The notes under the pieces are model-generated. The model was not told the DNA's origin, ran no database searches, and saw only the letters and a program-made list of their open reading frames with translations. A program made the position numbers and the translations under genes. Below, one piece after another: positions 1 to 64,000 of a stretch of DNA of 64,000 bases; within the stretch, counting starts at the first letter, position 1; every line of letters starts with the position of its first letter. The stretch comes from Neorhizobium sp. NCHU2750 (GTDB lineage Bacteria; Pseudomonadota; Alphaproteobacteria; Rhizobiales; Rhizobiaceae), in NCBI RefSeq assembly GCF_003597675.1, contig NZ_CP030830.1, positions 1 through 64,000 on the forward strand, given 5' to 3'.

Positions 1-1215
1 ATGGCGAAGACCGCCGCAAAAATTGTCCCAACAGCCGAAGGACTGACCGCTTTGATGGAGCGGCATGCCGAGGCTTTGTCGACGCAGTTGCAGGCGCATC
101 ACCTCAAGGTTTTTCCGCCAACTGCCGAGAAAGGGATTCGATCCTTTGGTCCGTCAGAAGCCGCGAAGCTCTTAGGTATTGGTGAGTCCTATCTTCGCCA
201 AACGGCAACCGAGATGCCAGAGCTTAACGTGAGTGTCAGTCCCGGTGGACGGCGTATGTTCTCGATCGAAGATATCCATGAGATTCGCAAGCATCTCGAT
301 CAGGTCGGCCGGGGTAATCGGCGCTATCTGCCGCATCGCCGGGATGGTGAGCAGCTCCAGGTCATTTCCGTGATGAACTTCAAAGGTGGTTCAGGAAAAA
401 CCACTACCGCGGCTCATCTTGCCCAGTATCTCGCGATGCGCGGCTATCGGGTTCTGGCGATCGATCTTGACCCTCAGGCAAGTTTATCGGCCCTTTTCGG
501 CAGTCAGCCCGAGACGGATGTCGGCCCCAATGAGACATTGTACGGAGCAATCCGATATGATGACGAAAAGGTTCCTATCGAACAGGTAGTTCGCGGGACT
601 TACATTCCCGATCTTCACCTGATTCCCGGCAATCTTGAGCTGATGGAATTCGAGCATGATACACCTCGTGCCTTGATGAAGCGCAAGGAAGGGGACACGC
701 TTTTCTATGGGCGCATCAGCCAGGTGATCGAGGACATTGCTGATAATTACGACGTGGTCGTCATCGACTGCCCGCCGCAACTCGGATACCTTACGCTTTC
801 TGCGTTGACTGCGGCCACATCCATTCTGGTGACCGTTCACCCGCAGATGCTTGACGTCATGTCGATGAACCAGTTTCTGGCGATGACATCGAATCTTTTG
901 CGAGAGATCGAGAATGCTGGCGCACGGTTCAACTTCAACTGGATGCGATATCTCGTTACGCGCTTTGAACCGAGCGATGGTCCCCAGAACCAAATGGTCG
1001 GTTATCTGCGGTCTATCTTCGGTGAAAATGTCCTCAATTTCCCGATGCTGAAGACCACGGCCGTGTCCGATGCCGGCCTGACCAATCAGACGCTGTTTGA
1101 AGTCGAGCGCGGGCAATTCACGCGCTCGACTTATGACAGAGCCCTCGAGGCTATGAATGCTGTCAACAATGAAATCGAGGGTCTGATCAAGAAAGCATGG
1201 GGAAGGTCTGCATGA
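1..1215 (+). CDS. repA: Plasmid partition ATPase RepA (ParA family)
   Basis: ParA-type Walker ATPase of a repABC replicon. With RepB it segregates the plasmid, and it normally also represses the repABC promoter. The 404-residue length is typical for RepA. An N-terminal helix-turn-helix-like region (about residues 45-105) precedes the deviant Walker A motif KGGSGKTT at residues 128-135. The Walker A' aspartate follows in AIDLDPQ, and the Walker B region reads VVVIDCPPQ. The gene begins at base 1, so its promoter and any upstream parS lie outside the window. The stop codon overlaps the repB start as ATGA. Family assignment rests on these motifs and on repB and repC following directly. Confidence 0.97.
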   Translation: MAKTAAKIVPTAEGLTALMERHAEALSTQLQAHHLKVFPPTAEKGIRSFGPSEAAKLLGIGESYLRQTATEMPELNVSVSPGGRRMFSIEDIHEIRKHLDQVGRGNRRYLPHRRDGEQLQVISVMNFKGGSGKTTTAAHLAQYLAMRGYRVLAIDLDPQASLSALFGSQPETDVGPNETLYGAIRYDDEKVPIEQVVRGTYIPDLHLIPGNLELMEFEHDTPRALMKRKEGDTLFYGRISQVIEDIADNYDVVVIDCPPQLGYLTLSALTAATSILVTVHPQMLDVMSMNQFLAMTSNLLREIENAGARFNFNWMRYLVTRFEPSDGPQNQMVGYLRSIFGENVLNFPMLKTTAVSDAGLTNQTLFEVERGQFTRSTYDRALEAMNAVNNEIEGLIKKAWGRSA

Positions 1216-2234
1216 GCCGCAAACATATCCTGGGTGTCGCCACAGATGCGAGCGAGATATCAGCGAGCGATAGTCGTACGGCCCGACCCCGGTCCATGCC
1301 GTTGCTTGGTGTTGCTCGCAAGGAGCGTGATCCAGCGACGAAGTTGACTGCCAATATCGGCAATGCATTGCGCGAACAAAATGATCGCTTGGGGCGAGCG
1401 GAAGAAATTGAGCGGCGCCTTTCGGAAGGGCAGAGTGTTGTCGATTTGGACACTGCGGTCGTCGAACCCTCCTTTGTTCAAGACCGCATGTCGGACGACA
1501 TTACCGGGCTGCTGAACTCGATCGAGGAGCAAGGCCAGCAGGTGCCAATCCTTGTTCGGCCCCATCCTGACAGACCAGGCCGATATCAGGTGGCCTTCGG
1601 CCATCGACGGCTTCGCGTGGTCGCAGAACTTGGCCGCACCGTCAAGGCTGTTGTCCGGGAGCTCAGTGATGAACAACTCGTCGTCGCCCAAGGGCAGGAA
1701 AACAACCAGCGAGAGGACTTGACCTACATAGAGAAGGCTCGTTTTGCCCACCAGCTCAACAAACAATTCTCTCGTGATGTTGTCATCGCTGCCATGTCGG
1801 TGGACAAAAGCAACCTCTCCAAAATGCTCCTGCTCGTCGATGCGCTTCCGCCAGAACTGATCGAGGCGATCGGACCCGCGCCGGGGGTCGGCAGGCCGAG
1901 TTGGCAACAAATGGTTGACCTGCTTGAAAAAGTGCCCTCCCCTCTTCGTGTGGTGGAGTTCGCACAGTCAGCTGATGTCCAACATCTCGCGTCCGCACAG
2001 CGGTTCAAGTCGATTTTCGCGAGTTTGAAGCCTCAGCGTGTACCACGTGGCATTCCTGAGGTTCTGTCGACGCCAGGCGGTGATCGCTTGGCTCAGGTCA
2101 CGCAGAGCAAATCCAAACTTGAGATATCGATCGATAAGAAGGCAACGCCGGAATTTGCGGCGTTTGTCATGAAATATCTGCCGGTGCTCTATGAGGAATA
2201 CCGATCCAAAGAGAATAGTAACAACGGAGAGTAA
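1212..2234 (+). CDS. repB: Plasmid partition protein RepB (ParB family)
   Basis: Centromere-binding ParB homologue that works with RepA on parS sites. I chose the ATG at 1212 over one at 1197: it overlaps the repA stop as ATGA, is preceded by GGAAGG with a 5-base spacer, and gives the usual RepB start MSRKHIL (340 residues). The ParB/sulfiredoxin-like domain shows VPILVRPH at 111-118, the GHRRLRVVAEL box at 130-140 and ENNQRED near 163-169. A helix-turn-helix region follows at about 186-208. Translational coupling to repA implies balanced partner synthesis. I found no palindromic parS of the usual repABC form in or next to this gene. Confidence 0.96.
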   Translation: MSRKHILGVATDASEISASDSRTARPRSMPLLGVARKERDPATKLTANIGNALREQNDRLGRAEEIERRLSEGQSVVDLDTAVVEPSFVQDRMSDDITGLLNSIEEQGQQVPILVRPHPDRPGRYQVAFGHRRLRVVAELGRTVKAVVRELSDEQLVVAQGQENNQREDLTYIEKARFAHQLNKQFSRDVVIAAMSVDKSNLSKMLLLVDALPPELIEAIGPAPGVGRPSWQQMVDLLEKVPSPLRVVEFAQSADVQHLASAQRFKSIFASLKPQRVPRGIPEVLSTPGGDRLAQVTQSKSKLEISIDKKATPEFAAFVMKYLPVLYEEYRSKENSNNGE

Positions 2235-2240
2235 GCCGGA

Positions 2241-2293
2241 AAAGAAAAAGGCCCCCAACGGTTGTCCGCGGAAGCCCTTCTCGATGTCTAAGC
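2241..2293 (-). ncRNA. Antisense counter-transcribed RNA (ctRNA/incA) of the repABC operon
   Basis: The 155-base repB-repC gap carries a short minus-strand transcription unit, as in characterised repABC plasmids. A promoter at 2300-2328 would start RNA near 2293. The transcript would end in a 10-bp stem with G-U pairs (arms 2270-2279 and 2247-2256), whose loop holds a further CGG/CCG pairing, followed by a U-rich tract at 2241-2249. About 50 nt matches known ctRNAs, which block repC translation and set incompatibility. Promoter and terminator are seen in the sequence; function is by analogy. Confidence 0.8.
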
Positions 2294-2299
2294 AACTTG

Positions 2300-2328
2300 A
2301 GAATCGCATTTCCACGAATCGCAGTCAA
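2300..2328 (-). promoter_or_regulatory. Promoter of the ctRNA
   Basis: Read on the minus strand: -35 TTGACT (2323-2328), exactly 17 bases, then -10 GATTCT (2300-2305). Placement and spacing fit the ctRNA terminator downstream. The -10 is a weak match to consensus. Confidence 0.65.
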
Positions 2329-2389
2329 GTCATTTTGGCACCGCTTTGGTGAGCGCTTTTTCTTTGCCTGAAGAAAGGTGAAGGGAACG

Positions 2390-3604
2390 ATGCGAACTGG
2401 ACAAGTCACGACGCCTTTCGGGCGGCGGCCGATGACGCTTGCCCTGGTCAAAGGGCAGCTTCAAACGCCTGCCGGCCAGATAAGCCGTCCCGTCGAGAAA
2501 TGGAAAGTGTTTCGCGATATCGCAGAAGCGCGCCAGTTGCTTGGTCTCCAAGACCGAGCGCTTGCGGTTCTCGACGCGCTCCTGACCTTCTATCCGAGCA
2601 ACGAATTGTCATCAGACGACAAGCTGGTGGTGTTTCCGTCGAACGCGCAGCTTTCCGTGCGTGCCCATGGCATTGCCGGCACGACGCTGCGGCGCCACCT
2701 CGCAGCACTGGTCGAGGCGGGGCTGATCCATCGCCGCGACAGCCCTAACGGCAAGCGCTATGCCCATCGCGGACAGGGCGGCGAGATCGAGGATGCGTTC
2801 GGTTTCGATCTTGAACCACTGTTGCTGCGTGCTGCGGAACTGGCAGGCCTTGCCCAGCAGGTGGCGGCCGAGCGGATCCGGTTCAAGCGGGCCAAGGAAG
2901 CACTCACTCTGTGCCGTCGCGATATTCGCAAGCTGCTGACGGCCGCCATGGAAGAGGGCGCCGAGGGAGATTGGGGCCAGATTGAAGAGATCTATGTGTC
3001 GCTGATCGCCCGCCTGCCACGCGCGCCAAGCCGTGAAAATGTCGAAGCGATACTCGAGGAAATGGCGATGCTGCGCGAAGAGATCGTCAATCGATTGGAA
3101 ATGCAGGTAAAAACACAAAAAACAGACGGCAATGATGGCCAAAATGGGCGTCACATACAGAATTCAAATCCCGAATCCATCCATGATCTTGAACCCAGCT
3201 CTGAAAAAGAGCAGGAGGCGAAACCTGAGCCAACCAAGGTGCTGCAGAGCGAGACGCTGAAGGCATTTCCGCTCAGCATGGTGCTGAGGGCCTGCCCGCA
3301 AATCGGTGATTATGCGGTGGGCGGCGCGATTTCCCATTGGCGCGAATTCATGGCGGCCGCCGTTGTCGTTCGATCGATGCTGGGCGTCAGCCCGTCGGCC
3401 TATCAGGATGCCTGCGAGATCATGGGGTCTGAAAATGCGGCGGTTGCCATGGCTTGCATCCTGGAGCGGGCGGGACACATCAATTCGCCCGGCGGTTATC
3501 TGCGCGATCTGACATCGAAGGCGCGGCGCGGCGAATTCTCGCTCGGCCCGATGCTGATGGCACTGATGCGGGCAAATGGGGAAAGGACAAGATTGGTGGG
3601 GTAG
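2390..3604 (+). CDS. repC: Replication initiator RepC
   Basis: Initiator protein of repABC plasmids, which in characterised members acts on an origin inside its own gene. The ATG at 2390 is preferred to a GTG at 2378. It gives the conserved N-terminus MRTGQVTTPFGRRPMTLAL, with AAGGTG and AAGGGA just upstream. At 404 residues the length is normal. An N-terminal winged-helix DNA-binding half precedes a variable linker and a conserved C-terminal region. The linker-coding DNA at about 3105-3190 is clearly more A+T-rich than its surroundings, with A-runs near 3110-3122, and is the likely oriV. Expression should be restrained by the antisense RNA upstream. Confidence 0.96.
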   Translation: MRTGQVTTPFGRRPMTLALVKGQLQTPAGQISRPVEKWKVFRDIAEARQLLGLQDRALAVLDALLTFYPSNELSSDDKLVVFPSNAQLSVRAHGIAGTTLRRHLAALVEAGLIHRRDSPNGKRYAHRGQGGEIEDAFGFDLEPLLLRAAELAGLAQQVAAERIRFKRAKEALTLCRRDIRKLLTAAMEEGAEGDWGQIEEIYVSLIARLPRAPSRENVEAILEEMAMLREEIVNRLEMQVKTQKTDGNDGQNGRHIQNSNPESIHDLEPSSEKEQEAKPEPTKVLQSETLKAFPLSMVLRACPQIGDYAVGGAISHWREFMAAAVVVRSMLGVSPSAYQDACEIMGSENAAVAMACILERAGHINSPGGYLRDLTSKARRGEFSLGPMLMALMRANGERTRLVG

Positions 3605-3605
3605 C

Positions 3606-3647
3606 TACGCCCGCGATTGACCGAAATGTCGGTTTAGCCGGGGCGTA
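3606..3647. other. Nested hairpin just after repC
   Basis: TACGCCC (3606-3612) pairs with GGGCGTA (3641-3647). Inside, ACCGA (3620-3624) pairs with TCGGT (3629-3633) around an AATG loop. It starts two bases after the repC stop and has no T-tract, so it is more likely an RNA-stabilising or protein-binding element than a simple terminator. Function unknown. Confidence 0.4.
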
Positions 3648-3681
3648 ACCAATTCTGAGGCGCGGATCTCGACAAGGCGAG

Positions 3682-3700
3682 AAAAAAAGCGAGTCTTCGC
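3682..3700 (-). terminator. Weak intrinsic terminator of the RND operon
   Basis: On the minus strand a GCGA-AGAC-TCGC hairpin is followed directly by seven T residues, 16 bases past the pump stop codon. The stem is only 4 bp, so strength is doubtful, but the position is right. Confidence 0.5.
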
Positions 3701-3715
3701 GCCGCCGGGGCTGGT

Positions 3716-6700
3716 TCAGGCAGCGTCCTGAACCAGCAGTTCCTTCCGGTCATCGACTTCGACGGTCTGGTTTACTTCCGGTTCCGTATTGGGGGTACGG
3801 ACCCGGTACCAGATCGCATAGAGTGCCGGAAGGAATAGCAGGATGATGACTGTGCCCACGGCCGTGCCGCCGATCAGCGTGTAGGCCAGCGCTCCCCAGA
3901 AGACCGAGAAGGTCAGCGGGATGAACGCCAGGACTGCAGCCAGCGCGGTCAGGATGACCGGGCGGGCACGCTGTACCGTGGCTTCGACGACAGCGTGGTA
4001 GGTGTCGAGGCCTTCATGCATATTCGTCTTGATCTGTTCCATCAGGATGAGCGTGTTGCGCATCAGGATGCCAGAGAGGCCGATCAGGGCAAGGATTGCC
4101 GTGAAGCCGAAGGGCTGGTGGAAGATGAGCAACGTCGGAACGGCGCCGAGCAGGCCCAGCGGAGCCGTCAGCAGCACCATGAACATTGCCGAGAACGACC
4201 GGACCTCGAGCATGATGACGAGCATTGTCAGCACGATCATGATCGGGAAGACCTTGGCGAGTGCCACGTTGGCCTTCAGGGATTCCTCGACGTCCGCGCC
4301 GACCTGGATCTTGTAGCCTGCCGGAAGCGACTGCATCAGAGGCTGCAGCGACTTCGTGATTTCGGCTGCCACGTCCGGAGGCTGGACACCTTCTTCCACG
4401 TCGCTGCGGACGGTGATCGTCGGAGTGCGGTCGCGGCGCTTCAGGATCGGATCCTCTGTCGTGACTTCCATCTTGCCGATCTGATCGAGCGGGATCGTCT
4501 TGCCATCAGGTGCCACGAGAGTGAAGTCACCGAGACGGGCAGGATCGAGGCGCTCTTCGCCATCGCTGCGAGCCACGACGGCAACATTGCGGATGTCTTC
4601 GCGGACGGACGTGACGTTCACGCCAGTCAGGAGGAACTGCAGCTGCTGGGCGGCCTGCACCGGAGAGAGGCCAATCAGCTTGAGACGCTCCTGATCGAAC
4701 ACGAACTTCACAGAGGCGACGCGTTCACCCCAGTCGCGGTTGACGGTGCGGGTATGCGGGTTTGCACGCATCACTTCGAGTACCTGGTCGGCGATGTCGC
4801 GAACCTTCGTTTCATCAGGGCCCATGACGCGATATGCGACGGGGAACTGCGAGTACGGGCCGAAAACGAGCTGGGTGACGCGAACACGACCTTCCGGGGC
4901 GAGACCGTCGGCAACCTTCTCGCGAAGACGGATCTTCAAAGCTTCGCGTGCCTCTGCATCGGGCGTCAGGACGACGATCTTTGCGAAGGAAGGATCGGGA
5001 AGCTCAGGCGCATAGGAGAAGAAGAAGCGTGGAGCGCCCTGCCCGACATAGGACGTGACGATCTTGGCTTCGGGCTGAGTGCGAACATAGTCCTCGACCT
5101 TCTTCACGGCGCGCTCAGTCGCCTCAATGCTCGTGCCCTCAGGCATCTGCACTTCAAGCAGCAGCTCAGGACGGTCGGATGCCGGGAAGAACTGCTTCTT
5201 GACGACGGTCATGCCAGCGCCGGCGGCGACGAACATGACGAATACGACGGATGCGACCAGGAACTTGCGATGGACGGCCCACTTCACGACGGCACGCAGG
5301 CGACGGTAGTTCGGAGTGTTGTAGATCGCCTCATGACCACCTTCGACGGGCTTGATGGTCGGCAGCAGCTTGACGCCCAGGTAAGGCGTGAAGGCGACGG
5401 CGACGAGCCACGATGCGATCAGGGCAAAACCGACGATCCAGAAGATATTACCGGCATATTCACCCGAGCTCGACTTCGCGAAACCAACGGGCATCAGCCC
5501 AATGATCGTGACAAGCGTGCCCGACAACATCGGTGCGGCGGTATGGCTCCATGCATAGCGGCGGCACGAATGCGATCCATTCCCTCCTCCATCTTCACGA
5601 CCATGATCTCGATCGCAATGATGGCGTCGTCGACAAGCAGCCCAAGCGAGAGGATCAGCGCTCCAAGAGTGATGCGATCGAATGCGCGGTCTGTCGCCAT
5701 CATGACGAGGAAGACGATGGCGAGCGTCAGCGGGATCGCAGCGGCGACGATAATGCCGCTTCTCCAGCCGAGGCTGATCAGGCTGACGAGAAGTACCACA
5801 CCGAGGGCGACGAAGAACTTGAGCATGAACTCGTCGACAGCCTCTGAGATGTTGACTGCCTGGTCCGTGACTTTTTGCAGGCTGACACCAAGCGGAAGCG
5901 AAGAGGTCAGTTCGGAAGCCTTCTGCTCGAGAGCGGCACCGAGATTGAGACCGTTCCAACCATCCTGCATGACGACGCTGAGCATCAGCGCATCCTCGCC
6001 CTGATGGCGAATGCGGTAAGTGGCCGGATCCTCGTATCCGCGGCGGACCGCGGCAAGGTCCGAGAGCTTCATGTTGCGGGTGCCGACGACGATCGGTGTG
6101 TCCTTGATCTTCTGGACATCGTCATAGCTACCATCGACGCGGAGGTAGACCTGCGGGCCGTTGGTGTCGATCGAACCAGCCGGCGCCACATTGTTCTGCA
6201 GTTGAAGGCTCTGGAACACAGCCTGGGGGCTGATGCCAAGGCCAGCAAGGCGGGCATAGGAGAATTCGACGAAGATCTTCTCGGCTTGCTCGCCGAGGAT
6301 GTTGACCTTCTTGACGCCCGGCACATGCAGGAACTCCTGACGGAGATCTTCCGCCTGGCGAACGAGTTCACGGGCAGGCATTCCCTGTGCCTTCAACGCA
6401 TACAGAGCAAAGCTGACATCGGAATATTCATCGTTGATATAGGGCCCGAGCACGCCGCTCGGCAGCTTCAGGGCTTCGTCGCCGACCTTCTTGCGGGCCT
6501 GGTAAAATTCCTCGGGAACGCTCGCCGGCGGCATGCTGTCGAGCAGGCTAACGGTCATGAAAATTGCGCCCGGCCGCGCGATGGTCTCGACGCGGTCGTA
6601 GTAGCGCAGTTCCTGAAGCCGCTTTTCGAGAGGTTCGGCGACGAGCTGCTGCATTTCCTTTGCTGTGGCGCCCGGCCACACTGCGGTGACCGTGAATTGT

Positions 6701-6837
6701 TTGATGGTGAAGAGCGGATCTTCCGCTCTGCCGAGTTTCAGAAAGGCGAAACCGCCCGCTATCGCGATGGCGATGATGAGGAAGAGCGTGATCGCACGTT
6801 CCTTGACGGCGAAGGCCGAGAGATTGAAGCCGCTCAT
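3716..6837 (-). pseudogene. RND multidrug efflux pump, inner-membrane subunit (frameshifted)
   Basis: AcrB/MexB-like resistance-nodulation-division transporter. It would use proton-motive force to export substrates with the adjacent fusion protein and an outer-membrane channel not seen here. Two overlapping minus-strand frames together make a full pump of about 1040 residues. The N-terminal part runs from ATG 6837 and is intact through the TM4 region (LLVDDAIIAIEIMV). The C-terminal frame resumes at YAWSHTAAPM and continues to the stop at 3716. A single missing base near 5555-5566, beside a GCGGCGG run, joins them. It may be a real mutation or a sequencing error; if real, the pump is inactive. 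The start overlaps the fusion-protein stop as ATGA. Confidence 0.9.
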
Positions 6838-7949
6838 TTCGAAGCAATCCTTTCGTCGCCAACGCGGACAGCCATGCCGTCGTTGAGCAGATTGACACCT
6901 ACGGCCACCACGACGGCGCCGCGCTCGATACCAGTGACCACTGCGTTCTCTTCACCGATCTTCAGAACCTTGACGGGTTCGAAGGCGACCTTGTCGGCCT
7001 TCACGACCCACACGCCCGTGCCGGAGCCACGGTCGAAGACGGAACCGATCGGCACGTCGACGGCGGGTTCCGCCGAGGCATTCGACTGCAGACCGATGGA
7101 GACCTTGATGGTTGATCCTAGCGGCACATCGGCAGCGTTCTGCAGCACGTAACGGGCTTCAAAAGTTCTGGTGGCCGGGTCGGCCGCACTGGAGAGCTGA
7201 CGGAGGCGGACCTCGATAGGGTTCTCGTCCTCGCCGTACATCGTCGCGGTTCCCGTCGAGCCGATTGCCGGACGGACGGTTTCGGGGAGGTTGACGCTGG
7301 CTTCGCGCTCGCCGCCATGGGCAAGCTTGACGACGGGCTGGCCTGCTGCAACCACCTGGCCCGGTTCGGCGAGGGTCTCGGTGATCACACCGTCGGAATC
7401 GGCGACCAGCACCGCATACGAGGACTCGTTCTTCGCGAAGTCCGCATCCGCAATAGCGGCGTCGAGTTGCGCGACGTTCGTGTCATAAGCCTGCTTGGCT
7501 TGATCGTAGAGCTGCTTTGAAGCGGCGCCAACCGCCAGCAGCCTTGCGAACCGCTTCTCGTCCGCTTCGCTGCGTGCAAGCGCTGCCTTGGCCGACGTGA
7601 CGGCGTTTTCTTTGGCGCGCAGGGCAAGGCCGAGGTCGATGTCGTCGAGACGCATCAGAGGCTGGCCCTTCTGGACCGTCTCACCCACGTCGACGAGGCG
7701 CTCGACGATCTTTCCGTTCACCCGGAAGCCGAGGTTGCTTTCGACACGTGCCATGACGATCCCGGTGAAGGAACGCTTCCCGGCGACGATTTCTTTTGCG
7801 AGCGCAGTCCTGACCACAGGCGCCTTCAAACGCGGGTCGCCCGCGTCGTCAGCGAAAGCCGGAAGTGCGATCATGATGGTTGATGCGAGGGTCGCTTTTT
7901 TCAGGAAGGACAGGACACTGCCTCCCCCGATTTGCTTCGTATTCTTCAT
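6834..7949 (-). CDS. RND efflux periplasmic adaptor (membrane fusion protein)
   Basis: HlyD/AcrA-type adaptor linking the RND pump to an outer-membrane channel. The ATG at 7949 is preferred to a TTG at 7979, because the TTG lies inside the operator palindrome and the ATG has AGGAGAG upstream. An N-terminal signal peptide ends near AFA|DD. The barrel-sandwich half-motif GKIVERLVDVGETVQKGQPLMRL is split around an alpha-helical hairpin rich in A, K and E, with the matching second half at GVITETLAEPGQVVAAGQPV. The gene overlaps the pump by 4 bases and is presumably controlled by the operator at 7966-7983. Confidence 0.93.
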   Translation of the reverse strand: MKNTKQIGGGSVLSFLKKATLASTIMIALPAFADDAGDPRLKAPVVRTALAKEIVAGKRSFTGIVMARVESNLGFRVNGKIVERLVDVGETVQKGQPLMRLDDIDLGLALRAKENAVTSAKAALARSEADEKRFARLLAVGAASKQLYDQAKQAYDTNVAQLDAAIADADFAKNESSYAVLVADSDGVITETLAEPGQVVAAGQPVVKLAHGGEREASVNLPETVRPAIGSTGTATMYGEDENPIEVRLRQLSSAADPATRTFEARYVLQNAADVPLGSTIKVSIGLQSNASAEPAVDVPIGSVFDRGSGTGVWVVKADKVAFEPVKVLKIGEENAVVTGIERGAVVVAVGVNLLNDGMAVRVGDERIASK

Positions 7950-7965
7950 TTCACTCTCTCCTATG

Positions 7966-7983
7966 TAGGTTGATATCAACCTA
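7966..7983. promoter_or_regulatory. MarR-type operator 1 (perfect palindrome)
   Basis: TAGGTTGATATCAACCTA is a perfect 18-bp palindrome in the gap between the upstream MarR gene and the adaptor gene. It even covers the MarR stop codon. A CATAAT -10-like hexamer abuts it on the minus strand, so a bound repressor would block transcription start. Two near-copies (16 of 18 matching) lie upstream at 8432-8449 and 8925-8942. Confidence 0.8.
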
Positions 7984-8416
7984 TTATGACCAAATTTTCG
8001 GATATTTCGTCTGATGTCTGCGGCGCCGTTGCGCGCTCTTCAATAGCCTGGGAAGCCGCAGGCGAATGTGCGGCCCGCCAGATATTCAGTCCCTGCCCTA
8101 AAAGTTCCCGCCCGTCGTCAGTCAGCGCGACGGCACCTCTCCGTCCACCGCGGGACGGGAGCTTTCTTATTGCCTTCCGCTGCTCGAGCGGACGGAGTAT
8201 TGCGGCGACCGTCGGACGGTCCATCACGAGCGCAAAGCCGATCTCGGAGTCCGTCGCACTCTCTTCGAGCTCGATGACATAGAGGGACGCGAGCTGCCAG
8301 TTCGTCAGTCCGACCGGAGCCAGGGCCTCGTCGTGAGGAACGGCTTCAGTTGGCGTCACGCGCTTAAGGCTGAGGCCCGTCCTTTCATCGAATGTGTAGA
8401 TCCTCTTGAGGGCCAT
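7976..8416 (-). CDS. MarR-family transcriptional regulator 1
   Basis: Winged-helix repressor of 146 residues, probably sensing a small ligand. The wHTH lies at about residues 37-103: a DSEIGFALVMDRPTVAAILR helix-turn-helix followed by a basic wing, PSRGGRRGAVALTDDG. ATG 8416 has GGAGA upstream. The stop codon sits inside the operator of the downstream RND operon, and a related operator (8432-8449) lies before the start, so it probably regulates both itself and the pump. Regulation is inferred from site placement. Confidence 0.88.
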   Translation of the reverse strand: MALKRIYTFDERTGLSLKRVTPTEAVPHDEALAPVGLTNWQLASLYVIELEESATDSEIGFALVMDRPTVAAILRPLEQRKAIRKLPSRGGRRGAVALTDDGRELLGQGLNIWRAAHSPAASQAIEERATAPQTSDEISENLVIIG

Positions 8417-8431
8417 CGACCCATCTCCATT

Positions 8432-8449
8432 TAAGTTGACATCAACCTA
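8432..8449. promoter_or_regulatory. MarR-type operator 2
   Basis: TAAGTTGACATCAACCTA matches the perfect operator at 7966-7983 at 16 of 18 positions. It lies in the 48-base gap between the two MarR genes, upstream of the second. Confidence 0.7.
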
Positions 8450-8464
8450 TATTATCCGGCAAAA

Positions 8465-8914
8465 TCATGCGTTTCTTGCGGTGATAGATGCCAGAGCATT
8501 AAGAACACCGTCTTTGTCGGAAGCCACCGCGGAACTGATCTCCTCGTTGACGGACTGCCAGACCGGATACGTTTCCTCGAGCACGGCAATCCCGCTCTCA
8601 GTGATCTCGATACGGCGCGCACGGGCGTCGTCCTCGTCCACCTTGATCGAGATCAGTCCCATCCGCTCCAGCGGCTTGACGTTCGCTGTGATCGTCGTTC
8701 TGTCGACGACGAGCGATCGAGCCAATTCGCTCACGCTCATTCCGCCCGGAACGTTGACCGTCATCAGCAGTGCAAACTGCCAGTGGTTCACCCCGGCGCT
8801 CCGGAAGGCATCGTCGAACTTCTTCGCGACCGCCCTGCCCGCCCTGTGGATGTTCAGACCGAAGCAGCTCCGATCCACCATCAATCTTGCTTGAAAGTCC
8901 AGTTCTTGTGTCAT
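8465..8914 (-). CDS. MarR-family transcriptional regulator 2 (OhrR-like N-terminus)
   Basis: 149-residue MarR protein. ATG 8914 is preferred over a TTG at 8938 that lies within the operator. The wHTH is visible: MSVSELARSLVVDRTTITANVKP recognition helices, then the wing VDEDDARARRIEIT. Near the N-terminus a cysteine at residue 17 (DRSCFGLNIHRAGRA) sits where OhrR peroxide sensors carry their reactive cysteine (pattern LCFALY..SRA). That makes redox sensing possible but unproven. It is the first gene of a co-directional row MarR2-MarR1-adaptor-pump and has its own operator copy. Confidence 0.88.
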   Translation of the reverse strand: MTQELDFQARLMVDRSCFGLNIHRAGRAVAKKFDDAFRSAGVNHWQFALLMTVNVPGGMSVSELARSLVVDRTTITANVKPLERMGLISIKVDEDDARARRIEITESGIAVLEETYPVWQSVNEEISSAVASDKDGVLNALASITARNA

Positions 8915-8924
8915 TCTTTCAGAA

Positions 8925-8942
8925 TAGGATGATATCAACCCA
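8925..8942. promoter_or_regulatory. MarR-type operator 3
   Basis: TAGGATGATATCAACCCA matches the perfect operator at 16 of 18 positions and lies 10 bases before the start codon of MarR2, so autoregulation is likely. Confidence 0.7.
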
Positions 8943-10505
8943 TTGTCAATCTTGCCGACTAACTTTCTTCCGTTAGCTCACGCTGCGAAGATTGCTGGCG
9001 TGGTCCTGCCCTCGCCTATTAACGACCCTGCTCGAGGACCCTCTAGCCTGAGTCGGAGGCGCGTCATTTGCCTCGCCGCGGTCTACTCGATATCAACCAA
9101 GCCTGATGGTAGAATCATGGCTTGGCGTTGCATTTTGCCCTCCATCGCGCTGCCTCCGGTCGACACCATCCCGCATTCTTATTGTCTCTTCAGCTGCTTC
9201 CCAAGACTTTCTCCGTCGCCACGGCGGCGCGCAGCGATTGAGGCATCAGTGAGGGCCGCAGCATCGAGTGCTTGCCAGGTATCGTTAAGTGTGCCGACAA
9301 TCCTGGAAACAAACGGAGCCTATATGCTCTGTCGCGTCTCGCGAAATTTTTCGAATGCCGCTCGGATGGAACTTGGTCAAAGTAACTATCAACTTGGTGG
9401 AGGGAGTGTGATCAAGCGACCGACGACGTATTCTAGCGGAAAGCTCGTGCCCAAGGTACATAGAGCAGGTGGTGGGCAGATCACAGGAGCTGTTTTTGAT
9501 TGCAGAAAGTCGCGGCTGTTCCCTTGCCCATCGGAAGCTGCTTTACGCTCAATCAGGCATCTGACGCAAAGCCGCTAATCGCGCAGGATGGTTTCGGCAA
9601 GCTCAGACCTGCATTCATTGCAAATTTGAAGAATAAATTTAACGCTGGGGTCCTCCGATCGAAAGATGTGGTCAGCTGACCACAGGCTTATGTCTCTGAT
9701 AATATGTAATTTTTCGCTGGTCTAGATTGTGCGTGCCTTCGTCGAGACCCTGCAGAGCGGGCTAATATCCGCCGATGACGCGCCACAATTGGGGAGGACG
9801 CCTCTTGGACTGCTGTGGCGCCGTGTCCTCCCACCTTGAGCCTTTGAACGACCTTACGAATGTCTCGCGTTTCCTGAGCTTTTGAGCCCTTCATCGGCAA
9901 GCGACATTTCCGTCAGTTTATAAGTTTGGTGGGCATGGCGTGCCGCGTATATCGATCAATGCACGAACCGCTTACACTTCCACAGCGCACTTGGTGATGG
10001 CGTGACCAAGGGCCGAGGGAGGCATGGTACTAGGTCCCGAACGTGGGGGCCTGAATGCCAATTCAGTCTGAACCTAACGCCTCACTGGGCTCGCAAGGAG
10101 AATTCGTGCAGCTTGAGAATTGTGAAAAACCATTCGCTGCACGCAGTCCATCCTCGGGCGAGTGGTTACCCGGCAATGGTCTGGGTCAGTCAACCTTGGA
10201 GCATCAATCACATTGATCGAACGAGAAGTATAGGGGACGCTGTGACCGAACAAGCTCGCCCCCATATGCGAGGCGATCACAGCTTGAGGCGCCATCACCA
10301 TTCGAGCAGGCGCGTACTGCACTCGGAAGGTGTTCACGTCTTCCTTGGCGGCGGCCAACCGGGGCAATTGGCACAGCATGCAATCAGCCTCCTAGCGAGC
10401 CCATGAATCCGAACTCGGCGCAAGCCCTCCCCTCGCCCGGCACGTCAATCTTGTCGATCATGTCGTGTTTCGCTGCCGCCTCTGGTGCTCGGTGGCGGTG
10501 GTGGC
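8943..10505. other. Gene-poor decayed region
   Basis: No convincing gene in about 1.56 kb. Open frames such as one at 8943-9578 on the plus strand have no recognisable domain, composition or start signal. Around 9965-10005 one plus-strand frame reads NRLHFHSALG, reminiscent of the C-terminus of rve-type insertion-sequence transposases, so transposon debris is possible. The region leads into a broken integrase, which supports an interpretation as an old integration scar. Confidence 0.5.
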
Positions 10506-11578
10506 TCACAGCGTCTTTGCATCGCGTCCGCCTCGTCGGGTTGCGTTGTTGTAATAGCTGGATGCTTGTTGCACTGATCTACGTAGCGACTGCTTCATCG
10601 CCTCGGCCCGCGGAATCTCTCGATTGGCCGCTTCGGTTAGATGCCCCGACCGCAACCCATGCCCCGAATTCTCCCGAGGTTCTGGCCCGGCCATAGCCGC
10701 CCGCCGCTTGACGATACCATTGACCGATTTCGGATAGAGCTTCCGCTTCGACACGTTGTCTTAGCGGTCCACCTTGTGAAACACGGAGCCTTTATCGATC
10801 CGTGCTGCCCCAATCCATGCATTCAACGCCTCGACCGGCCAATGAGATAAACGACCTCATCGTGATCGGCATCGGACACTTTCGTCCGCCAATATGAATG
10901 ACAAGCGAGGGGGGGAGCCCGTCCTAGACGGGCGATTGGGGGCTCGACGGTCAGCTGCACTCACGCAATCCGGCGATCTCGCTGCGCCAGGGCCCGCCCA
11001 AAACAAAGGCGACCATCAAGATCGCTCGGTCGTGAATATCGCGGAGGCTGCCACTTGCGCAGGTCGCCAGCATTTTTTGCCAGTGTATCGCCTATGACCG
11101 CCCTGGCGTCTTTCTTTTTACGCGGCCGCGGCGTGGCCCGGACGGCGCGCCGGATAGCTGACTTGAGAGCAGCGGTGGCGAAGGCACCAGTGAAACCTCG
11201 CCATTTTGTCAGTGTCGATCATGTTGCCAGCCGCCTGCTGACCGTGTGCGGCGCACGCGGGCCTACCGCCTTCAGAAAGCCTTGGCCACGAAGATTTTGC
11301 TCGATCTCGGCCGGCGTCCCATGCTCCGGATCGTTTTCCCGTTTTTGCGAGTCTCACCGATGATGAGCGACGAATTTCAGAAGTAGCGCTTCGGGGTGCC
11401 GGTCACGGCAGCGATTTTTTGTATCCGCTAGGGACCAGGCCTGCAGATAGGCTAGATCGGATGTCAGGGCGCGAAGGGTGTTTTCGCCCATGCCTTCATC
11501 GGCCAGATAGCGAAGCATTTTGACATCCTGATCGGTCAATAGCTTGGCGAGTTCGTCGCGGCGATCGACGGCGTTCAT
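10506..11578 (-). pseudogene. Tyrosine integrase, decayed copy 1
   Basis: Remnant of the integrase found intact at 22354-23481 and 31936-33084. The start region (MNAVDRRDELAKLLTDQD) and the C-terminal region (HGLRSGHLTEAANRE and SVQQASSYYNNATR) are still readable. The middle has stop codons and frameshifts, and about 16 residues near the start are deleted relative to copy 2. The catalytic HxxR is readable as HGLR. The third catalytic-box histidine is replaced: RHRSVQQ in the intact copies reads LRRSVQQ here. It overlaps the upstream antitoxin-like gene exactly as copy 2 does (4 bases). Non-functional. Confidence 0.85.
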
Positions 11579-11832
11579 CTTGGCAGTCCATGTTCGTCGC
11601 GGCTGGAGATGGCACCGCCTGGTACGTCCGCTCGCCCTTCGGCTGCCAGCATCCAGATGTCATCCAGAGTGAAAGCAGACTTCGGGATTGCTGCCAGCTC
11701 TGCGACCGGCTTTCCAGAGCGGGGGATCACGATCGCTGCACCACGGAGCGCAAGCTTGATCAGTTTCTCAAACGGCGCGGCGGCTTCAGCGACAACAACG
11801 GAAATACGCGTTCTCTTTCTCCATCCAGACAT
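11575..11832 (-). CDS. Phd/YefM-like antitoxin, copy 1
   Basis: An 85-residue homologue of the protein at 23478-23726. They share the core SGKPVAEL.AIP, LDDIW.LA.EGRA.VP and the C-terminal DEHGLP. The start is placed at ATG 11832 by alignment with copy 2; a longer frame runs to 11874. It is coupled by a 4-base overlap to the dead integrase. The N-terminal strand differs from copy 2 (SVVVAEAAAPFEKLIKLA). The reading frame is intact, but its only visible partner is a pseudogene, so it may be drifting. Confidence 0.55.
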   Translation of the reverse strand: MSGWRKRTRISVVVAEAAAPFEKLIKLALRGAAIVIPRSGKPVAELAAIPKSAFTLDDIWMLAAEGRADVPGGAISSRDEHGLPR

Positions 11833-11920
11833 GGCCGCCAAACATCCAGGTGATAGCTGTCCAGCGGCGGGCAAGCCCCCTTTGGTGTCGCGACGATCGG
11901 GTGCGCGTGATGTTGCAAAA

Positions 11921-11938
11921 CTCCGTAATCTCCGTAAA
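11921..11938 (+). repeat. Two 9-bp operator-like repeats before antitoxin copy 1
   Basis: CTCCGTAAT followed directly by CTCCGTAAA. The same position at 23840-23866 carries three cleaner tandem copies (TTCCGTAAT, TTCCGTATA, TTCCGTAAA). Likely a degraded autoregulatory operator. Confidence 0.45.
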
Positions 11939-11960
11939 TTTCATGAAACGGACTCTTGAC

Positions 11961-12218
11961 ATGACCTCCACAGCCAAGGCTGTTACAGTCTCCAAAAAAT
12001 TTGGCGCCTACCAGGATGCCGCCGTCCGTGATCCGGTGATCATCACTAAGAACGGCCGCCCGCGCACGGTGCTGAACGCCTATGAGGATTATTTGCGGCT
12101 GACAAGGCGCGACCGCTGCATCGAGCTGACGAGCGCGCTCGGCGAAGACGATCTCGCCGCGATCGACGCTTCGGAGATGGACGGGTCGCACGATCATCTC
12201 AATGCCAAGCTGCTGTGA
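11961..12218 (+). CDS. Phd-type antitoxin, copy 1 (orphaned)
   Basis: 85-residue antitoxin almost identical to the one at 23880-24158: VSK.FGAYQDAAVRDPVIITKNGRPRTVL is shared. The N-terminal half is the DNA-binding Phd fold; the C-terminal tail (about residues 55-85) would wrap a toxin. The last residues are altered and the frame ends before the overlap seen in copy 2. The toxin that should follow is reduced to a few codons. Still expressible, so it could act as an anti-addiction antitoxin for copy 2. Confidence 0.75.
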   Translation: MTSTAKAVTVSKKFGAYQDAAVRDPVIITKNGRPRTVLNAYEDYLRLTRRDRCIELTSALGEDDLAAIDASEMDGSHDHLNAKLL

Positions 12219-12219
12219 G

Positions 12220-12254
12220 ATGCCGCCCAATCGACAAGTTGATGTTCCGCGCGT
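12220..12254 (+). pseudogene. PemK-like toxin, 5' remnant
   Basis: ATG at 12220 begins MPPNRQVDVP, weakly matching the start of the intact toxin at 24145 (MLPTEPKVGW). The similarity stops at the end of the serine recombinase gene that runs in from the right. A truncated toxin is the simplest reading, but the match is short. Confidence 0.3.
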
Positions 12255-13172
12255 TCAACGACGGATGAGACCAAACCGATACGCCTCATCCAGCAGCTGG
12301 CGAACCGAGGAAGGTTGCCATTTCCGCCCGCCTCCTGCCGGCCCCTCTCCCATCTGATTCAGTTCGGCGGCAATATCGCGCAGCGACAGTCCGGGATCAG
12401 CAATGGCAATCGCCGCAACGAGTTTCATCAGGTGGTCTTCCGGGGCGCGCCGTGGCGACCGCGCCAGAAGCTCGGGGTCGGCAAGCTTCTCGCGGACCAT
12501 CCGATGCACCGCGCGGCGCAGGCGTTCCACCGTCCAGTCATGGCCGCGGCGATTGAGAACCCGTACGACATTGTCCCAACTATGCTGGGGCCGAAGTTGC
12601 CGGACCATGGGCAGCCAGGTTTGGGCGGACGAGATCAGCGCGTCGAGGTAGAGCTTTTCGCGCGCCTTCGAGACTGCCTTGATCGCTTCCGGTCGCCGCT
12701 CTCGCAGCCCGGGGTTACCCGGCAGCCTGCCACGGGCCTTCGCCGCCTTGATCCCGGCCTTGGTTCGCTCGGCAATGAGCGCCCGCTCTAGCTGTGCGAC
12801 GGCTCTGAGAACTTGGAGAGAAAACATCCCCTGTGGCGTGGACGTGTCGATGGGATCGCGGACCGATCGAAAATGGACCCCGCGTTCTTCAAGGTCCCCG
12901 ATGACCTGCAACAGATGGCTGACGGAGTGGGCAAGGCGATCCAGCCGAACTACGACAAGCACGTCGCCGGCAACGAGGTCTTCGAGCAGCCTGGTCAATA
13001 CCGGCCGAGCCCTTGAAGTGCCGGATCCGAGCTCCTGAAAAATGCGCTCGCAGCCAGCGGCGCGCAATTCGCCCATCTGCGCATCACGGACCTGATCTTC
13101 GGTAGAGATGCGGGCATAACCGATAAGACGTTTGGGGGCCGGCGTCAGATTGGCAGCTTGTCGTTCTGTCAT
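12255..13172 (-). CDS. Serine recombinase (resolvase/invertase family)
   Basis: 305-residue site-specific recombinase. The N-terminal catalytic domain (about 15-155) has the nucleophile Ser23 in GYARISTEDQ. The conserved arginines follow in RLDRLAHSVSHLL, and the E-helix region reads ERALIAERTKAGI. The long C-terminal part contains two helix-turn-helix-like segments (near 205-230 and 255-300) instead of the short tail of classic TnpR. Such enzymes resolve or invert mobile elements. No transposase gene accompanies it. It sits against the truncated toxin remnant and just upstream of the first siderophore locus, suggesting it arrived with a mobile element. Confidence 0.88.
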   Translation of the reverse strand: MTERQAANLTPAPKRLIGYARISTEDQVRDAQMGELRAAGCERIFQELGSGTSRARPVLTRLLEDLVAGDVLVVVRLDRLAHSVSHLLQVIGDLEERGVHFRSVRDPIDTSTPQGMFSLQVLRAVAQLERALIAERTKAGIKAAKARGRLPGNPGLRERRPEAIKAVSKAREKLYLDALISSAQTWLPMVRQLRPQHSWDNVVRVLNRRGHDWTVERLRRAVHRMVREKLADPELLARSPRRAPEDHLMKLVAAIAIADPGLSLRDIAAELNQMGEGPAGGGRKWQPSSVRQLLDEAYRFGLIRR

Positions 13173-13781
13173 GATTTTCTCGGGCGAATCCAGATAGCGC
13201 TATACAGACAAAAAAATGCGTTAATAAAGGTGCCTTTGCAAGCGTGGTTTATTGTCCAAATAAAGCCATGTCAGGCTTGAAGTCCAATGGTGGATGGGAT
13301 CTCTCACCGCAACCAGTGCGGAACACGCTCTGGCGACCGTCTGTGGCGGAAATGCCGGAAACTAGAGCGTTCGAGGGGAGGGGAGGGAGGTGAGAAGCGC
13401 TGACCGAGGCGGAGATTGCAGAGAAATCCGCGCTCGCTCGAGAGGAGAGGGCTGCTCGGCGCGGCTCTTGTATCCACGCTATTGCGCCGATGCCCGCCGA
13501 AACCTGAAAGGTCGGAAAACCAAATGATTGCGGTTATCCACGCCGGCCGACATTCTGATTTGCTGGGCAAAGTTAATCAACCATCGATAAGAGGTAGAAA
13601 TCGTGGGACCGCTTCCAGTCGGCGCGGCGAAGCTCAGCAGGCCTTCAATCCGGTCCTTGTGGCCGAGAGGCAACATAAGGCTTCAGACAAGCGCAAAAAG
13701 ACGACTTTTAAAGTCAAGTAATTGAAGGCAATTTCCATAAAAGCTATTCAGCATCATCGGGTGGTTTCTCTGGGGCATCTT
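13173..13781. other. Intergenic region between recombinase and first sigma gene
   Basis: No gene recognised. A perfect 10-bp palindrome ATAGCGCTAT (13194-13203) lies 22 bases before the recombinase start and could be part of its res/recombination site. A TTTATT/AATAAA inverted repeat follows near 13246-13264. The stretch to 13720 has short open frames on both strands without recognisable content. The promoter of the FecI-like gene should be within the last 100 bases. Confidence 0.4.
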
Positions 13782-14291
13782 ATGACAAACTATGATGATG
13801 AACTGGTGGGTGTCTTTCTGGACAACGAGTCGTCATTGAAGCGATACCTTAAAAAGGTCAGCGGCTCCCACAACGACGCAGATGATATGTACCAGGAAGC
13901 GTGGATCAGGCTATCGCGGAACAGGCAGGCGGCGGCGGCCACACCTGTGCCTTATCTGGTGCGGATCGTACGCAACCTTGGGATCGACTATAGCCGCGCC
14001 AAACGCACGAAATTGACCCGTGAGGATATTGCGGCATCTCTATCAATTCCCGATGATCGACCAGATCCTTACCGCCAGTTGGAAGATCGAAATCAGTTGT
14101 CCCGCCTCATGGACATTATTGAGGATCTGCCGGAGCGGCAGCGCGGATTGCTGCTTGCAGCGCGGCTCGAACAGCGTAGCCATGCTGCCCTGGCGAAAGA
14201 GTTCGATATCTCGGTAAGGACGGTGGAGCTCGAGATCCGCAGGGCGCTCGATTATTGCACCGATCGGCTAGCGAAAATAAATCGCACCTAA
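13782..14291 (+). CDS. ECF sigma factor, FecI type (locus 1)
   Basis: 169-residue extracytoplasmic-function sigma factor. It is expected to direct transcription of the downstream receptor when released by the FecR-like partner. ATG 13782 is chosen over a TTG at 13722 that would add 20 poorly conserved residues. Region 2 is visible as DADDMYQEAWIRLSR and VPYLVRIVRNLGIDYSR. Region 4 is LPERQRGLLLAARLEQRSHAALAKEF followed by the recognition helix. It stands first in the order sigma - FecR - TonB receptor - ABC genes, the classic iron-siderophore signalling arrangement. Confidence 0.9.
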   Translation: MTNYDDELVGVFLDNESSLKRYLKKVSGSHNDADDMYQEAWIRLSRNRQAAAATPVPYLVRIVRNLGIDYSRAKRTKLTREDIAASLSIPDDRPDPYRQLEDRNQLSRLMDIIEDLPERQRGLLLAARLEQRSHAALAKEFDISVRTVELEIRRALDYCTDRLAKINRT

Positions 14292-14382
14292 TATTTCGGT
14301 TTGTTGTTCTCCCGTCGTCTATAGATATAGAGGCTTGTCAGGCGCAGGTTTTGCGTGGGGCCGAGCATTACAGGGGACGGAC

Positions 14383-15315
14383 TTGAGCGACGACATTGAG
14401 GCGCTGAAAAAGGAGGCGATGGCCTGGATTGTGCGGCTCACTTCCGGGGAGGCGACGACGGATGATCGCGATGCGCTCATGCGTTGGCGAGCAAGAAGCC
14501 CAATTCATGAGGAAGCCTTCAGGGAGGCGACCCGGCTCTGGAAGAATATGGGGCCAGCGTTGTCTCACTACGCGGAGCCTCAGGCCGGGTTCATGAGCCG
14601 ACGCACCTTCTTTGCCGGGAGCGCAGGAGTGGCTGCCGGCGCAGCTGCGGCCTGTTTGGGTCTTTCGGAACTGGGAATCCTGCCAACCATCGATGCGTTG
14701 ACGTCGGATTACTCGACGGCCGTCGGGCAACAGAAGACAGTGCAGCTAACGGATGGCTCAACTGTCACACTGGATGCTGGAACCGTGCTCAATGCGAATT
14801 TCTCGGGGCAGATGCGCAAAGCCGAACTCATCGCCGGTGCGGCGGTTTTCAATATCGCCGAGGAACCCCGTCCATTTGTCATATCAGCTGCCGCGGGCAT
14901 TTCGACCGTAAGGCAGGCCTCGGTCTCCATCAAACATGGTGCTGAAGACGTTCTGATCGACTGCATCGATGGCGCGGTTGATGTCGAGTGTCGGGGAACG
15001 GCGGCTCTGCAGAAAGGGGAGGGAATATCCTATTCCGTGTCTGGCCTTGGCGAAAAGCGGGACTTGGACCCAGAAACAGCCGCCTCATGGCGCCGCGGGC
15101 TTCTTGTCTTTCAAAACCGGCCGCTCGCAGATGTGGTCGCGGACATCAATCGGCATCGTCGCGGCAAGGTCATGATCGCGAGAAGCAGCCTGAGTGCAAG
15201 CCGAGTTTCGGGCGTGTTCCATCTCGACCGGCCGGAAGAAATTCTCGCGCATCTGGAAAATACGTTGCAGGTGCGCCCGATCAACCTGGTTGGCGGCATT
15301 GTGCTCCTTCAATAA
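14383..15315 (+). CDS. FecR-type anti-sigma/sigma regulator (locus 1)
   Basis: Inner-membrane regulator that passes the receptor signal to the FecI-like sigma factor. TTG 14383 is preferred: AGGGGA lies upstream and the protein then starts MSDDIEALKKEA (310 residues). A frame from 14335 is open but lacks a ribosome site. A DUF4880-type cytoplasmic domain (about 8-55, TDDRDALMRWRARSPIHEEAF) binds sigma. A segment SRRTFFAGSAGVAAG then resembles a twin-arginine signal fused to the single TM helix, as reported for some FecR proteins. The periplasmic FecR domain follows (QLTDGSTVTLDAGTVL onward), with a DUF4974-like end. Confidence 0.88.
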   Translation: MSDDIEALKKEAMAWIVRLTSGEATTDDRDALMRWRARSPIHEEAFREATRLWKNMGPALSHYAEPQAGFMSRRTFFAGSAGVAAGAAAACLGLSELGILPTIDALTSDYSTAVGQQKTVQLTDGSTVTLDAGTVLNANFSGQMRKAELIAGAAVFNIAEEPRPFVISAAAGISTVRQASVSIKHGAEDVLIDCIDGAVDVECRGTAALQKGEGISYSVSGLGEKRDLDPETAASWRRGLLVFQNRPLADVVADINRHRRGKVMIARSSLSASRVSGVFHLDRPEEILAHLENTLQVRPINLVGGIVLLQ

Positions 15316-15429
15316 TTCAAGGGTGCACGCGAAGAAATTTCAGGAAAATTTGCGGGCGCGCGATTTCGCATCGTTGATAGGTATAGAGGGGTAGCAGAGG
15401 GGCTCCCCGAGTATCTATTGGGGCGTATA

Positions 15430-17934
15430 ATGGGGCAGACCGGAGTTTCGTTTTTTGAATTTCATGGTGGCGGATCATACAGGCGCAGGCGGCTGATCGC
15501 GCGGCTGATGGCTTCGATTGCTTTTGGGGCCGTTACTATCGGCACCACCGTCGTACAGGCCCAGCAGAATGTCAGCTATTCGATCCCGGCCAGCTCCCTT
15601 GACACCGCCCTAACGCGATTTGGCGCGACAAGCGGCATCCAGGTTCTTTACAGTGCCGCATTGACTGAGGGACTTCGCAGCCAGGGTGCAAGCGGCAATC
15701 TGTCGCCTCAGGCAGCCATCACTCAGCTTCTATCCGGGACCGGGCTCGCATATCGCTTCACCGGTCCGAATGCCGTGACGATTTCACGGTCATCGGGCGG
15801 TCCGGATGCGGCCTCGGGCGAAGCAAACACCCTCCGGCCAATCGTAATAAAGAGCGCCAATCCGAACTCAACCATCGACCTGCCCGAGGCTTATGCTGGT
15901 GGACAGGTGGCGACGGGCGGTCAACTCGGGCTGCTCGGCAATCGTGATGTTATGGATACGCCGTTCAGTCAGACGAGCTACACCAGCAAGCTCATCCAGG
16001 ATCAGCAGGCGAGGACCGTTCAGGACGTGTTGAACAACGATCCTTCCGTCGTCGCCAGCAATTCAAATGGTACGCCCCACGACTATCAGGTCATAAGGGG
16101 GTTCGGGGGATATGGAACCGACGGTACCCGCACCCTCAATGGCGTGCCCGGGATGGCGCCCCTGTTCTTCCCATCGACCGATTACATTGAGCGCGTGGAG
16201 ATCCTCAAAGGCCCAAGCGCACTCCTGAACGGTATGGGGCTTTCATCGGCGGCCGTCAGCGGCGCTGTGGGGGGCTCGGTCAATCTGGTCACGAAGCAGG
16301 CGACAAGCGAACCAGTCACGCAGCTTACGACCCGCTACGAGTCGAACTCTCAAATCGGCACACATCTTGATGTTGGCCGCCGCTTCGGTGCCGGCGACGA
16401 ATTGGGTATCCGATTTAACGGATCCATCGACGGTGGTCATGCTCCGATTGATTTCCAGCACTCAAACCTCGGCACCGCGGCCATCAACCTCGATTATGCC
16501 GGGGAAAGTGTTCGCCTTTCGGCGGACTTCGCACACCAATACCAGAAGCTGGAGTCGAACAGTCCGTATCTTTACGCACGCAATATCGCCGACTCGCTCA
16601 CCACCTTTCCCCGTGCGCCGGGCTCGACTGTCAGTCTCCTTCCTCCAGGATCGGAGCAAACTACCAAGTCGACCATGGGGATGATCCGCGGGGAAATCGA
16701 TCTGCTCGACAATGTCACTGCTTACGCTGCCATAGGCAAGCAGCGCGCGGATTATGACCTGAAGGGCTTCGAATATGCCTGGCTGCTCGATGGGGACGGG
16801 CAATACGGAATTGCGCCAGGAATACAACACTATACGCGAGATATCCTGACCATGCAGGGCGGCGTTCGCGCAACGCTGGACACCGGGCCGGTTAATCACG
16901 CGCTGAGCCTCAATCTGTCTCGTTCCGACCTCACATATAAAACGGCTGAGGCTGAAGGCGATTTTTACACAATCGGTTCGATGTACGATCCGGTATTTCC
17001 GAGTATCATTTTTCCGGCAGACCCCGGAGATCCCAAAAAAGCTTACGACGTGGAGGTTTCAAGTATCGGCGTCGCAGATGCATTATCGATACTGGATGAC
17101 CGCATACAATTCCTGGCCGGTGTTCGTTATCAGGAAGTGGGCATAGACAACTTTAGCACCACGACGGGGCTGAAGACGTCAAGCTATGATGCAAATGCCT
17201 GGACGCCTTCTTTCGGATTGGTCGTCAAACCGTGGGAAAACGTCTCGCTCTATGCCAACTACATTGAGGATCTCAGACCGGGAGCAACTGTCAGCACGGC
17301 CTATGCAAATGCCGGCGAGGTTTTCTCACCCTATGTCAGCAAACAGTATGAGGCAGGTGTCAAGGTTGACTTGGGTCAGGTGATGACCACCTTGGCTCTC
17401 TTCCAGATCGCCATGCCCAACTCGATTGCAATAGATGATCCCCTGGGTGGGTTGCCGACACTGAGCCAGGACGGAGAACAACGCAATCGCGGCATCGAAT
17501 TGAACGTCTATGGTGAACTGACGTCTGACATTCGGCTGATGGGCGGGTTGACCCTCATAGACCCGCGCCTGACCAAGACGGACGGCGGTATTCTCGACGG
17601 CAAGAGAAACGATACGACTCCAAAAGTGCGGGCAGTCATCGGAGGGGAATGGGATACGCCCTTTGTGGAAGGGCTGACGCTGACGAGCCGGCTGACCCAT
17701 ACCGGCGATGTGCTGGTCGCGGCTGGTGCTGACGTCACGATCCCTTCCTGGACGACGTTGGATCTTGGCGGACGCTACACCTTCAGATCCCCGTTGAACG
17801 AAAAGCCGGTCACCGTCCGCTTCAATGTCGATAATGTCTTCGACAAGGACTACTGGGCGGGAGCCTATGCAGCCGGTCTCGTCCACCGTGGTGCACCAAG
17901 GACATTCCGCCTGTCGACGGAATTCAAGTTCTGA
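15430..17934 (+). CDS. TonB-dependent siderophore receptor with STN signalling domain (locus 1)
   Basis: 834-residue outer-membrane receptor importing a ferric siderophore with TonB energy. After a signal peptide ending near VQAQ, an STN domain (about 45-115; SIPASSLDTALTRFGATSGIQVLY) provides the contact to the FecR-type regulator. The plug follows (VQDVLNNDPSVVAS to VGGSVNLVTKQ), then the 22-strand barrel, ending in the terminal phenylalanine of STEFKF. ATG 15430 is taken; its ribosome site is weak. The stop overlaps the binding-protein start as TGATG. The ligand cannot be told from sequence. Confidence 0.93.
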   Translation: MGQTGVSFFEFHGGGSYRRRRLIARLMASIAFGAVTIGTTVVQAQQNVSYSIPASSLDTALTRFGATSGIQVLYSAALTEGLRSQGASGNLSPQAAITQLLSGTGLAYRFTGPNAVTISRSSGGPDAASGEANTLRPIVIKSANPNSTIDLPEAYAGGQVATGGQLGLLGNRDVMDTPFSQTSYTSKLIQDQQARTVQDVLNNDPSVVASNSNGTPHDYQVIRGFGGYGTDGTRTLNGVPGMAPLFFPSTDYIERVEILKGPSALLNGMGLSSAAVSGAVGGSVNLVTKQATSEPVTQLTTRYESNSQIGTHLDVGRRFGAGDELGIRFNGSIDGGHAPIDFQHSNLGTAAINLDYAGESVRLSADFAHQYQKLESNSPYLYARNIADSLTTFPRAPGSTVSLLPPGSEQTTKSTMGMIRGEIDLLDNVTAYAAIGKQRADYDLKGFEYAWLLDGDGQYGIAPGIQHYTRDILTMQGGVRATLDTGPVNHALSLNLSRSDLTYKTAEAEGDFYTIGSMYDPVFPSIIFPADPGDPKKAYDVEVSSIGVADALSILDDRIQFLAGVRYQEVGIDNFSTTTGLKTSSYDANAWTPSFGLVVKPWENVSLYANYIEDLRPGATVSTAYANAGEVFSPYVSKQYEAGVKVDLGQVMTTLALFQIAMPNSIAIDDPLGGLPTLSQDGEQRNRGIELNVYGELTSDIRLMGGLTLIDPRLTKTDGGILDGKRNDTTPKVRAVIGGEWDTPFVEGLTLTSRLTHTGDVLVAAGADVTIPSWTTLDLGGRYTFRSPLNEKPVTVRFNVDNVFDKDYWAGAYAAGLVHRGAPRTFRLSTEFKF

Positions 17935-19106
17935 TGCGGAGCAGTTTTCCTCAAATGCGCCTTGCGGCTCGAACCAGAGCAGGATCGCTCGTGCGCTCGG
18001 CGATCGGGATGTGTTTATCCAAAACGCTTCTTTGCATCATGTTGATACTGCTGGCGGGCGTTTGCAGCGCCCGCGCTGACATAGTCGTGACCGATATCAA
18101 GGATCGCGAGGTCACCATGCCGGCTCCGGCAACACGTATTCTCCTGGCGTCGTCGTTCCAGTATCCCGCTCTCGCAATCCTTGACGTGGATGCGGCAAAG
18201 CGGGTCGTCGGGATAGGCGCAAATCCTGGCGAGACCTTGCCTGAGGCGGAGCGGGACCTGTCCGACACGCCGCGCGTCGGGAGCATCTGGTCTCAGAGCT
18301 TTTCAATTGAAAAGACGCTTGAATTGAGGCCGGATGTCGTCATCGCAGCACCCCTATCCCCTGTCTGGTCGCAGAAGCTAGAGACCGTATTATCCAAGGC
18401 AGGCATACCGATCGTCTATGTCGATTTCGACGAAAATCCATTCAGAAATACCGATCGAAGCTTCGAGATCCTCGGGCGCGTTCTCGGAGCGCAAGACAAG
18501 GCGAGCGAGTTCATCGACTTCTACCATCAGCATGTACGGGCGATAACCGAGCGCATGGCAAGGCCTGAGCTTGTCCGGCCGACCTTGCTCATGATGTTGC
18601 GCGGCCCCGGGGTCCCATGCTGCCTGGCATTGCCGGCCAATGACGTCACGGACTATTTTGGAGCGACAGGCGTGGAAAATATTGCCGGGGTCACGAACGG
18701 TGCGCCCGTGCAATTGAGCCTCGAATCCATCATCGAACGTGACCCGGATATCTTCGTGGTCATCGATGTCTTTTCCGATGCCCGTTCCCTGTTCGGCTTG
18801 CCGCGTACCTTGGCGCACGGCATGGCCGCGCTCAAGACGCTGAGGCAGGAACCGGGCCTTGGCGGAATTGCCGCGATGCGCAGCGGTCGTGTCCATGCGC
18901 TCGATTCGTATCTGATGAGATCACCGCTGAGCTTCCTGAGCTTCGAGGCACTGGCGAAGTGGATTCAGCCCGAGCTTTTCGCTGATGTCGATCCGCAGGC
19001 GACGCTGGACGAGATCAACCGTCGCTTCCTGAAGACACCGCTGAGGGGGCCGTTCTGGACAAGTTTCGATCCGACCATCGATCGAATGCCCGGTGGAAAC
19101 CAATGA
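17934..19106 (+). CDS. Periplasmic iron-siderophore binding protein (locus 1)
   Basis: BtuF/FepB-like class III substrate-binding protein. It carries the ferric ligand from the receptor to the FecCD-type permease. The reading frame starts at 17934 in the receptor stop; a second ATG at 18009 would sit right before the hydrophobic signal sequence (LLCIMLILLAGVCSARA). Mature features include RILLASSFQYPALAILDVDAAKRVVGIG and the lobe motif LELRPDVVIAAPL, with the long hinge helix following. The stop overlaps the permease start as ATGA, so the locus is translationally coupled. Confidence 0.9.
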   Translation: MRSSFPQMRLAARTRAGSLVRSAIGMCLSKTLLCIMLILLAGVCSARADIVVTDIKDREVTMPAPATRILLASSFQYPALAILDVDAAKRVVGIGANPGETLPEAERDLSDTPRVGSIWSQSFSIEKTLELRPDVVIAAPLSPVWSQKLETVLSKAGIPIVYVDFDENPFRNTDRSFEILGRVLGAQDKASEFIDFYHQHVRAITERMARPELVRPTLLMMLRGPGVPCCLALPANDVTDYFGATGVENIAGVTNGAPVQLSLESIIERDPDIFVVIDVFSDARSLFGLPRTLAHGMAALKTLRQEPGLGGIAAMRSGRVHALDSYLMRSPLSFLSFEALAKWIQPELFADVDPQATLDEINRRFLKTPLRGPFWTSFDPTIDRMPGGNQ

Positions 19107-20188
19107 CGAAGGATATCGTCAGTCCGGGCGATGCTATCGCGGATCGCCGAGAGGCCGTGCTCTCTGCCTATGGACGGCAAAACCGACGACGGGTCGTGAT
19201 TGTGGTAGCGCTTGGTGCAATTCTCATCGTATCTTTCTTCATCGACCTGGCAATGGGGCCGTCGAGCCTCGGCACAATCGATACGCTCCGCGCAATCCTG
19301 TGGCCGGGGGAAGTGCCCCGCTCGGCGTCCGTCATTGTCTGGGATGTGCGCATGCCCGCCGCGATCATGGCGGTGCTGGTTGGTGTCGCTTTATCGCTCG
19401 CTGGAGCGGAGATGCAGACCCTTCTCAACAATCCGCTGGCCAGCCCCTTCACGCTCGGAGTTTCGTCCGCTGCCTCGCTGGGTGCCGCACTCGCCATCGT
19501 GCTCGGTATCGCTATCCCCGGCGTTCCCGAAAGCTGGATCGTCACCGGGAACGCTTTCGTCTTTGCCTTTGCCTCGGTGTTGCTTCTGCAAAGCCTGACG
19601 GGAATGCGCAGCGCCAGTGTCGACAGTCTTGTCATGCTCGGCATTGCGCTGGTGTTTACCTTCAACGCGCTGGTGGCGCTGATCCAGTTCGTCGCTTCGG
19701 CCGATGCGCTCCAGCAACTTGTCTTCTGGGGCATGGGCAGCCTGGCACGCGCCAACTGGGAATCCATCGCCACCCTTGGCTTTGTTACCGTCTTGACGAT
19801 GCCGTTCTCGCTTGGCGCGGCATGGAAGCTGACGGCGCTTCGCCTTGGCGAGGATCGAGCCCGTTCCTTCGGCGTGAACGTGACGCGGCTCCGATTCTTC
19901 TCGCTTTTCAGAATCAGCCTGTTGGCCGCAACGTCCGTCGCCTTCGTCGGCACGATCGGCTTCATCGGCCTTGTCGGCCCCCATATTGCCCGGCTCGTGA
20001 TCGGTGAAGATCACCGTTTCTTCCTTCCGGCTAGCGCGCTGACGGGAGCGGTCGTCATGTCGTTGGCAGATATCGCAAGCAAGACCATCGCGCCGGGCGT
20101 CATCGTACCGATCGGGATCGTCACGTCGCTCGTCGGTCTGCCGGTCTTCTTCTCGCTGATATTCCGTCGTCGGGAGGGTTTCCGATGA
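19103..20188 (+). CDS. FecCD-family iron-siderophore ABC permease (locus 1)
   Basis: 361-residue inner-membrane permease of the BtuC/FecCD family with about 9-10 hydrophobic segments. Typical signatures are VRMPAAIMAVLVGVALSLAGAEMQ and NPLASPFTLGVSSAASLGA. The ATPase-coupling region reads GTIGFIGLVGPHIARLVIGEDHR. Only one permease gene is present, so the channel is presumably a homodimer, unlike locus 2 which encodes two. Overlaps by 4 bases with both neighbours. Confidence 0.94.
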   Translation: MTKDIVSPGDAIADRREAVLSAYGRQNRRRVVIVVALGAILIVSFFIDLAMGPSSLGTIDTLRAILWPGEVPRSASVIVWDVRMPAAIMAVLVGVALSLAGAEMQTLLNNPLASPFTLGVSSAASLGAALAIVLGIAIPGVPESWIVTGNAFVFAFASVLLLQSLTGMRSASVDSLVMLGIALVFTFNALVALIQFVASADALQQLVFWGMGSLARANWESIATLGFVTVLTMPFSLGAAWKLTALRLGEDRARSFGVNVTRLRFFSLFRISLLAATSVAFVGTIGFIGLVGPHIARLVIGEDHRFFLPASALTGAVVMSLADIASKTIAPGVIVPIGIVTSLVGLPVFFSLIFRRREGFR

Positions 20189-21000
20189 ATGACATTCCCA
20201 CACTCATTATCTCCGGCCTTTCAGCAGGTTACCGCAACCGCCCCGTGCTGGCGGGATTGAGCCTTGCGCCGCTCGAACCCGGCAAGGTGACCGCGCTGGT
20301 CGGCCCCAATGCAGCCGGCAAATCGACCTTGCTCCGCAGTCTGGCAGGATTGGTCCCCGCGATCGGTTCCGTCCGGCTCGGCGATCGCGACCTCAATGCG
20401 CTCGGCCTCGCCCAGAGAGCACAATACGTCTCCTATATGCCGCAGACGCTACCGCAGAATGCGGAGCTGACCGTCCTCGAGGGTGTGATCGGGGCTTTGA
20501 GGGCAACGCGGCTCTCGGATTTCGACGGTAGCGAGATGACGGCGCACCATCGTGCCGTCAACGTGCTGGACCGTCTCGGCATCCTCAACCTGGCGATGGA
20601 GGGTATCGGCCGCCTTTCGGGAGGACAGCGGCAGCTTGCCAGCCTTGCCCAGGCGATCGCTCGCGCTCCACAACTCCTTCTCCTCGACGAGCCAACCAGC
20701 GCGCTCGATCTGCGTCACCAACTCGACGTGATGACGATCGTGCGCGAACTGGCTCGCGAAGGCCGCATCGTCGTCGTGGTACTGCACGACCTGACACTTG
20801 CGGCAAGTTGGGCCGATCACGTTGTCGTTCTCGACCGCGGAACCGTCGCCGCCGAGGGACCGGTCGAAGAGGCGCTGTCGCCATCCATTCTTTCCACTGT
20901 CTATGGCGTGACGGCCCGCCTCGAGCACTGCTCGCGCGGCCGCCTGCACGTGATGGTGGACGGTCCTGCAACATCTCCGGAGCTACCCCATGCTAGCTGA
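20185..21000 (+). CDS. Iron-siderophore ABC transporter ATPase (locus 1)
   Basis: 271-residue FepC/FecE-type ATPase powering the permease. Walker A is GPNAAGKST (about 47-55), the Q-loop lies at YMPQTLPQ, the signature is LSGGQRQLASLAQA, Walker B is LLLLDEPTSALD and the H-loop is in VVLHDLTLA. It starts in the permease stop (ATGA) and overlaps the following SIP gene by 11 bases. Confidence 0.95.
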   Translation: MNDIPTLIISGLSAGYRNRPVLAGLSLAPLEPGKVTALVGPNAAGKSTLLRSLAGLVPAIGSVRLGDRDLNALGLAQRAQYVSYMPQTLPQNAELTVLEGVIGALRATRLSDFDGSEMTAHHRAVNVLDRLGILNLAMEGIGRLSGGQRQLASLAQAIARAPQLLLLDEPTSALDLRHQLDVMTIVRELAREGRIVVVVLHDLTLAASWADHVVVLDRGTVAAEGPVEEALSPSILSTVYGVTARLEHCSRGRLHVMVDGPATSPELPHAS

Positions 21001-22111
21001 CCCTCCAAACGCTGCGTGGTCTCGTCGGTCGAAGCTTGAAATCGCGGTTGGCGAGCCTGAACGCCTCGTCAGGCGGCTGATCGAGCATTTCGCGGCAAAC
21101 GATGCCGAAATATCACCTGTCACAGATGGTGCTTCGGCGACCTTCTTCTACAGTCAAATCATCATGCAGGCCCGTCCGAATGCGGTGGCAATAGAAGTAG
21201 TCGCGGGCGACGATGTGGCTCTTTCTCATATGAAATCGGTCGCGGCAGCTCTGTTGATTGAGTATTCGGATGGTGGACGACCACGGTTGAAGTGGATCGG
21301 GCATGGCACCGGCGCTACTTCCTTCCCTAATTTCCGAGAGATGACAGTCGCGCGGATTGCCGATGTGACGCCGCATATGCGCCGTATCACGCTATCGGGC
21401 CACAACCTCGATGAACGCTACGCAACGCACGGTCAGCATTTCAAACTGCTGGTGCCGCCGGAAGGCGTCGACAGGCCGGAATGGCCCGTTCCTGGCGAGG
21501 ATGGGTTGCCGATCTGGCCGGCAGAGGACAAGCGACCGAAGGTGCGCACCCTGACAGCGCGGCGCGTCGATCTTGGCGCAGGTACCATCGATGTGGATTT
21601 TGCACTGCACGGCGACCTCGGTATTGCCTCTCGCTGGGCCTTGAACACACGGCCGGGCGACATTGTCGGCATTCGTGGCCCGATCGGCCAACCCGTGCCT
21701 AAGGCTGACTGGTATTTGCTCGTCGGCGACGAGACAGCGCTGCCAGCCATAGCGCGCACGCTCGAATCCTTGCCTGTCGGCACCAGAGGTGTTGCAATCA
21801 TCGAGGTTTCGGACGAGAGCGAGCGTCAATCGATCCACCACAACACGGATATTGAACTGCGCTGGCTGTACCGCAATGGAGCAGAGGCAGGCACGACCTC
21901 GCTGCTCGTCGATGAGATCTATGCCGTCGAGATGCCGCCTGCCGGAACTATGATCCATGCTGCCGCCGGTGTCGAATACACTGCCTTCAAAGCGATTCGC
22001 AGATACTGGCGGGACGAATTAAAGCTCGACAAGAAGCAAGTGCTACCTGTCGCCTATTGGCGCAGGGGCCGCGCCGAAGGCGATACCGTCCCGGATGACG
22101 AGGAGAGTTAA
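20990..22111 (+). CDS. DUF2218 / siderophore-interacting FAD reductase fusion (locus 1)
   Basis: Two-domain protein of 373 residues. Residues about 15-105 look like DUF2218 (ERLVRRLIEHFAANDAEI..., ending in KWIGHGTGA), a small domain often fused to or encoded beside siderophore reductases. Residues about 115-365 are the SIP/ViuB FAD-binding reductase: MRRITLSGHNL, GQHFKLLVPP, then YLLVGDETALPAIARTLESLP for the nucleotide site. The C-terminus is VLPVAYWRRGRAE. It would reduce the imported ferric siderophore to release iron. Last gene of locus 1. Confidence 0.9.
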   Translation: MLADPPNAAWSRRSKLEIAVGEPERLVRRLIEHFAANDAEISPVTDGASATFFYSQIIMQARPNAVAIEVVAGDDVALSHMKSVAAALLIEYSDGGRPRLKWIGHGTGATSFPNFREMTVARIADVTPHMRRITLSGHNLDERYATHGQHFKLLVPPEGVDRPEWPVPGEDGLPIWPAEDKRPKVRTLTARRVDLGAGTIDVDFALHGDLGIASRWALNTRPGDIVGIRGPIGQPVPKADWYLLVGDETALPAIARTLESLPVGTRGVAIIEVSDESERQSIHHNTDIELRWLYRNGAEAGTTSLLVDEIYAVEMPPAGTMIHAAAGVEYTAFKAIRRYWRDELKLDKKQVLPVAYWRRGRAEGDTVPDDEES

Positions 22112-22353
22112 GTACCATGATGCAAAAGCTCCTGATGCCCTTTCCAATCAGTCACAACGCAGCCTTTGACGCTTTGACAGCGGCATAAGGAATGACATGG
22201 CGTCTCAAATGATATTTAGATGGGGAGCGGGAGATCGAAGATATAGCGCAATGTAAAGGACCCCACAAATGGGCGACGGCTAAATCGCCATGGGTACTAA
22301 TGGGAGGCTGATAGCGAATGCAACTTCTGTTAAATCGAAGCAGTGGTGGCTCT

Positions 22354-23481
22354 TCACAGCATCCTTGCAGCGCGTCCACTGTGCCGGGTCGCGTTGTTGT
22401 AGTAACTCGACGCCTGTTGAACCGACCGATGCCGTGACTGCTCCATTGCTTCGGGCAGAGGTATGCCGCGGTTGGCCGCTTCGGTCAGATATCCAGACCT
22501 CAGCCCGTGCGCCGAAAACTCCCCCGGATCGAGCCCCGCCATCGCTGCCCGCTGCTTGACGATATCGTTAACCGATTTCGGATCGAGCGTCCGCTTCGAC
22601 ACATTCCCCCAACGATCCACCTTGCGGAACGCGAAGCCTGCCTCGATCTTCGCCGCCGTCAGCCAGGCATTCAGCGCCTCGACCGGCCGGCCGGTGAGAT
22701 AGACCACTTCGTCCTGATCTGCACCGGATGTTTTCGTCCGTCCGAGATGAATGGCAAGAGAGGGGAGGGGAGGGCCGTCCGCGACGACGATCGGCGGCTC
22801 GACAGTCAGCTGCTCGCAGCGCAACCCGGCAATCTCGCTGCGCCGGCGGCCACCAGAGGCAAACGCCACCATCAGGATTGCCCGGTCACGGAGATCACGC
22901 AGGCTGCCGCTTGCACAGGTCGCCAACATCTTGGCCAGGACATCGCCGGTGACCGCCTTGGCACTCTTTCGCTTTCGTGGCCGCGGTGTGGCGCGCACGG
23001 CAAGACGAATGGCCGACTTGAGGGCAGGGGAGGAAAAGACGCCGGAAAGGCCTCGCCACTTCGTCAGGGTCGACCAGGTCGCCAGCCGTCGGCGCACCGT
23101 GTCAGGCGCATGCGGGCCGACCGTTTTCAATAAGCCCTGGTTCCGAAGGTTCTGATCCACCTCGGCCGGCATCCCGTGATCCGGGTCGGTCTCGCGCCTT
23201 GCCGAGTCCCAAAGATGGTGCGCCACAAACTTCAGCAGCAGCGCCTCGGGTGCCGGCCAGGGCAGAGAGCGTCCGGTTGCCGCCAGCGACCACGCCTGAA
23301 GATAGGCGAGATCGGAGGTCAGGGCGCGAAGCGTATTCGCGCCCATGCCTTCGTTGACCAGATGGCGCAGGGTTTCGACGTCCTGATCGGTGAGCAGTTC
23401 GGCGAGCTCGTCGCGGCGCTCCATCGGCAGGACGGCAGCAATCGTATCCAGCTCGTTGGCGCGACGATCGACAGCGCTCAT
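22354..23481 (-). CDS. Tyrosine-type site-specific integrase, copy 2 (intact)
   Basis: 375-residue phage-integrase-family recombinase. The N-terminal SAM-like core-binding region spans about 20-150. The catalytic domain shows arginine box I in GGRRRSEIAGL (near 211-220), box II AHGLRSG with H325 and R328, histidine H351 in SRHRSVQQASSYY and the nucleophile Y360. All catalytic positions are present, so it should be active. It shares most of its sequence with the decayed copy 1 and intact copy 3, all on the minus strand. Its start overlaps the stop of an upstream Phd-like gene by 4 bases, so integrase and antitoxin are co-expressed. The gap to the first siderophore locus (22112-22353) holds no recognised gene. 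Confidence 0.93.
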   Translation of the reverse strand: MSAVDRRANELDTIAAVLPMERRDELAELLTDQDVETLRHLVNEGMGANTLRALTSDLAYLQAWSLAATGRSLPWPAPEALLLKFVAHHLWDSARRETDPDHGMPAEVDQNLRNQGLLKTVGPHAPDTVRRRLATWSTLTKWRGLSGVFSSPALKSAIRLAVRATPRPRKRKSAKAVTGDVLAKMLATCASGSLRDLRDRAILMVAFASGGRRRSEIAGLRCEQLTVEPPIVVADGPPLPSLAIHLGRTKTSGADQDEVVYLTGRPVEALNAWLTAAKIEAGFAFRKVDRWGNVSKRTLDPKSVNDIVKQRAAMAGLDPGEFSAHGLRSGYLTEAANRGIPLPEAMEQSRHRSVQQASSYYNNATRHSGRAARML

Positions 23482-23726
23482 TTCGGCAATCCGTGTTCGT
23501 CGTAGAAATCGTCGTGGTTTGAGGTGGCACCGGCTGGTACGTTCGCTCGCCCTTCTTCTGCCAGTGCCCAGACGTCATCCAGAGTGCCAGCGGGTCTTGG
23601 AATCGCAGTCAGCTCCGCGACTGGCTTTCCCGAGCGGCAGATCAGGACCTCATCACCACGAGCCGCCAGTTCAATCAGTTCCTCAAGCCGTTCAGCGGCC
23701 TCGTCCACATCAACAAAAATCTGCAT
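23478..23726 (-). CDS. Phd/YefM-like antitoxin coupled to integrase copy 2
   Basis: 82-residue small acidic protein. ATG 23726 is taken, with AGGTGA 5 bases upstream; a GTG at 23735 is the alternative. The pattern DVDEAAERLEELIELAARGDEVLI.RSGKPVAEL is the classic Phd/YefM beta-helix core, with an acidic C-terminus. No toxin follows on this strand; the downstream gene is the integrase (ATGA overlap). It may regulate the integrase, neutralise a toxin elsewhere, or both. The same pair occurs at 10506-11832. Confidence 0.78.
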   Translation of the reverse strand: MQIFVDVDEAAERLEELIELAARGDEVLICRSGKPVAELTAIPRPAGTLDDVWALAEEGRANVPAGATSNHDDFYDEHGLPK

Positions 23727-23839
23727 TCTCTTCACCTAACCCAACATGACCGCTACACATCTGATCCGTAAAAACCTCGGCGCCCGACGTGAGACGACCC
23801 AGCGACGCATATGCCGAGGGCAGGCTCCCGTTGCAAAAC

Positions 23840-23866
23840 TTCCGTAATTTCCGTATATTCCGTAAA
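23840..23866 (+). repeat. Three tandem 9-bp repeats, antitoxin operator
   Basis: TTCCGTAAT, TTCCGTATA and TTCCGTAAA lie head to tail, 13 bases before the antitoxin start. Tandem sites in front of a Phd-type gene suggest cooperative autoregulation by the antitoxin or toxin-antitoxin complex. Two degraded copies lie at the equivalent place at 11921-11938. Confidence 0.6.
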
Positions 23867-23879
23867 AAGGAGTTTTGAC

Positions 23880-24158
23880 ATGACGTCCACAGTTACGGCT
23901 GCAGCAGTCTCCAAAAACTTTGGCGCTTACCAGGATGCCGCCGTCCGCGATCCGGTGATTATTACCAAGAACGGCCGGCCACGCACGGTGCTGATCGCCT
24001 ATGAGGATTATCTGCGGCTGACAAAGCGCGACCGGCGCGTCGAGCTGACGAGCACGCTCGGCGACGACGAGCTGGCCGCGATAGAAACTTCGGAGATGGA
24101 CGGATCGCTCGATCATCTCAATGCCGAACTGCTGACGGGCAAACATGCTGCCGACTGA
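23880..24158 (+). CDS. Phd-type antitoxin, copy 2
   Basis: 92-residue antitoxin of a type II pair. ATG 23880 has AAGGAG at a good distance. The Phd DNA-binding core is FGAYQDAAVRDPVIITKNGRPRTVLIAYEDYLRL. The tail LGDDELAAIETSEMDGSLDHLNAELL should bind the toxin. It overlaps the toxin gene by 14 bases, the usual coupling that makes antitoxin first. Tandem repeats upstream suggest autoregulation. Confidence 0.88.
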   Translation: MTSTVTAAAVSKNFGAYQDAAVRDPVIITKNGRPRTVLIAYEDYLRLTKRDRRVELTSTLGDDELAAIETSEMDGSLDHLNAELLTGKHAAD

Positions 24159-24576
24159 GCCAAAAGTTGGCTGGGTGTTTCGTTACTCGTATCTCTGGCA
24201 CTGGCAGTTCGTCGAAGGTCGCGAGGAGGGCGACAAGGATCGCCCGGCGCTGGTGCTGGCGATCGTTGCGCATCTCGACGACGGTACACCGGCCGTGCGT
24301 GTCTTGCCGATCACTCATAGCCCGCCCAACAATCCGGACGAGGCGATCGAAATCCCGCCGGCGACCAAGCGGCGCCTGGGGCTTGACGACGAGCGCTCGT
24401 GGATCGTGCTGACGGAAAGCAACCGGTTTGTCTGGCCGGGTCCGGACATGCGGCCGGTCGACAGCGACACCGGCTACTTTGGACCACTGCCGCCGGCACT
24501 GTTTGCCGAGGTCAAACGGCGGTTCGTCGATCTGGCAAAAGCCCAGCGGCACCGGGCGGCGCCACGCAGCGAATAA
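24145..24576 (+). CDS. PemK/MazF-like growth-inhibitor toxin
   Basis: 143-residue putative plasmid-maintenance toxin; family members are ribosome-associated or free mRNA endonucleases. Visible features are a start region GWVFRYSYLWHWQFVEGREEGDKDRPALVLAIVA, matching the PemK-like beta-barrel entry (the G..KDRP.LV pattern). It continues VRVLPITHSPPNNPDEAIEIPP and ESNRFVWPGPDMRPV. Overlap with the antitoxin gene supports the assignment. Copy 1 of this module has lost its toxin, so this is the only intact PemK-like gene here. Confidence 0.75.
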   Translation: MLPTEPKVGWVFRYSYLWHWQFVEGREEGDKDRPALVLAIVAHLDDGTPAVRVLPITHSPPNNPDEAIEIPPATKRRLGLDDERSWIVLTESNRFVWPGPDMRPVDSDTGYFGPLPPALFAEVKRRFVDLAKAQRHRAAPRSE

Positions 24577-24920
24577 TCTTTTTGGCATCATTTTCCGATC
24601 TCCGGAAGGCAGCCTGAACGGCACAAACAGCGTGTGTTGTAACAATTCTCGATTGTCGATCGGCTTCATTCAATGGAAGCGTTCCCGCTCTTTCTATATA
24701 GTTTATTATCTCCCCAAATCACCGGACTCCTCCAGATTGACCGCAATGCGATAAATTCGACTGCCGCAGACTTCACCTTTGCAAATTCGCAAACGTCGCA
24801 AATTAAGCTCTCCGCCACCGGCGGCTGCACCTTGTTAAATCAGAGTGATGCAGCATGGGCGCGCAGGGACGTATGCGTTTACTGAAACACTTGGCAATGT
24901 GTCCCAGCCAAAAGCTGGCG
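24577..24920. other. Intergenic region after the toxin
   Basis: No gene recognised in 344 bases lying between the plus-strand toxin and the minus-strand GntR gene. Near 24779-24807 there are three close GCAAA-containing units (GCAAATTC, GCAAACGTC, GCAAATTAAG). Otherwise nothing supportable. Confidence 0.4.
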
Positions 24921-25604
24921 TCACAGTACTTTCTGAACCTCGATTTCGAAGCTTTGAACGTGATGCATGGAGACCTGTTCTGCACGTCCCCCATCCCCGC
25001 TGCAAACAGCCTCTAGCATTATGATCTGTTCTCGCAGAACATCCTCCAGACGAGGGACGAGAACCGGAAATCGCTTCATTGAGACATAGAGAATGCGCAG
25101 CGAGAGATTGTGGTAATGTTCAAGGGTCTCCTGCAAATATCGGTTCTTTGCAGCCCGATATATGAAGCGGTGAACCCGACGATCCAGTGCCAGAATATCG
25201 TCGAGCTCCATAGGACCGACGGTCGCCTTCAATTCGTCTATAAGCGCCCGGGCTTCTTGGCGCTCATATTCTCGCAACCGCTCTGTAGCCAGGCGGGTGG
25301 CGTAGGATTCGATACGCGCCCGCGCCTCGTACACGGCCGTCAGATCGCTGAGATCGATTGTGCTAACGAAGGTTCCGCGCCGTCCGCTGACGACCACAAA
25401 GCCATCTCGCTGCAGCCGCTGAATTGCTTCGCGAACAGGTGTTCGACCAGCGTCGAGGCGATCCATAAGTTCAGTTTCCCGCAGTATTGTACCAGGCGGA
25501 AGCGCTGTCGTGATAATTTCCTCGCGTAGCTGAACGTACGTGCGATCAGCAATTGTTGGCTCCGATTCAATGTAATCGGCGTGGAGTGCCAGCATATTGT
25601 TCAT
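24921..25604 (-). CDS. GntR/FCD-family transcriptional regulator
   Basis: 227-residue regulator. The N-terminal winged HTH (about 18-80) has the GntR signature LREEIITTALPPGTILRETELMDRL, GRTPVREAIQRLQRDGFVVV and RRGTFVS. The C-terminal FCD helical ligand domain (about 90-220) keeps the expected metal-binding residues, for example D and H in LDRRVHRFIYRAAKN. It is divergent from the ABC/EutBC genes, with a 138-base gap that carries repeats, so it probably controls them; the inducer could be the transported amine or amino acid. Confidence 0.9.
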   Translation of the reverse strand: MNNMLALHADYIESEPTIADRTYVQLREEIITTALPPGTILRETELMDRLDAGRTPVREAIQRLQRDGFVVVSGRRGTFVSTIDLSDLTAVYEARARIESYATRLATERLREYERQEARALIDELKATVGPMELDDILALDRRVHRFIYRAAKNRYLQETLEHYHNLSLRILYVSMKRFPVLVPRLEDVLREQIIMLEAVCSGDGGRAEQVSMHHVQSFEIEVQKVL

Positions 25605-25638
25605 TTCCTTCAGGACCCATCCAGTTTTTCATCAAATA

Positions 25639-25725
25639 GAGCAAAATTGCTCATTTTATGGGCATTACATGATCGTGCTTGACAGAAGGCAATATATGGA
25701 TATCGTCAATATATCAGCAATATAT
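25639..25725. promoter_or_regulatory. Divergent control region with inverted and triple direct repeats
   Basis: GAGCAAAATTGCTC (25639-25652) has 6-bp inverted arms. CAATATAT occurs three times (25690-25697, 25707-25714, 25718-25725), ending 17 bases before the binding-protein start. These are candidate GntR operators in the shared promoter region. Confidence 0.5.
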
Positions 25726-25742
25726 AAGAGGGAATGCTGCTA

Positions 25743-26663
25743 ATGAACACTGGAATTTTTGGGAAGTCTGTCGCACGCGGACTTTCTGCATTTGCTGGCC
25801 TTGGTCTGATTGCTCTTGCCATGGGTGGCGTCACCACTGCGCAGGCGGAAGATTTCGAACTTATCAAGCCAGGCACTCTGACCGTTACGATTCAGCCTTA
25901 CATGCCCTACACCGCGGCAAAGGACGGCAAGCTCGTAGGTCTCGACAGCGACATCCTGTCGGCCGTTGCTGACAAGCTTGGCCTCAAGATCGAATACAGC
26001 GTGACCGACTTTGCCGGCATGCTCGGCTCGGTCCAATCGCAGCGCGCCGACATAACCATCGGCGGGATCGCCTGGTCCGCAGCGCGCCAGAAAGCCGGCC
26101 TGTTTACCGATCCGCCGTATTACTCGCCGCCGGCGATGGCGGTCCTCGAGTCGACCAATCTCCCCGACGTGACGAGCCTCGAAGGGAAAAGCCTCGGCAC
26201 TGTCACTGGGTATGTTTGGGCGAAATCGATCGCTCAGGTTCCGAATGCCACCGCGCGCAATTTCCCGTCCGCAGATAGCGTGTTCGCTGATATTGCATCG
26301 GGTCGCCTGGATGCCGGTTTCCTCGATCCGCTGCTTATTACCTACCAGCAGCAGCAGCGGCCAGACATGAAGGTCAAGATCCAGTACATGGCCGCGCCGA
26401 CGGCCGAGCAAATCAAGGCGCACCCGGACTACAAATACTTCGAGCCGTATATGACGTCGTTCTATATGCCGAAGCAGGCTGTAAAGCTGGAAAAGGCCAT
26501 CTCTGCCCAGATCGACGCCATGTACAAGGATGGTTCGCTGGCCGCCCTCGTAACCAAGTGGGGTGGTGATCCAAAGCAGTTCCTGACGCCGTCAGCCGAC
26601 ATGGCGGCACAACGTCAAGGCGTTGATCGTCCTGCCGACTGGGTCGCTCCGTCAATCCAGTAA
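25743..26663 (+). CDS. ABC transporter periplasmic binding protein, polar amino-acid type
   Basis: 306-residue class of SBP_bac_3. ATG 25743 lies 9 bases after AAGAGGGA; an in-frame ATG at 25734 has no spacing. The signal peptide ends TTAQA|ED. The domain begins GTLTVTIQPYMPYTA and continues through GLDSDILSAVADKLGLKIEYSVTDFAGMLGSVQSQRADI. The second lobe is SLEGKSLGTVTGYVWAKSI, and the C-terminal helix holds LVTKWGGDPKQF. The ligand is unknown; genomic context with ethanolamine ammonia-lyase and an amine/amino-acid oxidase suggests an amine or amino acid. Confidence 0.9.
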   Translation: MNTGIFGKSVARGLSAFAGLGLIALAMGGVTTAQAEDFELIKPGTLTVTIQPYMPYTAAKDGKLVGLDSDILSAVADKLGLKIEYSVTDFAGMLGSVQSQRADITIGGIAWSAARQKAGLFTDPPYYSPPAMAVLESTNLPDVTSLEGKSLGTVTGYVWAKSIAQVPNATARNFPSADSVFADIASGRLDAGFLDPLLITYQQQQRPDMKVKIQYMAAPTAEQIKAHPDYKYFEPYMTSFYMPKQAVKLEKAISAQIDAMYKDGSLAALVTKWGGDPKQFLTPSADMAAQRQGVDRPADWVAPSIQ

Positions 26664-26690
26664 ACTGTAATCCTATAAGGAGCCGTGGCC

Positions 26691-27428
26691 TTGTTCACAG
26701 CATTTGAAAACCTGTTCCAAGTGCCATGGAACGACTATCTGGGAAACATTGGCGAGGGTCTGTTACGGACCCTCGGCTACACAATAGGAAGTTTTATCGG
26801 AGCCACAGCGTTGGGGCTGGCTATTGCGCTTATGCGGCTCAACCGGTCGAAGCTGATCCGCTTCATTGCGGCGTTCTATACCGAAATTTTCAAGAACATT
26901 CCGCTCTTGGCGATCATCTTCCTGACCTATTTCGGTCTCCCGTCGGTCGGAGTTAAGCTGCAGGTCTTTGAAGCTGGTGTGCTCAGCCTTGTCCTGTTTT
27001 ACGCTGCCTATCTCTCCGAGATATTCCGTGCGGCGATCTCCGGCGTTCATCGCGGCCAACAGGAGGCATCGGAGGCGCTTGGCCTCAGCAGGGGAAAGAC
27101 ATTCTCCCATGTCGTTCTTCCGCAAGCGGTCCGCCTCGCACTTCCCGGAACGAATACGATGTTCGTGGACCTGATCAAATCGACATCGTTGCTCGTAACG
27201 ATATCGGCTGCTGAGCTGATGACAAATGCACAGCTGATCGCATCCGAGACATTCCGGTCACTTGAGGTCTACCTCGTGATCTCTGCAGTGTATTTTGCCA
27301 TCTGTTATCCTGTTTCTCAGTCATTGCTGTTCCTGGAGCGCAAAATTCACGCGGGGATCCCGCTTTCAATCGGCAGGAGGCGCCGCCTCACACTCGCCAA
27401 GACACTTCTGGCCGAGGGGAGAAGCTGA
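26691..27428 (+). CDS. ABC transporter permease, polar amino-acid type
   Basis: HisM/GlnP-type inner-membrane permease of about 245 residues with five or so TM segments. The EAA loop reads GVHRGQQEASEALGLSRGKTFSHVVLPQAVRLALP. TTG 26691 has AAGGAG 8 bases upstream; GTG 26685 is also possible but too close to it. Only one permease gene is present, so it likely forms a homodimer. Four bases separate its stop from the ATPase start region. Confidence 0.9.
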   Translation: MFTAFENLFQVPWNDYLGNIGEGLLRTLGYTIGSFIGATALGLAIALMRLNRSKLIRFIAAFYTEIFKNIPLLAIIFLTYFGLPSVGVKLQVFEAGVLSLVLFYAAYLSEIFRAAISGVHRGQQEASEALGLSRGKTFSHVVLPQAVRLALPGTNTMFVDLIKSTSLLVTISAAELMTNAQLIASETFRSLEVYLVISAVYFAICYPVSQSLLFLERKIHAGIPLSIGRRRRLTLAKTLLAEGRS

Positions 27429-27431
27429 GCC

Positions 27432-28232
27432 ATGGCATCGATGAAACTTGAAGTCGTGAAAGACGCTGGAATCGCTGTCGATCGGCCTGAAATAAAGATC
27501 TCGGGCCTGCGCAAGTCCTTCGATGGGCGGCTGGTGCTGGATCGCGTTGATCTCGATGTGCCGAAGGGCAAAATTGTTACCATCATCGGCCAGAGCGGTG
27601 GCGGCAAGACTACGCTGATGCGGTGCGTGAACCTTCTTGAGCAACCGGATCACGGCTCAATCACGATTGGCGACGAGACCATATTTTCGGGCGACAAAGT
27701 CGTTTGTCGAGATCTAGCCAAGCTGCGCCAGAAGGTTGGCATGGTGTTTCAGCGCTTCAACCTATTCCCACACCTTACAGCAGTCGAAAATATTGTACTG
27801 GCGCAAATGCATGCCGCTGGAATTTCAGAAGCTGAGGCGGTCAAGACGGCCGTGAAACTCTTGACCCGTGTTGGGCTGGCAAAACGGGCAATGGCCTATC
27901 CTGACCAGATGTCTGGCGGTGAGCAACAGCGTGTCGCTATCGCGCGAGCGCTCGCATTGGGTCCATCAGTGCTTCTCTTCGATGAACCAACGTCGGCTCT
28001 GGATCCTGAATCGACTGGTGAGGTGTTGCGTGTCATGCGGGAACTGGCCGCCGACGGCATGACGATGATTATCGTCACACATGAATTGCCGTTCGCGAAG
28101 GATGTTTCCGACTGGGTTGTCTTCATTGACGGTGGACGGATCATCGAGCAAGGCACTGCAATCGACGTTTTGGAGCGCCCGAAGGAACCGCGTACCGCAG
28201 CGTATGTTGCTCGCTATGCAAACCCAGGCTGA
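27432..28232 (+). CDS. ABC transporter ATPase, polar amino-acid type
   Basis: 266-residue HisP/GlnQ-like ATPase. Walker A is GQSGGGKTT, the Q-loop VGMVFQRFNLFPHLT, the signature MSGGEQQRVAIARAL, Walker B VLLFDEPTSALDPE and the H-loop IVTHELPFA. An N-terminal extension of about 20 residues precedes the domain. It completes the three-gene importer encoded from 25743. Confidence 0.94.
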   Translation: MASMKLEVVKDAGIAVDRPEIKISGLRKSFDGRLVLDRVDLDVPKGKIVTIIGQSGGGKTTLMRCVNLLEQPDHGSITIGDETIFSGDKVVCRDLAKLRQKVGMVFQRFNLFPHLTAVENIVLAQMHAAGISEAEAVKTAVKLLTRVGLAKRAMAYPDQMSGGEQQRVAIARALALGPSVLLFDEPTSALDPESTGEVLRVMRELAADGMTMIIVTHELPFAKDVSDWVVFIDGGRIIEQGTAIDVLERPKEPRTAAYVARYANPG

Positions 28233-28336
28233 GAGTTATCAAGTTAGCCCACAGCGTAACATGCCGACGAGATGTAGTGCCAGGCTTTCCTGGACACGAT
28301 CTTCCGGCTTGCCTCCATCAGAACAACTGAAGTCTC

Positions 28337-29533
28337 ATGCAAAAATTGAATACGGATATTGCTGTCATTGGCGGCGGTGTAATTGGGTTGGCTATAGCGC
28401 TGCAGTTGCAGACGGAAGGCCGTGAAGTTGCCCTCATCGAGCCGAATGAGCCTGGATCCGGAGCATCTTACGGTAATGCTGGAACGGTTGCAGACTATGC
28501 CGTTCTTCCGGTCGGGACGCCATCAGTCTTAAGAAACATAGCATCGCTGCTTCTCAACGCCGACAGTCCTCTTTCTATCCGCAAGGCGGCCCTGCCAACC
28601 CTGTTTCCATGGCTGATGCGGTTTGCCTACGAATCCTTGCCGCACCGGTTCCATGACAACACGCGAAAACTCTCGGAACTGCTTTCCGACACTTCATCGG
28701 AATGGCTAGACCTTGCGGCACAAATCGATGCATCCGCCTTGTTGAGCGCCAAAGGCTGCCTTTACCTCTATCAGACGGAGCAGGCATTCAAGGCGGCGCA
28801 ATCCGATATTGCTCTGCGCCGTAGTGTGGGCATCGATCAAGAGCTGATGTCACCGGATGAGGTCAGCCGGATGGAGCCAAACCTGCCGCGGATCGACGGC
28901 GGGGGACTGTTCTTTCCGAAAGCCATCAACTTTACCGATCCGGGAATGGTGATGAAGCGGCTGGAACAGGCAGCGCTTGCTGCAGGGGTGCTCTTCGTAA
29001 AGGACACAGCCTCAAAGATCGTGCGCGAAAGTGGTAGCGTGCGGGTGACGGGCAATACCACGGTCGTTGCGGCCAGGACGGTCGTCATCGCAGCAGGGGC
29101 GCATTCAGGGCGGCTTGCAGCCCAGACCGGCGACCGGGTCCAACTCGATACCGAGCGCGGCTATCACCTCGAATTCGACATGGATGAAATGCCGGTCAAA
29201 CGCCCCGTCTGCCCGACGCATCACGGTTTCTATTTTTGCCCCATGGCGGGGCGTCTACGTGTTGCCGGCACGGTCGAGCTTGGGGGGCTGACGGCTCCGG
29301 AAAACCAGAGACGGCTGGATGTTCTTCTCTCAAACGCACGGCGCGTGTTCCCCGATCTCGGCGCTCCGAGCCGGAGTTGGATGGGCTTTCGCCCGTCCAT
29401 GCCGGATTCTGTACCGGTCATCCGCCCGTCCAAGGGCGGCAAGGACGTTATCCTTGCCTTCGGTCATGGCCATATCGGACTGACGCTTGCGCCGCGCACG
29501 GCCCGCATGGTGAGCGGTATGATCGCCGCATAG
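28337..29533 (+). CDS. FAD-dependent amino-acid/amine oxidoreductase (DadA-like)
   Basis: 398-residue DAO-family flavoenzyme. The Rossmann FAD motif is DIAVIGGGVIGLAIALQL with the acidic ribose contact at ALIEPNEPGSGASYGNAG. A second FAD-binding stretch lies at TVVIAAGAHSGRLA, and the C-terminal FAD/substrate region is GFRPSMPDSVPVI and AFGHGHIGLTLAPRTARM. Similar enzymes oxidise D-amino acids or related amines at the membrane and pass electrons to quinone. The exact substrate is not evident. It lies between importer and EutBC genes, in the same direction, so probably belongs to the same catabolic unit. Confidence 0.85.
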   Translation: MQKLNTDIAVIGGGVIGLAIALQLQTEGREVALIEPNEPGSGASYGNAGTVADYAVLPVGTPSVLRNIASLLLNADSPLSIRKAALPTLFPWLMRFAYESLPHRFHDNTRKLSELLSDTSSEWLDLAAQIDASALLSAKGCLYLYQTEQAFKAAQSDIALRRSVGIDQELMSPDEVSRMEPNLPRIDGGGLFFPKAINFTDPGMVMKRLEQAALAAGVLFVKDTASKIVRESGSVRVTGNTTVVAARTVVIAAGAHSGRLAAQTGDRVQLDTERGYHLEFDMDEMPVKRPVCPTHHGFYFCPMAGRLRVAGTVELGGLTAPENQRRLDVLLSNARRVFPDLGAPSRSWMGFRPSMPDSVPVIRPSKGGKDVILAFGHGHIGLTLAPRTARMVSGMIAA

Positions 29534-29550
29534 ATGCACGGGGAGCAATC

Positions 29551-30939
29551 GTGACCTACCGAACGACACTGGCGAACAAGATGTGGGTATTCGAGGACCT
29601 GAAGACGTTGATGGCAAAAGCCACTCCGCCGAGGTCCGGAGACGTCCTCGCGGGTATCGCCGCCGGAAGCAGCGAGGAAATGGTTGCGGCCCGTATTTGC
29701 CTGGCCGACGTTCCACTGAAGACCTTTATTGCTGATCTTCTCATTCCCTATGAACAGGATGAGGTTACCAGACTGATCGTCGACACGCATGATGCGGTCG
29801 CCTTCGCGCCGGTTTCGCACCTTTGCGTCGGTGAATTCCGGGACTGGCTTCTTTCGGATCATGCGACGGGCGATCGGCTGGCACGCCTTGCGCCCGGGCT
29901 GACGCCGGAAATGGTCGCAGCCGTCTCGAAGCTGATGCGTAACCAGGATTTGCTCAAGGTCTCCGCAAAAATACAGGTGACCACGCGGTTTCGCAACACG
30001 ATCGGGCTTGCCGGTACGATGGCGACCCGCCTACAGCCCAACCATCCGACCGACGATCCGCGCGGGATTCTCGCCTCGACCATCGAAGGCCTGACCTATG
30101 GATGCGGCGATGCGGTCATCGGTATCAATCCGGCATCGGATTCGCCGGCAGCGGTCGCACAAATCATTCACCTTCTGGATGAGTTGATCACGCGCTACGA
30201 GATCCCGACGCAATCCTGTGTGCTGACGCATGCGACCACGTCGATCAAGCTGATCGAAAACAATGTTCCGGTCGATCTGGTGTTTCAGTCGGTCGCCGGC
30301 ACGCAAGCCGCCAATGCCAGTTTCGGCATTTCGCTTGCAACACTCCACGAGGCCTATGAGGCCGGCCTTTCTGCAAAACGGGGGACGGTCGGCCAGAACG
30401 TGATGTATTTCGAAACCGGACAAGGTTCCTGCCTTTCAGCTGATGCACATCACGGCGTCGATCAGCAGACATGCGAGGCGCGCGCCTATGCGACATGCCG
30501 CCCTTTCGCGCCGCTTCTGGTCAACACGGTGGTCGGCTTCATCGGTCCCGAATACCTTTATGACGGAAAGCAGATCATCCGGGCCGGCCTTGAAGACCAT
30601 TTCTGCGGCAAGCTGCTGGGCCTGCCGATGGGTTGCGACATCTGCTACACCAATCACGCTGAAGCGGATCAGGATGACATGGATGTGCTTTTGACGCTTC
30701 TGACATCGGCCGGGGTGAATTTCATCATTACCGTGCCCGGCGCCGACGACATCATGCTGAATTATCAGTCGACCTCTTTCCACGACCAGCTTTATGTCCG
30801 CGATCTTCTGGGTGCACGCAGATCCCCGGAATTCGCGGAATGGTTGCTCAAAATGGACATTGCATCGGCTGACGGCAGGCTCAGACCATTGCAAAAAAAT
30901 CACCCGCTGAACGTCGGCGCAATGAGGCTATCGGCATGA
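29551..30939 (+). CDS. eutB: Ethanolamine ammonia-lyase large subunit
   Basis: Adenosylcobalamin-dependent lyase subunit converting ethanolamine to acetaldehyde and ammonia. GTG 29551 has GGGGAG with a 5-base spacer and gives 462 residues, the usual size. Characteristic segments are VAFAPVSHLCVGEFRDWLL, TTRFRNTIGLAGTMATRLQPNHPTD, ASTIEGLTYGCGDAVIGINPASD, FGISLATLHEAYEAG, YFETGQGSCLSADAHHGVDQQT and LPMGCDICYTNHAEADQDD. The stop overlaps eutC by 4 bases. No microcompartment, EutA reactivase or aldehyde dehydrogenase gene is visible in the window, so product handling must be encoded elsewhere. Confidence 0.96.
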   Translation: MTYRTTLANKMWVFEDLKTLMAKATPPRSGDVLAGIAAGSSEEMVAARICLADVPLKTFIADLLIPYEQDEVTRLIVDTHDAVAFAPVSHLCVGEFRDWLLSDHATGDRLARLAPGLTPEMVAAVSKLMRNQDLLKVSAKIQVTTRFRNTIGLAGTMATRLQPNHPTDDPRGILASTIEGLTYGCGDAVIGINPASDSPAAVAQIIHLLDELITRYEIPTQSCVLTHATTSIKLIENNVPVDLVFQSVAGTQAANASFGISLATLHEAYEAGLSAKRGTVGQNVMYFETGQGSCLSADAHHGVDQQTCEARAYATCRPFAPLLVNTVVGFIGPEYLYDGKQIIRAGLEDHFCGKLLGLPMGCDICYTNHAEADQDDMDVLLTLLTSAGVNFIITVPGADDIMLNYQSTSFHDQLYVRDLLGARRSPEFAEWLLKMDIASADGRLRPLQKNHPLNVGAMRLSA

Positions 30940-31766
30940 GCGCAGATGCGATTGGAGTGCAATCCGCTTCGGCGGTCGATTTTGTAACGCGCGATACGGT
31001 GCCAATCCCGGCCGATGCGACCGCGGCCCGCCTGGGGCTCGGAAGGGTAGGGGGCAGCCTGCCGACACGGGCAGTGCTCGACTTTGCCCTGGATCATGCG
31101 CGCGCGCGCGATGCGGTGCATGCTCCGTTGGATTTCGACAGTGTTCGGCAGGCCTGCGTCGGGCTGGAGCTTGAGCAAATGGTTGTCGAGAGCGCTTGCG
31201 GCGACCGGCAAATCTATCTTCGCAGACCGGATCTCGGGCGGCGTCTTTCTGGAGCGTCGCGCATGACTCTGTCTAAACTGGAAGCCGATGACAGTGATGT
31301 TGTCATCGTGGTCGCCGACGGCCTCTCGTCAAAAGCAGTTCAGCAAGGCGCCTCCGCCTTGCTCGCGCCGCTGGTGGCACGTTTGCGATCGATGCGCCTG
31401 TCGCTGGGGCCACTTGTGTTCGCCAGACAGGCGCGTGTCGCCATTGCAGACGAAATCGGCACGCTCTGCAAAGCGCGGCTATCGATCATTCTTGTCGGAG
31501 AAAGACCTGGACTTTCGGCGGCCGATAGCCTTGGCGCGTATATCACCTTGGGGCCGAGATCAGATCGGACGGACGCCAATCGCAACTGCGTATCGAACAT
31601 AAGGGATGGGGGGCTCAGCTACGAGGCCGCCGCATTTAAACTTGCCTGGCTTGTTGGGCAGGCATTTCGATCCGGAGCAAGCGGCGTGCAACTGAAAGAC
31701 GACAGCGACAGTGCTTTTATGAGTATTGGACAGCCCATCAAGACCCAGAGTGCGCCCGTCGAATAG
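30936..31766 (+). CDS. eutC: Ethanolamine ammonia-lyase small subunit
   Basis: 276-residue small subunit that helps bind the cobalamin cofactor. Recognisable stretches are TAARLGLGRVGGSLPTRAVLDFALDHARARDAVHAPLDF, YLRRPDLGRRL, VVIVVADGLSSKAVQQ, LVGERPGLSAADSLGAYITLGP and RNCVSNIRDGGLSYEAAAFKL. A 4-base overlap couples it to eutB. It ends the ethanolamine block; integrase copy 3 begins about 170 bases beyond, on the other strand. Confidence 0.95.
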   Translation: MSADAIGVQSASAVDFVTRDTVPIPADATAARLGLGRVGGSLPTRAVLDFALDHARARDAVHAPLDFDSVRQACVGLELEQMVVESACGDRQIYLRRPDLGRRLSGASRMTLSKLEADDSDVVIVVADGLSSKAVQQGASALLAPLVARLRSMRLSLGPLVFARQARVAIADEIGTLCKARLSIILVGERPGLSAADSLGAYITLGPRSDRTDANRNCVSNIRDGGLSYEAAAFKLAWLVGQAFRSGASGVQLKDDSDSAFMSIGQPIKTQSAPVE

Positions 31767-31935
31767 TTTAAAACATCTATGCGGCAATCGAGCGCCTGGG
31801 ATTGGTGCGCTGCATTGGCGGAGGCTGGAAATCCTAACGTGCAAAGCAGGGCAGGCAACAATCGGGATGATTTCCTGCCAGTCTCGCTTTGTCGCCAAAC
31901 AGTCAATAATGCGACGTTCTACGAATTTAGCGACG

Positions 31936-33084
31936 TTATAAGAGCCTTGCCGCCCGTCCGCTGCGTCTCGTCGCGCTGTTATAGTAGCTCGACGCCTGTT
32001 GCACCGAGCGATGCCGTGACTGCTCCATCGCCTCGGGCAGCGGAATACCACGATTGGCGGCCTCGGTCAGATACCCCGACCGCAGCCCGTGCGCCGAAAA
32101 CTCTCCCGGCTCCAACCCCGCCAGCGCCGCCCGCTGCTTGACGATATCATTGACCGATTTCGGATCGAGCGTCCGCTTCGACACGTTGCCCCAGCGATCG
32201 ACCTTTCGGAACACGGAGCCTTTGTCGATCCGTGCTGCCTCAATCCAGGCATTCAGCGCCTCAACCGGCCGGCCAATGAGATAGACGACCTCGTCGTGAT
32301 CGGCACCGGATGTTTTCGTCCGTCCGAGATGAATGGCAAGAGAGGGGAGGGGAGGGCGGTCCGCGACGACGATCGGCGGCTCGGTGGTCAGCTGCTCCCG
32401 ACGCAATCCGGCGATCTCGCTGCGCCGCCGGCCGCCGGAGGCAAACGCCACCATCAGGATCGCCCGGTCGCGGAGATCGCGCAGGCTGCCGCTCGCACAG
32501 GTCGCCAGCATTTTGGCCAGCACATCACCGGTGACCGCCTTGGCGCTCTTGCGTTTACGCGGCCGGGGCGTTGCCCGCACGGCAAGGCGGATTGCCGACT
32601 TGAGGGCAGGGGAGGTGAAGGCTCCGCTTAGGCCACGCCATTTCGTCAGGGTCGACCAGCTTGCCAGCCGCCGGCGAACCGTGTCCGGCGCATGCGGCCC
32701 GGCCACTTTGAGAAAACCCTGGCCGCGGAGGTTTTGCTCCACCTCTATCGGCATCCCATGCTCCGGATCGGTCTCCCGTTTTTGCGGGTCCCAGAGATGG
32801 TGCGCGACAAACTTTAGCAGCAGCGCTTCGGGCGCCGGCCACGGCAGAGAGCGTCCGGTCGCCGCCAAGGACCACGCCTGCAGATACGCCAGATCGGAGG
32901 TGAGGGCGCGAAGGGTGTTTTCGCCCATGCCCTCGTTGACCAGATGGCGCAGGGTTTCGACATCCTGATCTGTGAGCAGCTCGGCGAGCTCGTCGCGGCG
33001 CTCCATCGGTAGGACGGCAGCGATCGTGTCGAGTTCATAGGCTCGACGATCCACCACGTCGGTGGCTGTTCGCTTAGTCGCCAT
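31936..33084 (-). CDS. Tyrosine-type site-specific integrase, copy 3 (intact)
   Basis: 382-residue close relative of copy 2. ATG 33084 (MATKRTATDVVDRRAYEL) overlaps the VapC stop by 11 bases; the frame continues open further upstream but would be antisense to VapC. Catalytic boxes are complete: GGRRRSEIAGLR, AHGLRSG and RHRSVQQASSYY. Differences from copy 2 cluster in the extreme N-terminus and around the IEAARIDKGSVF segment, which copy 1 also shares at the DNA level. Instead of a Phd-like gene, a vapBC pair lies upstream, so the integrase has been combined with different toxin-antitoxin genes. Confidence 0.93.
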   Translation of the reverse strand: MATKRTATDVVDRRAYELDTIAAVLPMERRDELAELLTDQDVETLRHLVNEGMGENTLRALTSDLAYLQAWSLAATGRSLPWPAPEALLLKFVAHHLWDPQKRETDPEHGMPIEVEQNLRGQGFLKVAGPHAPDTVRRRLASWSTLTKWRGLSGAFTSPALKSAIRLAVRATPRPRKRKSAKAVTGDVLAKMLATCASGSLRDLRDRAILMVAFASGGRRRSEIAGLRREQLTTEPPIVVADRPPLPSLAIHLGRTKTSGADHDEVVYLIGRPVEALNAWIEAARIDKGSVFRKVDRWGNVSKRTLDPKSVNDIVKQRAALAGLEPGEFSAHGLRSGYLTEAANRGIPLPEAMEQSRHRSVQQASSYYNSATRRSGRAARLL

Positions 33085-33487
33085 GGGCGAATGGTCCAAG
33101 AACGGTAACACCCTCTTTACGCGCGGCAGCGGCCAGTTTGCGGTCGAGCGTTGCGAGCGGCGCGCTGCGATTGAGGGCAAGCGCCAGATAGGCCGCGTCG
33201 TACGCACTGAGCCCATGATTAGCCGCCAGCAGCAGAACATAACTATCGCCGCCAATGCCGGCATCGTCGAGCGGCAGCCGGCGCACCCGCTCCATGTTAA
33301 CAAGGGCGGCACCGGCCGCAATCCGGCCGCGGCGCTCGGACATCGCCAGAATGTTGCGGATCTCGAAGAAGAACAACGAGGGCACAGGGCAAGGGGCGTC
33401 GATCGTGGCAATCACGGCCTCAGCCGCATCCGAAAACTCTTCCGGCAGCAGCCAGGCGGCCGCCATCGAGGCATCGATGACAAACAT
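33074..33487 (-). CDS. vapC: VapC-type PIN-domain toxin ribonuclease
   Basis: 137-residue PIN nuclease. Acidic metal ligands are in place: D5 (MFVIDAS), glutamate in SLFFFEIRN, aspartate in LSAYDAAYLALAL and aspartate in LATLDRKL. VapC toxins cut tRNA or rRNA. The start overlaps the antitoxin stop (TAATG) and the end overlaps the integrase start by 11 bases, making a vapB-vapC-integrase unit. Confidence 0.9.
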   Translation of the reverse strand: MFVIDASMAAAWLLPEEFSDAAEAVIATIDAPCPVPSLFFFEIRNILAMSERRGRIAAGAALVNMERVRRLPLDDAGIGGDSYVLLLAANHGLSAYDAAYLALALNRSAPLATLDRKLAAAARKEGVTVLGPFAHGD

Positions 33488-33726
33488 TAGCGGCGGCCTT
33501 CGTCGCGCCAGGAGAGGATTTCCTCATGGGTGGACACGGTGGCCTTGAGCCGGGCGGCGCGGACTTCGGCGAGCAGCAGCTGCAGGTCGTTTTCCTTGGC
33601 GATACGGGTCACATGAGCGATCGGATCGTTGCCGCGGGCGATGACAAAATCCTCGCCGGCCTCGACGCGGGCCAGCAGGTCGGACAGATGCGTTTTCGCT
33701 TCGGAAATTTTCACGGTTTTCGTCAT
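33487..33726 (-). CDS. Phd/YefM-type antitoxin partner of VapC
   Basis: 79-residue antitoxin. ATG 33726 gives MTKTVKISEAKTHLSDLLARVEAGEDFVIARGNDPIAH, the standard Phd/YefM DNA-binding core; an upstream GTG/TTG extension is unlikely. The C-terminal part (LKATVSTHEEILSWRDEGRR) is the toxin-binding tail, and the DEGRR ending is common in antitoxins paired with VapC. Start is 190 bases from the divergent DUF1612 gene. Confidence 0.88.
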   Translation of the reverse strand: MTKTVKISEAKTHLSDLLARVEAGEDFVIARGNDPIAHVTRIAKENDLQLLLAEVRAARLKATVSTHEEILSWRDEGRR

Positions 33727-33824
33727 CGGCGCGGGTCTCGGCGTATGCTTTGGCACGAGATTAGGCGGCCCAACGAAGTTGGTCAAGCGGTTGGTCTGAT
33801 CACTTCCGATAAGGAGTACTTATC

Positions 33825-33846
33825 GATGGTTAGAACGCCAACCATC
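33825..33846. promoter_or_regulatory. Inverted repeat between vapBC and the DUF1612 gene
   Basis: GATGGTT (33825-33831) and AACCATC (33840-33846) with an 8-base centre lie in the divergent intergenic region. Position suggests an operator for the antitoxin or for the HTH protein. Confidence 0.45.
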
Positions 33847-33915
33847 AATCATACCATGTGAGGAACCATAATATTCATATAGAGTTCCTTTAAAAGATCG
33901 TTTACCATAAAATCA

Positions 33916-35064
33916 ATGGCTTACGATCTCGCGAAAATCAGCATATCAAACTTGATGGGTACTGCTTTTGACGCGGCCGTCGCCCTGACCCGTCTCGACG
34001 AGCGCATTGCCCGCTCGCTCATCGGATCCGGCTTTCTCAAGCGTATGCACTTTGCTGACGCTTGTGCCTCCCTCTGGATCGACGGCGAATTGGTGCATCT
34101 CGAAGACCTCGTTCTTCACGACGCGTTTCGCGATACCCGCACCCCAACCCACGAACTCACCATTGCCCGCGACGTCCTTCGCACCCGCCGACGGATTTCG
34201 GCGCAGTCACCCGACTGGGCTCTATCCGCCGACGGTATCCGAACCCTGCGACAGTCGTCTGACACCGGTGGAGGTGGCGTCGAAACTGCTGGGCCGGCCG
34301 GCGTTACCAGGCTCACAGTCCAGGTGGATGTCGAAGGGGAGTGGCATGATCGTGATGACGCCGAAGATCTGCCCGGCGTCGACTATGCCGCCATCGATGC
34401 GACGCTGGCCCGATCGTCAGCCGCGATCGAAAACGCAACGCGTCCCGGCCATGCCGTCGGCCGTGCGACGGCCAGTCGTTCCGAAAAGGACCCGATGATC
34501 TATGATCTCGACTGGGACGAAAATGCCCGGCTCGACGAATGGCGCGGCGTGCTGCGGCAGGCGCAAGACTTGCCAGCGGTGCTCCAGGCGATCATCGCCC
34601 TCGATGCCTGGAACGAGCTTTCCGTGCTTAAGCATGCCCCATGGCTCGGCAGACTGTTGGCCGCTTCGATCCTGCGGGAAGCTGGCATCACCACCGGCGC
34701 CCATCTCGCCGCCATCAATCTCGGCCTCAAAACCATTCCGGTTGATCGGCGCCGGCATCGCGACCGTGAAACGCGGCTGCTCGCCATCGCCCACGGGCTT
34801 TTGGCGGCCGCCGAGATCGGCATGAAAGAGCATGACCGGCTGGTGCTGGCCCGCACTCTGTTCGAGCGGAAGCTTGAGGGGCGGCGAACGTCTTCAAAAC
34901 TGCCGGAACTGGTCGAACTGGTGATGGCGCGTCCGCTTGTGTCAGCCGGGATGGTGGCGAAAACGCTCGAGGTCACGCCGCAGGCGGCGCGGCGGATCGT
35001 TTTGGAACTCGGCCTCAGGGAGATGACGGGGAGGGGGAGGTTTCGGGCCTGGGGGGTGATGTAA
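33916..35064 (+). CDS. DUF1612/HTH_13-type rhizobial plasmid protein
   Basis: 382 residues, resembling the DUF1612 plus C-terminal HTH proteins common on rhizobial plasmids; no function is established. The N-terminal part reads [45 protein letters not shown]. The C-terminus holds a winged-HTH-like segment: [42 protein letters not shown]. It is divergent from vapBC with a shared control region, so it may regulate neighbouring toxin-antitoxin or integrase genes. First gene of the defence-like island. Confidence 0.75.
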
Positions 35065-35148
35065 ACTATCAGTTTCGAGGCAAAAAATACCAATTGAGCC
35101 AAGAGATCCGCGCAACTAAGTTGGTTTGGATGCTTCGGGGAGCCTGCT

Positions 35149-35898
35149 ATGAGTAACGCACAACGGATTGATGCCCAAGGGGCCGTCAAGTATGACGAGG
35201 CGGACCTGAAAGCTATTGTGCTCACCAAGCTCCTGTCTGAGAAGGTTGCCGATAGGAAGTCATTCATTTCCAATGAATTCAAGTTGGGACCTGAACGAAG
35301 GGCCGACATTGCTCTTTTCAATGGAACTGATTTTATCGGTGTCGAAGTGAAAAGTGATTTCGACAACCTTAAGCGACTGGAAGGGCAGCATTCGGCTTAC
35401 TCGAAGGTATTCGACCGGATAATTGTCGTTGTAGCTGAGCGACATCTCTCACGAATAGTTCATGGCCATTGCGAGAGAGCAGATCTCTGGTCCGTTTCTC
35501 CTTTTGGCCAGGTGCGGCTTATTCGCGAGGCTCAAGAAGCACCAATTGCTTCCAAGACTGCGTTGGCCGACCTTCTGCAGAAGTCAGATCTTGCAAAGCT
35601 GGTCGGCGTGGAGAGAGGATCGAGAATTACTCGTGCCGCGCTGTATTCTAAGCTTGAAGAAATTGACGTGGAGGCAGTCCGCGCGGCCGTTGTTCAATCA
35701 TTCAACGGGCGTTTTGAGATATCAAGTCGACGATTTTTCAAGAATGTTACAGGCGTCGAGGTAATGCCTAGACATCTCACTCGATTGAGCCGATTTGAAC
35801 AGCAGCGAAAAAACATTCGAATTCATAAGCGTCAGAACGAGCAATTTTGGAAAGAATGGGCCAAAGTCGCTGACGAAGTATTTGCGGTTTCTGATTAA
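35149..35898 (+). CDS. sce7726-family protein, putative PD-(D/E)XK nuclease
   Basis: 249 residues. The first 110 look like a restriction-type nuclease fold: FISNEFKLGPERRADIALF, then FIGVEVKSDFDNLKRL, giving the D...EVK active-site pattern (D57, E69, K71 by my count). IIVVVAERHL follows as the next strand. This matches what I recall of the sce7726 family, known as a neighbour of sce7725/beta-family proteins. The C-terminal half is basic. The stop overlaps the convergent beta-family stop by 4 bases (35895-35898). No experimental role is known to me; nuclease activity is inference. Confidence 0.7.
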   Translation: MSNAQRIDAQGAVKYDEADLKAIVLTKLLSEKVADRKSFISNEFKLGPERRADIALFNGTDFIGVEVKSDFDNLKRLEGQHSAYSKVFDRIIVVVAERHLSRIVHGHCERADLWSVSPFGQVRLIREAQEAPIASKTALADLLQKSDLAKLVGVERGSRITRAALYSKLEEIDVEAVRAAVVQSFNGRFEISSRRFFKNVTGVEVMPRHLTRLSRFEQQRKNIRIHKRQNEQFWKEWAKVADEVFAVSD

Positions 35899-36974
35899 AA
35901 ATCAGTCCAATCCTCATCGGTGTCATACTTCTCGCTCGGAGGCGCACCGTAATACGACTGCTCGTGCAGATGAAGGTTTATCCGTACCGCAGTTGATCGA
36001 GCAGGTGAAACGATTGCGTCATCGTCTTCATTCGCCGTTCGTTCTATCATTTGCGTCCCCCAAACTTTCAAGAGCGGATCCCATGCTGAAGACTCTGTCG
36101 CTCGGGTAGCTGCGTCGAAATATGCTTGATCGCGGTCGCCCTGATCTTCTTCTCGGTAAAACTCCCATTGCGAAGCAACGGCGAGATCAACCCGTGGAGC
36201 TGGCGTGCCCCCTCCACCCAGTTGGCGTTCAGCACGTGCACTTCCTCGATCGCTGTAAATGAACGCCCGTTCCGGATGCAGATCAGAGACAAGACGGTGA
36301 AATTGCCTTTCGTAAATCTCTTGGGACACTCGGCCGACGAAATCACTAGGAAACGAGGTGGCCGACAAAGCTATCGCGGCATTGGGCATCACTCCCATGA
36401 TTGCAATCGAGATACCGTTTGCCGCCGCTGCTCGAGTTAGCAGCTCAGAGCTGGCTTGCTCGTAATCGATTACGAAGCAAACCTCGTCTTCGCTGAAGTG
36501 TTGGGAGACCGATTGAGCGATATTCACCGATTGGCCAAAAGCTTGCTGAGGCAATCTAATGACTAAGCCTCTTTCGAGGGTCGCCAGCCGAGCAAGCTGG
36601 GTTGGGAGCTCTACGAGATTCGCCAGCTGTAACGATGGTATATAATGCTCTCGAGCTTCAAGGAATTCGAACCAGTTACGATAGCCGTCCGTCGGGTTCC
36701 TTAATTCAGCGAGCTGTTGATGGACGGGACGTGGCTGACCTTCTATCGGCTCATTTGAACCAGCATCAATGATGACCGGCCGGGCGCCATAAGCTTCCTC
36801 AATGCGCACAAGTGCGTTGTCAAGTTGCTGGGCTGTGGTCCAGGGCCGCAAAAACATAAAAGGAAGAAGTCTATCTTTCGTTTTTTCGGGAAGCTCTTTG
36901 AGAGCCCGAATTTCGGCAGGACGAACAGACAGCAGAGGAACATAATCGACCTCTGATAACTCTCTTGGAAACAT
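35895..36974 (-). CDS. Beta-family protein (T4 beta / sce7725-like)
   Basis: 359-residue protein with the features of the 'beta protein' family: YVPLLSVRPAEIRALKELPEKTKDRLLPFMFLRPW at the start, RPVIIDAGSNEP, and YIPSLQLAN. Later come GLVIRLPQQ, CFVIDYEQ and FIYSDRGSARAERQLGG, then W.FYR(E) and WGTQMIE near the end. The alternating strand/helix pattern suggests an alpha/beta barrel-like fold; biochemical function is unknown. It is the last gene of a three-gene minus-strand unit (two-TM protein, ImmA/IrrE, beta). It also meets the sce7726 gene tail to tail, preserving the sce7725-sce7726 neighbourhood. Confidence 0.72.
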   Translation of the reverse strand: MFPRELSEVDYVPLLSVRPAEIRALKELPEKTKDRLLPFMFLRPWTTAQQLDNALVRIEEAYGARPVIIDAGSNEPIEGQPRPVHQQLAELRNPTDGYRNWFEFLEAREHYIPSLQLANLVELPTQLARLATLERGLVIRLPQQAFGQSVNIAQSVSQHFSEDEVCFVIDYEQASSELLTRAAAANGISIAIMGVMPNAAIALSATSFPSDFVGRVSQEIYERQFHRLVSDLHPERAFIYSDRGSARAERQLGGGGTPAPRVDLAVASQWEFYREEDQGDRDQAYFDAATRATESSAWDPLLKVWGTQMIERTANEDDDAIVSPARSTAVRINLHLHEQSYYGAPPSEKYDTDEDWTDF

Positions 36975-36991
36975 AGCCTCTCCCGTCGCGC

Positions 36992-37492
36992 CTATTCGAT
37001 CCCGAGTCGAATTTTCATTGCAGCCTCAGATACTCCGAAGCGTTTTGCAAGGTAAGCGACAGGCTCATCCGCCCTTATTACCTCAGCCGTTTTAAGAGCA
37101 CCTTCAACTAACGGTTCTGGCATCAATATATCTGCCGCGATCCGATTCGCTTCTGCTTCTCTGCGATCAGACAAAGTCGAGCGATAAAGCACATCGTCAG
37201 ATATGCCATTCCCAATTTGATCGCGGTGAAGCAAGAAATGCCCCAGTTCGTGGGCTACAGTGAACCTCTGTCTACTAGGGGGATCGTGCCGGTTGACCTT
37301 AATTATGTACCGCCCAGGATTCTCGATATCGGGCCTGATCTCTCCGGAAATACCCGGAGGAAGCGTTGACGCCTTAACAGGGACACCAAGCGCCTGCGCA
37401 AGAGCGGAGAGTTTTATGGGATAGCTGGTTTGGAATTGTTGGATAGTTGCCCGAACGTCGGCGGGCAAGCCGTTCCATTCTCGACTGCTCAT
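36992..37492 (-). CDS. ImmA/IrrE-family metallopeptidase
   Basis: 166-residue zinc peptidase. The HEXXH motif is AHELGHFLLH, with a downstream glutamate in EAEANRIAADILMP, both standard for the family. Homologues such as ImmA cleave phage-type repressors and IrrE/PprI cleaves DdrO. No HTH partner repressor is encoded next to it; instead its neighbours are a membrane protein (18 bases upstream) and the beta-family gene (17 bases downstream), likely one operon. The target could be either neighbour. Confidence 0.9.
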   Translation of the reverse strand: MSSREWNGLPADVRATIQQFQTSYPIKLSALAQALGVPVKASTLPPGISGEIRPDIENPGRYIIKVNRHDPPSRQRFTVAHELGHFLLHRDQIGNGISDDVLYRSTLSDRREAEANRIAADILMPEPLVEGALKTAEVIRADEPVAYLAKRFGVSEAAMKIRLGIE

Positions 37493-37510
37493 ATGCCCGT
37501 CTCCTTAGTG

Positions 37511-37993
37511 CTAAGCGCCATATTCTTTTTCTTCGTCCCCCATGGGGTTGTCGTTATCATCTTCGTTAGCGCGTATACTAGGACCAGATATCAGGAACCG
37601 GTCTGCGCGCTCCTCAAGAATTCTCCTCAGCTTGCCGTCGTCCATTTGTTTGATAACTTCTTGAACGAGTAGCTTATTCAGCTCATCTCGTAGCTGACCT
37701 TCTTCCAGCTCGCTTTTCACATGGTCTAGTGCCGCGTTGGAAGCTGCCACTTTGAATTGCGAGTATCCCCAGAGTGCCAGGATCGCCATGAACACGCCCA
37801 GAACGGTCACAAGTACGCCCACAGCGCCCAGCATCAACGCTGCCATGTCAGCGTAGCTCATGGTCACTCCGCCATTTTCCGCCATCTCAGAGTTCTCAAA
37901 ATGAAGGCCTTTTAGATAAAGGGAAGATACTATCCCCCCACCCAAGAGCCCCGCGCCGAAGACTTGGAAGTAGTAGTTTGATGCCCGAGCCAT
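37511..37993 (-). CDS. Hypothetical two-TM membrane protein
   Basis: 160 residues, not recognised. A first hydrophobic stretch (about 9-29, YYFQVFGAGLLGGGIVSSLYL) and a strong second one (about 49-75, ALMLGAVGVLVTVLGVFMAILALWGY) bracket a short loop. The C-terminal 85 residues form a charged, probably coiled-coil cytoplasmic region (LDHVKSELEEGQLRDELNKLL and beyond) with an acidic tail. It is first in the unit with the ImmA peptidase and beta-family genes and has a good promoter. A TM protein beside an ImmA peptidase could be a membrane effector. Confidence 0.65.
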   Translation of the reverse strand: MARASNYYFQVFGAGLLGGGIVSSLYLKGLHFENSEMAENGGVTMSYADMAALMLGAVGVLVTVLGVFMAILALWGYSQFKVAASNAALDHVKSELEEGQLRDELNKLLVQEVIKQMDDGKLRRILEERADRFLISGPSIRANEDDNDNPMGDEEKEYGA

Positions 37994-38262
37994 GACGAAG
38001 CCTAATATATGTTCCGCTTATGTTCACTTCAAGTGGCAGCCCACGAACCTATCTTTTGCTAGCGGCCAACCGTGAATTGTGCAAGGCCGGTAACGCCAGC
38101 ATGACCCACACTTGAGTCCTTCTGTGGGAAAATTTCAGAAAACCTGGGGCCATATCGTATCTGGCACTGAAGATGATCGAGCGAGTCTAAATGCGTAGAA
38201 TAATCAACGCAGAGCGCTTGGTTCTTCGGATGTTGGAAAGTTTGGCCTTTGATACGGCAAAA
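37994..38262. other. Gap between the membrane-protein gene and the reverse transcriptase
   Basis: 269 bases without a gene. Its left end carries the promoter for the ImmA operon. No clear terminator for the reverse transcriptase was found in the first 60 bases after its stop. Confidence 0.4.
38004..38032 (-). promoter_or_regulatory. Sigma-70-type promoter of the membrane protein/ImmA/beta operon
   Basis: Minus strand: -35 TTGAAG (38027-38032), 17-base spacer, -10 TATATT (38004-38009), ending 11 bases before the start codon at 37993. The start codon is so close that the transcript would be nearly leaderless. Confidence 0.6.
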
Positions 38263-39510
38263 TCACAAATCCTTCAGCCGTAGGAGTTCTCGCTCCACTT
38301 CGCGTTCAAACCGGCGTAACTGCCGCAAAATCAGGTCACCATTATCGAAAAGACTGGCACTACGGCGGGCGTAAGATGAAAAATTTCGGGCAGCGACTGA
38401 TGTGAAACGCTTGCGCAGCTTCTTGGTGTAGACCTTGGACGCTTTACCCTGAGCGATCGCCTTGGTCGCAACCTCACGGGTCCGGCGTACACCTTTGCGC
38501 ATCTTACGCCATTGCCTAGACAGGGAGCTTGGGCGGATTGCGGCGCCGTCGCCATGAAACGTAAATCCGAGGTATTGCGCGGCTCGCCTGGAAGCGAGCG
38601 CGGCGTTCGCTGGGTCGAACTCAGAGACTTCCGTCTTGTCTCGGCTGATTTGCAAAGCGTCTGCTTCGAGGAGAACTTCAATCTTAATCTCGACATCTCG
38701 AGCATGGGCGAGTTTGCACACGACGAGGATATCGTCCGAATATCGCCGATAAAGGGCTCCGATTGACCGGCAATAAGCACTCATCTCGACATCGAAATCT
38801 AGCATATAAAGATTGGAAAAAGCCGCGCTGATCGGGGTCCCTTGGGGTATGCCAAAGAAGTTCGGATTCTCGTGAATGGGAATGCCCGCTCGCTTAACCT
38901 CCGCGATGGTGGCAATCGGGTCTCGTGTCTTTTTCTGGAGGCTAAGCAGGAATTCGGGGCGTGTGCGAAGATCATCAAGATGGACGAAGCGAAACTTTGT
39001 CATAAATCGATAGATCTTGAACCAGTCGTCCGGCAAATTCTGATGGCCAAGAAGGTTACGAAGGCGGGTCTTTAGCCGGCGGTGATCAAGCGTGTCGAAG
39101 AACTTGGTGACGTCGTACGCAAGTATGGCAACTGGCGCGTTGGAAAGAGCGTACCGATAGACGTCTGACGCAAAATGATAGTTTCCTTTGCCAAGCGACC
39201 TATAAGCTATGACGCTCTCGCCGATAGTCTTCGCTGCATAGGTTTCTTCAAGTCGCTTATTCAACAGCCACGCATAGTACGAGAGGATACAGGCGTCGCG
39301 GTGGGACGCGTACATGATCGAGCGATCTTTGGCCTTTGTTTTGTGGTCCTTAGCTTTGTAGCGCTTTTCTGACTTTACATAGTGAATGAGCGGCGAAAAC
39401 GAGTGTTGCTCCACGGATTTCGGCTGGGAAACAGCTTTGGCATAGGATAGCCCAACTTGCCGATCAAAATGCCGATATCCGCGAGGAGAAAACCAAGAAG
39501 AATCGTTCAA
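38263..39510 (-). CDS. Reverse transcriptase, Drt2-like antiviral class
   Basis: 415-residue reverse transcriptase. Motif A is AILAYDVTKFFDTLDH (D133). Motif B is GIPQGTPISAAFSNLYMLDFD (from about 220). Motif C is YRRYSDDILVV, with catalytic D259 and D260 and the variant YSDD. The start GYRHFD, then YASHRDACILSYYAWLL, IAYRSLGKGN and the C-terminal QYLGFTFHGDGAAIRPSSLSR resemble the Drt2 (UG2) defence reverse transcriptases as I remember them, not group II intron or retron enzymes. No maturase or other domain is present. The start is TTG 39510, directly after structured DNA; Drt2 systems encode a template ncRNA upstream. Subfamily call is from memory of sequence patterns. Confidence 0.85.
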   Translation of the reverse strand: MNDSSWFSPRGYRHFDRQVGLSYAKAVSQPKSVEQHSFSPLIHYVKSEKRYKAKDHKTKAKDRSIMYASHRDACILSYYAWLLNKRLEETYAAKTIGESVIAYRSLGKGNYHFASDVYRYALSNAPVAILAYDVTKFFDTLDHRRLKTRLRNLLGHQNLPDDWFKIYRFMTKFRFVHLDDLRTRPEFLLSLQKKTRDPIATIAEVKRAGIPIHENPNFFGIPQGTPISAAFSNLYMLDFDVEMSAYCRSIGALYRRYSDDILVVCKLAHARDVEIKIEVLLEADALQISRDKTEVSEFDPANAALASRRAAQYLGFTFHGDGAAIRPSSLSRQWRKMRKGVRRTREVATKAIAQGKASKVYTKKLRKRFTSVAARNFSSYARRSASLFDNGDLILRQLRRFEREVERELLRLKDL

Positions 39511-39514
39511 GCGT

Positions 39515-39587
39515 TGCGGCTCCGCAGAGTTCGGGAAGTTGACCCTGACCCTGGATCCCAGCTGCTATAGCCGGACACTTCCCGAAC
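39515..39587 (-). ncRNA. Candidate structured RNA upstream of the reverse transcriptase
   Basis: Between 39510 and about 39660 the minus strand folds strongly. A perfect 11-bp stem (GTTCGGGAAGT with ACTTCCCGAAC, 39577-39587 and 39529-39539) encloses a 37-base loop that contains a CTGG/CCAG pairing. A second hairpin TGCGG-AG-CCGCA (39515-39526) ends 4 bases before the start codon. A TATAAT box (39665-39670) could start the RNA, but no -35 match stands out. Position and folding fit the Drt2 ncRNA; true ends and template are unknown. Confidence 0.5.
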
Positions 39588-39690
39588 GCACGCCGCCATC
39601 TGCCTGTACCTCAATCGAATGGATCGAATGCGATTCCGACACGGGTCTGTTAACGCGAGGCGGTATTATATAACCATGGAGGTCCGAGCT

Positions 39691-39825
39691 ATGCTCGATG
39701 TCTCGTTCATCATCACCTTCTTGCTGGCGCAGATCATCGATCTGGTCCTGCCTGGAAGCAACTTTCAACTTGACAGTCTCAACGGTCCGACCCGCTGGCC
39801 AATTCCAGGGGCATTCAAAACATAG
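39691..39825 (+). CDS. Possible small hydrophobic peptide
   Basis: 44 codons from ATG 39691, with an ideal GGAGG 8 bases upstream. The N-terminal half is a single predicted TM helix (VSFIITFLLAQIIDLVL) followed by a polar tail ending PGAFKT. It is divergent from the reverse transcriptase and its leader. Size and hydrophobicity recall type I toxins or small membrane stress peptides, but nothing identifies it; it could be chance. No convincing promoter was found. Confidence 0.3.
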   Translation: MLDVSFIITFLLAQIIDLVLPGSNFQLDSLNGPTRWPIPGAFKT

Positions 39826-40102
39826 GTGTGGTCATGCGATTCTGCAACTCCTTCGTCCCGGTCCCACCTTGCTCACAATGAGTGGTCTAGGGTTCGTGTC
39901 CGTTCAAGAGCGTAACGTCGAGCTCCATGCCGACCATCTCGGCAAATCCATCGGGCTAATAATATGAGTGAACAACTCTAGTATTGATATATCGACGATC
40001 TCGCGATAACGAAGCCGAATGCTGATGGGGCAAGATAGGTTCGAGCCACATCTTACTCGTTGGCGCCACATGACCGCTTGAACCGCCCAGAGAGGTTGCC
40101 GC
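39826..40102. other. Spacer before second sigma gene
   Basis: About 280 bases with no recognised gene. The promoter for the FecI-like gene should be in the last 100 bases, but I could not identify a clear box. Confidence 0.3.
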
Positions 40103-40618
40103 GTGAGCGCGAGCTTCACCGACATATTTCTGAGCAACCGAAAGGCGCTGATCGGAACGGTTGTTAGGATCGTCGGAGATCATCAGGCCGCAGAGGATGT
40201 CGCGCAAGAGGCCTATGTGCGTGTCAGTCGGGCAGTCGAAGGCGGTACTGTCGAGCACATCGAGGCATTTCTCTTTCAAACCGCCCGAAATCTCGCCCTG
40301 AACCACAAGCGAAGTCGCCAGATCCGCGGCTCCGTGGAGCGAGACGATGTCTCTGAGACGGATGTCGAAACGATCGCTTCGCCAACTCCATCTCAGGAAG
40401 CCGAGATCATCCACCGTCAGCGCCTCCGTCTGTTGGAGGAGGCAGTGTCTCGGCTTCCCGAGCGGGCACAGAAGGTCTGGGTTTTGAGCAAGATCGAGAA
40501 ATGGCCATACCCGAGGATCGCGGAGCATCTCGGCGTGTCGCCCAATACGGTTTTCAATGACTTGAAGATGGCTCATGCCCACTGCATGGACGCACTAGCT
40601 AAAATTGACCGAGGATGA
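40103..40618 (+). CDS. ECF sigma factor, FecI type (locus 2)
   Basis: 171-residue ECF sigma factor. GTG 40103 has AGAGAGG 6 bases upstream. Region 2 is DHQAAEDVAQEAYVRVSR with IEAFLFQTARNLALNHKR. Region 4 is LPERAQKVWVLSKIEKWPYPRIAEHLGVSPNTVFNDLKMA. It precedes a FecR gene by 103 bases and a TonB receptor, so it should turn on siderophore uptake locus 2. Its sequence is clearly different from the locus 1 sigma, so the two loci are probably insulated from each other. Confidence 0.92.
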   Translation: MSASFTDIFLSNRKALIGTVVRIVGDHQAAEDVAQEAYVRVSRAVEGGTVEHIEAFLFQTARNLALNHKRSRQIRGSVERDDVSETDVETIASPTPSQEAEIIHRQRLRLLEEAVSRLPERAQKVWVLSKIEKWPYPRIAEHLGVSPNTVFNDLKMAHAHCMDALAKIDRG

Positions 40619-40721
40619 CGGCCTGATGCGGATAGGAAGAATTTTTGTGAGATTTCCTGGCGTTGACTGTCTCCTGTATAAGGCCACCGTCGTCGCCGAA
40701 CCCGTGATGGGATGGAACTGA

Positions 40722-41738
40722 GTGGGACACGATCGATCAAACTCTGTTGGCGAACAAGCGTTCATCCATCCCGACCCGGTGATGGACGCTGCTCTCGACT
40801 GGTTCTTCAGGCTGCAGGGCGAGCCGGGTAATCGCGATCTGGCGGCACGTTTCGAGGCGTGGCGGGTCGCAGATCCGTCACATCAGAAGGCATTCGAAGC
40901 GGTTGGTGAAGCGTGGGAGCTTCCAGAGGCAGAGGAAGTCGCCCGGAATATTGCCGAGCAGATTTCTGGTGCCGAGGTTCCGGAACCTGCAAACGTCGTC
41001 CCGTTGCGGCGGCCTCGGCGCGCCATCCTGCCCTGGCTTGGCGCAGCGGCAGCAGCCATCCTTCTGGCAATCGGCGTTCAGCAGTATCCCGCCCTGAGAA
41101 TCCAGTGGGAAGCGGATTACATCACGGACGCCGGCGTGCAGCGGGAAGTCGCCTTGCCTGATGGATCAAAGGTTATTCTGAACACTGATACCGCCATCGC
41201 CGTCGATTTCGAAGGGACCAAACGGTCCGTGCGGCTTCTGAAAGGCGAGGCCTATTTCGATGTCGTGCATAACCCTTCGCGTCCATTCGACGTCACAGCC
41301 GCGTTCTCTCAGGTCGAGGTCAAAGGGACCGCATTTTCGGTCCATCGAGATGACGACGAGGATGCTGTTGCACTCGAGCGCGGTCATGTCGAGGTGACCA
41401 GTCTGGGCGATCCAAGCGAGAAGGTCGACTTGGAGCCAGGGCAAGCTATCACGGCGTCAGCCTCCGACATTTCAACGGTGCGGTCTATCGATGGAGCGGT
41501 GGCGTTTGCGTGGCTGAAGGGTCAGGTCGTGTTTCAGGATCAATCATTCAAATCCGTCCTGCACGATCTTCAGCGATACTATGGTCACGCGGTGGTGCGA
41601 ACCGGCTCGGCGTTTGATGATGTGAAGGTCAACGGGCGCTACCGTCTCGACGATCCCGAGCTTGCGATCCGGTCCTTGGCGACCACTGTTGGGGCGTCTG
41701 TAACCCGACTTCCGGGCGGCATCTTAATCCTTCGATAA
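40722..41738 (+). CDS. FecR-type sigma regulator (locus 2)
   Basis: 338-residue inner-membrane sensor partner of the preceding sigma factor. GTG 40722 start. The N-terminal DUF4880-like domain (about 20-65: DAALDWFFRLQGEPGNRDLAARFEAWRVADPSHQKAFEAV) is followed by a TM helix (about 105-122, LPWLGAAAAAILLAIGV). The FecR domain comes next (about 140-235, VALPDGSKVILNTDTAIAVDF..., KGTAFSVHRDD), then a C-terminal secretin-like end. Unlike the locus 1 protein it has no twin-arginine motif before the TM segment. Confidence 0.92.
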   Translation: MGHDRSNSVGEQAFIHPDPVMDAALDWFFRLQGEPGNRDLAARFEAWRVADPSHQKAFEAVGEAWELPEAEEVARNIAEQISGAEVPEPANVVPLRRPRRAILPWLGAAAAAILLAIGVQQYPALRIQWEADYITDAGVQREVALPDGSKVILNTDTAIAVDFEGTKRSVRLLKGEAYFDVVHNPSRPFDVTAAFSQVEVKGTAFSVHRDDDEDAVALERGHVEVTSLGDPSEKVDLEPGQAITASASDISTVRSIDGAVAFAWLKGQVVFQDQSFKSVLHDLQRYYGHAVVRTGSAFDDVKVNGRYRLDDPELAIRSLATTVGASVTRLPGGILILR

Positions 41739-41846
41739 AAATTCAACTTTTTTTGTGAGATCCGCCTTCGCCGCGTGTCCCTGTATCAGAGGCCGATTTC
41801 CGACGGGGAATTTCGGTCGCTTGAGTTTTGTCGAGAGGGATATGAA

Positions 41847-44339
41847 ATGCCGGGGCATAGTTTCATGGGTGGTCAGCAATCCGCAGCGAAGACGGGGGGC
41901 AAGCGCCAAACGTCTCACCGAATTTTCCACATTCTGATTGCATCCACGGTGCTTGGGACCGCGATGGTTTCCGCATCCCATCAGGCCCATGCACAGCAGT
42001 CTGTCCAGACCTCTAGCTTCAACATCCCGGCACAATCTCTTTCGTCGGCCCTTTCTGCATTCATGCGTGCCAGCGACTGGGATGTATCCTTCACCTCCGA
42101 GGCGGTCGCGGGTAAGCGATCGGCAGCCGCTATCGGCCAGATGACTGCGGAACAAGCTCTTCGCACTCTTCTCTCGGGAACGGGGGTTTCCATCCGGATG
42201 GCTGGTGCCAAATCCGTGGCACTTATCGTTGCTCCGGCCGGAAGTGCCCAAGTCGGGCCAGGTGGAGCGACGGCACTTGAGCCCATCGTGCTCAAGGCTC
42301 AAGGGGCAACGACGGAGGGCACGAGCTCATATACGACCAGTCAGATGAGCAGCGCGACTGGCCTGCCTCTCTCGATCAAGGAGACACCGCAGTCCGTGTC
42401 CGTCGTCACCCGCCAGCAGATCGACGATCAGAACTCGACGTCGCTTACGGATGTCTTGCGCAATACGACCGGCGTTGCCGAGAGCGCCTACGATACCGAG
42501 CGCTCGTCATTCAACTATCGCGGTTTTTCCGTCGACAGCTATCAGTATGACGGTGTTCCGACGACGTTTTCATCACCCTATGCCGCCGGTGAGTCCGCGC
42601 TCGATTCCATCATTTATGATCGCATCGAGGTTGTTCGGGGCGCCACCGGCCTGATGAACGGTGCTGGAAACCCCTCCGCATCAGTCAATCTGGTTCGCAA
42701 GCGAGCGACTTCCAAGGAACTGACCGGCGAAGTCAGTGCCTCTGCGGGATCATGGGATAACTATCGTAGCACATTTGACGTCTCCTCCGCGCTCAACGAC
42801 AGTGGAACGGTTCGTGGCCGTCTTGTCGGAGCCGGTGAATATGGAGAATCCTTCCTTGACCATTACAGCAAGAAGTCGGGCATTCTCTACGGGACGGTCG
42901 AAGCCGACCTGACCGAGGATACGACCCTGCGTGTCGGCGCCGACTATCAGAGAAATCGCCCGAAAGGCTCGACCTGGGGCGGCGCGCTGCCGACCGGGTG
43001 GTTCAAGACAGGTGAAGAAATCGATTGGCCAGAATCTTACAATGGCTCTCCGAAGTGGTCGAGCTGGTCCAGCGATACCCAGACCCAGTTCTTCACACTC
43101 GACCACGAGTTCGACAATGGCTGGAAGGGCCAGGTGGGCTATACGCATAGCAAGCAGACCTATGATGCCAAGATGGGCATGTCGATCGGTGGTCTGATCG
43201 ATCCCACGACGTGGACCACATCGAGCACCAAGGTGTATTCCAACTGGTACGAGGGATATCGGGAGCAGAATTCCATTCATGCCAAGCTCGATGGCGAGTT
43301 CGATCTCTTCGGACGCACGCACGAGTTCATGGTTGGTGGCTCATCAACCTGGCAGGAAAACTACGGAACTGTCCGCTTGCCGCTGTCACGTGCCGACTAC
43401 ATGGGAAGCCTGCTGGATTGGACCGGCGACTATCCGGAGCCGGTATGGGGAGAGAAGGAGCCTGAGCTCGACAATCGGGTCCGCCAAGTCGGCCTTTACA
43501 GTGCGGCTCGTTTCTCGGTCACCGACGACCTGAAGCTCATTATGGGCGCGCGATATACGAACTACGATAACGAGGCGACGGATATTTTTAACGTCGTTTC
43601 GCCCTATGCCGGCATCGTCTACGATCTCACCAACAATTTCTCCGTCTATGCCAGCTACACCGATGTGTTCCAGCCACAGGAATATCTCGACCGGAACGGC
43701 AAATATCTCGATCCTATTCAGGGCACGAGCTATGAGACGGGTATCAAGGGGTCCTTCCTGGACGACCGCCTGACCGCATCGCTGTCATTCTTCTATACGA
43801 AACAGGACAATGTCGCAGAGGCCGATAACGACAATGTCGTGCCGGGTTCGCTTGAGCAGGCCTATTACGGTGTCGATGGCACGACCAGCAAAGGCTTCGA
43901 GTTCGAAGTCGGAGGCGAAATTCTACCCGGATGGAACGTCAAGACCGGCTACTCGCTCTTCAGCCTGAAGGGACCGGACGGTGACGAGCTCAGCACTCAG
44001 ATCCCGCGCCAGACATTTAATCTCTTCACCACCTACCGGTTCCAAAGCGGTGCGCTCGAAAAACTGACCGTCGGCGGCGGGGTCCGCTGGCAAAGCGGGA
44101 TAGACTACACCGTTTGGGGAGCCGACGAGAGCGGTGCATTTGTCCAACGCAAGGCAGAGCAGGATGGCTACGCCGTCGTCAACCTGATGGCCCGCTACGA
44201 TTTCACGGAGCAAACCGCACTTCAGTTGAACGTGAACAACGTCTTTGACGAGAAGTACTATTCTCAGATCAACTTCTACAACACGCGAAACTACGGAGAT
44301 CCGCGCAACTTCACCGTGAAGCTGACCCACAAGTTTTGA
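41847..44339 (+). CDS. TonB-dependent siderophore receptor with STN domain (locus 2)
   Basis: 830-residue outer-membrane receptor. ATG 41847 has AGAGGG at good distance; a GTG 72 bases upstream is less likely. A long signal region ends AHAQ. The STN domain (about 55-120; SFNIPAQSLSSALSAFMRASDWDVSF) contacts the FecR protein. The plug (KETPQSVSVVTRQQIDDQN to NGAGNPSASVNLVRKR) is of the FpvA/FoxA/FhuE type. The barrel ends with the terminal phenylalanine of VKLTHKF. Ferric siderophore uptake is certain as a class; the ligand is not. Confidence 0.95.
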   Translation: MPGHSFMGGQQSAAKTGGKRQTSHRIFHILIASTVLGTAMVSASHQAHAQQSVQTSSFNIPAQSLSSALSAFMRASDWDVSFTSEAVAGKRSAAAIGQMTAEQALRTLLSGTGVSIRMAGAKSVALIVAPAGSAQVGPGGATALEPIVLKAQGATTEGTSSYTTSQMSSATGLPLSIKETPQSVSVVTRQQIDDQNSTSLTDVLRNTTGVAESAYDTERSSFNYRGFSVDSYQYDGVPTTFSSPYAAGESALDSIIYDRIEVVRGATGLMNGAGNPSASVNLVRKRATSKELTGEVSASAGSWDNYRSTFDVSSALNDSGTVRGRLVGAGEYGESFLDHYSKKSGILYGTVEADLTEDTTLRVGADYQRNRPKGSTWGGALPTGWFKTGEEIDWPESYNGSPKWSSWSSDTQTQFFTLDHEFDNGWKGQVGYTHSKQTYDAKMGMSIGGLIDPTTWTTSSTKVYSNWYEGYREQNSIHAKLDGEFDLFGRTHEFMVGGSSTWQENYGTVRLPLSRADYMGSLLDWTGDYPEPVWGEKEPELDNRVRQVGLYSAARFSVTDDLKLIMGARYTNYDNEATDIFNVVSPYAGIVYDLTNNFSVYASYTDVFQPQEYLDRNGKYLDPIQGTSYETGIKGSFLDDRLTASLSFFYTKQDNVAEADNDNVVPGSLEQAYYGVDGTTSKGFEFEVGGEILPGWNVKTGYSLFSLKGPDGDELSTQIPRQTFNLFTTYRFQSGALEKLTVGGGVRWQSGIDYTVWGADESGAFVQRKAEQDGYAVVNLMARYDFTEQTALQLNVNNVFDEKYYSQINFYNTRNYGDPRNFTVKLTHKF

Positions 44340-44347
44340 CGCGGCAC

Positions 44348-44371
44348 CTAGCCGGCCCTCGGGCCGGCTAG
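44348..44371. other. Strong intercistronic hairpin
   Basis: CTAGCCGGCC (44348-44357) and GGCCGGCTAG (44362-44371) form a perfect 10-bp GC-rich stem with a 4-base loop, between receptor stop and binding-protein start. No T-run follows, so it may protect the receptor mRNA or weaken downstream expression rather than terminate fully. Confidence 0.6.
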
Positions 44372-44387
44372 ATCGCGAGGAGTTTGC

Positions 44388-45413
44388 ATGCAGTCGGCAG
44401 AGATTGAAATCCAACGTGACGGCCCCGCCGGCATCAATCGTCGAGCAGTTTGCTTTGGGATCGCTGGTGTTCTCGTGAACGGCTTCGCTCCTGCGCTCGC
44501 TGGGGCATCCGCGGAAGGCTTCCCGCGGACGGTAAGGCATGCGCTTGGAACGACGGTAGTGACAGCTCGGCCGCGCCGGCTTGCTACACTTGGATGGAAC
44601 TCAGAGGATATCGTCCTGGCATTAGGCTTGATCCCGGCTGCAATGGAGCGGCGTGGGCTTTTCGACAGCGGCATCTTTCCATGGAATGAGCCACTTCTGG
44701 GAGCGGAGATGCCGGTGCTGCTTCAATCGGAAATGCTTGATTTTGAGCAGATCGCCGTGCTTCAGCCGGACCTGATCATCGTTCTCGCCGCCTATTCCAA
44801 CTTCAGTGCAATAGCCTATGAGAGATTGAGCCGGATCGCACCGACAGTGGTCCATCAGTCTATGGTGGGACGGGCGCCATGGCGTGTGCAGACCGCATTC
44901 GTTGGGAAGGTGCTCGGACGCACCGATGCGGCAGATGCCAGCGTTGCCGCGACCGAGCGTTTCCTTGCGGAGCTAAAGTCTCGATATCCATCGGCTTCGG
45001 GCAAAACATTTATGTTCGCGACCTATTCCGCCGGCGACGGCAATCTGGGCCTTTACCTCGCCACCGACCCCCGCATGCAAATTCTCCAGCAGCTGGGTCT
45101 CAAAATAGCACCAGCTGTCGAGCGGTTGACGGCCGCGAACCCTGGAAAATGGCGCACGTCGATCAGTCTGGAGCGGGTTGATGAGTTGGAGGCTGATATC
45201 TTCGTCTTCGGCTATGGCAGCGAAATCCAGCAGAGCGTCGAGGCCAGCAATCTTCTCCAGCAGGTCACTGCCATTCGAACCGGTAAGTGCGTCTACCTCG
45301 ATGACCCTGAACTGGTCTGGGCTTCTTCGGCACTGAGCGTCTTGTCGATCCCCTATGCCTTTGGCTCATTTTTCCAACGAATTGCCGATATCTTTGAAAG
45401 TGAGCGCGGATGA
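44388..45413 (+). CDS. Periplasmic iron-siderophore binding protein (locus 2)
   Basis: 341-residue FhuD/FepB-like binding protein. The start ATG 44388 follows GAGGAG. A twin-arginine-like segment NRRAVCFGIAG precedes the hydrophobic signal region, ending around ALAGASA. The mature part shows RRLATLGWNSEDIVLALGLIP, then EQIAVLQPDLIIVLAAYS and RLSRIAPTV. The C-terminus (LSVLSIPYAFGSFFQRI) ends in the usual helix. Overlaps the SIP gene as ATGA. Confidence 0.92.
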   Translation: MQSAEIEIQRDGPAGINRRAVCFGIAGVLVNGFAPALAGASAEGFPRTVRHALGTTVVTARPRRLATLGWNSEDIVLALGLIPAAMERRGLFDSGIFPWNEPLLGAEMPVLLQSEMLDFEQIAVLQPDLIIVLAAYSNFSAIAYERLSRIAPTVVHQSMVGRAPWRVQTAFVGKVLGRTDAADASVAATERFLAELKSRYPSASGKTFMFATYSAGDGNLGLYLATDPRMQILQQLGLKIAPAVERLTAANPGKWRTSISLERVDELEADIFVFGYGSEIQQSVEASNLLQQVTAIRTGKCVYLDDPELVWASSALSVLSIPYAFGSFFQRIADIFESERG

Positions 45414-46171
45414 GCGGACCTCGATATCTCCTCGGTGAGGTGATCAGCCACCACCATGTGACCCCGTCGATGATCCGAATCGTGATCGGTGGAGATGACG
45501 TACGGAGCTTTTCATCATCGCGGAAAGCCGACGAGTGGGTCAGACTGGTTTTCCCGCATGCAGAGACCGGTCAAGTGACGCTGCCGGTGTTCACCGGGTC
45601 AGGATGGGCGACACCCGAAGGACAGTTGTCGAGCGAGAGCCGTCCCTATTCCATCCGCGCCTGGGACACTTCCAACGGCACCGTCACCATCGACTTCGTT
45701 GCGCACGAGGGTGGCGTGGCCTCGACCTGGGCGATGAATGCGGTCACCGGGGTCAAGATTGGTATCGGCCCGGCGGGGGGCAAATATGATCCGCCGGAGG
45801 ATCGCGACTGGACGTTGCTCCTGTGTGACGTGACAGGATTGCCGGCTGCGTCCCGTATCATTGAAGAGTGCCCAAAAGGCTGCCGTATACTGGCGAATAT
45901 CGAAATTCCTGGTGAACGTGACCGACAGCGAATCCAGACCGAGGCTGATCTTTGCCTTTGCTGGCAAGAGAGTTTTGGAACGCCTGAAAAGTCCACCTGC
46001 CTCGTTGATATGGCCCGCGCCATCGAGCTACCTGAAGGTAATGGCTACATTTGGATTGCTGGTGAAGCGACTGCCGTCTCTGACTGCCGCAAGCACTTTC
46101 GAGATGCTGCCGGCATTGATAAGAGCAGGATCGTGTCCGTTGGCTACTGGATAGACGGTCAGGCCCGCTGA
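45410..46171 (+). CDS. Siderophore-interacting FAD reductase (locus 2)
   Basis: 253-residue SIP/ViuB-type ferric-siderophore reductase. FAD-binding features are MIRIVIGGDDV, RPYSIRAWDTSNGTVTIDFVAHEGGVASTWAMN and IGPAGGKYDPP. The NAD(P)H-side stretch is WTLLLCDVTGLPAASRIIEECP, and the end is GYWIDGQA. Unlike the locus 1 homologue it lacks the DUF2218 domain. It starts in the binding-protein stop and its own stop overlaps the permease start (TGATG). Confidence 0.92.
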   Translation: MSGPRYLLGEVISHHHVTPSMIRIVIGGDDVRSFSSSRKADEWVRLVFPHAETGQVTLPVFTGSGWATPEGQLSSESRPYSIRAWDTSNGTVTIDFVAHEGGVASTWAMNAVTGVKIGIGPAGGKYDPPEDRDWTLLLCDVTGLPAASRIIEECPKGCRILANIEIPGERDRQRIQTEADLCLCWQESFGTPEKSTCLVDMARAIELPEGNGYIWIAGEATAVSDCRKHFRDAAGIDKSRIVSVGYWIDGQAR

Positions 46172-47229
46172 TGGGTAGCGTGCAGCAACCGGCTGGCACA
46201 AGCGCGACATCACGCGCAGCTCGCCCGGAATTTTCCCAGACCCGGGTCCATTTACTGGCGGTTGGCTTTGTTTTGATTGTGCTTGCCTGTGCGCTCAGCT
46301 TCATGGTTGGCGCCAGACCGATTGCGTTGCGAACGGTCACAGAAACTCTTTTCGGGTATCATCAGACGTCGCTCGAGCAGACCATCATCCTCGATTACCG
46401 CTTGCCTCGCACGCTGCTTGGCCTGTTGTGCGGCGCGGCTTTGGGCGTCTCCGGCGCGCTGATCCAGGCGATGACGCGCAATCCGCTGGCCGATCCGGGC
46501 GTGCTGGGAGTGAATGCGGGTGCCGCCTTCTTCGTCACGGTGGCAGTCGGCATCTTCGGCGTCTCGATGATCTCTGGCTATATCTGGGCATCGCTCGCCG
46601 GTGCTATGGTCGTCACGGCGGTCGTCTACGGGATCGGTGCTGCGGGTAGGGATGGTGCCACGCCCGTCCGCCTCGTTCTGTCCGGCGTCGCCATTGCCGC
46701 CGTGCTATCCGGTTTCGGCTCTTCGATCACGCTTCTCAACCCGCAAGCCTTCGATGCACTGCGTATCTGGTCGATCGGCTCGATTGCCGGTCGAGGCATG
46801 GCCGTGGTGGAGACGGTCACCCCATTCATTCTGGTGGGACTGGTGGTGGCCTTTGCCGCAGCAAGGCCACTGAATGCCGTAGCGCTTGGCGACGATCTGG
46901 CATCCACGCTCGGCGCCAACATGCTGCGGGCGCGCATCCTCGTCATCATCGCGGTCACGCTTCTCTCCGGTGCTGCAACGGCCGCCGCGGGTCCGATCGC
47001 CTTTGTCGGGCTGATGGTGCCGCATGTGGTTCGTTGGCTGGTCGGGCCGGACCAGCGATGGATCATCGGGCTGACCATGCTGTTCTCGCCCATACTCCTA
47101 CTCTCTGCCGATATCCTCGGTCGGCTTGTGCTTTATCCGGGCGAACTTGAAGCCGGCATTGTCACGGCCTTTGTCGGAGCTCCCGTTCTTATCCTGCTGG
47201 CTCGCCGCAGCAAGGCGACCGGCCTATGA
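46171..47229 (+). CDS. FecCD-family iron-siderophore permease A (locus 2)
   Basis: 352-residue BtuC-type permease with about ten TM segments. Signatures: LDYRLPRTLLGLLCGAALGVSGALIQAMTRNPLADPGVLGVNAGAAFFV and GPIAFVGLMVPHVVRWLVGPDQRW, the coupling helix region. Pairs with the next gene to form a heterodimeric channel. Overlaps neighbours by 1 and 4 bases. Confidence 0.95.
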   Translation: MGSVQQPAGTSATSRAARPEFSQTRVHLLAVGFVLIVLACALSFMVGARPIALRTVTETLFGYHQTSLEQTIILDYRLPRTLLGLLCGAALGVSGALIQAMTRNPLADPGVLGVNAGAAFFVTVAVGIFGVSMISGYIWASLAGAMVVTAVVYGIGAAGRDGATPVRLVLSGVAIAAVLSGFGSSITLLNPQAFDALRIWSIGSIAGRGMAVVETVTPFILVGLVVAFAAARPLNAVALGDDLASTLGANMLRARILVIIAVTLLSGAATAAAGPIAFVGLMVPHVVRWLVGPDQRWIIGLTMLFSPILLLSADILGRLVLYPGELEAGIVTAFVGAPVLILLARRSKATGL

Positions 47230-48341
47230 CGCAGGAAACCGCCAACCACGCCATTCACGGCTTCCACCGCAAAACCCTTCGTGTTCTCGGTGAGCGGGTC
47301 TCGATGCAGGCCGATCCATGGGTATGCGGCCTATGTGTCCTTCTGGCATTCGCAGCATTTGGTATCGGGGCGTTCTCGCTGACCAGCGGCACCTATCCGA
47401 TTTCTTTCGCTGGCGCGCTCGAGGTTCTGGCTGAAGCTGTCACCGATCCATTCGAAGGCTTTCAAGGCTCCTTGGCTGGCCAGGATGCCGGCAATGGCAA
47501 CGTGATCCGGATGGTCGTGGTCGAATGGCGCCTGCCAAGGGTTGCGCTCGCCTTTCTGCTCGGTGCCTGCCTTGGCATGAGCGGTGCAATCTTCCAGTCT
47601 TTGACACGCAATCCGCTGGGTTCCCCCGACATCATCGGCTTCTCGGCCGGATCCTATACCGGTGCGCTGATCGTCATCCTTCTCTTTTCCGGTGGGTATT
47701 ACGAGACGGCGGCTGGAGCTCTGGTGGGCGGCATCGCAACCGCTTCGCTGGTCTACCTGCTGGCCTGGCGACGGGGTGTTCAGGGGTTTCGGTTGATCAT
47801 AGTCGGAATTGGCGTTGCAGCCATGCTCGGGGCGTTCAATGCCTGGATGATCCGTGAGGCGGATCTGCAGGTGGCGATGTCGGCCGCGATATGGGGGGCA
47901 GGCTCACTCAACGGACTTGGGATCGAACAACTGATCCCGGTCATGATTGCGGTTGTGATCCTCGTGCCTGCGACACTGCTCTTCGGCCGGCCGCTGCATC
48001 AATTGGAGATGGGCGATGACGTGGCCCGTGCCTCGGGCGTCGATGTCAGCCGGGCGCGGCTGATCCTGATGACACTGGGCGTTGCACTGACGGCGATCGT
48101 CACGGCCGCGGCCGGGCCGATCTCCTTCATCGCGCTGGTCGCCCCTCAGATCGCCCGCCGGCTCGCAAGGTCAACAGGCCCCATGCTTGGCACGTCGGCC
48201 CTGATGGGAGGGTTTCTGCTCCTCATCGCCGATTGGACTGCCCAGCATGCATTTGGTGTCCAGCTGCCGGTCGGTGTGATGACCGTCAGCATCGGCGGGC
48301 TCTATTTTCTGTTTCTCCTCTTGCGCGAGGGTCGCAAATGA
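47226..48341 (+). CDS. FecCD-family iron-siderophore permease B (locus 2)
   Basis: 371-residue second permease subunit. Signatures: VVEWRLPRVALAFLLGACLGMSGAIFQSLTRNPLGSPDIIGFSAGSYTGALI and GPISFIALVAPQIARRLARSTGP. An N-terminal cytoplasmic extension of about 30 residues precedes TM1. ATGA overlaps with permease A and with the ATPase show a tightly coupled operon. Confidence 0.95.
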   Translation: MTQETANHAIHGFHRKTLRVLGERVSMQADPWVCGLCVLLAFAAFGIGAFSLTSGTYPISFAGALEVLAEAVTDPFEGFQGSLAGQDAGNGNVIRMVVVEWRLPRVALAFLLGACLGMSGAIFQSLTRNPLGSPDIIGFSAGSYTGALIVILLFSGGYYETAAGALVGGIATASLVYLLAWRRGVQGFRLIIVGIGVAAMLGAFNAWMIREADLQVAMSAAIWGAGSLNGLGIEQLIPVMIAVVILVPATLLFGRPLHQLEMGDDVARASGVDVSRARLILMTLGVALTAIVTAAAGPISFIALVAPQIARRLARSTGPMLGTSALMGGFLLLIADWTAQHAFGVQLPVGVMTVSIGGLYFLFLLLREGRK

Positions 48342-49165
48342 CCGGTATAGGCTCCCTATCCATCGCGGACCGATTGCAGGCTGATGCGGTCACACTGCGA
48401 TACGACCAGCGGACGATCTCCAAAAATCTGTCGGTGTCGATCCCCGATGGCGCTTTTACCGCTATCGTCGGACCGAATGCCTGTGGCAAGTCGACCTTGC
48501 TCAAGGCCCTGTCCCGCCTGATTCGACCGTCCGACGGACAGGTAATCCTCGATGGCCATGATATCCATCACATGGCGGCCAAGGACGTGGCCCGCCGTCT
48601 TGGGCTTTTACCGCAGAGTGCCATTGCACCCGATGGGATCACGGTTGCTGATCTCGTTGCGCGCGGTCGCTATCCCCATCAATCCTTTCTGCGGCAATGG
48701 TCGAGCGCCGATGAGGCGGCAGTCGCCAGGGCTATGGCGGCGACCGGTGTCACCGATCTCTCCGGCCGCTTCGTCGATGAACTTTCCGGCGGTCAGCGCC
48801 AGCGGGTCTGGGTGGCAATGGTACTAGCGCAGGAAACGCCGATCCTGCTTCTCGACGAGCCGACGACGTTTCTGGATATCGCCCATCAGATCGAGTTGCT
48901 CGATCTTCTAGCCGATCTCAATGACGAGGGTCGCACCATCGTCGCCGTCCTGCACGACCTCAATCACGCCTGCCGCTATGCCTCGCATCTCATCGCGATG
49001 AAGGATGGCGCGATCGTTGCCAGCGGCAAACCTGCAGAGATCGTCACTTCGGATCTGGTTGAAACCGTGTTCAACCTGCCCGCAATGGTCATACCCGACC
49101 CGGTCAGCGGTACGCCGATGATCGTGCCAAAAGGTCGCCGCCTGAAAGAGCCCCGCCATGACTGA
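48338..49165 (+). CDS. Iron-siderophore ABC transporter ATPase (locus 2)
   Basis: 275-residue FepC-like ATPase. ATG 48338 overlaps the permease stop. Walker A is GPNACGKST, the Q-loop LGLLPQSAIAPD, the signature LSGGQRQRVWVAMVLAQE, Walker B ILLLDEPTTFLDI and the H-loop VAVLHDLNHACRY. The stop lies 5 bases inside the exporter-type ABC gene that follows. Confidence 0.95.
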   Translation: MTGIGSLSIADRLQADAVTLRYDQRTISKNLSVSIPDGAFTAIVGPNACGKSTLLKALSRLIRPSDGQVILDGHDIHHMAAKDVARRLGLLPQSAIAPDGITVADLVARGRYPHQSFLRQWSSADEAAVARAMAATGVTDLSGRFVDELSGGQRQRVWVAMVLAQETPILLLDEPTTFLDIAHQIELLDLLADLNDEGRTIVAVLHDLNHACRYASHLIAMKDGAIVASGKPAEIVTSDLVETVFNLPAMVIPDPVSGTPMIVPKGRRLKEPRHD

Positions 49166-50894
49166 TCTGATCAAACGCTTTGCCATCTATTACCGCCCAC
49201 ATCGCGGCCTGTTCGCGCTCGATTTTGGCAGCGCGGTCCTGGCCGGCGTGCTGGAGCTTGCTTTTCCGGTGGCCGTGACCCTGTTCATCGACCGGCTTTT
49301 GCCAAGCAACCAGTTGGGATTGATCGCACTCGCCGTTGCCGGCCTGTTCATCATCTATCTGCTCAATGCCGGTCTTCAGGTGGTGGTCACCTATTGGGGG
49401 CACATGCTCGGCCTGAAGATCGAAACCGAGATGCGCCGCAAAGCGTTCGATCATCTGCAAAAGCTCTCCTTCGGCTTTTTCGACGAGCACAAGACCGGGC
49501 ATCTGGTCGCGCGGCTGACCAAGGATCTCGAGGAGATCGGCGAGGTTGCCCATCACGGACCCGAAGATCTGTTCATTGCCGTGATGACGCTGATCGGTGC
49601 TTTCCTGCTGATGCTCTCGGTTCATGTGCCGCTCGCTATTCTGACGGGCCTGATCGTTCCACTGACGGCTGTGGTCACGGCAATCTACGGAAAGCGGATG
49701 ACGGCGACCTGGCATGCGCTCTATGGAAGAGTGGGGGAGTTCAATGCGCGCATTGCAGAGAATATCGGTGGCATCCGCGTCGTTCAGGCCTTTGCCAACG
49801 AGGAGCACGAGCGGGTGCTGTTTGCCAGGAACAACAGCAATTATCTCAACACCAAGCTCGAGGCCTACCGGGTTATGGCGGCCTCCATGTCGCTCTCCTA
49901 TCTGTCGATGCGCTTCGTCCAGATCGTGGTGATGCTGGCAGGCGCCTGGTATGTGACGTCAGGCGAGCTGACGGCCGGCGGATTTGTCGGCTTCCTGCTT
50001 CTGGTCGGCGTCTTTTTCCGCCCGATCGACAAGATCAACTCGATCATAGAGACCTATCCGAAAGGGATCGCCGGCTTCCAACGCTATACGGACTTCCTCG
50101 ACCGGCAGCCAGATATCAGCGATCGAGGGGATGCGGTTGATATTCCGCGATTGAGCGGTCGCATCGCCTATCACGACGTCACGTTCAGCTATCGCGCCGG
50201 CCTGCCAATCCTCGAAGGCATAAACCTCTCGATCGAGCCCGGCGAAACTATCGCCTTCGTTGGTCCCTCTGGCGCCGGCAAGACGACGATCTGCGCTCTC
50301 TTGCCTCGCTTCTACGAGGTGACGATCGGTGCCATCAGCATCGACGGCGTGGACATCAGGGATATCACCCTCAACAGCCTTCGCTCCAATATAGGCATCG
50401 TTCAGCAGGACGTTTTTCTGTTTGCTGGAACGATCCGGGAGAATATCGCCTATGGCCGTCTCAACGCCGGCGAGAGCGAGATCATCGAGGCCGCGCGTCG
50501 TGCGCGGCTTGACGATGTGATCGCTGCCTTGCCCGATGGTCTCGACACTGTAGTCGGCGAGCGCGGCGTCAAACTGTCCGGCGGGCAAAAGCAGAGGCTG
50601 GCGATCGCCCGTATCTTCTTGAGGAACCCACCCATCCTGATCCTCGATGAGGCAACATCTGCGCTCGACAGCGAGACGGAGCGCGCCATCCAGCAGTCGC
50701 TCGCGGACCTCGCGCATGGGCGCACCACGCTTGTCATCGCCCACCGCCTGGCAACCATCACCAACGCGGATCGGATCGTCGTTGTCGAAGACGGGCGTAT
50801 CGTGGAGGAAGGACGGCATGAGGATCTCCTGCACAAGGCCGGGGGGCGATATCGCGCACTGCATGTGGCACAGAGCAGGGTAAATGCACCGTGA
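49158..50894 (+). CDS. Exporter-type ABC transporter (TMD-NBD fusion)
   Basis: 578-residue half-transporter. Six TM helices fill about 1-310 (type IV exporter fold; the coupling loop holds IRVVQAFANEEHE). The nucleotide-binding domain follows: Walker A GPSGAGKTT, Q-loop IGIVQQDVFLFAGTI, signature LSGGQKQRLAIARIF, Walker B ILILDEATSALDSE and H-loop IAHRLATI. It would homodimerise. In a siderophore operon it could export a siderophore or, like mycobacterial IrtAB, import one next to a SIP reductase; sequence alone does not decide. Confidence 0.92.
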   Translation: MTDLIKRFAIYYRPHRGLFALDFGSAVLAGVLELAFPVAVTLFIDRLLPSNQLGLIALAVAGLFIIYLLNAGLQVVVTYWGHMLGLKIETEMRRKAFDHLQKLSFGFFDEHKTGHLVARLTKDLEEIGEVAHHGPEDLFIAVMTLIGAFLLMLSVHVPLAILTGLIVPLTAVVTAIYGKRMTATWHALYGRVGEFNARIAENIGGIRVVQAFANEEHERVLFARNNSNYLNTKLEAYRVMAASMSLSYLSMRFVQIVVMLAGAWYVTSGELTAGGFVGFLLLVGVFFRPIDKINSIIETYPKGIAGFQRYTDFLDRQPDISDRGDAVDIPRLSGRIAYHDVTFSYRAGLPILEGINLSIEPGETIAFVGPSGAGKTTICALLPRFYEVTIGAISIDGVDIRDITLNSLRSNIGIVQQDVFLFAGTIRENIAYGRLNAGESEIIEAARRARLDDVIAALPDGLDTVVGERGVKLSGGQKQRLAIARIFLRNPPILILDEATSALDSETERAIQQSLADLAHGRTTLVIAHRLATITNADRIVVVEDGRIVEEGRHEDLLHKAGGRYRALHVAQSRVNAP

Positions 50895-50969
50895 GAATGC
50901 GGAAGACAGCAGCTTCGCTATTGAGGTGCTACGCCGAACACGCCGATCAAAATCGTGGAGGACAAACAG

Positions 50970-51464
50970 GTGAAGTTGAAACGGGAAACTGAAGTCGCGA
51001 TTGCAATTCTAGTCGCCTGTGCACGATCGAATGACTGGCGGCTGAAGACCGCAGATGCAGCAAAAGCTGCCGAGACCACGTCCGATTTTGCCGCTCATGT
51101 TGCCTTGAAGCTGGTCAATGCCGGGCTGTTGACAGCCACCCGTGGGCGAAACGGAGGTCTGGAACTTACACGGTCGGCGAAAGAGATTTCCCTACATGAC
51201 GTGATCTGTCGGATGGAAGACCAAAATCCCGTCGCATCGAATGCGGGAAATTCACGCGGAGAGCAGCTGAAGGCGAAAGCTCTCATAGAGGTCATGCGTG
51301 GTGTCGACGATGCCGTTCAAACCTATCTCAACCGCTTTTCCATCAACGATCTGGCGGAAGCCGAGCTCCCGCTTGAGGAGGGTAAAATCGGAGAAAATTC
51401 GGGGACCATGCGCGCTAAGCGAAAGGCGAGGCGCCCGTCAGGTTTGGAAAGCAGATTTGCGTAA
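50970..51464 (+). CDS. Rrf2-family regulator lacking Fe-S cysteines
   Basis: 164-residue Rrf2 wHTH protein. GTG 50970 has GGAGG with an 8-base spacer; a GTG at 50955 lacks one. The HTH spans about 20-62: LKTADAAKAAETTSDFAAHVALKLVNAGLLTATRGRNGGLEL. The region that binds a cluster in IscR, NsrR and RirA here has one cysteine only (SLHDVICRMEDQNPVASNAG), so it probably cannot hold a classic three-cysteine Fe-S centre. It follows siderophore locus 2 in the same direction and may regulate it. Confidence 0.85.
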   Translation: MKLKRETEVAIAILVACARSNDWRLKTADAAKAAETTSDFAAHVALKLVNAGLLTATRGRNGGLELTRSAKEISLHDVICRMEDQNPVASNAGNSRGEQLKAKALIEVMRGVDDAVQTYLNRFSINDLAEAELPLEEGKIGENSGTMRAKRKARRPSGLESRFA

Positions 51465-51733
51465 CGAGAGCATTCACCTAGCTAATAGACCCCAACCCGC
51501 CAAGGGTTCGACTCCCATCAAGACCTTGAGTATTTTGCCACGCTTCCGGTCTCTAGTCTGCCGCGCATTTACAGGTGAGCTAAACTTTCGTTCGATGTAT
51601 GAGCGCTGCCATCTCCTCGGCCGGACCGGAAAGACAAGAGGGCCCTGGCTGTGACGAGACCAATGTTCGACAATTCCATCAGCATTGCCTATGACGCATA
51701 GACTTCCGCCAGTTTTATTCGCTCGAGATCTCC

Positions 51734-54700
51734 ATGAACAAAAAATCCGCATCCCACTTTTCAAATGGCTTTCTCGGGCTCGATTACGGCGTAGCTCTCG
51801 GATTGGTCGGAACTCTCGTCTTTTTCGTGATAAGCGGGCTGGTGTCGTTCTATAATCTTCAGGCTTTGGATGATGGCAATCAACGTATCGTCCGAACTCA
51901 CGTTGCAATTGTGGCGCTCGACGAGTTGCTGTCGCGGGTTCAGGATGCTGAGACAGGCCAACGCGGCTTTCTTTTAACCTTCAACGATAGCTATCTCGGG
52001 CCATATAACGCCGCGCTGCAGGCGATCCCCGCCAAGTTCGACGACATAGACCGACTAACGGCTGACAATTCTGGGCAGGGGCAGCGGCTCGCGACATTAA
52101 AACGGCGCGTCGCTGCCAAGCTCGATGAGTTGCAGCAAACGATTGACCTGAGACGCAGCCAGGGGCTGGATGCCGCAATGGCAGTCGTGAATACCGACCG
52201 TGGCAAGGAAGAGATGGACGCGATCCGGGCGCAGATTGCAGCTATGGCGCAACGGGAGGGCGAGGCCCGTGTCCAGCGGATTGCCGAAATGAAGAGCGCC
52301 CAGCAGACCGCACTCGCAAGCACGATGTTATCTGGCCTGCTTGGTGTTATGCTAACCCTTGCTATCGGCTTCCTGATCCGGCGCGCGACTATTGCTCGCC
52401 GGCGCGAAGAGTGGCTGCAATCCGGCCAGGTCGAGCTCGCTGCCGCTATGATGGGCGACCAGCCGATCGAGCAATTGGGCAACAGCATCTTGGAGTTCCT
52501 GGTGCGATATGTCGGCGGTGTCGCGGGGGCAGCATTCGTCGGGACCAGCGACGTGTTTCAGCGTGTGGCGGCTTACGGTGTGCCTGACGCGACGGCTCTA
52601 CCCGCCCGCTTCCGTCAGCGCGAGGGACTTTTGGGTCAGGCAGCGGCGGAAGGTCGGCCGATGGTGTTCGGTGAGGTGCCTGACGGCTATCTTTCTTTCG
52701 GCTCCGCGCTCGGCCAACACAAACCCGGTCACATCGCGATCTTTCCCGGCGTCCTCGATGGCGACGTCAATTCGGTGATTGAAATCGGCTTTCTGCGCGC
52801 CATCGACCCGCTTGTCGAGACCTTCCTCGCGCGGGCGTCCGAAGCAGTTGCGATTGCCGTGCGTTCTGCCACTTATCGAAGCGAATTGCAGAACCTACTA
52901 GAAGAAACCCAGCGCCAGTCCGAAGAGCTTCAGACGCAGAGCGAAGAACTGCGGGTGTCCAACGAAGAGCTCGAAGAGCAGGGGCGTGCGCTGAAAGAAT
53001 CTCAGACACGCCTGGAACAACAACAGGCAGAGCTCGAGCAGACAAACTCGCAGCTCGAACAGCAGACGCAGGAACTGGAAGCGCAGCGCGATAATCTCGA
53101 ACGCGTAAACGCCTCGGTCGAGCTCAAAGCTAGAGAACTGGAGCAGGCGAGCCAGTACAAATCCGATTTCCTCGCCAACATGTCGCATGAACTGAGAACG
53201 CCGCTCAATTCATCGCTGATCCTGGCCAAGCTGCTGGCCGACAATCCTGATGAGAACCTGACGGCCGACCAAGTCAAGTATGCCCAGACGATCCAGTCCT
53301 CCGGCAATGACCTCCTCAACCTGATCAACGACATCCTCGACCTCTCCAAGATCGAGGCAGGCCATGTCGAAATCAGGCCGGAGGCCGTAGTCGTGGAACG
53401 CGTTGCCAATAACCTTCGCCAGATGTTCCAACCGCTGGTGACTGATAAAAATCTCGATTTCGCCGTTGAACTCGCTGCGGATATTCCGGTCGCGATCGAG
53501 ACGGATCCGCTCCGATTGGAACAGGTGCTGAAAAACCTGCTTTCGAACGCCATCAAGTTTACTGGTTCGGGACGTGTGACATTGTCGATTAGGCCCGCGG
53601 GCGCGGGACGCATCTCCTTTGCCGTGACAGACACGGGCATCGGGATTGCAGCCGATCAGCAACAACGGATTTTCGAGGCATTCCACCAAGCCGACGGCAC
53701 AATCAGCAGACGATATGGCGGGACAGGCTTGGGTCTATCCATTTCACGCCAGCTTGTGCGGCTACTCGGCGGCTCCATCGATCTTACCAGCCGGCCAGGA
53801 GAAGGCAGCACGTTCACGGTCACTGTGCCAGAGGCCTATGACCCGTCTTTTGTCGTGCCGAGGGATGCGACACCTCGTGTGGCCGCGGTGACAGTTGGAA
53901 CGCAGCCTCCGGTCGGACCAGAACGTCACCAACCTGCTCGACCGGCGCTTACCGTCGAAGACGATCGCGCCACTTTGAGCAGCACCAAGAGAGTTCTTCT
54001 CGTCATCGAAGACGACGCGTCCTTCGCGGCGATCGTCAGAGACCTCTCACGAGAAATGGGCTTCCAGTCTCTGGTCGCCGGCACAGCTGAAGAAGCACTG
54101 CGGCTTGCAAAGGAATATAAGCCTAGCGCCGTCATCCTGGACGTCGGTCTTCCCGACCAGTCGGGCCTTGCGGTCCTTGATCGCCTGAAGCACGATGTCG
54201 AGACCCGACACATTCCGATCCACATGATCTCGGCTGAAGATCATACGGAGACCGCCTTCTCGCTGGGCGCTGTCGGCTATGTTGTCAAGCCCGTCATGCG
54301 AGAGCAACTGGTGGAAGTGCTCGAAAAGCTAGAAGACAAGCTGTCCCAGAATGTGCGTCGCATTCTCATCGTCGAGGACGATCCTGTACAAAGCGATGCC
54401 GTCGCGAGACTTCTGGGTTCGCGTGGCGTGGAGACGGTGACGGCGGGAACGGCGGCCGAGTGCCTGGAGCTGCTCAAGGACCAGACATTCGATTGCATGG
54501 TGCTCGATCTCGCGCTGCCCGACGCTTCAGGGTATTCGCTGCTTGAAACTCTGAGCCAGGAAAGCGCCTACGCTTTTCCTCCGGTGATCGTTTACACGGG
54601 CCGTGAGCTTTCCCAAGACGACGAGCAGCGACTGAGGCGCTATTCAAAGTCCATCATCATCAAAGGCGCCAAGTCGCCAGAGCGCCTGCTAGATGAGGTG

Positions 54701-55174
54701 AGCCTCTTTTTGCACCAGGTTATCGCAGAGCTACCGGACGAGCAGCAGAAGATGATCCGCAAGGCGCGTAACCGCGATTCCATTCTCGAGGGCCGCCGTA
54801 TTCTCGTCGTGGAAGATGATGTCCGCAACGTGTATGCTTTGACCAACATCCTCGAGCCTCGAGGCGCGATCGTCACGATTGCCCGCAACGGTCAAGAAGC
54901 AATCACTGCTTTGGAGAAGGCCTCCCAGCCTGATGCTCCCATGGTCGATCTCGTGTTGATGGACGTAATGATGCCGGTCATGGACGGTCTGACCGCAACG
55001 CGAGAGATCCGCAATAACCCGGCGTGGAAGAAGTTGCCGATCCTGACGCTGACGGCGAAGGCGATGCCCGACGACCAGCAACGCTGCATTGAGGCGGGAG
55101 CCAACGACTACATGGCCAAGCCGCTCGACGTAGAGAAGCTGTTGTCCCTAGTGCGGGTGTGGATGCCGAAATGA
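51734..55174 (+). CDS. CHASE3-GAF hybrid histidine kinase with three receiver domains
   Basis: 1146-residue membrane sensor. TM1 (about 16-36) and TM2 (about 193-213) bracket a CHASE3 periplasmic domain (QDAETGQRGFLLTF). A GAF domain (about 235-380) and a long glutamine/glutamate-rich coiled coil (about 385-475) follow. HisKA carries phospho-acceptor H485 in NMSHELRTPLNSS, and HATPase_c shows the N-box LKNLLSNAIKFT and G-boxes DTGIGIA and GTGLGLS. Receivers lie at about 752-873 (VILDVGLPD), 875-995 (VLDLALPD) and 1022-1145 (LVLMDVMMP). The stop overlaps cheR as ATGA. Multi-receiver layout implies phosphorelay branching. Confidence 0.95.
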   Translation: MNKKSASHFSNGFLGLDYGVALGLVGTLVFFVISGLVSFYNLQALDDGNQRIVRTHVAIVALDELLSRVQDAETGQRGFLLTFNDSYLGPYNAALQAIPAKFDDIDRLTADNSGQGQRLATLKRRVAAKLDELQQTIDLRRSQGLDAAMAVVNTDRGKEEMDAIRAQIAAMAQREGEARVQRIAEMKSAQQTALASTMLSGLLGVMLTLAIGFLIRRATIARRREEWLQSGQVELAAAMMGDQPIEQLGNSILEFLVRYVGGVAGAAFVGTSDVFQRVAAYGVPDATALPARFRQREGLLGQAAAEGRPMVFGEVPDGYLSFGSALGQHKPGHIAIFPGVLDGDVNSVIEIGFLRAIDPLVETFLARASEAVAIAVRSATYRSELQNLLEETQRQSEELQTQSEELRVSNEELEEQGRALKESQTRLEQQQAELEQTNSQLEQQTQELEAQRDNLERVNASVELKARELEQASQYKSDFLANMSHELRTPLNSSLILAKLLADNPDENLTADQVKYAQTIQSSGNDLLNLINDILDLSKIEAGHVEIRPEAVVVERVANNLRQMFQPLVTDKNLDFAVELAADIPVAIETDPLRLEQVLKNLLSNAIKFTGSGRVTLSIRPAGAGRISFAVTDTGIGIAADQQQRIFEAFHQADGTISRRYGGTGLGLSISRQLVRLLGGSIDLTSRPGEGSTFTVTVPEAYDPSFVVPRDATPRVAAVTVGTQPPVGPERHQPARPALTVEDDRATLSSTKRVLLVIEDDASFAAIVRDLSREMGFQSLVAGTAEEALRLAKEYKPSAVILDVGLPDQSGLAVLDRLKHDVETRHIPIHMISAEDHTETAFSLGAVGYVVKPVMREQLVEVLEKLEDKLSQNVRRILIVEDDPVQSDAVARLLGSRGVETVTAGTAAECLELLKDQTFDCMVLDLALPDASGYSLLETLSQESAYAFPPVIVYTGRELSQDDEQRLRRYSKSIIIKGAKSPERLLDEVSLFLHQVIAELPDEQQKMIRKARNRDSILEGRRILVVEDDVRNVYALTNILEPRGAIVTIARNGQEAITALEKASQPDAPMVDLVLMDVMMPVMDGLTATREIRNNPAWKKLPILTLTAKAMPDDQQRCIEAGANDYMAKPLDVEKLLSLVRVWMPK

Positions 55175-56013
55175 CTAGAGCGGAACCATCCGAGAAAGTC
55201 GAGGATATCGAGATCAGGCTGCTGTTGGAGGCGCTATTTCTCACCTATCACTACGACTTCCGCAACTATGCGATGGCCTCGATCAAGCGCCGGTTGCGGC
55301 AGGCACAGCAGGGGCTTGGCTTTTCAACCATTTCGGCGATGCAGGAAAGTGTCCTGCACGATGCGTCCATGCTGCCGCGACTTCTGGGGTACCTGACTGT
55401 TCAGGTCAGCGAGATGTTCCGGGATCCGAGCTATTTCAGGACACTGCGTGAAAGCGTTATTCCCCATCTGCGAACCTACCCCTCCTTGAAGGTTTGGATC
55501 GCGGGATGCAGCGGCGGCGAAGAGCTCTATTCCATGGTCATTCTTTTCCGGGAGGAAGGTCTGGAGGAGCGCACGCTCTTTTATGCGACGGACATCAATG
55601 CCGAGGCGCTGGCCACGGCGGAAGCTGGTATTTATGCTTTGGACCGTGTCCAACTCTTTACCGAGAACCATCGAAAGTCCGGCGGGAAATCATCTCTGTC
55701 TGAATATTATCAGGCGGCCTATGGCCGGGCCTCTTTCGATAAGAGCCTGCGGCGCAACGTCGTGTTCTCGGACCATAGCCTGGTGACGGACGCAGTCTTT
55801 GCTGAGATGCACCTGATCTCCTGCCGCAATGTGCTTATTTATTTCGATCGAGACTTGCAGGACCGTGCGATTGGGCTTTTTGACGCCTCGATGGTCAGGA
55901 AGGGTTTTCTCGGACTTGGGTCTAAGGAAAGCCTGCGGTTCTCACGGCATGCAGGCTCCTTCGAGGAGTTCTCGCGTGAGGAGAAGATCTTCCAGAAGAA
56001 GGGCCAAGGATGA
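55171..56013 (+). CDS. cheR: CheR-type protein-glutamate methyltransferase
   Basis: 284-residue SAM-dependent methyltransferase. An N-terminal helical CheR domain (IEIRLLLEALFLTYHYDFRNYAMASIKRRLRQ) is followed by the Rossmann domain: FRDPSYFRTLRESVIPHL, then KVWIAGCSGGEELYSMVILF (SAM motif), ATDINAEAL, and MHLISCRNVLIYFDRDLQ. No chemoreceptor gene is nearby; it is coupled (4-base overlaps) to the hybrid kinase and to cheB, so its substrate may be the kinase coiled coil. The ATG at 55171 is preferred to one at 55159. Confidence 0.94.
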   Translation: MTRAEPSEKVEDIEIRLLLEALFLTYHYDFRNYAMASIKRRLRQAQQGLGFSTISAMQESVLHDASMLPRLLGYLTVQVSEMFRDPSYFRTLRESVIPHLRTYPSLKVWIAGCSGGEELYSMVILFREEGLEERTLFYATDINAEALATAEAGIYALDRVQLFTENHRKSGGKSSLSEYYQAAYGRASFDKSLRRNVVFSDHSLVTDAVFAEMHLISCRNVLIYFDRDLQDRAIGLFDASMVRKGFLGLGSKESLRFSRHAGSFEEFSREEKIFQKKGQG

Positions 56014-56570
56014 GCAGCTTTCAAGCGGTCGTCATCGGGGCATCGGCTGGCGCGCTTGAGGCGCTTTCTGCCATCCTTCCGTATTTGCCGGCAAGCTTCC
56101 CGGTACCTATTCTGATCGTCGTGCATATTCCTCCGGATCGACCAAGCGCACTCGCCGATCTGTTCGCCGCCAAGTGCCGGATGGCGGTGAAGGAAGCCGA
56201 AGATAAGGAGCCTTTGCTCGCCGGCACTATCTACTTTGCACCGCCCGACTATCACCTGCTCGTTGAAGTTGATAAGACAGTCGCGCTTTCGAGCGATGAA
56301 CAGGTATTTTTCTCCCGTCCATCCATCGACGTTCTGTTTGAAACCGCCGCAGATGCCTACCAGGAGAGGCTCATCGGGATTGTCCTTTCCGGCGCCAACA
56401 GCGATGGAGCAAATGGCCTGAAGACTATCATGGCAGCAGGTGGCGTCGGATTGGTGCAGAATCCAGACACGGCCTTCGCGGCAGCTATGCCAGAAGCCGC
56501 AGAAAAGATGAACCCTGACGCCGACGCCATGACACTTGCGGAAATCGCAGAATGTTTGAAAAAGGTTTGA
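56010..56570 (+). CDS. cheB: CheB-type methylesterase domain protein (no receiver)
   Basis: 186-residue protein consisting of the methylesterase/deamidase domain only. Catalytic serine is in VIGASAGALEAL, histidine in VVHIPPDRPSALADLF and aspartate in SGANSDGANGLKTI. Classical CheB has an N-terminal receiver that is absent here, so activity would not be directly phospho-regulated. It opposes the CheR encoded just upstream. Confidence 0.93.
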   Translation: MSSFQAVVIGASAGALEALSAILPYLPASFPVPILIVVHIPPDRPSALADLFAAKCRMAVKEAEDKEPLLAGTIYFAPPDYHLLVEVDKTVALSSDEQVFFSRPSIDVLFETAADAYQERLIGIVLSGANSDGANGLKTIMAAGGVGLVQNPDTAFAAAMPEAAEKMNPDADAMTLAEIAECLKKV

Positions 56571-56577
56571 GAATTTA

Positions 56578-57639
56578 ATGGACCCTGTGCCTTTTCTGCT
56601 TGTCGATGATCTGGAGGAAAACCTCCTCTCCCTAGAAGCGCTCTTACGGCGTGACGACCTCCTTTTGCTGAAAGCACGCTCTGGTGACGAGGCGCTTGAG
56701 ATATTGCTGCATAACGATGTTGCGTTGGCGCTGGTCGATGTCCAGATGCCGGGGCTTAACGGGTTCGATCTGGCCGAGCTGATGCGCGGCAATGAGCGCA
56801 CCCGCCGGATCCCAATCATTTTCGTAACGGCTGGAAGCACCGACGCTCAGCGCCGGTTTCGTGGCTATGAAGCGGGTGCAGTCGACTTCATTCAGAAGCC
56901 GATCGAGCCGGATGTTTTGCGCAGTAAAGTCGATGTGTTTTATGAGCTCTATCGGCAACGCCAAAAGCTGGCAGCCCAGCGCGACGAACTCGCTCAACAG
57001 TCGCAGGCTCTCATAGAGGCCGCTGGCCACAAGGATATCCTCCTCAAAGAAATCAACCATCGCATCAAGAACCTGTTCAGCCTGACCGCGGGTCTCATAT
57101 CCTTGAGCGCCAGGCCCGCCAAAAGCGTGGCGGAACTGGAGGCCGATTTACGCTCCCGGCTCCACGCGCTCTCACGCGCTCACGAATTGACGATGCCCGA
57201 TCTTGCCAGCGACGCCAGTGGAGGGCAGATTGCGACGACCGTAACTGCTCTTTTGAGGGCAATCGTTGCACCACACGATCACGAATTAGCATCCCGAATC
57301 GAAATCACCGGAGCGGACGCGCCACTGACCGGTGCTGCACTAACCTCGCTTGCGCTTTTACTGCACGAGCTGACCACCAATGCGGCGAAATACGGGGCTC
57401 TCTGCGTGCCCGACGGGAAGCTCACCATCAACGTCACTGCTGAAGACGAGCATCTCGAAATACAGTGGACGGAGGCAGGAGTGCTCCGCGATCAAGGCGC
57501 ACCCGATCGCGAAGGCTTTGGCTCCACCTTGGAAAAGGCAGCGCTACAAGGCTTAAACGGCAACATCGCACGGCAATGGACTAACGACGGCGTGTCTCTA
57601 CGTGTAAGAATGCCGCTGCAAAGCCTTGTCAGGGCGTAG
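56578..57639 (+). CDS. Receiver-HWE histidine kinase
   Basis: 353-residue protein. The receiver (about 1-120) shows FLLVDDLEENLL, phospho-acceptor aspartate in ALVDVQMPGLNGF, then FVTAGS and IQKPIEPD. A short coiled coil leads to the HWE kinase core: EINHRIKNLFSLTAGLISL with the acceptor histidine, then TSLALLLHELTTNAAKYGAL. It also shows the family WxE motif (IQWTEAG). A receiver in front of the kinase lets it be controlled by another kinase, plausibly the hybrid kinase upstream. Seven bases follow cheB. Confidence 0.92.
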   Translation: MDPVPFLLVDDLEENLLSLEALLRRDDLLLLKARSGDEALEILLHNDVALALVDVQMPGLNGFDLAELMRGNERTRRIPIIFVTAGSTDAQRRFRGYEAGAVDFIQKPIEPDVLRSKVDVFYELYRQRQKLAAQRDELAQQSQALIEAAGHKDILLKEINHRIKNLFSLTAGLISLSARPAKSVAELEADLRSRLHALSRAHELTMPDLASDASGGQIATTVTALLRAIVAPHDHELASRIEITGADAPLTGAALTSLALLLHELTTNAAKYGALCVPDGKLTINVTAEDEHLEIQWTEAGVLRDQGAPDREGFGSTLEKAALQGLNGNIARQWTNDGVSLRVRMPLQSLVRA

Positions 57640-57666
57640 AGCGCACCTAGTCTGTCCTTATCGCTC

Positions 57667-57696
57667 AAATGACAGAGGGAAGAGGACCTGTCATTT
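57667..57696 (+). terminator. Hairpin after the receiver-HWE kinase gene
   Basis: AAATGACAG and CTGTCATTT (9-bp perfect arms, 12-base loop) are followed 8 bases later by a run of five T residues. Probable transcription end of the kinase-cheR-cheB-HWE unit. Confidence 0.55.
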
Positions 57697-57813
57697 AGAT
57701 CGAATTTTTCGCCGACCAACGAGTGATCTCTTAGGTTTTCAACTGACTGGCTTGATTTAGCACGAGTTCCTCTAGATCATGCACGAACGCTAAAACAGTC
57801 TTCATCGATCAGA

Positions 57814-58797
57814 ATGGAAAAGCACACCGAGGAACGCCTCGCCGCCATCGTAGAGTCGTCGTTCGACGCCATCGTCAGCCGCGACCTCTCAGGCATTATT
57901 GTCAGCTGGAATGGGGCCGCTGAGCGAATGTTCGGGTATACCGAACACGAAGCGATCGGTCAGTCCATTTTCCTCATTGTCCCAGCTGACAAACGTGAAG
58001 AGGAACTCGAAATCCAGCGCCGCCTCAAGCTCGGTGAACGGATTGAAACCTTCGAGACTTTTCGTCGTCACCAAAACGGAATGCGCATTCCGATTTCCAT
58101 CACGATATCGCCCATCAAGAGCCAAAGTGGAGATCTCGTTGGCGCATCGAGTATAGCCAGAGATATTTCTCAAACGAAGGAAAGCGAACGGCGGCTTCAG
58201 CTGCTGATGCGAGAGATCAATCATCGCGTCAAAAATCAGTATGCGGTCATACTTTCGGTGATTAAGCAGACAGCGGCCCGATCAATTTCGGTCGGTGAGT
58301 TTGAAGCCAGGATTCGCGAGCGTATCATGGCCCTATCTCACTCCCATGATCTACTATCCCATGTGGATTGGGCCGGCGTCAGTCTTGCAGACCTCGTCGA
58401 GCATCAGATCAAACCGTTCACGAGTATCCGAACGGTCAAGGCCAGCGGACCTGAAATAGCGCTCGGCGCAAACGCCGTCCTCAATCTTGGAATGGCGCTG
58501 CACGAACTCATCATGAATTCCATACGGTTCGGCGCGACTGCAGACGGGGATGTTTCTGTTACATGGAGGGTCGTTCATGCAGGGAATGGCCACGATCAGA
58601 TGTTCGAATTGACATGGTCGGAGCCCTCGCATGATCCCAACGATATTTTGGAGCAGGAAAACGGGTTTGGCTCCCTGGCGCTGCTGCGCATCGTGCCGTC
58701 AGCACTGTCGGCAGAGGCGACTTGGGCTGCAGACAGTAGCCAGATCGTATGGAACCTCTCCGCGCCCTTGGCACATATCAAAGTAAAGGCTGACTAA
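57814..58797 (+). CDS. PAS-HWE histidine kinase
   Basis: 327-residue cytoplasmic kinase. PAS (about 5-130): VESSFDAIVSRDLSGIIVSWNGAAERMFGYTEHEAIG to a PAC-like GASSIARDISQTK. HWE core: MREINHRVKNQYAVILSVIKQTAAR, then LGMALHELIMNSIRFGA and the WxE motif in FELTWSEPSH, with the G-box at NGFGSLALLRI. HWE kinases feed the PhyR/NepR/EcfG general stress response in related bacteria. It stands alone between two hairpins, before the stress genes. Confidence 0.92.
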   Translation: MEKHTEERLAAIVESSFDAIVSRDLSGIIVSWNGAAERMFGYTEHEAIGQSIFLIVPADKREEELEIQRRLKLGERIETFETFRRHQNGMRIPISITISPIKSQSGDLVGASSIARDISQTKESERRLQLLMREINHRVKNQYAVILSVIKQTAARSISVGEFEARIRERIMALSHSHDLLSHVDWAGVSLADLVEHQIKPFTSIRTVKASGPEIALGANAVLNLGMALHELIMNSIRFGATADGDVSVTWRVVHAGNGHDQMFELTWSEPSHDPNDILEQENGFGSLALLRIVPSALSAEATWAADSSQIVWNLSAPLAHIKVKAD

Positions 58798-58802
58798 GGG
58801 GC

Positions 58803-58828
58803 GGAACAAAAGCCGATACCTTCTTGTT
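58803..58828 (+). promoter_or_regulatory. EcfG-type general-stress promoter of the CsbD gene
   Basis: GGAAC (58803-58807), 17 bases, TGTT (58825-58828), close to the alphaproteobacterial EcfG consensus GGAAC-N16/17-CGTT, 34 bases before the CsbD start. Confidence 0.65.
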
Positions 58829-58862
58829 TTCTCGTTGGACTGAAAACAAAGGAGGAAACATC

Positions 58863-59066
58863 ATGGACTGGAACCGTGTTGAAGGTAACTGGAAGCAGGC
58901 CAAGGGCAAGATCAAGGAACAGTGGGGCAAACTCACGGACGATGATCTCGATGTCATCAACGGCAAGCGCGACCAGCTCGAGGGTAAAATCCAGGAGCGG
59001 TACGGCTATGAAAAGGACCGCGCCACAAAGGACGTCGATGACTGGTATGGACGCCAAACCTGGTAA
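58863..59066 (+). CDS. CsbD-family stress protein
   Basis: 67-residue hydrophilic protein of the CsbD/YjbJ family. ATG 58863 follows AAAGGAGGAAAC. The family core is MDWNRVEGNWKQAKGKIKEQWGKLTDDDLDVINGKRDQLEGKIQERYGY. Members are induced by general stress; the molecular role is unknown. An EcfG-like promoter upstream and a clean terminator downstream make it a single-gene transcription unit. Confidence 0.95.
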   Translation: MDWNRVEGNWKQAKGKIKEQWGKLTDDDLDVINGKRDQLEGKIQERYGYEKDRATKDVDDWYGRQTW

Positions 59067-59075
59067 TTCAGAGGA

Positions 59076-59096
59076 CCCCGCTACGGCGGGGTTTTT
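59076..59096 (+). terminator. Rho-independent terminator of the CsbD gene
   Basis: CCCCGC-TACG-GCGGGG stem-loop followed directly by TTTTT, 9 bases after the stop codon. Confidence 0.9.
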
Positions 59097-59123
59097 CTTT
59101 TCAACCAATTGCTTAGCAAAGAC

Positions 59124-59148
59124 GGAACTATTTCGGCGGCGTGGAGTT
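59124..59148 (+). promoter_or_regulatory. EcfG-type general-stress promoter of the PRC-barrel gene
   Basis: GGAAC (59124-59128), 17 bases, GTT (59146-59148), i.e. GGAAC-N16-aGTT, 51 bases before the gene start. Confidence 0.6.
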
Positions 59149-59199
59149 TCAGACCGCCACGGAACTCCGTGAGAACAATAAATAGCGAGGAAACACCCA

Positions 59200-59679
59200 A
59201 TGAAAACGCTCATCGCCGCCACTCTCGCCCTCGGTACCATGACGTCTGCAGTCTACGCGCAGCAACCCGCAGCCCCGGCAGCGCAGCCCGCTGCGCCGGA
59301 GGCCGCTGCTTCGGGTGCCGACGCCACTATGGTTGGCCCGGGAATTACGATGGGCAAGGCGGCCACAATGCCGCTCAAGACTGTTGAGATCAAGGATACC
59401 GATCTCGTGACGTCGAAGCTTGTAGGGCTCAACATCTACAACAAGGAGAACGAGGAGATCGGCGAAATCTCCGACGTCGTCATCGGTGGCGGCAAGTCCG
59501 TAATCGGTATCGTTGCGAGCGTTGGCGGTTTTCTGGGTATCGGCGCAAGCTATGTCGTGATCGATCCGGCTTCGATGGCGCTGGCAGACGACAACGGCAC
59601 CTGGAAGGCTTATGTCGATACGAACAAGGATAGCCTCTCGGCTGCTCCGAAGTTCGATTATGACAAGCTGAAAAAGTAA
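59200..59679 (+). CDS. Exported PRC-barrel domain protein
   Basis: 159 residues. The signal peptide MKTLIAATLALGTMTSAVYA is followed by a low-complexity Ala/Pro linker (about 21-45). The PRC-barrel (about 65-140) reads LVTSKLVGLNIYNKENEEIGEISDVVIG, then SVIGIVASVGGFLGIGASYVVID. Periplasmic PRC-barrel proteins of this size are common stress-induced genes in rhizobia; the function is unknown. AGCGAGGAAA ribosome site before ATG 59200. Confidence 0.93.
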   Translation: MKTLIAATLALGTMTSAVYAQQPAAPAAQPAAPEAAASGADATMVGPGITMGKAATMPLKTVEIKDTDLVTSKLVGLNIYNKENEEIGEISDVVIGGGKSVIGIVASVGGFLGIGASYVVIDPASMALADDNGTWKAYVDTNKDSLSAAPKFDYDKLKK

Positions 59680-59740
59680 TCAGTGCGCATCATGATCCGC
59701 GAGCCACGGATGTACTGGCGCGGGTCGATGGGACTTTGGT

Positions 59741-59770
59741 AAGGCCGGTGCGAGAGATCGCCCGGCCTTT
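59741..59770 (+). terminator. Terminator after the PRC-barrel gene
   Basis: AAGGCCGG (59741-59748) pairs with CCGGCCTT (59762-59769). Inside, GCGA-GAGA-TCGC extends the stem with a GAGA tetraloop; a short T-run follows. Confidence 0.75.
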
Positions 59771-59895
59771 CGCGCATCGTTCGGGTCACTCCACCTGCTT
59801 TGGCGAGTTCATCGCGGGTTGAGACGTTCGCAGATAACTAGCGCATCATAGGTGAATTGGGAGCCGTGTGAGCACCCGGTCGGTAGGATTGCGGG

Positions 59896-59926
59896 AAAAA
59901 GAGGGCCGCCGCGCAAATGGCGGCCC
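59896..59926 (-). terminator. Rho-independent terminator of the DUF2171 gene
   Basis: Minus strand: GGGCCGCC, 8-base loop, GGCGGCCC, then TCTTTTT. It lies 8 bases past the stop codon at 59934. Confidence 0.85.
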
Positions 59927-59933
59927 GTTGAAA

Positions 59934-60167
59934 TCAGTTTAGCGTCTGCCACTGACTGCGGACGTCGTCGGCCGACTTTGAGAGGTGTACATGTTCATCC
60001 ACGTGATCGACCCAGTCGAGCGGGATCAGGTGGTGCTTGCCATCCTCGGAGTCGGTCCTCGTCAACTTGATACGTGATGTGCCGTCCATATGATCGACCG
60101 TCCCGACATGCGCGCCGTCGGCGGCGATCACTTCCATATGCTCGCGTACTTGTTCTGCAGTAGCCAT
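59934..60167 (-). CDS. DUF2171 family small stress protein
   Basis: 77 residues. ATG 60167 has GGAGG with a good spacer. The sequence MATAEQVREHMEVIAADGAHVGTVDHMDG.. SRIKLTR and HHLIPLDWVDHVDEHVHLS is the PRC-barrel-like DUF2171 family; function unknown. Monocistronic, with an EcfG-type promoter upstream and strong terminator downstream. Confidence 0.92.
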   Translation of the reverse strand: MATAEQVREHMEVIAADGAHVGTVDHMDGTSRIKLTRTDSEDGKHHLIPLDWVDHVDEHVHLSKSADDVRSQWQTLN

Positions 60168-60201
60168 TGTTTCCTCCGGTTCTATTTGGGTGGCCGTCCA
60201 A

Positions 60202-60226
60202 AACATTAGGAGTCAAGGATTGTTCC
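60202..60226 (-). promoter_or_regulatory. EcfG-type general-stress promoter of the DUF2171 gene
   Basis: Minus strand: GGAAC (60222-60226), 17 bases, GTT (60202-60204), i.e. GGAAC-N16-tGTT, 34 bases before the start codon. Same architecture as the CsbD and PRC-barrel promoters. Confidence 0.65.
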
Positions 60227-60349
60227 TGACGAGGCGAGCGTCAGCTCGGCGGCGCAGCGGAATGATCGACTGATGCGCAAAAACGAAGAGGCATCTTGAA
60301 TTTGTGCCGGATCCCATCACATCGCTCAGCGCTGTGAAGGAAGACTGGA

Positions 60350-60610
60350 ATGCCATCATTTTTAGAAACCACGTTCGGGCCGGTCGAGTTGGAAATCATC
60401 GACATTGCGCTGCAGTCTTGGAGAACTCGGTTCGGCCTGACCAAAGACGATCCCGACGCAGTGATCGCCGCCGAAATCTGCCTCAATCTTTTCCGTGAGG
60501 GATACAATACCTTGCCTGACCTGGTTCAGGCCATGGATCGCCACAAGGCGCTAGCCGATATTGCTGCGGCCAACGACCTACCCAGAGCCCGCAGGCGAGC
60601 GAGCAGCTGA
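60350..60610 (+). CDS. Hypothetical small protein
   Basis: 86 residues, not assigned to a family. ATG 60350 has GAAGGA upstream. The predicted helical sequence FGPVELEIIDIALQSWRTRFGLTKDDPDAVIAAEICLNLFREGYNTLPDLVQAM looks like a genuine small soluble protein, with a basic tail RARRRASS. It ends directly against the stop of the convergent response-regulator gene. Confidence 0.65.
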   Translation: MPSFLETTFGPVELEIIDIALQSWRTRFGLTKDDPDAVIAAEICLNLFREGYNTLPDLVQAMDRHKALADIAAANDLPRARRRASS

Positions 60611-60997
60611 TCAAGCGCCCATCATACTGTGAATTGTCTCGATGATCTGTTCCTCGCGGTAAGGCTTCGAGAAGAAGATGGTCTCGGCCGGAATGAGATC
60701 GCCCGGGTCGTCGACATGGCCAGACACGATAATGATCTTGATCGGTGGCCAGCGATCCCGGATGATGGCGGCAAGCCGCATCCCATCCACCCCGCGCGGC
60801 ATGTCGACGTCGGTCATGACAACGCGGATATCGTTGCGGGCTTCGAGTATCTTGACAGCCTCTGTCGCGTCGGCTGCGGGTATAGCCTCGTATCCGGCCA
60901 TCTCGATCAGATCGATAGCCGCGAGCCGCAGCAGTGGTTCATCCTCAACTACGAGAACAGCGGGTGGTGTCAGAGATTTAGGCATTGCGCTCATCAT
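60611..60997 (-). CDS. Single-domain response regulator
   Basis: 128 residues, receiver only. Acidic pair in VLVVEDEPLLRL, phospho-acceptor aspartate in VVMTDVDMPRGVDGMRL, serine switch in IIIVSGH and lysine in IFFSKPYREEQI. No output domain, so it acts by relay or protein contact. The start overlaps the stop of the upstream HWE kinase (ATGA), which is its likely kinase. Confidence 0.95.
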   Translation of the reverse strand: MMSAMPKSLTPPAVLVVEDEPLLRLAAIDLIEMAGYEAIPAADATEAVKILEARNDIRVVMTDVDMPRGVDGMRLAAIIRDRWPPIKIIIVSGHVDDPGDLIPAETIFFSKPYREEQIIETIHSMMGA

Positions 60998-63411
60998 GAC
61001 TGCCGCAGCTGGGAAACCAGCCCTCGCATTTCCACTTTCAACCCCGTGGGCTCGTAACTGATGTCGACGCCACCTGTTCCCATAAGGCCGAGACGGATGA
61101 GTTTCGAGCCGAAGCCCTTACCCGCAGGTGCGGCGACGGGCGGGCCATCACGCTCCTCCCAAACCAGGGCCAGCGTGTCCTCGCCGTTCCCTGCCTCTGT
61201 GCGCCACTTTATTGAGACGTAGCCCGATTCATTGGACCATGCCCCATACTTCAGTGCGTTCGTGCCGAGCTCATGCATCAGCAAGGCCAGTGACAATGCC
61301 GTTCTCGGGCCGAGCTCAAGATCGGGGCCGGCGATCTCATATCGCTCGGGCAGCGCCATCTGGTGAAGAACGGTGTCCATCACCTGGATCATGCGCGCCG
61401 ATGTCCAATCCTGGCCTAGAAGCACCTCATGGGCTTTGGACAAGGCATGCAGTCGATTGGTGAAAGCTTCTACCGGCCCGCGGTCGGTGATTGGCCGCAG
61501 CGTTTGTGTCGCGATCGCCTGAACCATGGCCATGGTGTTTTTCAGGCGATGACTGATTTCGTGGTTGAGGACCTGCTGATCTTCCTCGGCGCGGATACGG
61601 GAGGCAGCTTCACGTGTCCGATCAGCAATCGTTCGTACGAAATCACGCTCCTCTGGCGTAAACTCATGCGGGTTGTCGTAGTGGACGAACATGACGCCGA
61701 CAAAAACGCCGTGCTCGATAATCGGGATGTTGACCAACGTTGCGAGTGAGATCTGGCGGAAAAGATTAGCGGAGGCCGCCGTGCGAGGATCGATCGTGAC
61801 ATCCGGAATGATGATGTTGTCGCCGCGCTTCAGGTCATCGATGAAGCTGCCATAGTCCCGGAAATGATGGAGACCGGCAATCGGATCGATGCCAGGGGCA
61901 CACCAGCCTGGCAACATCTGAACGGTCTCTGCCACGGCATCAACGACACCGTAGCCGGCGCGGGTGGCGCCCTCCAGATTGCGCACCATGATCTCGGATG
62001 CAGCAAAGGCGACGTCGGTTACTGTCTCCAGCTCCCTGATCCGGTCGCCGAATTCCAGGAATGCGAGCTGCCGGTCCTGAGCCTGCTTTTCCAATGTCGC
62101 ATTCCGGGCAATCTTGATGTAGCCGCGAACGGAACCACTTTCAGTCACCAGCGGTCGGACAGTGCCGTCGAGATAGACACGCGTGCCGTCGGCGCGGATA
62201 TGCCAACGTCGGTCAATTGCAACGCCGGTTTCCGCGGCGATGGCCAATTCAGAGTCGGGAATGCCGGCCGCCTGGTCTTCGGGCGTGAATATGTCGCGAA
62301 ACGGGCGGCCGGTCATGTCGGCTTCGCTGCGTCCAAACGTTTCTTCAGCTCCGCCATACCAACTCGAAATCCGCCCATCGAGATCAAGCGTCAGGATGGC
62401 ATAGTCCTTAGCGGCCTGGATGAGCAGGCGCAGCTGTTCTTCACTTCGCTGTAGGGATGCGACTGCAGACATGCGCTCGGTGATGTCGAGAAGCATGATA
62501 ATGAATGTGTCTTCGCCCGTTGCCTGGATATAGCCATCGAACCACCGACCAAGAACGCCGACGGACCGGGTAAACCGTTTGGTCTCGCCGGTGGCAACCA
62601 CCTCTTCAACATCCCTGACCCATTCATCTTCAACTCCTGGGATAACTTCGCGGATTGTCTTGCCGACTGTATTCTCCGAAGGAATGTTAATGTGGGCTCC
62701 CAAGGCTGGGTTCACCTCATCATAGCGCCAGTCAATTACCTTGCCAGTGTGATCGCGGATGACACTGCCGCGAATAATCCCTTCCTCAAGCTGCTGAAAC
62801 AGATTGCTCCAGCGTCGATCCGACACGAGGGTCGCGATGTGATTGCTGGCGATCTTGGCGAACTGCGCGAGCAGGCCGAGTTCAGAGTGCGACCAGTCTC
62901 TCGGCTGTCCATCGATCGCCGCTATTGCCCCGATAATCGTGCCATCAGGGAGCGTGACCGGCACACCCATATAGGAGATGACCCCCAGGTCCCGGATAGC
63001 CAGGTTTTCGCGAACCCGCTCGTGCATGGTCGCATCACCGACGATGAACGGTTTCTTGTCGTCGACCACGTGCTGGCAGAACGAATGGGTCAAGGGGGTT
63101 TCGCCTCGCTCCGCCCATGGTGCGGGCAGGCCGACATGTGCCGCGAACACTTGCCTGTCTTCGTCGAGGATCGACACAATCGCAACGGGACAGCGTAGCG
63201 CTGTCTTCACTGTCTCAACGATGTCGTTAAATTCTGCTTGATGATGGGGCTCGAACAGCCCGGCGTTGCGGACGGCGCGAATGCGTTTGGACCTGTTCGG
63301 CAAGTGGATAAAAACCCCAGAATTAGCGGCGAATACGAAGATCGGGCAGAGATGACAGACCCGCTGTCTATTTACATGGGAAATACGCCCGAAAAGACAA
63401 TCGTCCGGCAA
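60994..63411 (-). CDS. GAF-PAS-PAS-GAF HWE histidine kinase
   Basis: Up to 805 residues from a TTG at 63411; another TTG at 63303 (MPNRSKRIRAVRNAG) is also possible and the start is uncertain. Domains in order: GAF (CPVAIVSILDEDRQVFAAHVGLP...), PAS, PAS with PAC (ISSWYGGAEETFGRSEADMTG; SVRGYIKIARNATLEKQ), GAF (IPDVTIDPRTAASANLFR; VFVGVMFVHYDNPHEF). The HWE core has ISHRLKNTMAMVQAIATQT, then LALLMHELGTNALKYGAW and the WxE motif LVWEERDGP. Soluble multi-sensor kinase, coupled to the single-domain regulator. Confidence 0.93.
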   Translation of the reverse strand: MPDDCLFGRISHVNRQRVCHLCPIFVFAANSGVFIHLPNRSKRIRAVRNAGLFEPHHQAEFNDIVETVKTALRCPVAIVSILDEDRQVFAAHVGLPAPWAERGETPLTHSFCQHVVDDKKPFIVGDATMHERVRENLAIRDLGVISYMGVPVTLPDGTIIGAIAAIDGQPRDWSHSELGLLAQFAKIASNHIATLVSDRRWSNLFQQLEEGIIRGSVIRDHTGKVIDWRYDEVNPALGAHINIPSENTVGKTIREVIPGVEDEWVRDVEEVVATGETKRFTRSVGVLGRWFDGYIQATGEDTFIIMLLDITERMSAVASLQRSEEQLRLLIQAAKDYAILTLDLDGRISSWYGGAEETFGRSEADMTGRPFRDIFTPEDQAAGIPDSELAIAAETGVAIDRRWHIRADGTRVYLDGTVRPLVTESGSVRGYIKIARNATLEKQAQDRQLAFLEFGDRIRELETVTDVAFAASEIMVRNLEGATRAGYGVVDAVAETVQMLPGWCAPGIDPIAGLHHFRDYGSFIDDLKRGDNIIIPDVTIDPRTAASANLFRQISLATLVNIPIIEHGVFVGVMFVHYDNPHEFTPEERDFVRTIADRTREAASRIRAEEDQQVLNHEISHRLKNTMAMVQAIATQTLRPITDRGPVEAFTNRLHALSKAHEVLLGQDWTSARMIQVMDTVLHQMALPERYEIAGPDLELGPRTALSLALLMHELGTNALKYGAWSNESGYVSIKWRTEAGNGEDTLALVWEERDGPPVAAPAGKGFGSKLIRLGLMGTGGVDISYEPTGLKVEMRGLVSQLRQS

Positions 63412-63650
63412 ATCTTCTGTTCACCCGAACTATTCGGCGCTCACGATTAACTTGAGGTCGACCGGATGTGTTCTCCATGAGCCGATCGGCACTCGGATCT
63501 TCTATCAGATACGCATGCCTTCGGAGCGCAATTCGCGTGGCTGGGCTCAACCAGTTGCCGAACTGATCGGCATGCCCTACTTGCACGCGCCAAGGAACGA
63601 AATGGCTGATCCGCCATTGTGGCACTTCTAAAGTAACTTCAGGACCATGG

Positions 63651-64000
63651 ATGTCGGACAGGGACCAGCATCAGACAGACGCACGCGACGCAGGCGATAG
63701 GCTCGTATCCGGACATGTCAGCGAAGATCCATTCGCAGCAGCGTTCAAGGCAACGCGCATGCCCATGATCGTGACCGACCCCAATCAGCACGACAATCCG
63801 ATCATTTTCTGCAATGCTGCATTCAGGAAGCTTACCGGCTATTCAGACGAAGAGGTCGTCGGCCGCAACTGTCGTCTTCTCCAGGGACCCAAGACGAATT
63901 CTGAAACTGTCACGAGGATCAGGCAGGCGGTTTCGAAAGGAGAGGATGTTGCTGTTGATATTCTCAACTATCGAAAGGATGGATCGACCTTCTGGAACGC
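63651..64000 (+). CDS. LOV-domain photoreceptor protein (partial, cut by window end)
   Basis: ATG 63651 with AGGA upstream; 116 codons visible. A LOV/PAS domain starts about residue 28: [44 protein letters not shown]. The [10 protein letters not shown] box carries the cysteine that forms the flavin adduct under blue light, and [11 protein letters not shown] is the matching strand. Most likely a LOV histidine kinase, as in other rhizobia and near HWE kinases, but the output domain is outside the window. The gap 63412-63650 holds no recognised gene. Confidence 0.9.

Follow-up and report, generated by a model that had tools for sequence, protein, structure and literature searches.

The locus raises a question: does the reverse transcriptase (RT) gene found on a presumed plasmid of Neorhizobium sp. 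NCHU2750, together with the structured DNA that precedes it, represent a DRT2 system, and, if so, does it synthesise a gene from a non-coding RNA (ncRNA) in the way described for Klebsiella pneumoniae? According to the published work (Wilkinson et al. 2024, PMC12039810), once infection has occurred the Klebsiella RT passes again and again over a 120-nt template; a promoter with 17-bp spacing arises in the joined cDNA, and its transcript codes for Neo, a toxic protein read without stop codons. That work gives ACA as the rule for the jump, 117 nt as the commonest unit length and 111 nt as another. A second study (Tang et al. 2024, PMC11100668) presents ncRNA models for divergent clades, describes Neo as hard to annotate there and suggests other mechanisms. 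The original prediction, made on the window (the whole 64-kb stretch of DNA analysed here), was of a Drt2-like RT with an upstream ncRNA copied into stop-free repeats; at the level of sequence, this core idea is backed by the family of the RT, by a conserved ncRNA and by the reading frame described below.

The reverse transcriptase and its surroundings

The RT gene lies on the reverse strand of the window (38263–39510), begins with TTG and encodes a stand-alone protein of 415 aa, in line with the ~420 aa expected of DRT2. Its motif C reads YSDD, RVT_1 is its sole Pfam domain and no maturase domain is present, which bears out the original description of the enzyme. The proposed resemblance to Drt2/UG2 was confirmed by the profile search that had been suggested: Drt2 was the best model both in PADLOC (447.7 bits, E 1.5e-134) and in NCBIfam (NF041746, 404.2 bits against a curated cut-off of 390), the best PADLOC model of any other family was RT_UG17 (E 5.6e-23), and the group II intron and retron models, named beforehand as the contrary outcome, fell behind Drt2 by a wide margin in both collections. 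In the PDB, the Klebsiella DRT2 chains (9c0i family) matched across nearly the full length with an E-value of about 1e-64. An AlphaFold2 model for which the window protein and 28 relatives served as input (pLDDT 90.2) was compared with the solved Klebsiella structure 9c0i, giving TM-scores of 0.88/0.86 over 431 columns; the next fold matches were DRT9 (TM 0.51) and group II intron RTs (about 0.5), which have the same RT palm and fingers but far weaker profile and fold matches. Because NCBIfam, PADLOC, PDB and the predicted fold agree, the assignment of the enzyme to DRT2 is solid.

The source contig (380,325 bp) carries RepB at 1215–2204, and for this reason we treat it as a repABC plasmid, which agrees with the rhizobial plasmid setting of the original prediction. 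Just after RepB there is an Rfam S-element (2323–2389; 47.1 bits against a cut-off of 47), which we take to be, probably, the usual RNA controlling plasmid replication. On its ncRNA side, the RT gene is accompanied by an ECF sigma factor gene (Pfam) and, as judged by eye, by FecR-like and TonB-receptor-like genes; on its far side, PADLOC and Pfam identify a Beta_protein gene and one for an ImmA/IrrE-like peptidase, and inspection by eye shows a gene for a small protein containing hydrophobic stretches. These three, the peptidase being close to PADLOC capP, occupy 35149–37993 together with an sce7726-family gene (PADLOC 'cll'), and this region beside the RT is a possible defence island; comparison of its genes with PD-Lambda-2 gave weak matches only (PADLOC, Pfam, NCBIfam).

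A conserved RNA and its RT-13 scaffold

Another question is whether the hairpins before the RT gene belong to a larger RNA. A predicted ncRNA of about 290 nt (39520–39812, reverse strand; ends inferred) is conserved, with covariation, in 14 other loci and reaches ~220 nt beyond the hairpins originally noticed, up to about 39812. The 15 loci compared are the window, Xaviernesmea L002, Sinorhizobium psoraleae L003, an R. beringeri plasmid (L009), Jannaschia L004, L011, L012 and L039–L046. Loci that repeat others or the window (L001, L005, L006, L007, L008, L010 and L038) were omitted; L041, a near copy of L039, is counted among the 15 and stands outside the 14-row alignment, and L052 (Acinetobacter), with only 67 bases before the match, is outside the analysis. 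The shared stretch of about 290 nt (about 230 in L012) runs from the 5' hairpin at 39811 through the 3' scaffold. The hairpin (SL1, the '5' handle'; 39792–39811, reverse strand) forms helix 1 and shows compensatory changes in five of its six pairs. Upstream of it, a possible ncRNA promoter, TTGCAG-17-TATGTT (39819–39847, reverse strand), was read by eye; a similar site was found in the same way at the same place in L002, L003 and L009, and was unrecognised in the other loci.

Because single-sequence folding of the window RNA was unexceptional (z −1.46), the case for structure rests on comparison. RNAalifold applied to the 14 rows yielded 55 pairs, with 94.5% of cells paired and changes on both sides in 30 of the 55; none of 500 shuffles reached either the paired-cell share or the count of both-side changes, in a test that related rows inflate and on a structure derived from these same rows. 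Slid structures on the same alignment had 32–47% paired, and one of the five covariation measures, the number of further pair types, did not rise above the shuffles (61 of 500 as high). A conserved RNA structure with compensatory changes is thus found in the homologues, as had been anticipated, and it corresponds to the structured ncRNA of about 280 nt that lies directly upstream of the RT in DRT2. In those systems the 3' part of the RNA contains a pseudoknot, and its 3' end carries a short DNA primer.

The 3' part of this RNA (39524–39593, reverse strand) was recognised by Rfam, in a search of the whole window, as RT-13 RNA (RF03017; 76.3 bits against a cut-off of 69.1, E 1.3e-13), a scaffold with an 11-bp stem and two hairpins. 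The perfect 11-bp stem described originally (arms 39577–39587 and 39529–39539) is the central stem of RT-13 and lies far beyond chance. The second hairpin, placed close to the RT start (39515–39526), is present in the letters as a 5-bp form, and we rejected it as a real feature: with its 2-nt loop and with most homologues differing there, it is probably due to chance or part of the ribosome-binding site. The hairpins to which the original prediction pointed form the 3' scaffold and not the template, which is placed further upstream (39652–39780).

In 385 genomes of the class, a search with RT-13 RNA and a search with the RT matched an identical set of three genomes, one of them the window's own, which indicates that RT-13 goes with this RT. 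Among the 13 other clade loci scanned, RT-13 reached the Rfam cut-off in 12; the thirteenth, L012, scored 55.7 bits, below it. RT-12 (RF03016) was found instead of RT-13 in L047 (RT 52.7% identical) and L061 (63%), both DRT2 loci near the Klebsiella system, so this second RNA family of the RT-x series seems to be a DRT2 scaffold too; the Rfam scan of four other DRT2 loci (L048–L051) gave neither RNA at cut-off. The RT-13 and RT-12 models span 67 and 117 positions, respectively, and the RT-x motifs reportedly originate from a 2017 study. The Rfam lines printed by the search ('Gene; sRNA', 'RT-13 RNA'), to which the comparison was confined rather than to the full entries, name neither DRT2 nor a template nor neo. 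In the literature searched, a body that did not include the original RT-13 description, we found no link between RT-13 RNA and DRT2, nor any joint mention of DRT2 and Rhizobium.

A tree of 20 RTs, from which L003 and L041 were left out, places the 13 readable RT-13-associated RTs on one side of a branch with support of 100/100, apart from the Klebsiella and RT-12 rows and on a separate long branch, the exact placing of which is made unsure by the long branch of L049. YSDD occurs in all 13 of these enzymes, as against YCDD in the RT-12-associated RTs and Klebsiella DRT2. The serine in motif C is accordingly not special to this copy; L049, outside the RT-13 clade, has it as well.

Some observations concern individual loci and wider collections. 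The RT of L003 (4872–6166) reads in two frames and, with its frame split in this manner, is regarded as broken or misassembled; the ncRNA and neo frame of this locus look intact. In L009, the GenBank start of drt2 (5887) falls inside the predicted ncRNA, before RT-13 (5918–5987), and is probably too early. Viral contigs searched with the window RT, an alignment and two DNA patterns yielded nothing useful, and the 25 stretches from one of these searches had no RT-13-like continuation; in a phage collection, one search returned three distant matches and another none. E. coli genomes searched with the Photobacterium ncRNA gave no match.

The predicted template, junction promoter and neo frame

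Does the RNA contain a template from which a gene could be assembled? On the forward strand of the window, antisense to the ncRNA, the order is a −10 element TATTAT (39664–39669), a largely conserved Shine-Dalgarno sequence GGAGG (39678–39682), an ATG (39691), a coding stretch and a −35 element TTGACA (39770–39775). In the genome such an order is useless because the slot 17 nt before the −10 holds no −35-like hexamer (each of the 15 loci differs from TTGACA there at 4–5 positions); TTGAC (TTGAT in L045) stands at the far template end in each of the 15 loci. As far as the sequences tell, the two halves come into register only when one copy follows another head to tail, the −35 being used with the next repeat. 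In the window, the predicted repeat unit of the concatemeric cDNA (39652–39780, forward strand as the neo sense strand) has 129 nt or 43 codons, and its length is divisible by three. At its ends lie short-repeat sites on the reverse strand, at 39781–39784 and at 39652–39655; averaged over the loci, no register shares a longer repeat than that of spacer 17. A head-to-tail join at this repeat would yield TTGACA-17 nt-TATTAT and a stop-free unit with a frame open across the junction, encoding 43 aa with a hydrophobic stretch: MLDVSFIITFLLAQIIDLVLPGSNFQLDSLNARRYYITMEVRA. The RNAalifold helix that pairs 39783–39787 with 39672–39676 holds the G of the first GUU in its last pair, which resembles the position of Klebsiella ACA-1, abutting SL2. 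The single-copy neo frame in the genome (39691–39825, forward strand, starting at the ATG) has 44 aa plus a stop and, besides itself, four 44-aa relatives in the protein collection; in L009, GenBank annotates the single antisense unit (5692–5820) as a hypothetical protein.

The choice of register was assessed in all 15 loci with joined spacers of 8–40, conditional on −10 positions hand-chosen at the aligned place. Spacer 17 is in frame and gives the longest shared repeat, with a mean of 4.13 and at least 3 nt in each locus; the means for the 32 other spacers range from 0.60 to 3.73, the highest being at 39, which is out of frame. Within a single locus other registers match as well (4 of 32 in the window and 10 of 32 in L043, for example), so the strength of the result lies in the agreement of the loci. 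The repeat at the cDNA junction is AACG, AAC or AAACG, with TCAACG in L011 and ACA in L012; in RNA this is GUU in 14 of 15 loci and UGU in L012, and in L012 and L043 only 3 nt are shared. The stretch from −10 to −35 measures 112, 106, 103 or 49 nt, in every case 1 modulo 3, and the units measure 129 nt in all but three of the 15 loci, which have 123, 120 and 66 nt. TTGACA-17-TATTAT of the window has similar counterparts elsewhere at the same 17-bp spacing, with a weak −10 in 5 of 15 loci (two mismatches in L002, L003, L009 and L044, three in L011); the −35 of L045 has two mismatches.

All 15 loci have a −10-anchored frame that is open across the junction and a unit length divisible by three, so that, judged by sequence, the stop-free unit expected from the upstream RNA can be read throughout. 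In dinucleotide-shuffled units (one member for each of nine lineages) the same frame was open in 4.5–26%, and open frames are common in this DNA, an open sense frame also being present in 10 of the 15 loci. The predicted proteins start with ML (MM in L012), and most finish with NAR, followed by a pair of residues that are aromatic or similar and then by EVRA or something close to it; their best 19-residue hydropathy is at least 1.75 in 14 loci and 0.61 in L012. The pN/pS signal for the neo frame is weak: 0.47 against 0.57–1.27 in the other five frames within the rhizobial group, and 0.74 against 0.84–1.13 over eleven 129-nt units. With 66 nt (22 codons) and the jump repeat UGU, the predicted template of L012 (2842–3074), from a one-contig genome of 1.7 Mb, is the shortest in the clade; it lies close to a weakly scoring tRNA, and tRNA genes also occur in the L043, L044 and L045 stretches.

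An additional piece of evidence was obtained by scanning with a strict rule, which was fixed after the pattern had already been seen (spacer 17, at most one mismatch over both hexamers together, a shared repeat of at least 3 nt and an open −10-anchored frame). The whole window, on both strands, contained one hit, at the ncRNA template. In 438,638 compared bases, a set from which seven repeat loci had been dropped and in which some overlap with the window remains, there were 11 hits, of which nine fall within DRT2 templates; the other two belong to AT-rich L051, inside and just behind the RT gene of that DRT2 locus. The strict scan recovers 8 of the 15 clade loci, the missed seven having weaker hexamers; with loose limits the scan is non-discriminating (hits in 57 of 200 shuffles). 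As a positive control, L061, with an RT 63% identical to Klebsiella DRT2, gave TTGACA-17-TATAAT, a TGT junction and 117 nt, and thus reproduces the published unit in its length and its ACA-type junction. L047 has a unit of 111 nt with the shared repeat AGAT in RNA, not ACA. For the more distant DRT2 loci L048–L051, a scan with the same spacing gave no module upstream of the RT; a 144-nt candidate in L050 appeared at spacer 16, in the loose scan only.

Rival readings and the proposed mechanism

The same RT and ncRNA might make repeated cDNA by jumping elsewhere, at AGAC (131 nt, spacer 19) or CCGU (141 nt, spacer 29), with a product that lacks an endless frame or a promoter and acts as DNA or RNA. 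In the window both sequences do occur at the two template ends, as runs of four, and such a product would suit the account of Tang et al. (PMC11100668), in which Neo is hard to annotate in divergent clades and other mechanisms are suggested. However, the AGAC register is out of frame in all 15 loci and its repeat is not kept (1–3 nt in 10 of 15), whereas the CCGU register, although in frame, would set −35 and −10 29 bp apart, and its repeat falls to 1 nt in L012, L045 and L046. Both jumps were rejected on spacing, frame and conservation, and we consider the reading built on them improbable.

It is also conceivable that the coding pattern has nothing to do with joined cDNA. The antisense frame could be an ordinary gene for a small hydrophobic toxin, read from the genome beside the RT, with the ncRNA as its antisense repressor in the style of type I toxin-antitoxin systems; a genomic copy with a Shine-Dalgarno sequence, an ATG and a 44-aa frame with four relatives, as well as the GenBank annotation in R. 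beringeri, would be expected of such a gene. Yet the genome offers it no −35 17 nt before the −10 in any of the 15 loci, TTGAC or TTGAT standing at the far end instead, the open frame extends back from the ATG past the −10, and the RNA structure and the RT fit DRT2; this makes a conventional toxin gene very unlikely. Alternatively, the conserved RNA could be a mere leader or RT-binding scaffold, the coding pattern being a by-product of strong RNA constraint, a view to which the conservation of much of the template edge as DNA and the abundance of open frames lend something. The template middle varies, though, while its length changes by multiples of three only, the promoter halves keep their joined spacing of 17 nt, and the control close to the proven system (L061) behaves alike, so we regard a by-product as scarcely credible.

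The DRT2 reading with a template copied into joined repeats agrees with the Klebsiella system (Wilkinson et al. 2024, PMC12039810; Tang et al. 2024, PMC11100668) in the single RT gene and its fold (TM 0.88), in an ncRNA of similar length directly upstream with a 5' hairpin, a template and a structured 3' part, and in a neo frame read antisense, with promoter halves that sit at either end of the template and join at 17 bp, and with a unit divisible by three. It differs in the RT, which is about 31% identical, stands on the separate long branch and has YSDD rather than YCDD; in the jump repeat, GUU (UGU in one locus) as against ACA; in the 3' scaffold, RT-13 as against RT-12 in the Klebsiella relatives L047 and L061; and in the unit, 43 codons in the window and 66–129 nt in its clade. 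Since the ACA-1 and ACA-2 that mark the template ends in the Klebsiella-related clade are replaced here by GUU or UGU, the system is placed as a DRT2 variant outside that clade.

The sequences themselves establish the family of the RT, the conserved ncRNA with its structure, the promoter halves, the frame and the short repeats. Since the locus has both halves of the promoter, the open frame, the repeats on either side of the template, a 5' hairpin and a 3' scaffold, we infer the same mechanism: very probably, the locus is an abortive-infection system of DRT2 type from an alphaproteobacterial subclade, in which an ncRNA template is turned into head-to-tail cDNA and then into a stop-free toxic repeat protein. 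The RT would bind the ~290-nt ncRNA transcribed just upstream of its gene and, upon phage infection, would copy the 129-nt template lying between two GUU repeats. The resulting cDNA is predicted to have a 129-nt period and the junction AAC joined to GCG, the tandem-repeat letters around it being GTCTCAAC joined to GCGAGGCGGTATTAT. In the joined DNA, the −35 of one repeat and the −10 of the next, 17 bp apart, would form a promoter that is absent unless copies are joined; its mRNA, devoid of stop codons and with a frame crossing every junction, would encode a hydrophobic protein with the unit given above as its repeat, leading to cell arrest. RNA binding, cDNA synthesis, jumping, second-strand synthesis, transcription, toxicity and defence would here take the course known from published DRT2 work.

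What does this mean for the family? RT-13 is probably the scaffold of a second, far-diverged branch of gene-synthesising DRT2 systems, in which the jump signal may be any short repeat on offer (GUU, UGU, ACA) and the template an exchangeable cassette that grows or shrinks by whole codons, to as few as 22, without any shift in frame or promoter spacing. If this is true, the divergent clades where annotating Neo proved difficult would work alike, and gene synthesis from an ncRNA would extend to a clade without ACA signals. What appeared to be a leader hairpin would become part of a complete hidden gene, and two Rfam RNA families, RT-13 and RT-12, would be tied to a mechanism. For the question of whether divergent DRT2 systems make Neo in the same manner, the locus would supply exact predictions: the junction sequence, the 129-nt period, the promoter and the protein.
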